From the NCBI GenBank assembly GCA_027485075.1, contig JAIXRT010000172.1, positions 1 through 13,799 on the forward strand: DNA of 13,799 nt, in the 5' to 3' direction. The position numbers and the translations under genes were made by a program. A model generated the notes under the pieces. It saw only the letters and a list, made by a program, of their open reading frames with translations. It made no database searches and was not told the origin of the DNA. Positions 1 to 13,799 of this stretch are shown here, one piece after another (within the stretch, counting starts at the first letter, position 1; the number at the start of each line of letters is the position of its first letter). Origin of the DNA: Cytophagaceae bacterium. GTDB taxonomy: Bacteria > Bacteroidota > Bacteroidia > Cytophagales > Spirosomataceae.

Positions 1-494
1 AAAATAGGTTCATTTTCAGTGCATTATGCTTGTTGGCCTCCTTCATGGGCAACGCGCAAACCCAAAAAGGCTTAGGGACGTTTTACCACATCAGACATTG
101 GGGTGCACGTACGTATTCAGGCGAAAAATACCATCCATTTGTTTATTCTGCTGCTCACAAATCCTACCCGATGGGTTCATGGGTCGAAGTCACTTTGGTT
201 AAAACAGGTAAAAAAGTTTTTGTTCGTGTGAATGATCGAGGCCCATTTTTTCGCGGTGGTGTGATCGACGTTTCGAAATGCGCTGCGCAAGATTTAGGTT
301 TAGTCCCATTCGGTATTTCCAAAGTTGAAGTCAGACTTCTTTCCCCTGAAGAAATTACGGATTCATTGAAAGTTTCTTGGGCTCAACGCGATTCCATTGG
401 CCGAGCGGAACACCCAATCGCTCCCAAAAAGAAGAAGAAAAAGTCTTCGCAGAAAAAGAGCAAAAAGCGCAAAAAGAAAAAAGTGCGTCGCTAA
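1..494 (+). CDS. rlpA: RlpA-like septal ring lytic transglycosylase, 5' end cut by window
   Basis: Double-psi beta-barrel protein of the RlpA family, which cleaves peptidoglycan glycan strands in the periplasm. The frame is already open at base 3 and encodes a hydrophobic signal segment (NRFIFSALCLLASFMGNAQ), so the true start lies just left of the window. The internal TTG at 30 would cut the signal peptide and is rejected. Family motifs are in order: GLGTFY, a GARTYSGEKY block, SAAH (His codon at 156-158) and NDRGPFF (Asp codon at 234-236), then VIDVS and AAQDLGL. That His and Asp match residues reported as essential in Pseudomonas RlpA. No SPOR domain follows. Instead the last ~25 residues are mostly Lys and Arg (from about base 424). 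The gene converges on the PD40/OmpA gene, and the two stop codons overlap. Confidence 0.9.
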   Translation, partial: NRFIFSALCLLASFMGNAQTQKGLGTFYHIRHWGARTYSGEKYHPFVYSAAHKSYPMGSWVEVTLVKTGKKVFVRVNDRGPFFRGGVIDVSKCAAQDLGLVPFGISKVEVRLLSPEEITDSLKVSWAQRDSIGRAEHPIAPKKKKKKSSQKKSKKRKKKKVRR

Positions 495-1687
495 TTCGAA
501 CGTAGCCGTATTTCGATGCGGCGGTTCATTTGTCTGTTAAGCTTTTCTTTCGGAACCGTATTTCCCATTCCTTGCGTAAAGATGCGGTCGGCTGAAATCC
601 CCAATTTGATTAAATGCATTTTTACGGCTAACGCGCGTTTTTCAGATAAGATTTGATTACTAGATGCATTCCCAATGTCATCTGTATGTCCTTGAATATC
701 AATAGATTGTGATGGGTTTTCTTGTAGGTAGGTTGCTAATTTGGCTAAACAATCTGGAATGGGTTCCGTTAAATTCCAAGCATTATTTGCAAACTGAATC
801 GATTCGAAGCTCAGTGAATCAAATTGTATTCGTTTCACAGGAGGTTTCAGCCACACGTCTGGAGAAATCCAAACCCGCGCGATATCTAATTCGCGTTCAG
901 GTTCGGTCGATTTACGTGAAATGAAGTACGAATCGATTTCTGGTCCTTGAGAAATACCAGCATCATGGCTGGACGTGTTCAATAAGTGTAAAGCAGCTGG
1001 GTTCTCTCCGGCAATGATTGGAAATCGGGTTTGGTAATAGTCAAGCCCTCCTTTTCCACCCGATTTGCTACTCGAAAATAGGAACACAGATTTGTTCGCT
1101 AAAATATAGGGCCCTTGTTCATCTTCAGTTGAGTTAATCAGGTTACCTACATTTTTAGGTGTATTCCAGCGTCCTTGATCATCTTTTTCGCTAACCCAAA
1201 TATCTCGTTTTCCATATCCACCGAGCCGGTCCGATGCAAAGTAAAGTTGTTTTCCATCCGGACTAATATGTGGCTGGCCTTCCCACTCATGCGAATTAAT
1301 TAAGAAACCTAAATTCTTCGGCTTTGTCCATGAATCCCCAATCCGTTGGCTTTCATATAAATCACATCCCCCAAAGCTGTTTGGGTATTCGCAGGCAGAA
1401 AAATATAATGTTTTTCCATCCTTAGTCAGACTGGGTGTTCCTTCATTATTTTCTCGATTAATCGCTTCGATAGGTGCAGGTGCATCAAAATGCCGTCCAT
1501 TCCAATGCGCGACAAAAAGTTCCTCATCTGATTTAGCCGCTTTACGGATCGTCAGGTAGAGATTTTGGCTAGTTGCATTAAAATGTGGAAAGTATTGGGT
1601 ACGCTGTAAATTGAGTTCCGTAATAGGCGAGGGGAGGCTGTCCAGCGGCATGCAAAAAGCGACAAATGGGATGAGCCAGGCCAACAT
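491..1687 (-). CDS. PD40 beta-propeller / OmpA C-terminal domain envelope protein
   Basis: 398 residues. A short hydrophobic N-terminus (MLAWLIPFVAFCMPLD) looks like a weak signal peptide with no basic n-region. Residues ~25-240 hold four WD40-like (PD40) repeats, such as ISPDGKQLYFASDRLGG followed by DIWVSE, implying a small beta-propeller. Residues ~290-398 are an OmpA-type peptidoglycan-binding domain: GHTDDIG with D336, LSEKRA with R351, and NRRIEIRL. The D and R are 15 residues apart, as in E. coli OmpA. It probably tethers the outer membrane to the wall. The make-up recalls PorE of the type IX secretion system but lacks its TPR and carboxypeptidase-regulatory parts, so I do not call it PorE. 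It lies 3 nt after queE in the same frame (TAA GGT ATG), so the two are probably cotranscribed. Confidence 0.88.
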   Translation of the reverse strand: MLAWLIPFVAFCMPLDSLPSPITELNLQRTQYFPHFNATSQNLYLTIRKAAKSDEELFVAHWNGRHFDAPAPIEAINRENNEGTPSLTKDGKTLYFSACEYPNSFGGCDLYESQRIGDSWTKPKNLGFLINSHEWEGQPHISPDGKQLYFASDRLGGYGKRDIWVSEKDDQGRWNTPKNVGNLINSTEDEQGPYILANKSVFLFSSSKSGGKGGLDYYQTRFPIIAGENPAALHLLNTSSHDAGISQGPEIDSYFISRKSTEPERELDIARVWISPDVWLKPPVKRIQFDSLSFESIQFANNAWNLTEPIPDCLAKLATYLQENPSQSIDIQGHTDDIGNASSNQILSEKRALAVKMHLIKLGISADRIFTQGMGNTVPKEKLNRQMNRRIEIRLRSN

Positions 1688-1690
1688 ACC

Positions 1691-2338
1691 TTAGGGGATT
1701 TGTAGGAACTTATGGGTTTGAACTGAAATGCGCCAATGTGGATTTGATTTGACAAAATCGACAATCAATGGATTGATTGTTTCTTGTTTAGACCACTCCG
1801 GTTGTAAATACAAGGCTGATTCAGCTGGAATTTTAGCTGCCCAATCTGTTGCCCATGCCATATCCGATGGATGAAAAATCACCACTTTTAATTCATTCAC
1901 CTGGTTAAGAATGGCAGGATTAGGCTCCTTGAATTTTTTTGGTGAGAAACAAATCCAATCCCAGGTTCCTGTAACCTCTTCACAAACTCCTGAAGTTTCG
2001 ATGTTGGTCTGAAATCCTGCTTGCTTAAGCGCCTCCGTTAAGGGGCCTAAATCGTGCATTAACGGTTCCCCACCCGTGATGACGACGAGCCTGCCGGGAA
2101 ATTCCAATGCTTCATTGACTAATTCGCTTACTGATTTGCGGGGATGGGTGTCAACTGGCCAAGATTCTTTGACATCGCACCAGTGGCAACCGACATCACA
2201 GCCTCCCAAACGTATAAAATAGGCGGCATGTCCTTGATATTTTCCTTCACCTTGAATCGTGTAAAAAGATTCCATGACGGGATATTCAAAAACATCTGAT
2301 TTTGCGCCTGTTTTTATATCTTTGAGTTTGGATTGCAT
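1691..2338 (-). CDS. queE: 7-carboxy-7-deazaguanine synthase (radical SAM)
   Basis: 215 residues, normal for QueE. The enzyme converts 6-carboxytetrahydropterin to 7-carboxy-7-deazaguanine in the preQ0/queuosine pathway, in the cytoplasm. Visible motifs: substrate-side YTIQGEG (26-32); the radical-SAM cluster triad C47, C51, C54 in the canonical CX3CX2C spacing (GGCDVGCHWCD); the SAM-binding TGGEP (88-92); NIETSG; a FSPKK block; and the family C-terminus QTHKFLQIP. ATG at 2338 is the first start in the frame and gives a full-length protein. No other queuosine gene is in the window. It is the first gene of a minus-strand pair with the PD40/OmpA gene and is divergent from the small lipoprotein gene. 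I looked for a preQ1 riboswitch in the 98-bp spacer and saw none. Confidence 0.95.
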   Translation of the reverse strand: MQSKLKDIKTGAKSDVFEYPVMESFYTIQGEGKYQGHAAYFIRLGGCDVGCHWCDVKESWPVDTHPRKSVSELVNEALEFPGRLVVITGGEPLMHDLGPLTEALKQAGFQTNIETSGVCEEVTGTWDWICFSPKKFKEPNPAILNQVNELKVVIFHPSDMAWATDWAAKIPAESALYLQPEWSKQETINPLIVDFVKSNPHWRISVQTHKFLQIP

Positions 2339-2357
2339 ATTGACCTAAAATTCGCAG

Positions 2358-2389
2358 TAAAAATACGGGTTGATTTGTAATTTAACTAA
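2358..2389 (-). promoter_or_regulatory. weak candidate promoter for queE
   Basis: On the minus strand, TATTTTTA (2365 down to 2358) fits the Bacteroidota -7 box TAnnTTTG except for the last base. TTAG (2389-2386) lies 20 nt upstream as a poor -33 box. It would give a leader of roughly a dozen bases before the queE ATG. This is a match by eye in AT-rich DNA and could be chance. Confidence 0.25.
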
Positions 2390-2410
2390 TCAGGATTCGT
2401 TCTAGCTTTA
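2381..2410 (+). promoter_or_regulatory. weak candidate promoter for the lipoprotein-nadE-coaX-aguA run
   Basis: TTTA (2381-2384), an 18-nt spacer, then TAGCTTTA (2403-2410), a one-mismatch fit to TAnnTTTG. The site is about 26 nt before the ATG at 2437. TAGC-TTTA-GCTA here is also a small palindrome. The rest of the 98-bp divergent spacer (2339-2436) is AT-rich, with no terminator or RNA structure that I can see. Confidence 0.33.
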
Positions 2411-2436
2411 GCTAAGAATTCTTTTTATTCTTTTTC

Positions 2437-2733
2437 ATGTCAAAAGCATCACGTACACGTCCATTTTGGAATGTTCTAATTGTAGTCATTACGACTATGC
2501 TATTGGCGTCTTGTTGGTCCGCCCGTTGCCCCCGCGAAACATGTCGGGTGCGCGTAGAACACCGACATGGAGAAAGTTATTACCGACCACGTGAAGCCAT
2601 GTCATGGATGTGGACACCACGTTATAAACACGTTCGTGTAGGTGCAAACGGACAAAAAGAGGTTATTACAAGTAAACCTTGGTATAAATTAATCGGAAGA
2701 AAAAAGCCAGCTCCAGCTTCGAAGCCACGTTAA
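2437..2733 (+). CDS. small basic lipoprotein of unknown function
   Basis: 98 residues. After a basic n-region (SKASRTR) comes a hydrophobic helix (FWNVLIVVITTMLLASC) ending in a good lipobox, LASC, so C26 would be lipidated. The mature part is short and strongly basic, rich in Arg, Trp and Tyr. It has a CX4C pair close to the anchor (C31 and C36, CPRETC), a REAMSWMWTPRYKHVR block and a KPAPASKP tail. I do not recognise the family. The ATG at 2437 gives a complete signal peptide, and the upstream bases are T-rich with no Shine-Dalgarno. Its stop is one base before the nadE ATG (TAATATG), so the two are probably translationally coupled. The make-up suggests an envelope protein facing the periplasm, but nothing links it by sequence to NAD metabolism. 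Confidence 0.8.
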   Translation: MSKASRTRPFWNVLIVVITTMLLASCWSARCPRETCRVRVEHRHGESYYRPREAMSWMWTPRYKHVRVGANGQKEVITSKPWYKLIGRKKPAPASKPR

Positions 2734-2734
2734 T

Positions 2735-4657
2735 ATGTCGCAAGTCATCGTAGGAGCTGCCGTTTTAAATCAGACTCCGCTAGATTGGGAAGGAAACTAC
2801 CTTCGAATTAAGTCAGCCATCACCGAGGCAGAAGTCGCGGGTGTTCAGGTACTTTGTTTGCCTGAAATGTGCTTAACAGGTTATGGTTGTGAAGATCAGT
2901 TTTTAGCCCCATTTACAGAAACCAAAGCGATTGAATACCTACATAAATTAGCTTCTGAAACTACGTCCATCTTTGTATGGGTCGGTTTACCGATGCGCCA
3001 CGAAGGTCATTTATTCAATGTTGCCGCAGGAATAACTGCAGGGAAAGTAGTCGCTTTGATTCCTAAACGGCATTTAGCCGACGATGGTGTACATTATGAG
3101 CCACGCTGGTTTACCCCTTGGCCCTCAGGAAAACGCTCCCAGTGGCAAGGCATCCCTTTTGGAGATTACCGCGTCCGTATAGGTGCATGGACCATGGGAG
3201 TTGAAATTTGTCAGGATGCATGGGAAGGCGATAAACGACCTGCACATGCATTAGCAAAACGCGGTGTTTCACTAGTTGTTAATCCTACGGCCTCGCATTT
3301 TTCATTTGGGAAATCACAGGTTCGTCAAGCGTTAACGCGCGAAGGATCTCAAATTATTGAAGGGGTTTATGTCTTTGCTAATTTATTGGGCAATGAATCT
3401 GGTCGCGTGATTTTTGACGGTGATGCCTATGTGGCTGACCGGGGTAAAATCATCAGCCAAACTAATCGTTTTTCCATGAACGATCATGAACTGATTTATG
3501 CCTCTGTAGAATTAAAAACGGTCCATGACGCTGGTGATGATGTAATTTCATTGCATGCGATGGAAGAGGCTCAGGGTGTTAAGCAGACTTTTGTGGCGGC
3601 CAACTGGGAATCTTCGAACTATATAAAGGAAGAAGAATTTGCGCGTTCGGTGTCATTAGGTTTGTGGGATTATGTGCGCAAATCGCATTCGTATGGCTTT
3701 GTAATTTCACTTTCGGGTGGGGCAGATTCTTCAGCGATTGCTTCATTATGTTATCTAGCTGCTCAATTGGCCGAAAATCAGCTTGGTTGGGAAGGGATGA
3801 AAAAGCGTTTGGCATACATTCCTTGGATGGATTCGACGCCTAACGTTAAGGAATTTGTCAAACGATTCATTCGTACCTTATATCAAGGGACAGTCAATTC
3901 TTCTACCGAAACGCGTGCATCTGCTCGAACCTTAGCAGATTGTATCGGTTCCGATCATTCCGAAATACAGATAGATGGTTTGGTTGCGGAGTATCGCCAA
4001 CTGATCGAAGGGGCGATTGGTCGTTCATTGAGCTGGAAAACGGATGACATTACGTTGCAAAATGTACAAGCACGTGTTCGTGCCCCGAGCGCGTGGATGT
4101 TGGCCAATATCAACAACGCCCTCCTTTTAGCTACGTCCAATCGCTCGGAAGCGAGTGTGGGATACGCCACCATGGACGGCGACACCTCGGGTTCCATCTC
4201 ACCGATTGCCGGCATTGATAAGTCGTTCATTCGTGTTTGGTTGAAATGGATGCAAGAAACTGGTTTAGCAGACACTTGGAAGGTTTCTGGTTTATCGGGC
4301 GTAAATGCTTTGGAACCGAGTGCGGAATTGCGTCCATTGGATTCAAAACAAGTAGATGAGGAAGACTTGATGCCATATCCGATCTTGAATGCACTGGAAC
4401 GCTGGTCGTTTTATGAGCGATTGTCTCCTGCAGAATGTGTTTTAAAATTAAATCAAGTATATGGTGCGCAGTTTGATGCGACCAAATTAGATGAATTTGC
4501 CCATCGATTCTTTCGTTTATGGGCACGAAATCAATGGAAAAGGGAGCGTTATGCCCCAGGTTTCCATATAGATGATTACAGCCTTGATCCCAAATCGTGG
4601 TTGCGTTTCCCGATTTTATCGGCTGGACTTGAAAAAGACTTACCTGCATGCATTTAG
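2735..4657 (+). CDS. nadE: glutamine-dependent NAD+ synthetase
   Basis: 640 residues, the two-domain form. The N-terminal ~280 residues are a nitrilase-type glutaminase with a visible triad: E44 (LPEMCLTGYG), K111 (PKRHL) and C159 (EICQDAWEG). The C-terminal domain is the ATP-pyrophosphatase synthetase, with P-loop SGGADS at 327-332, then a QARVRA block, LLATSNRSE and GDTSGSISPIAGIDKS. It amidates nicotinic acid adenine dinucleotide to NAD+ using ammonia channelled from glutamine. All expected catalytic residues are present and the length is normal. The start follows the upstream lipoprotein stop by one base. The end overlaps coaX by 10 bp, so NAD and CoA synthesis genes are joined in one transcript. 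The minus-strand frames beneath it are shadows. Confidence 0.96.
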   Translation: MSQVIVGAAVLNQTPLDWEGNYLRIKSAITEAEVAGVQVLCLPEMCLTGYGCEDQFLAPFTETKAIEYLHKLASETTSIFVWVGLPMRHEGHLFNVAAGITAGKVVALIPKRHLADDGVHYEPRWFTPWPSGKRSQWQGIPFGDYRVRIGAWTMGVEICQDAWEGDKRPAHALAKRGVSLVVNPTASHFSFGKSQVRQALTREGSQIIEGVYVFANLLGNESGRVIFDGDAYVADRGKIISQTNRFSMNDHELIYASVELKTVHDAGDDVISLHAMEEAQGVKQTFVAANWESSNYIKEEEFARSVSLGLWDYVRKSHSYGFVISLSGGADSSAIASLCYLAAQLAENQLGWEGMKKRLAYIPWMDSTPNVKEFVKRFIRTLYQGTVNSSTETRASARTLADCIGSDHSEIQIDGLVAEYRQLIEGAIGRSLSWKTDDITLQNVQARVRAPSAWMLANINNALLLATSNRSEASVGYATMDGDTSGSISPIAGIDKSFIRVWLKWMQETGLADTWKVSGLSGVNALEPSAELRPLDSKQVDEEDLMPYPILNALERWSFYERLSPAECVLKLNQVYGAQFDATKLDEFAHRFFRLWARNQWKRERYAPGFHIDDYSLDPKSWLRFPILSAGLEKDLPACI

Positions 4658-5406
4658 TAGTTGACATTGGAAATACAGACATCGTCTGTGGATTCTACAC
4701 CGAAACGGAGTGGAGAGTGATTTTACGTACCCCAACACATCAGCCTTGGAGCGCGATTCGGATGGAGCATTGGATTCAAAAGGAGCTTACGGATAAAGGT
4801 TTTCCAGAGGTTAAGGTCGAATCGATTTTGATTAGTTCGGTGGTACCGTCAGTGCTAACTCAAATCCAAAAAGGATTAGAGCATTGGGTAAACTATCCCG
4901 TGAAAGTGATGGGACCTAAATTATATGCCACATTGCCTATCGAAGTAATTAGCCCGGATGAAATTGGGGCTGATTTAGTGGCGAATTCGGTTTATGCGCA
5001 CACAAATTATCGTTCAGATGTTTTAATCGTGGATTTTGGAACTGCTTTGACATTTACCTTAGTGGATTCACAGGGAAAAATGAAAGGGGTTTCGATTGCT
5101 CCAGGATTGAAAACAGCTGTTAAATCCTTGTTTTCGGAGACGGCGCAATTGCCTGAAGTTCCTTTAGAAATGCCTAATTCGGCCTTAGGTCATGACACCG
5201 TTTCTGCGATTCAATCTGGTATTTTATGGGGCTATGTGGGTATGGTTAAGGAAATGATTTCGCGGGTAAAAGAAGAACGGGGACCCGGAGTTAAGGTAAT
5301 AGCCACAGGTGGATTATCATCGATTTTAACTCCATTAGAGGCTTATTTCGACGAAGTAAATAAATTGATCACGTTAGAAGGTTTGCGCATCGTCGCACAG
5401 CAATAA
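4648..5406 (+). CDS. coaX: type III pantothenate kinase
   Basis: 252 residues, normal for CoaX. It phosphorylates pantothenate, the first step of CoA synthesis. ASKHA-fold motifs: phosphate-1 DIGNT (6-10), PDEIGAD (103-109), phosphate-2 DFGTALT (129-135), KGVSIAPGL, a GILWGYVG interface stretch, and IATGGLSS near the end. One oddity: the pantothenate motif usually written GxDR reads GADL here (L110), so the Arg is absent while the Asp is kept. The ATG at 4648 lies inside the end of nadE (10-bp overlap) and is needed for DIGNT. The next ATG downstream would lose it. The stop is one base before the aguA ATG (TAATATG). No other pantothenate kinase is visible in the window. Confidence 0.93.
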   Translation: MHLVVDIGNTDIVCGFYTETEWRVILRTPTHQPWSAIRMEHWIQKELTDKGFPEVKVESILISSVVPSVLTQIQKGLEHWVNYPVKVMGPKLYATLPIEVISPDEIGADLVANSVYAHTNYRSDVLIVDFGTALTFTLVDSQGKMKGVSIAPGLKTAVKSLFSETAQLPEVPLEMPNSALGHDTVSAIQSGILWGYVGMVKEMISRVKEERGPGVKVIATGGLSSILTPLEAYFDEVNKLITLEGLRIVAQQ

Positions 5407-5407
5407 T

Positions 5408-6460
5408 ATGTCTACACCGCGCGAAGAAGGATTTTTTTTTCCAGCTGAATGGCATCCGCATGTTGCTACGTGGATTACGTTCCCACATAATGATCATTCC
5501 TGGCAAGGGGACAAATTAGCTGCGATGTATCCGGAGTATTTTGCGCTCATTCGGACAATTTCACTAGGAGAATTAGTGAATATTCAAGTAAATGATTCGG
5601 CTGTAGCTGCATTTATACAAAGTCAATTGCCTGTTTATGGGATTGATCCTAAACAGATTCGTTTACATATTCGTCCCACGAACGATGCTTGGTGCCGCGA
5701 TCATGGACCCGCATTTTTGGTACATCAGTCAAGCGATGCACGCTTAATTGTCGATTGGGAATACAATGCCTGGGGTGGTAAATATCCTCCTTTTGGCGAT
5801 GATAATGCCTCTCCGAAAGCCATTGCGCAGTCTTTGGGCTTGCGTGCTGTGAGTCCTGGGATTGTGATGGAAGGTGGCTCAGTTGATTTTAATGGGGCAG
5901 GAACGGTATTGACTTCTCGGTCATGTTTACTGAATCCGAATCGCAATCCGCATTTGAGTCAAGCGGAAATTGAAGAATATCTTTGTGCGTATTATGGGGT
6001 CCAACAAGTCTTATGGGTTTCAGATGGCATTGTAGGGGATGACACGGATGGGCACATTGATGATACGGTTCGTTTTGTCAATTCGAATACGGTGATTGCC
6101 ATGGTGGAACCCCAGGTGGACGACGAAAACCATGCTGTTTTGGCTCAAAACCTAGCTGAATTGAAAGAGATGCGATTGTTGAATGGGGAACCGCTACATA
6201 TTATTGAAATTCCGATGCCGGATCCCGTGGTGATCGATGATTTTCGGGCGCCAGGTTCATATGCCAATTTCTACATTTGTAATGCAGGGGTGATTGTGCC
6301 TACGTTTGATTGTCCACAAGATGCGTTTGCCTTGGAGACATTGACACAATTATTTCCAGATCGTCCCGTTATAGGTCTTTCAGCTAAGCAAATTATTTGG
6401 GGGCAAGGAAGTTTTCATTGCCTAACCCAGCAGGAACCTCAAGCAAACGCATGCGTGTAA
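5408..6460 (+). CDS. aguA: agmatine deiminase
   Basis: 350 residues, usual size for the Porphyromonas-type peptidyl-arginine deiminase/agmatine deiminase family. It hydrolyses agmatine to N-carbamoylputrescine and ammonia, leading to putrescine. Motifs: GFFFPAEWHPH near the start, TNDAWCRDHGP (91-101), EGGSVD (155-160), NPNRNPHLS, GHIDD with H216 and D218, and the catalytic Cys C338 in GQGSFHCLTQQEP. No signal peptide, so a cytoplasmic metabolic enzyme is more likely than a secreted PPAD virulence factor. A run of nine T (5432-5440) encodes FFF at residues 9-11. An N-carbamoylputrescine amidohydrolase (aguB), the usual partner, is not in the window. The end overlaps the next lipoprotein gene by 10 bp. 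Confidence 0.93.
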   Translation: MSTPREEGFFFPAEWHPHVATWITFPHNDHSWQGDKLAAMYPEYFALIRTISLGELVNIQVNDSAVAAFIQSQLPVYGIDPKQIRLHIRPTNDAWCRDHGPAFLVHQSSDARLIVDWEYNAWGGKYPPFGDDNASPKAIAQSLGLRAVSPGIVMEGGSVDFNGAGTVLTSRSCLLNPNRNPHLSQAEIEEYLCAYYGVQQVLWVSDGIVGDDTDGHIDDTVRFVNSNTVIAMVEPQVDDENHAVLAQNLAELKEMRLLNGEPLHIIEIPMPDPVVIDDFRAPGSYANFYICNAGVIVPTFDCPQDAFALETLTQLFPDRPVIGLSAKQIIWGQGSFHCLTQQEPQANACV

Positions 6461-7155
6461 TTCTCGTACTTTTATCGGTGGCCATCGTTTGGTCTTGTGC
6501 CAAAACTTCGTCAACGGTACCTCGAGTAGTTGAGCAAAAGGTTTCGGTAACGCCGGCCAACAAAGATGTGCAGCTTCAAATGAAGACCATCACAGCGTAT
6601 GATTTGCAGGAAAATGTCACGTTACGGGATGAAATACTGGTGCAAGTTGCGGTAGTTCGTATTGTAGGCGATGCTGTTTATCCGGAAAGTTCTCGATTTG
6701 TATATGTAGGTTCTGTGGCGCAGGGCCAACAAATATCCTTGGATTCCATTCGGATAAAACCAGTTACGATTGCTGCGGGGGAGCGCGTGGGTGTGCAAGT
6801 TTATTTGTGGGAATTGGATGATTATGCGAAAGATCAAGCATTTATTCATCAATTAAATCAGGTGAGTGGTTTGGTTCAAATCCCGATGACCTTGATGGAG
6901 TGGAGCAGTTTCTCAAATCCATTGAGTTGGTTTATTTGGGGTGCTCGGCTTGGGTCTGTCGGGTTAGATTGGTGGGCCAAACGGGATGGAAAGGATTTAT
7001 TAGGGGTTTCGGAGGTTCAATGGGATTATGCGGATATGTCGAAAGGAAAATCAGTTCGCTTTAAGCGTGGCACTTGGAAAGGTGGTAAGAAGGGACTGGG
7101 GGCATATCAATATGGGTTTTCATATGAGATTCGTGTGAATGATTCACTCCGTTAG
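6451..7155 (+). CDS. putative lipoprotein of unknown function
   Basis: 234 residues from the ATG at 6451. An upstream in-frame TTG (6397) would add 18 polar residues ahead of the signal peptide and overlap aguA by 64 bp, so it is rejected. The N-terminus RVILVLLSVAIVWSC is a lipoprotein signal, with C16 as the likely lipidated residue, although Trp at -2 is unusual. The mature part looks beta-rich (EILVQVAVVRIV, SSRFVYVGSV, ERVGVQVYLWELDD). A central hydrophobic aromatic stretch follows (FSNPLSWFIWGARLGSVGLD), then DLLGVSEVQWDY and an aromatic end. The DLLG-type segment in a beta-sandwich context loosely recalls C2-like domains, but I cannot assign the family. It closes the run that starts at 2437. 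A 72-bp spacer with its own promoter separates it from the foldase genes. Confidence 0.75.
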   Translation: MRVILVLLSVAIVWSCAKTSSTVPRVVEQKVSVTPANKDVQLQMKTITAYDLQENVTLRDEILVQVAVVRIVGDAVYPESSRFVYVGSVAQGQQISLDSIRIKPVTIAAGERVGVQVYLWELDDYAKDQAFIHQLNQVSGLVQIPMTLMEWSSFSNPLSWFIWGARLGSVGLDWWAKRDGKDLLGVSEVQWDYADMSKGKSVRFKRGTWKGGKKGLGAYQYGFSYEIRVNDSLR

Positions 7156-7156
7156 C

Positions 7157-7187
7157 TCTGTTTATTGGTTTAATATGCGTAATTTTG
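7157..7187 (+). promoter_or_regulatory. Bacteroidota-type promoter ahead of the parvulin pair
   Basis: TCTG (7157-7160, three of four bases of the -33 TTTG box), a 19-nt spacer, and TAATTTTG (7180-7187), an exact TAnnTTTG -7 box. This gives a start point near 7193 and a leader of about 35 nt before the ATG at 7228. It is the best complete promoter seen in the window and suggests the foldase pair can be expressed separately from the upstream run. Confidence 0.6.
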
Positions 7188-7191
7188 TAGC

Positions 7192-7211
7192 CTTGAAAAA
7201 TAATTTTCAAG
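7192..7211. repeat. 8-bp inverted repeat in the parvulin leader
   Basis: CTTGAAAA (7192-7199), loop ATAA, TTTTCAAG (7204-7211): a perfect 8-bp palindrome with a 4-nt loop. It sits right at the predicted transcription start and ends 16 bp before the ATG. It could be an operator or a weak leader hairpin. It is AT-rich, and no strong U-tract follows, so a terminator is unlikely. Confidence 0.5.
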
Positions 7212-7227
7212 TGGATTGGAATTAAAT

Positions 7228-9471
7228 ATGTTTAGAGGTATCGTCTTTTGTTTGTTGGTTTCTATGTCTGCGGTTGCGCAGGTCGAATTCCCCATTACGT
7301 TGGGTTCGAAGAAGATCGCTTCAAAGGATTTCGTGAATGATTACCGGAAGTTGTTAGAAAGCGATAGTATCAAAGCTGATAACAAGCAGAAATTTTTATC
7401 GGACTACATCGATTATCAACTTAAGTTGATGGCTGCTGAAGAGGCCAAAATTGCTACTTCGCCTGGGTTTCAGGATGAATATCAAAGTTTTCGTAAGGAA
7501 TTAGCCAGTCCGTATTTGATAGATACGGAGAAAACGGAAACGTTAGTTCGTGAGGCCTATGCGCGGTTAAAATTTGAAAAGCAGATTGCCCAAATTATGG
7601 TCAAAGTTCCGGCGAATCCTTCCGCTGCAGATACCTTATTAGCCTTTCAAAAAATCAATAACATTCGTACAAGGTTGTTGGCAGGTGAGGCTTTCGATGT
7701 CTTAGCAAAGAAATATTCAGAGGATGATTTATCCGCTCCCAAAGGTGGTTCGTTAGGTTATGTGACCAGTTTACAATTGCAATATGCTATTGAGAATGCC
7801 GTATATGCGTTGGACTTGAATGGTGTTTCACCTATCGTGCGGACGGAAACGGGCTATCATTTGGTTAAAGTATTGGCTATACGGCCTAATCAGGGTAAGA
7901 TTCGATTAGCGCATATTTTAGTATCAGTGCCAGTCAATGCAGCGACCAATTTGCAAGTAGATGCGAAGAATCGGATTGATCAAGTTCAAAAATATTTAGA
8001 GAAGGGTGATGATTCATTTGAATTGATTTGTAAAAATTACTCGGAGGATCCGTATTCCAAGGGTCGTGGTGGTGAATTACGCCGCTGGTATTATTCGTCG
8101 GATTTGAGTGAGGAATTGCAGAGTCAATTATTTTCTATCCAACGTTTAGGAGATTTTACGGCACCAATTCGAACAAATTTAGGTTGGCAAATTTTCAAGC
8201 TATTAGACAAAAAACCGCTGTTAAGTTATGAGGAGATGGCGGAATACATTCGTCAAAAAGTCATGACTGATCCAGAGCGTGTTGCGATGATTCGTCGGTC
8301 CTTTATGACGCGTGTACGCGCTGAAAATCAGGTGGTTATTGTAGAAGCTGCGAAAAAGATAGCCTTGGAGCGTTTTGCACAGGACCGAGTAGGCGATGAA
8401 TATTATTTAAAAATGCCTTTGGTGCAGATCGGGCAAAAGAGCTGGACCGTACAAGATTTTTATACGTTTATTATAGCCCAGCAAAAACGTAAGTTGAAGG
8501 CTTTAGGTTATTTACCATCCGTGCCGGAGCTTGTCTATTTAGAGGAGTTTGTGGACAATCATACAATGACGGTGGAAGAGCAGCATTTGGAGACAAAATA
8601 TCCAGCTTTTCAGGAACAGATGAAGGAATTTTATGAAGGTTCGCTCTTCAGTAAAATTGTTGAGCGGGCGATTTATGAGCCTTCATTGGATTCGTTAAAT
8701 CAGCAAAAATATTTCATGGCGCATGCGTCTGAATATACCCTGCCTACGCGTGCACAGGCGAAGATTGTCAGTGCTGATTCCCCCAAAACTCTAGCTGAAG
8801 CTTTGGAATTAGTTAGTCAAGCACCTTATGTGATGAATAAGCGCTTGCCGGATGTCACGTTTGGATTGGGTAAAGTGGAGATATCAGAGGGGATGAATAA
8901 GATCCAACAAGAATTATTTTTATTGATGGCGAAGAACCGCGATTACGTCGTGGAGATTTCGGGGCATCAAGATGCTTCGGAGGCGGATACGCTGGCAGAT
9001 GCACGCGTCAATGTTTTGGTTAAGTATTTAATGAAAAAGGGGATTGGGTCTACGCGTATTATTGAGAAGATGGAGGGGAGTTTGAAGCCTGTATCCAAAA
9101 CAGATAAGAGCAAAAATGCCCGGGTTTCTTTTCGATTTTTCTCACAATCCATGGAAGATGTTGTCAAACGCTTCAATGCGGTAAAACCGATGACGCTGGT
9201 CGCAGAGGAAGGATTGTATGTGAAAGGTCAGCAACCTTTATTGGATACGATGCCTTGGGAGGTCGGGAAAAAGACGTTGGAATTGGACGGGCGTCAGGTG
9301 TATATTGAAATTCGTGCGATTGAACCTGAGCGTTTAAAGCGTTTTGATGAATCGCGGAGTTCAGTTATTCGCGGTTTACAGGCACAACTGGAACGTGATT
9401 GGTTGGCTAGTTTGAAACAAAAATATCCTGTTCAATTAGATCAGGAAGAGTTAAATCGTTTGATGCAATAG
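7228..9471 (+). CDS. periplasmic parvulin-type peptidylprolyl isomerase with embedded OmpA-like domain
   Basis: 747 residues from ATG 7228. A TTG four codons upstream (7216) is rejected because the ATG begins a clean signal peptide, FRGIVFCLLVSMSAVAQ. After a helical N-part come two parvulin domains: ~118-217 (QIMVKVP, KYSEDDLSAPKGGSLGY, GYHLVKVLA) and ~222-327 (RLAHILVSVP, NYSEDPYSKGRGGELRRW, GWQIFKLL). A third, diverged part follows. Residues ~541-638 read like an OmpA C-terminal domain: VTFGLGKVEI, VVEISGHQD with D582, ARVNVLVKYLMKKGI with R593, and NARVSFRF. The C-terminus (LERDWLASLKQKYPV) matches the usual Bacteroidota PpiC/SurA-like ending. Likely role: folding of outer-membrane or secreted proteins, perhaps wall-associated. 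SurA follows five bases later, so the two are cotranscribed. Confidence 0.88.
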   Translation: MFRGIVFCLLVSMSAVAQVEFPITLGSKKIASKDFVNDYRKLLESDSIKADNKQKFLSDYIDYQLKLMAAEEAKIATSPGFQDEYQSFRKELASPYLIDTEKTETLVREAYARLKFEKQIAQIMVKVPANPSAADTLLAFQKINNIRTRLLAGEAFDVLAKKYSEDDLSAPKGGSLGYVTSLQLQYAIENAVYALDLNGVSPIVRTETGYHLVKVLAIRPNQGKIRLAHILVSVPVNAATNLQVDAKNRIDQVQKYLEKGDDSFELICKNYSEDPYSKGRGGELRRWYYSSDLSEELQSQLFSIQRLGDFTAPIRTNLGWQIFKLLDKKPLLSYEEMAEYIRQKVMTDPERVAMIRRSFMTRVRAENQVVIVEAAKKIALERFAQDRVGDEYYLKMPLVQIGQKSWTVQDFYTFIIAQQKRKLKALGYLPSVPELVYLEEFVDNHTMTVEEQHLETKYPAFQEQMKEFYEGSLFSKIVERAIYEPSLDSLNQQKYFMAHASEYTLPTRAQAKIVSADSPKTLAEALELVSQAPYVMNKRLPDVTFGLGKVEISEGMNKIQQELFLLMAKNRDYVVEISGHQDASEADTLADARVNVLVKYLMKKGIGSTRIIEKMEGSLKPVSKTDKSKNARVSFRFFSQSMEDVVKRFNAVKPMTLVAEEGLYVKGQQPLLDTMPWEVGKKTLELDGRQVYIEIRAIEPERLKRFDESRSSVIRGLQAQLERDWLASLKQKYPVQLDQEELNRLMQ

Positions 9472-9476
9472 GAAAA

Positions 9477-10847
9477 ATGAAAAATATGAAATTGAAAAGT
9501 ATAGTAATGGGATTAGGTTTGTGGCTAGTGGCGCAGGTTTCTTTTGCGCAGGAGGTTACGGAGAAGGGCCCGGTTTTGGATAAGATTATTGCCAAAGTAG
9601 ACAACTATTACATTTTACGTTCTGAGGTGGAGCAGCAGTATCAGCAGTATCAAACTAGCGGTCAGCCTAATACACCAAATCGCTGCCAAATTTTGGAGGG
9701 ATTAGTTGTTAATAAGTTGATGCTTGCTAAAGCGGAAATTGACTCGGTGATTGTGGATGACAAGCGAATTGATGCAGAGATGAATTCACGGATGGAGCAA
9801 ATGGAACAACAGTATGGAACGGCAAAGAATATTGTGGAAGCGTTTGGTAAGCCTATTGTGACCTTAAAAGAAGATTTACGTACCTCGTTGAAAGAGCAAT
9901 TGACTGCACGTAAGATGCAGGAGAAAATTACGGATGGTGCGCGCATAACGCCGAAGGAGGTGGAAAAATTCTTTAAGCGTATCCCGACGGACTCGTTGCC
10001 GTATTTACCTTCGGAAGTTGAGATTGGTCACATTGTGCGATTAGCACAACCAAATAAATTCCAAAAGGATGAATTGGTGAGTAAGTTATTGGATTACAAG
10101 AAGCGGGTTGAGAAGGGAGAGCCCTTTGAGGAATTGGCGAAATTGTATTCGGAGGATTTAGGTAGTGGTAAGCGTGGTGGAGATTTAGGGTTTTCTAAGC
10201 GTGGTCAAATGGTGGCTCCTTTTGAGGCGGCTGCCTTGAAGCTTAAGCCAAATCAATTGTCGGATGTGGTGGAAAGTGAGTTTGGCTTTCACTTGATTCA
10301 GTTGTTAGCGGTTCGTGGACAAGAATACCAAGCCCGTCATATTTTATTGCGTCCAGATTATCAGAAATTGGATGTGACGGAACCTACGCGTTTTTTGGAT
10401 AGTATGCGTGTTTTGATTCAACGTGATTCAATTTCATTTGATAAAGCAGCACGTAATGTATCCGAGGATAAGTTGACACAAGACGCAGGTGGATTACTGA
10501 TCGACATGGCGTCACGTTCTACGCGTATGCCGTTTGATGGTACAATGGAGCCAGGTTTATATTTCTCGATTGATTCCATGACGGTAGGTACCGTTTCCAA
10601 GCCTATTCCTTACCGAACAGAAGATGGCCGCAGTGCGATGCGAATCTTATATTTTAAGGCGAAGTATCCTCCTCATTTTGCGAATTTAAACGATGACTAT
10701 CAGAAAATATCTGGTATTGCCTTGACGCAAAAGAAGAATGATATGATCGAAAAATGGTTTTTGAAAGCCAAAGATGATGTCTTTATCTTTATCGATGATG
10801 AGTATAAAGACTGTAAGGTGCTGGAAGGGAGCGTTATAGAACGTTAG
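9477..10847 (+). CDS. surA: SurA-like periplasmic chaperone / peptidylprolyl isomerase
   Basis: 456 residues. Signal peptide LKSIVMGLGLWLVAQVSFAQ, then a SurA-type N-terminal chaperone region (~30-175). It opens with DKIIAKVDNYYILRSEVE and includes ILEGLVVNKLMLAKAE. Parvulin 1 spans ~180-283 (EIGHIVRLA, LYSEDLGSGKRGGDLGF, FGFHLIQLLAVRG). A diverged parvulin 2 starts at ~286 (ARHILLRP) and runs to ~395. It ends in a WF...DDVFIFIDDEYKDC tail common in Bacteroidota SurA. The protein escorts unfolded beta-barrel proteins through the periplasm. Start: ATG 9477, with a second ATG at 9486 giving nearly the same protein. A short AGGA precedes it. It lies 5 nt after the parvulin/OmpA gene. Its TAG stop lies inside the left arm of the composite repeat. 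Confidence 0.93.
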   Translation: MKNMKLKSIVMGLGLWLVAQVSFAQEVTEKGPVLDKIIAKVDNYYILRSEVEQQYQQYQTSGQPNTPNRCQILEGLVVNKLMLAKAEIDSVIVDDKRIDAEMNSRMEQMEQQYGTAKNIVEAFGKPIVTLKEDLRTSLKEQLTARKMQEKITDGARITPKEVEKFFKRIPTDSLPYLPSEVEIGHIVRLAQPNKFQKDELVSKLLDYKKRVEKGEPFEELAKLYSEDLGSGKRGGDLGFSKRGQMVAPFEAAALKLKPNQLSDVVESEFGFHLIQLLAVRGQEYQARHILLRPDYQKLDVTEPTRFLDSMRVLIQRDSISFDKAARNVSEDKLTQDAGGLLIDMASRSTRMPFDGTMEPGLYFSIDSMTVGTVSKPIPYRTEDGRSAMRILYFKAKYPPHFANLNDDYQKISGIALTQKKNDMIEKWFLKAKDDVFIFIDDEYKDCKVLEGSVIER

Positions 10848-10871
10848 ACGTTGGACACTAGACTTTTGACT
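10844..10871 (+). repeat. heptad repeat block, left
   Basis: Four 7-bp units in phase, TTAGACG, TTGGACA, CTAGACT and TTTGACT, share the pattern NTNGACN. The block begins one base before the surA stop codon and runs up to the 27-bp hairpin arm. Confidence 0.7.
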
Positions 10872-10875
10872 GTAG

Positions 10876-10902
10876 AGACGCGATACTTCGCGTCTTTTTT
10901 TT
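10876..10902 (+). terminator. intrinsic terminator of surA
   Basis: AGACGCGA (10876-10883), loop TACT, TCGCGTCT (10888-10895), then seven T (10896-10902): an 8-bp GC-rich stem plus U-tract, 28 bp after the surA stop. It is part of the larger palindrome, so the RNA could fold as this small hairpin or as the 27-bp stem. Confidence 0.75.
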
Positions 10903-10910
10903 GTAAATGT

Positions 10911-10933
10911 AAAAGACGCGAAGTATCGCGTCT
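10911..10933 (-). terminator. intrinsic terminator of thyA (mirror copy)
   Basis: On the minus strand the same AGACGCGA-TACT-TCGCGTCT hairpin occurs (10933 down to 10914) and is followed by only three further T (10913-10911) before ACATTT. It serves the thyA side of the convergent spacer. The U-tract is shorter than on the plus strand, so it may be weaker. Confidence 0.6.
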
Positions 10934-10937
10934 CTAC

Positions 10938-10976
10938 CATATTTCCAGCGTCCAATGTCCAGCGTCCAACGTCTAA
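10938..10976 (-). repeat. heptad repeat block, right
   Basis: Read on the minus strand: TTAGACG, TTGGACG, CTGGACA, TTGGACG, CTGGAAA, five units in 7-bp phase. On the plus strand this shows as a 14-bp tandem copy (10945-10958 and 10959-10972) with one mismatch. It starts one base before the thyA stop on that strand and mirrors the left block. Confidence 0.7.
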
Positions 10977-11767
10977 ACAGCCACCGGAGCTTTAATCGCC
11001 GGATGTGGATCATAGCCTTCTAGGGTGAAGTCTTCATATACAAAATCAAGAATATCTTTTTTCGCTGGGTTGAGGTGCATGGTCGGCAATGGGCGCGGGC
11101 TACGGCTTAATTGAATTTCGACCTGCTCCATGTGATTGCTATATAAATGCGTATCGCCGCCGGTCCAAACAAAATCGCCTAATCCTAAGTCGCATACCTG
11201 CGCAACCATCATCGTTAAGAGCGCATAAGAAGCGATATTAAATGGGACGCCTAAAAACACATCTGCTGATCTTTGGTATAGCTGACATGATAATTTGCCA
11301 TCAGCCACATAGAATTGAAAAAATGCATGGCAAGGCATTAAAGCCATTTTGGGTAATTCAGCCACATTCCATGCACTGACGATGATTCTGCGGGAATCCG
11401 GATTCGTTTTCAGCGCGTGAATCACTTCTTTAATTTGGTCAATTACCTGACCGTCAGCACCTTCCCAAGAGCGCCATTGCTTTCCATAGACTGGACCTAA
11501 ATCACCGTTTTCATCCGCCCATTCATCCCAAATACGCACACTGTGTTCTTTCAAGTATGCAATATTTGTATCTCCTTTTAAGAACCAAAGCAATTCGTGA
11601 ATGATGGATTTTAAATGTGTTTTTTTTGTCGTTACAAGCGGGAATCCTTCGGCTAAGTTAAAGCGCATTTGGTAACCAAAAACACTCGTGGTTCCCGTTC
11701 CCGTACGGTCCGATTTAAATGTTCCGTTTTGTTTGATATGGGTTAATAAATCTAAATATGCTTGCAT
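10973..11767 (-). CDS. thyA: thymidylate synthase
   Basis: 264 residues, the same length as E. coli ThyA. It methylates dUMP to dTMP using methylenetetrahydrofolate, in the cytoplasm. Motifs: SDRTGTGT (19-26), the catalytic cysteine C146 in [14 protein letters not shown]126-R127 ([11 protein letters not shown]), [30 protein letters not shown], and the C-terminus [14 protein letters not shown]. It is complete and ordinary. The start lies one base after the OsmC-family stop (TAACATG), and it is the last gene of the minus-strand trio. The TAG stop falls inside the right arm of the composite repeat. No folA (dihydrofolate reductase), the frequent partner, is present in the window. Confidence 0.97.
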
Positions 11768-11768
11768 G

Positions 11769-12206
11769 TTAGGCTTCGAATTTAACTCCGTTTAAAAGTA
11801 ATGAATGGGTGATTGTTGCGCTTGGGGCCAACTGCGCCGTTGCGGAGCAATATTTATCCATAGACATTTCAATGGCTTTTACTGCTTTATTTCCATCAAT
11901 CGAACCCGTTAACTCAAATTGAATATTGATTTTTCGGAATGGCATCATCTCCGTTCCCTCGATTTTCTCTCGGTCACCCTGTACTCGAATTTGGAAATCT
12001 TCGATTACTTGACGTTGCTTTTTTAAGATCAGAATAACATCGATGGCGGTGCATCCTCCAAGACCCATCAATAGTAGTTCCATAGGACGCGCTCCTGCAT
12101 TATGTCCACCTATACCCTCAGCTGCATCGATATGTACTGAGACGGGGGAGGATCCTGGGGCCTCAAAGTGAAAATCTTGATCTAATCGGCTTAATAGTAC
12201 TTCCAT
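11769..12206 (-). CDS. OsmC-family (YhfA-like) thiol peroxidase-fold protein
   Basis: 145 residues. An OsmC/Ohr-fold protein with the two family cysteines, C52 in [11 protein letters not shown] and C120 in [10 protein letters not shown], plus the GARPMELLL segment (R40, E43) ahead of the first. OsmC/Ohr proteins reduce organic hydroperoxides. The [12 protein letters not shown] form is closer to the YhfA subgroup, whose substrate is not established, so I do not name it osmC or ohr. No signal peptide, so cytoplasmic. ATG at 12206 follows the PhoD-family stop by one base (TAATATG), and its own stop is one base before thyA. A role in oxidative stress is inferred from family only. Nothing in the neighbourhood supports or contradicts it. 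Confidence 0.88.
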
Positions 12207-12207
12207 A

Positions 12208-13512
12208 TTATTTTAGTTCACTGGATTTTATTGCTTTGGTCCATAAAACATCTCCTTTGACATTATACAAGGTGATTTTCAATTCACGATCTTTTGCTGG
12301 ACCTGAAACTTCAATTTTAGAAAAAGCCCGTTCTGTTACGAGTGTTCCTTCCACCAAAGTTTCATTATAATCTTGTTTAAAGGCGTCCGATTTTCCTGCC
12401 GTCATGGGTGACACAGTTAAATCATACAGGGGATAGGTGCCTTCACGATTTAATTTATTCAAGTCTGAAATGTGGCGATCTCCGGTCAGGAATAAAACAC
12501 CTGGAATATTTCTAGATTTTAATTCCTTCAATAAATAATTGCGTTCGCCCTCGTAATTAGCCATGTTTTCAAGAATTTTTGCTGGGCTTACCACTTGACC
12601 TCCATTGACAATCACTTTAAAACTTGCTTTTGAGCCACTTAATGCGTCCAACAACCAAGTCATTTGCTTTTCGCCCCAGTAGGCTTTTTGTGGATCTGCA
12701 ATTTCATTTGGTGCACGGAACCAGCGATCATCCATCATAAAGAATTCAACGTCGGCCCACTGAAATTTCCCTGTGATACCTTCATTGGGGAAGATGAAAT
12801 TAGGGTTACCCCAATACATCTTGAACATTTCCAAAGACGTATATTTTAATGGGAATGAGCGATCTGAATCATTTGGACCATAGTCATGGTCGTCCCAAAT
12901 CGCATAATGGTGCACGTTCGCTAATAAAGGTTGAAGTGATTTCGCGCCGCGCGTATGATCGTTGCGGTGAATCATACCTGTACGTGTATAATCGGGTTCC
13001 CGGTAGTAGAAATTATCACCGCCCCACAACATGAAATCAGGTTTTTGTGCATGCATCGCTGAATAAACTTCATCTGCCCCTCCGTATGGTCGGCCTGGAC
13101 GATCGGTCGCTTCTTCATTCACATAATTGCAGGTTCCGAAAATAAAGGAGAATGCAGGTGGATCTTTGCGGTATTGCCAAAGTTCCTGCGTTTGGAACTC
13201 GAGCGGATAATCAAAAGACATTTTTTTGTTATTTACCCACACTTCGTAGGCATATTTTTTGCCCATCGTAACTTCATCGGCGATGATGCGCGCAATGTAA
13301 GCTGTTGCTTTTTCAGTTCGTACTGGATCTGTTTTGTAGATTTTTTTATCGCCTATTTCATGGTATTGAATATGTACAGACGCGGCTTGCTGAGTCTGAA
13401 CCCAAATAAGCACCTCTTTCATGTCCGCGTACCCTAACATGGGACCACTTTTGATTTGCGCGGTAAGTAAGACTGGCGCAAGAAGGAATAAGGCGATAAA
13501 TATGCTTTTCAT
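12208..13512 (-). CDS. secreted PhoD-family metallophosphatase (alkaline phosphatase D-like)
   Basis: 434 residues. A Sec-type signal peptide (KSIFIALFLLAPVLLTAQ) without the twin arginine of classical PhoD. An N-terminal fibronectin-like beta domain (~20-110) precedes the phosphatase domain. Metal-site motifs: FGTCNY (125-130), GGDN (164-167), IWDDHDYGPND (205-215) and LTGDRH (342-347). It would hydrolyse phosphomonoesters or phosphodiesters outside the cytoplasm, releasing phosphate. Substrate cannot be told from sequence. The C-terminus forms a short beta region (ELKITLYNVKGDVLWTKAI). It heads the minus-strand trio with the OsmC-family gene and thyA and is divergent from lysA over 39 bp. 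No Pho box was recognised, and no good -7 box was found on its own strand in the spacer. Confidence 0.9.
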   Translation of the reverse strand: MKSIFIALFLLAPVLLTAQIKSGPMLGYADMKEVLIWVQTQQAASVHIQYHEIGDKKIYKTDPVRTEKATAYIARIIADEVTMGKKYAYEVWVNNKKMSFDYPLEFQTQELWQYRKDPPAFSFIFGTCNYVNEEATDRPGRPYGGADEVYSAMHAQKPDFMLWGGDNFYYREPDYTRTGMIHRNDHTRGAKSLQPLLANVHHYAIWDDHDYGPNDSDRSFPLKYTSLEMFKMYWGNPNFIFPNEGITGKFQWADVEFFMMDDRWFRAPNEIADPQKAYWGEKQMTWLLDALSGSKASFKVIVNGGQVVSPAKILENMANYEGERNYLLKELKSRNIPGVLFLTGDRHISDLNKLNREGTYPLYDLTVSPMTAGKSDAFKQDYNETLVEGTLVTERAFSKIEVSGPAKDRELKITLYNVKGDVLWTKAIKSSELK

Positions 13513-13526
13513 GTGTGTTAGATTAG

Positions 13527-13534
13527 TATCTTTG
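13527..13534 (+). promoter_or_regulatory. -7 box for lysA
   Basis: TATCTTTG is an exact TAnnTTTG match, 17 bp before the lysA ATG in the 39-bp divergent spacer. No good TTTG -33 box is seen at the usual distance, where the sequence belongs to the start of the PhoD-family gene. The predicted leader is only about 12 nt. Confidence 0.5.
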
Positions 13535-13551
13535 TGGCTTAAATTTTCCCT

Positions 13552-13799
13552 ATGGCATATTATTCAATTCAGAACATTGCGTTAACCGATTTGGCCAAAG
13601 AATTTGGTACTCCTCTTTACGTCTACGATGCCGACAAAATTAGGGAAAAAATCTCGGTTTTAAGAGCTGCTTTTGAGGGAATTGATTTGACCATTAAATA
13701 CGCGGTTAAGGCGAATACGAATTTGTCTATTTTGCGCTTGATGCGTGCGAATGGGGTAGATATGGATGTTGTTTCTCCGCAGGAATTGGAGATGGGATT
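13552..13799 (+). CDS. lysA: diaminopimelate decarboxylase, 3' end cut by window
   Basis: The first 82 codons are visible and the frame stays open to the window edge. The translation starts AYYSIQNIALTDLAKEFGTP, then LYVYDADKIREKI, and YAVKAN with K53 as the expected pyridoxal-phosphate lysine. It continues through NLSILRLMRANGVDMDVVSPQEL, the alanine-racemase-fold N-terminus of group IV decarboxylases. LysA converts meso-diaminopimelate to lysine. The PLYVYD and YAVKAN sequence favours LysA over ornithine/arginine decarboxylases of the same fold, but the substrate-specific C-terminal half is missing. ATG 13552 is preceded by TTTTCCCT with no Shine-Dalgarno. It is divergent from the PhoD-family gene. 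Confidence 0.88.
   Translation, partial: MAYYSIQNIALTDLAKEFGTPLYVYDADKIREKISVLRAAFEGIDLTIKYAVKANTNLSILRLMRANGVDMDVVSPQELEMG

Follow-up and report, generated by a model that had tools for sequence, protein, structure and literature searches.

A head-to-head pair of GTAG-tagged REPs between gene-end heptamer arrays in the convergent surA-thyA gap of a Cytophagaceae bacterium

Results

Architecture of the convergent gap

The window, i.e. the whole analysed stretch of 13,799 nucleotides from a Cytophagaceae bacterium, contains two genes that converge on a compact set of repeats. The open reading frame at 9477–10847 of the plus strand encodes a peptidyl-prolyl isomerase of the SurA/PpiC type (456 aa), whose best match to the NCBIfam peptidylprolyl isomerase models had an E value of 1.9e-32, all such matches being under the curated cut-offs. 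The opposite open reading frame, thyA (10973–11767, minus strand), encodes a thymidylate synthase of 264 aa and exceeds the cut-off of the corresponding NCBIfam model (E 8.4e-149). Directly upstream of the surA-like gene, at 7216–9471, lies the coding region of a 751-aa protein. It has two stretches of the PPIC rotamase type and one resembling OmpA, which scores 26.1 bits against the Pfam cut-off of 27.2. In what follows G000 denotes the window's own genome and other G numbers denote its relatives, while C stands for contigs and L for loci.

Across 133 bp (10844–10976) a heptamer array is followed by a GTAG hairpin, seven T, a spacer, an inverted hairpin and an inverted heptamer array. The perfect 27-bp inverted repeat with a 12-nt loop, which the sequence-only reading had placed inside a 13-bp outer repeat, was confirmed in its coordinates: its arms occupy 10872–10898 and 10911–10937, are 27 nt long, 100% complementary and spaced by 12 nt. 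Each arm is itself a hairpin repeat, and the two were also detected as a 20-nt direct repeat (80%). The left hairpin, REP 1 (10872–10895, plus strand), delimited by sequence, inverted-repeat analysis and genome copies, consists of GTAG and AGACGCGA-TACT-TCGCGTCT, that is an 8-bp stem with a 4-nt loop, and is followed by a tract of seven T at 10896–10902. REP 2 (10914–10937, minus strand) is an identical 24-nt unit with only three T behind it on the minus strand. Both copies carry GTAG directly 5' of the perfect or near-perfect hairpin of about 20–40 bp that characterises REPs of the GTAG type, and they face each other in opposite orientation as nearby copies of such REPs do. The inner palindrome is, therefore, two identical GTAG-tagged REPs placed head-to-head; dimers of REPs are called BIMEs or REPINs.

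The outer arms are perfect over 13 bp (10844–10856 and 10964–10976) and can be extended to 27 nt at 85% (10844–10870 and 10950–10976). They are arrays of 7-nt repeats, one per gene, and each of them includes a stop codon. The left array, TAGACGT TGGACAC TAGACTT TTGACT (10845–10871, plus strand), starts with the stop codon of the surA-like gene (10845–10847); the right one, which reads TAGACGT TGGACGC TGGACAT TGGACGC TGGAAAT on the minus strand (10942–10975), starts with that of thyA (10973–10975). With 10844–10976 folded as a single RNA strand, the energy was −74.7 kcal/mol; 200 dinucleotide shuffles gave −27.1 ± 3.2, and none of them equalled the native fold (z −14.9).

A scan for intrinsic terminators called the left REP with its tail (10874–10897), this being one call against 0.4 ± 0.9 expected and so a weak signal if taken alone; REP 2 with its three T was not called. 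As far as can be judged from its sequence, REP 1 would qualify as an intrinsic terminator, having a GC-rich hairpin and then a T run. The identities of REP and terminator are compatible, and the left REP, together with the T run behind it, may, on this slight signal, be regarded as terminator-like as well. At least five T within 8 nt are mildly commoner after the REPs of the genome (18/41) than at a control position before them (11/41), and the idea that a T tail is a fixed part of the REP was dropped. In Rfam nothing exceeded the gathering score, and seven sub-threshold microRNA matches were taken as chance hairpin matches.

Copies and distribution of the REP

When the 141 bp around the element were compared with the window's own genome by BLASTN, 141 matches were reported with E values of up to 10, a number that does not give the copy number because matches overlap and a palindrome matches itself on both strands. 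Copies were counted with the pattern GTAGAGACGCGA-N(2-12)-TCGCGTCT, the reversed pattern serving as a control. It had 41 matches in G000 and none in the control, and a version shorter by one base gave 44 matches at approximately 28 separate places (estimated from 43 of the 44 entries), copies within one gap being mutually dependent. Many dispersed copies, as anticipated from the sequence alone, are thus present, and most of them are extragenic: 17 of the 41 lie in convergent gaps, 17 in tandem gaps, none in divergent gaps, six at contig edges and one inside an ORF call. Divergent gaps make up 30% of the intergenic bases in the G000 sample, and the absence from them of all 34 REPs for which both neighbouring genes were called corresponds to p 5e-6 under the assumption of independent copies, although the copies do cluster. 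Further head-to-head neighbours were found on contigs C54, C131, C132, C157 and C173 of G000.

The pattern occurs in 19 of 38 genomes of the genus, G000 among them, and in 21 of 296 genomes sampled from the phylum, representing 14 of 140 genera; the control was zero in both sets. Contigs of named genomes contributed at least 114 stretches with it. Carriers among the matches listed were Mucilaginibacter, Hymenobacter, Spirosoma, Cytophagaceae/Cytophagales and Bacteroidetes MAGs only. Within the window's genus most loops are TACT or TACC (again among the matches listed), and carriers outside it frequently have others. Palindromes of the GTAGAGACGCG type, which the earlier reading had mentioned as dispersed repeats of other bacteria, do therefore exist in other Bacteroidota; the string GTAGAGACGCG itself was not found in the literature searched, most subscription journals being outside its coverage.

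RAYT genes flanked by the REP in relatives

The NCBIfam profile REP_Tyr_transpos, which describes REP-associated transposases (RAYTs), matched in 26 of 38 genomes of the genus and exceeded its curated cut-off in three of them. Most of the loci examined in the genus had no GTAGAGACG. Flanking by the same REP was found in five relatives, where some of the REPs deviate from the consensus by at least one base. On contig C42 of G011 the order is +,+ | RAYT | −,−, and on contig C2 of G001 it is +,+,− | RAYT | +,+,−,−,− with another minus copy farther out. Among the at least 114 named loci a RAYT stands between REPs in three: L341 (Mucilaginibacter aurantiaciroseus), L293 (Mucilaginibacter sp.) and L370 (a Bacteroidetes MAG). 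The five proteins share an invariant HxH (H86, H88) and Y159, so that by sequence they would possess the HUH motif and the catalytic tyrosine of this class. Their joint profile had as its best PDB match E. coli TnpArep (4er8, E 9e-5 over 35 residues), and REP_Tyr_transpos matched 5/5, member 1 at 60.1 bits, which is under the cut-off of 80. Pfam returned zero matches for the two RAYT proteins tested. In the Mucilaginibacter gene of L293 a REP-like 26-mer (1477–1502) lies in frame and codes for part of a loop that separates conserved blocks. Literature combining the full name of the RAYT with Mucilaginibacter was not found, with most subscription journals outside coverage.

The association with a RAYT proposed for the window's palindrome thus holds for relatives, while a REP-flanked RAYT was not found in the assembly of G000 itself. 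Its completeness is 87%, and assemblies are liable to break at repeats; absence of the gene is therefore unproven. In G000 there is no more than a distant relative (C86, E 2.4e-5), with no such REPs nearby. With the G011 RAYT as a query, G000 gave no match, G001 a protein of 64% identity and other genomes at most 41%. In the assemblies of the REP-rich genomes G043, G023 and G014 a REP-flanked RAYT was not found either.

Two other families were considered in the search for the RAYT. Y1_Tnp (PF01797) was rejected as a RAYT finder: it produced one match in G000, under cut-off (E 0.15), and over cut-off it occurs in 11 of 38 genomes of the genus, with GTAGAGAC in 0/20 loci examined. A 197-aa Y1 family present in 25 of 38 genomes was dropped as a candidate cognate RAYT since its loci, where scanned, lack such a REP; among the REP-positive genomes 16 of 19 have it and among the REP-negative ones 9 of 19, a weak association that shared ancestry confounds. 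G000 (C86:1743–2336) and 24 other genomes of the genus encode a Y1-type protein (NHYH...YIHANP) in a single or few copies, without GTAGAGACG REPs where scanned.

The same gap in related genomes

Of 39 genomes searched, 36 have a ThyA match. The gap was examined at the 22 loci that belong to the window's genus, with the window's own locus among them. The two genes are less than 500 nt apart in 11 of them; the other 11 have an intervening gene or sequence, or the locus ends. An ATPase-like gene separates thyA and the surA-like gene in about half of the loci of the genus (L040, L042, L044, L045, L047, L050–L053), and at several of them its stop nearly touches the thyA stop, with no arrays seen there.

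The REP pair is present in 3 of the 11 gaps (G000, G006 and G023) and absent from the other eight. Copies in G006 are each about one base off and those in G023 are more degenerate. The gap of G012 has no hairpin of the REP kind, and G003, G020 and others have different terminator-like hairpins. By ThyA identity to G000, G012 (97%) and G003 (95%) are the next nearest and G023 (88%) is farther, so the sister sites without the pair that the sequence-only reading advised looking for do occur. Because the nearer G012 and G003 have no pair and the farther G023 has it, the pair was probably gained or lost at this gap more than once; presence in G023 and absence from G012 and G003 can be read as loss just as readily as gain. 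None of the gaps compared revealed an insertion with target-site joints.

The arms are of the TAGAC type in G000, G006, G012 and G023, and other genomes use their own dialects: TAAGAGG in G003, CAAAG in G020, ATAGAGA in G002, TAAAGC in G013 and TTAAGAG in G011. Left and right arms are nevertheless alike in 9 of 11 species, G022 and G007 being unmatched. The diagonal sum of left-right scores was 244 against 122 ± 21 on permutation (0/20000), and when each dialect was represented by a single species (seven chosen representatives), only the observed order among 5040 attained the observed value. It had been supposed that the outer arms belong to the REP unit. They are instead separate 7-nt repeats, present here also in G020, G002, G007, G013 and G022, genomes with 0 matches to the window's REP pattern.

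Comparable data were obtained for the gap between pdhB and an HtrA-like gene, for which 30 loci from 37 genomes with a match were examined; 29 convergent gaps were in range and their arms were judged by eye. CAGT-type arms were seen in G000, G006, G012 and G023, and in eight genomes of the group around G007 the arms are layered and enclose a different palindromic core. Heptamer arms were lacking in 17 of 29 genomes, nine of which have little beyond one plain terminator. The arm matching is weaker than at the surA-thyA gap (247 vs 215.8 ± 10.6, 82/20000). Some of these gaps thus have heptamer arms and others none, so that within the genus individual sites gain or lose such arrays. Among the loci L434–L463, those of the genomes around G007, which have no GTAGAGACG REP (for example L439 of G007 and L449 of G020), display a core of the GGTATCGCC...GCGGATACC type flanked by heptamer arms, and in places arms of two dialects are nested there like the layers of an onion.

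Heptamer arrays at gene ends

Gaps of at least 60 nt were compared in samples of G000, G012 and G007 that total 1.05 Mb. Period-7 arrays were present in 16 of the 40 convergent gaps, against 11 of 132 in tandem and 4 of 86 in divergent position; the convergent gaps had other periods more rarely (period 6, 1/40; period 8, 4/40; period 9, 2/40). When arrays were oriented by their heptamer, using short heptamer libraries compiled from earlier results for the dialects, 34 of the 38 arrays that had a neighbouring gene on the relevant side faced the 3' end of that gene (expected 0.43, p 4e-9). Out of 11 neighbouring array pairs 10 point inward, nine are convergent and eight belong to the same dialect. 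Heptamer arrays, consequently, prefer gene 3' ends and have one polarity. In the at least 114 named loci, which had been chosen for their REPs, period 7 was the commonest (78 arrays against 4–31 for periods 5, 6 and 8–11). Detection of this period is threshold-dependent, and the G007 sample contains one array from the surA-thyA gap itself: at the strictest setting 400 kb of G007 gave five arrays (two in the Markov control) and 83 kb of G000 gave three (none in the control), and with ORFs included period 9 in G007 (21 arrays) exceeded period 7 (19). For this reason the heptamer claim rests on the comparison of gap types. Period-7 arrays inside ORFs amounted to 2/14, 7/21 and 6/19. Genes were ORF calls of at least 90 aa (80 for REP placement and 100 for the test of TAG stops, see below), and the genomes share ancestry.

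In the 50 nt before GTAG, sense heptamers were found for 11 of 41 REPs and antisense ones for 0/41, the background being 16 of 302 windows; REPs and heptamers therefore share sites. Arms on both sides at that score were registered only for the window's own pair (2/41 REPs).

The idea that heptamers act as fail-safe stops in every reading frame met with mixed results and was dropped. Stops per 100 nt were 10.2 in sense and 8.1 in antisense for 34 arrays of the genus, and 9.9 and 6.1 for 33 arrays of named records; the sense strand was richer in 20 and the antisense strand in 10 cases in the genus (p 0.10), with 23 and 7 in the named records (p 0.005). In the column-permuted controls, 1 of 300 and 53 of 300 trials, respectively, attained the sense value. 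This test used gene orientation alone, and the sense strand was more than half purine in 25/34 and 26/33 arrays. TAG was the stop codon in 7 of 21 array-bearing genes and 154 of 860 others (p 0.08). At L309:5087–5217 (Mucilaginibacter phyllosphaerae) a near-perfect (GGTTAGA)n of about 17 units begins right after a gene and runs to the contig end.

Discussion

Tandem 7-nt units dispersed in intergenic DNA are known in cyanobacteria as STRR heptanucleotide repeats. The arrays described here are like them in being tandem, dispersed and 7 nt in period, a likeness drawn from the description. For Bacteroidetes, the only paper on heptamer repeats among the matches listed was PMC4679880 (most subscription journals being outside coverage). 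Its TAACTGA repeats are similarly intergenic 7-nt tandem repeats with mixed heptamers and changes in steps of 7 nt, and some are from Bacteroidetes; in the available part of that paper they are represented by one heptamer located, in the type genome, mostly upstream of start codons. The window-type arrays differ in having several dialects, in being placed at gene 3' ends and in forming inverted pairs, often in convergent gaps. With units TAGACGT/TGGAC at stop codons they resemble the TAACTGA family as it appears there and are not members of it (MacGregor 2015, PMC4679880).

The REPs have closer counterparts. GTAG REPs and BIMEs associated with RAYTs (PMC3733652, as far as its available part goes) share with the window's family the GTAG tag, the short perfect hairpin, the joining of two oppositely oriented units into dimers, the large number of dispersed copies, post-gene sites in convergent and tandem gaps and a REP-flanked RAYT, here seen in relatives. 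That part of the survey assigns GTAG repeats to Proteobacteria, Cyanobacteria, Chloroflexi and PVC, and Bacteroidetes appear in it only under CGTC repeats; in contrast, the window's family belongs to Bacteroidota and is situated between heptamer arrays. Subclasses 2.4 and 2.6 of TnpA-REP, described for Bacteroidetes in the available part of PMC6006769, have the HxH, WQ and Tyr motifs in common with the RAYTs found here. Subclass 2.4 combines canonical long GTAG REPs with a REP sequence inside the gene, and the L293 RAYT with its in-frame 26-mer is similar; by motifs alone (N/DH-V/L/I-H, WQ and mostly YIYDNP) the RAYTs of the relatives fit exactly no single subclass as given there.

We consider with good confidence that two independent repeat systems meet in this convergent gap: a BIME- or REPIN-like pair of GTAG REPs and heptamer arrays of gene 3' ends. 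That two head-to-head REP-like copies had settled at a convergent gene end was already suggested from the sequence, and the dispersed copies together with the RAYT-REP association in relatives bear this out. It is quite improbable that all 133 bp form one mobile unit with the heptamers as terminal inverted repeats around a REP core. Such a unit would explain why left and right arms agree in 9 of 11 species, why heptamers precede GTAG in 11 of 41 REPs and always in sense, and why in the pdhB gap of the G007 clade two-dialect arms are nested, as judged by eye, around another core; yet 30 of 41 REPs have no heptamers, two-sided arms at the score used belong among the 41 to the window's pair only, and arms of other dialects stand at the surA-thyA gap without this REP. 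Very improbable is an ordinary long bidirectional intrinsic terminator of non-mobile origin. The convergent position, the T tract and the ordinary-looking terminators in the same gap of several relatives agree with it, but a 24-nt hairpin repeated about 41 times in the genome, found in other genera and flanking RAYT genes is hardly expected from it, nor is the lack of the hairpin pair in 8 of 11 compared gaps.

That the outer arms are selected because they pair into a long structure where the two genes converge, with the sequence free to vary if pairing is kept, seems unlikely to us, even though this view predicts just what the permutations revealed at the surA-thyA gap, i.e. arms matched within species and changed between them, and is in line with the fold of 10844–10976, to which the inner repeat also contributes. 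G022 and G007 do without matching arms at this gap, the match at pdhB is weaker with 17 of 29 genomes armless by eye, and some gaps pair unlike dialects (L102, L137, L112). Moreover, termination at the inner terminator would leave no single RNA with both arms. A bolder proposal can be offered only tentatively: a dedicated, still unnamed process of Bacteroidota might write strand-oriented 7-nt arrays at 3' ends up to the stop codon and rewrite both convergent arms together, in a dialect of the species' own for each gap, and REPs would land there.

For two meeting systems, the following course of events can be suggested. A RAYT, formerly present or residing elsewhere in the lineage, would have brought the REPs and, by analogy with known REP-RAYT systems, may have moved them as single-stranded hairpins. 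The heptamer arrays would grow by slippage and be tolerated or favoured at gene ends. Copying between strands is known as quasi-palindrome template switching; this process or a joint arrival may keep the arms alike, selection for pairing being a further candidate cause. Transcription of the surA-like gene most likely ends at REP 1 and the T tract behind it, as the predicted terminator signal suggests, and REP 2 with three T may weakly terminate thyA. Taken as a whole, the composite probably serves no single function.

The palindrome is a known kind of probably mobile repeat. The heptamer system is poorly understood, its arrays being fast-changing and largely unexplained. A dispersed palindrome of Bacteroidota is now linked with a RAYT gene lying between its copies, so that its mobility can be put to a direct test. 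The oriented and fast-changing heptamer system at gene ends, whose two arms change jointly, may help to explain heptamer repeats that had been recorded without an explanation in Cyanobacteria, Beggiatoaceae and Bacteroidetes.
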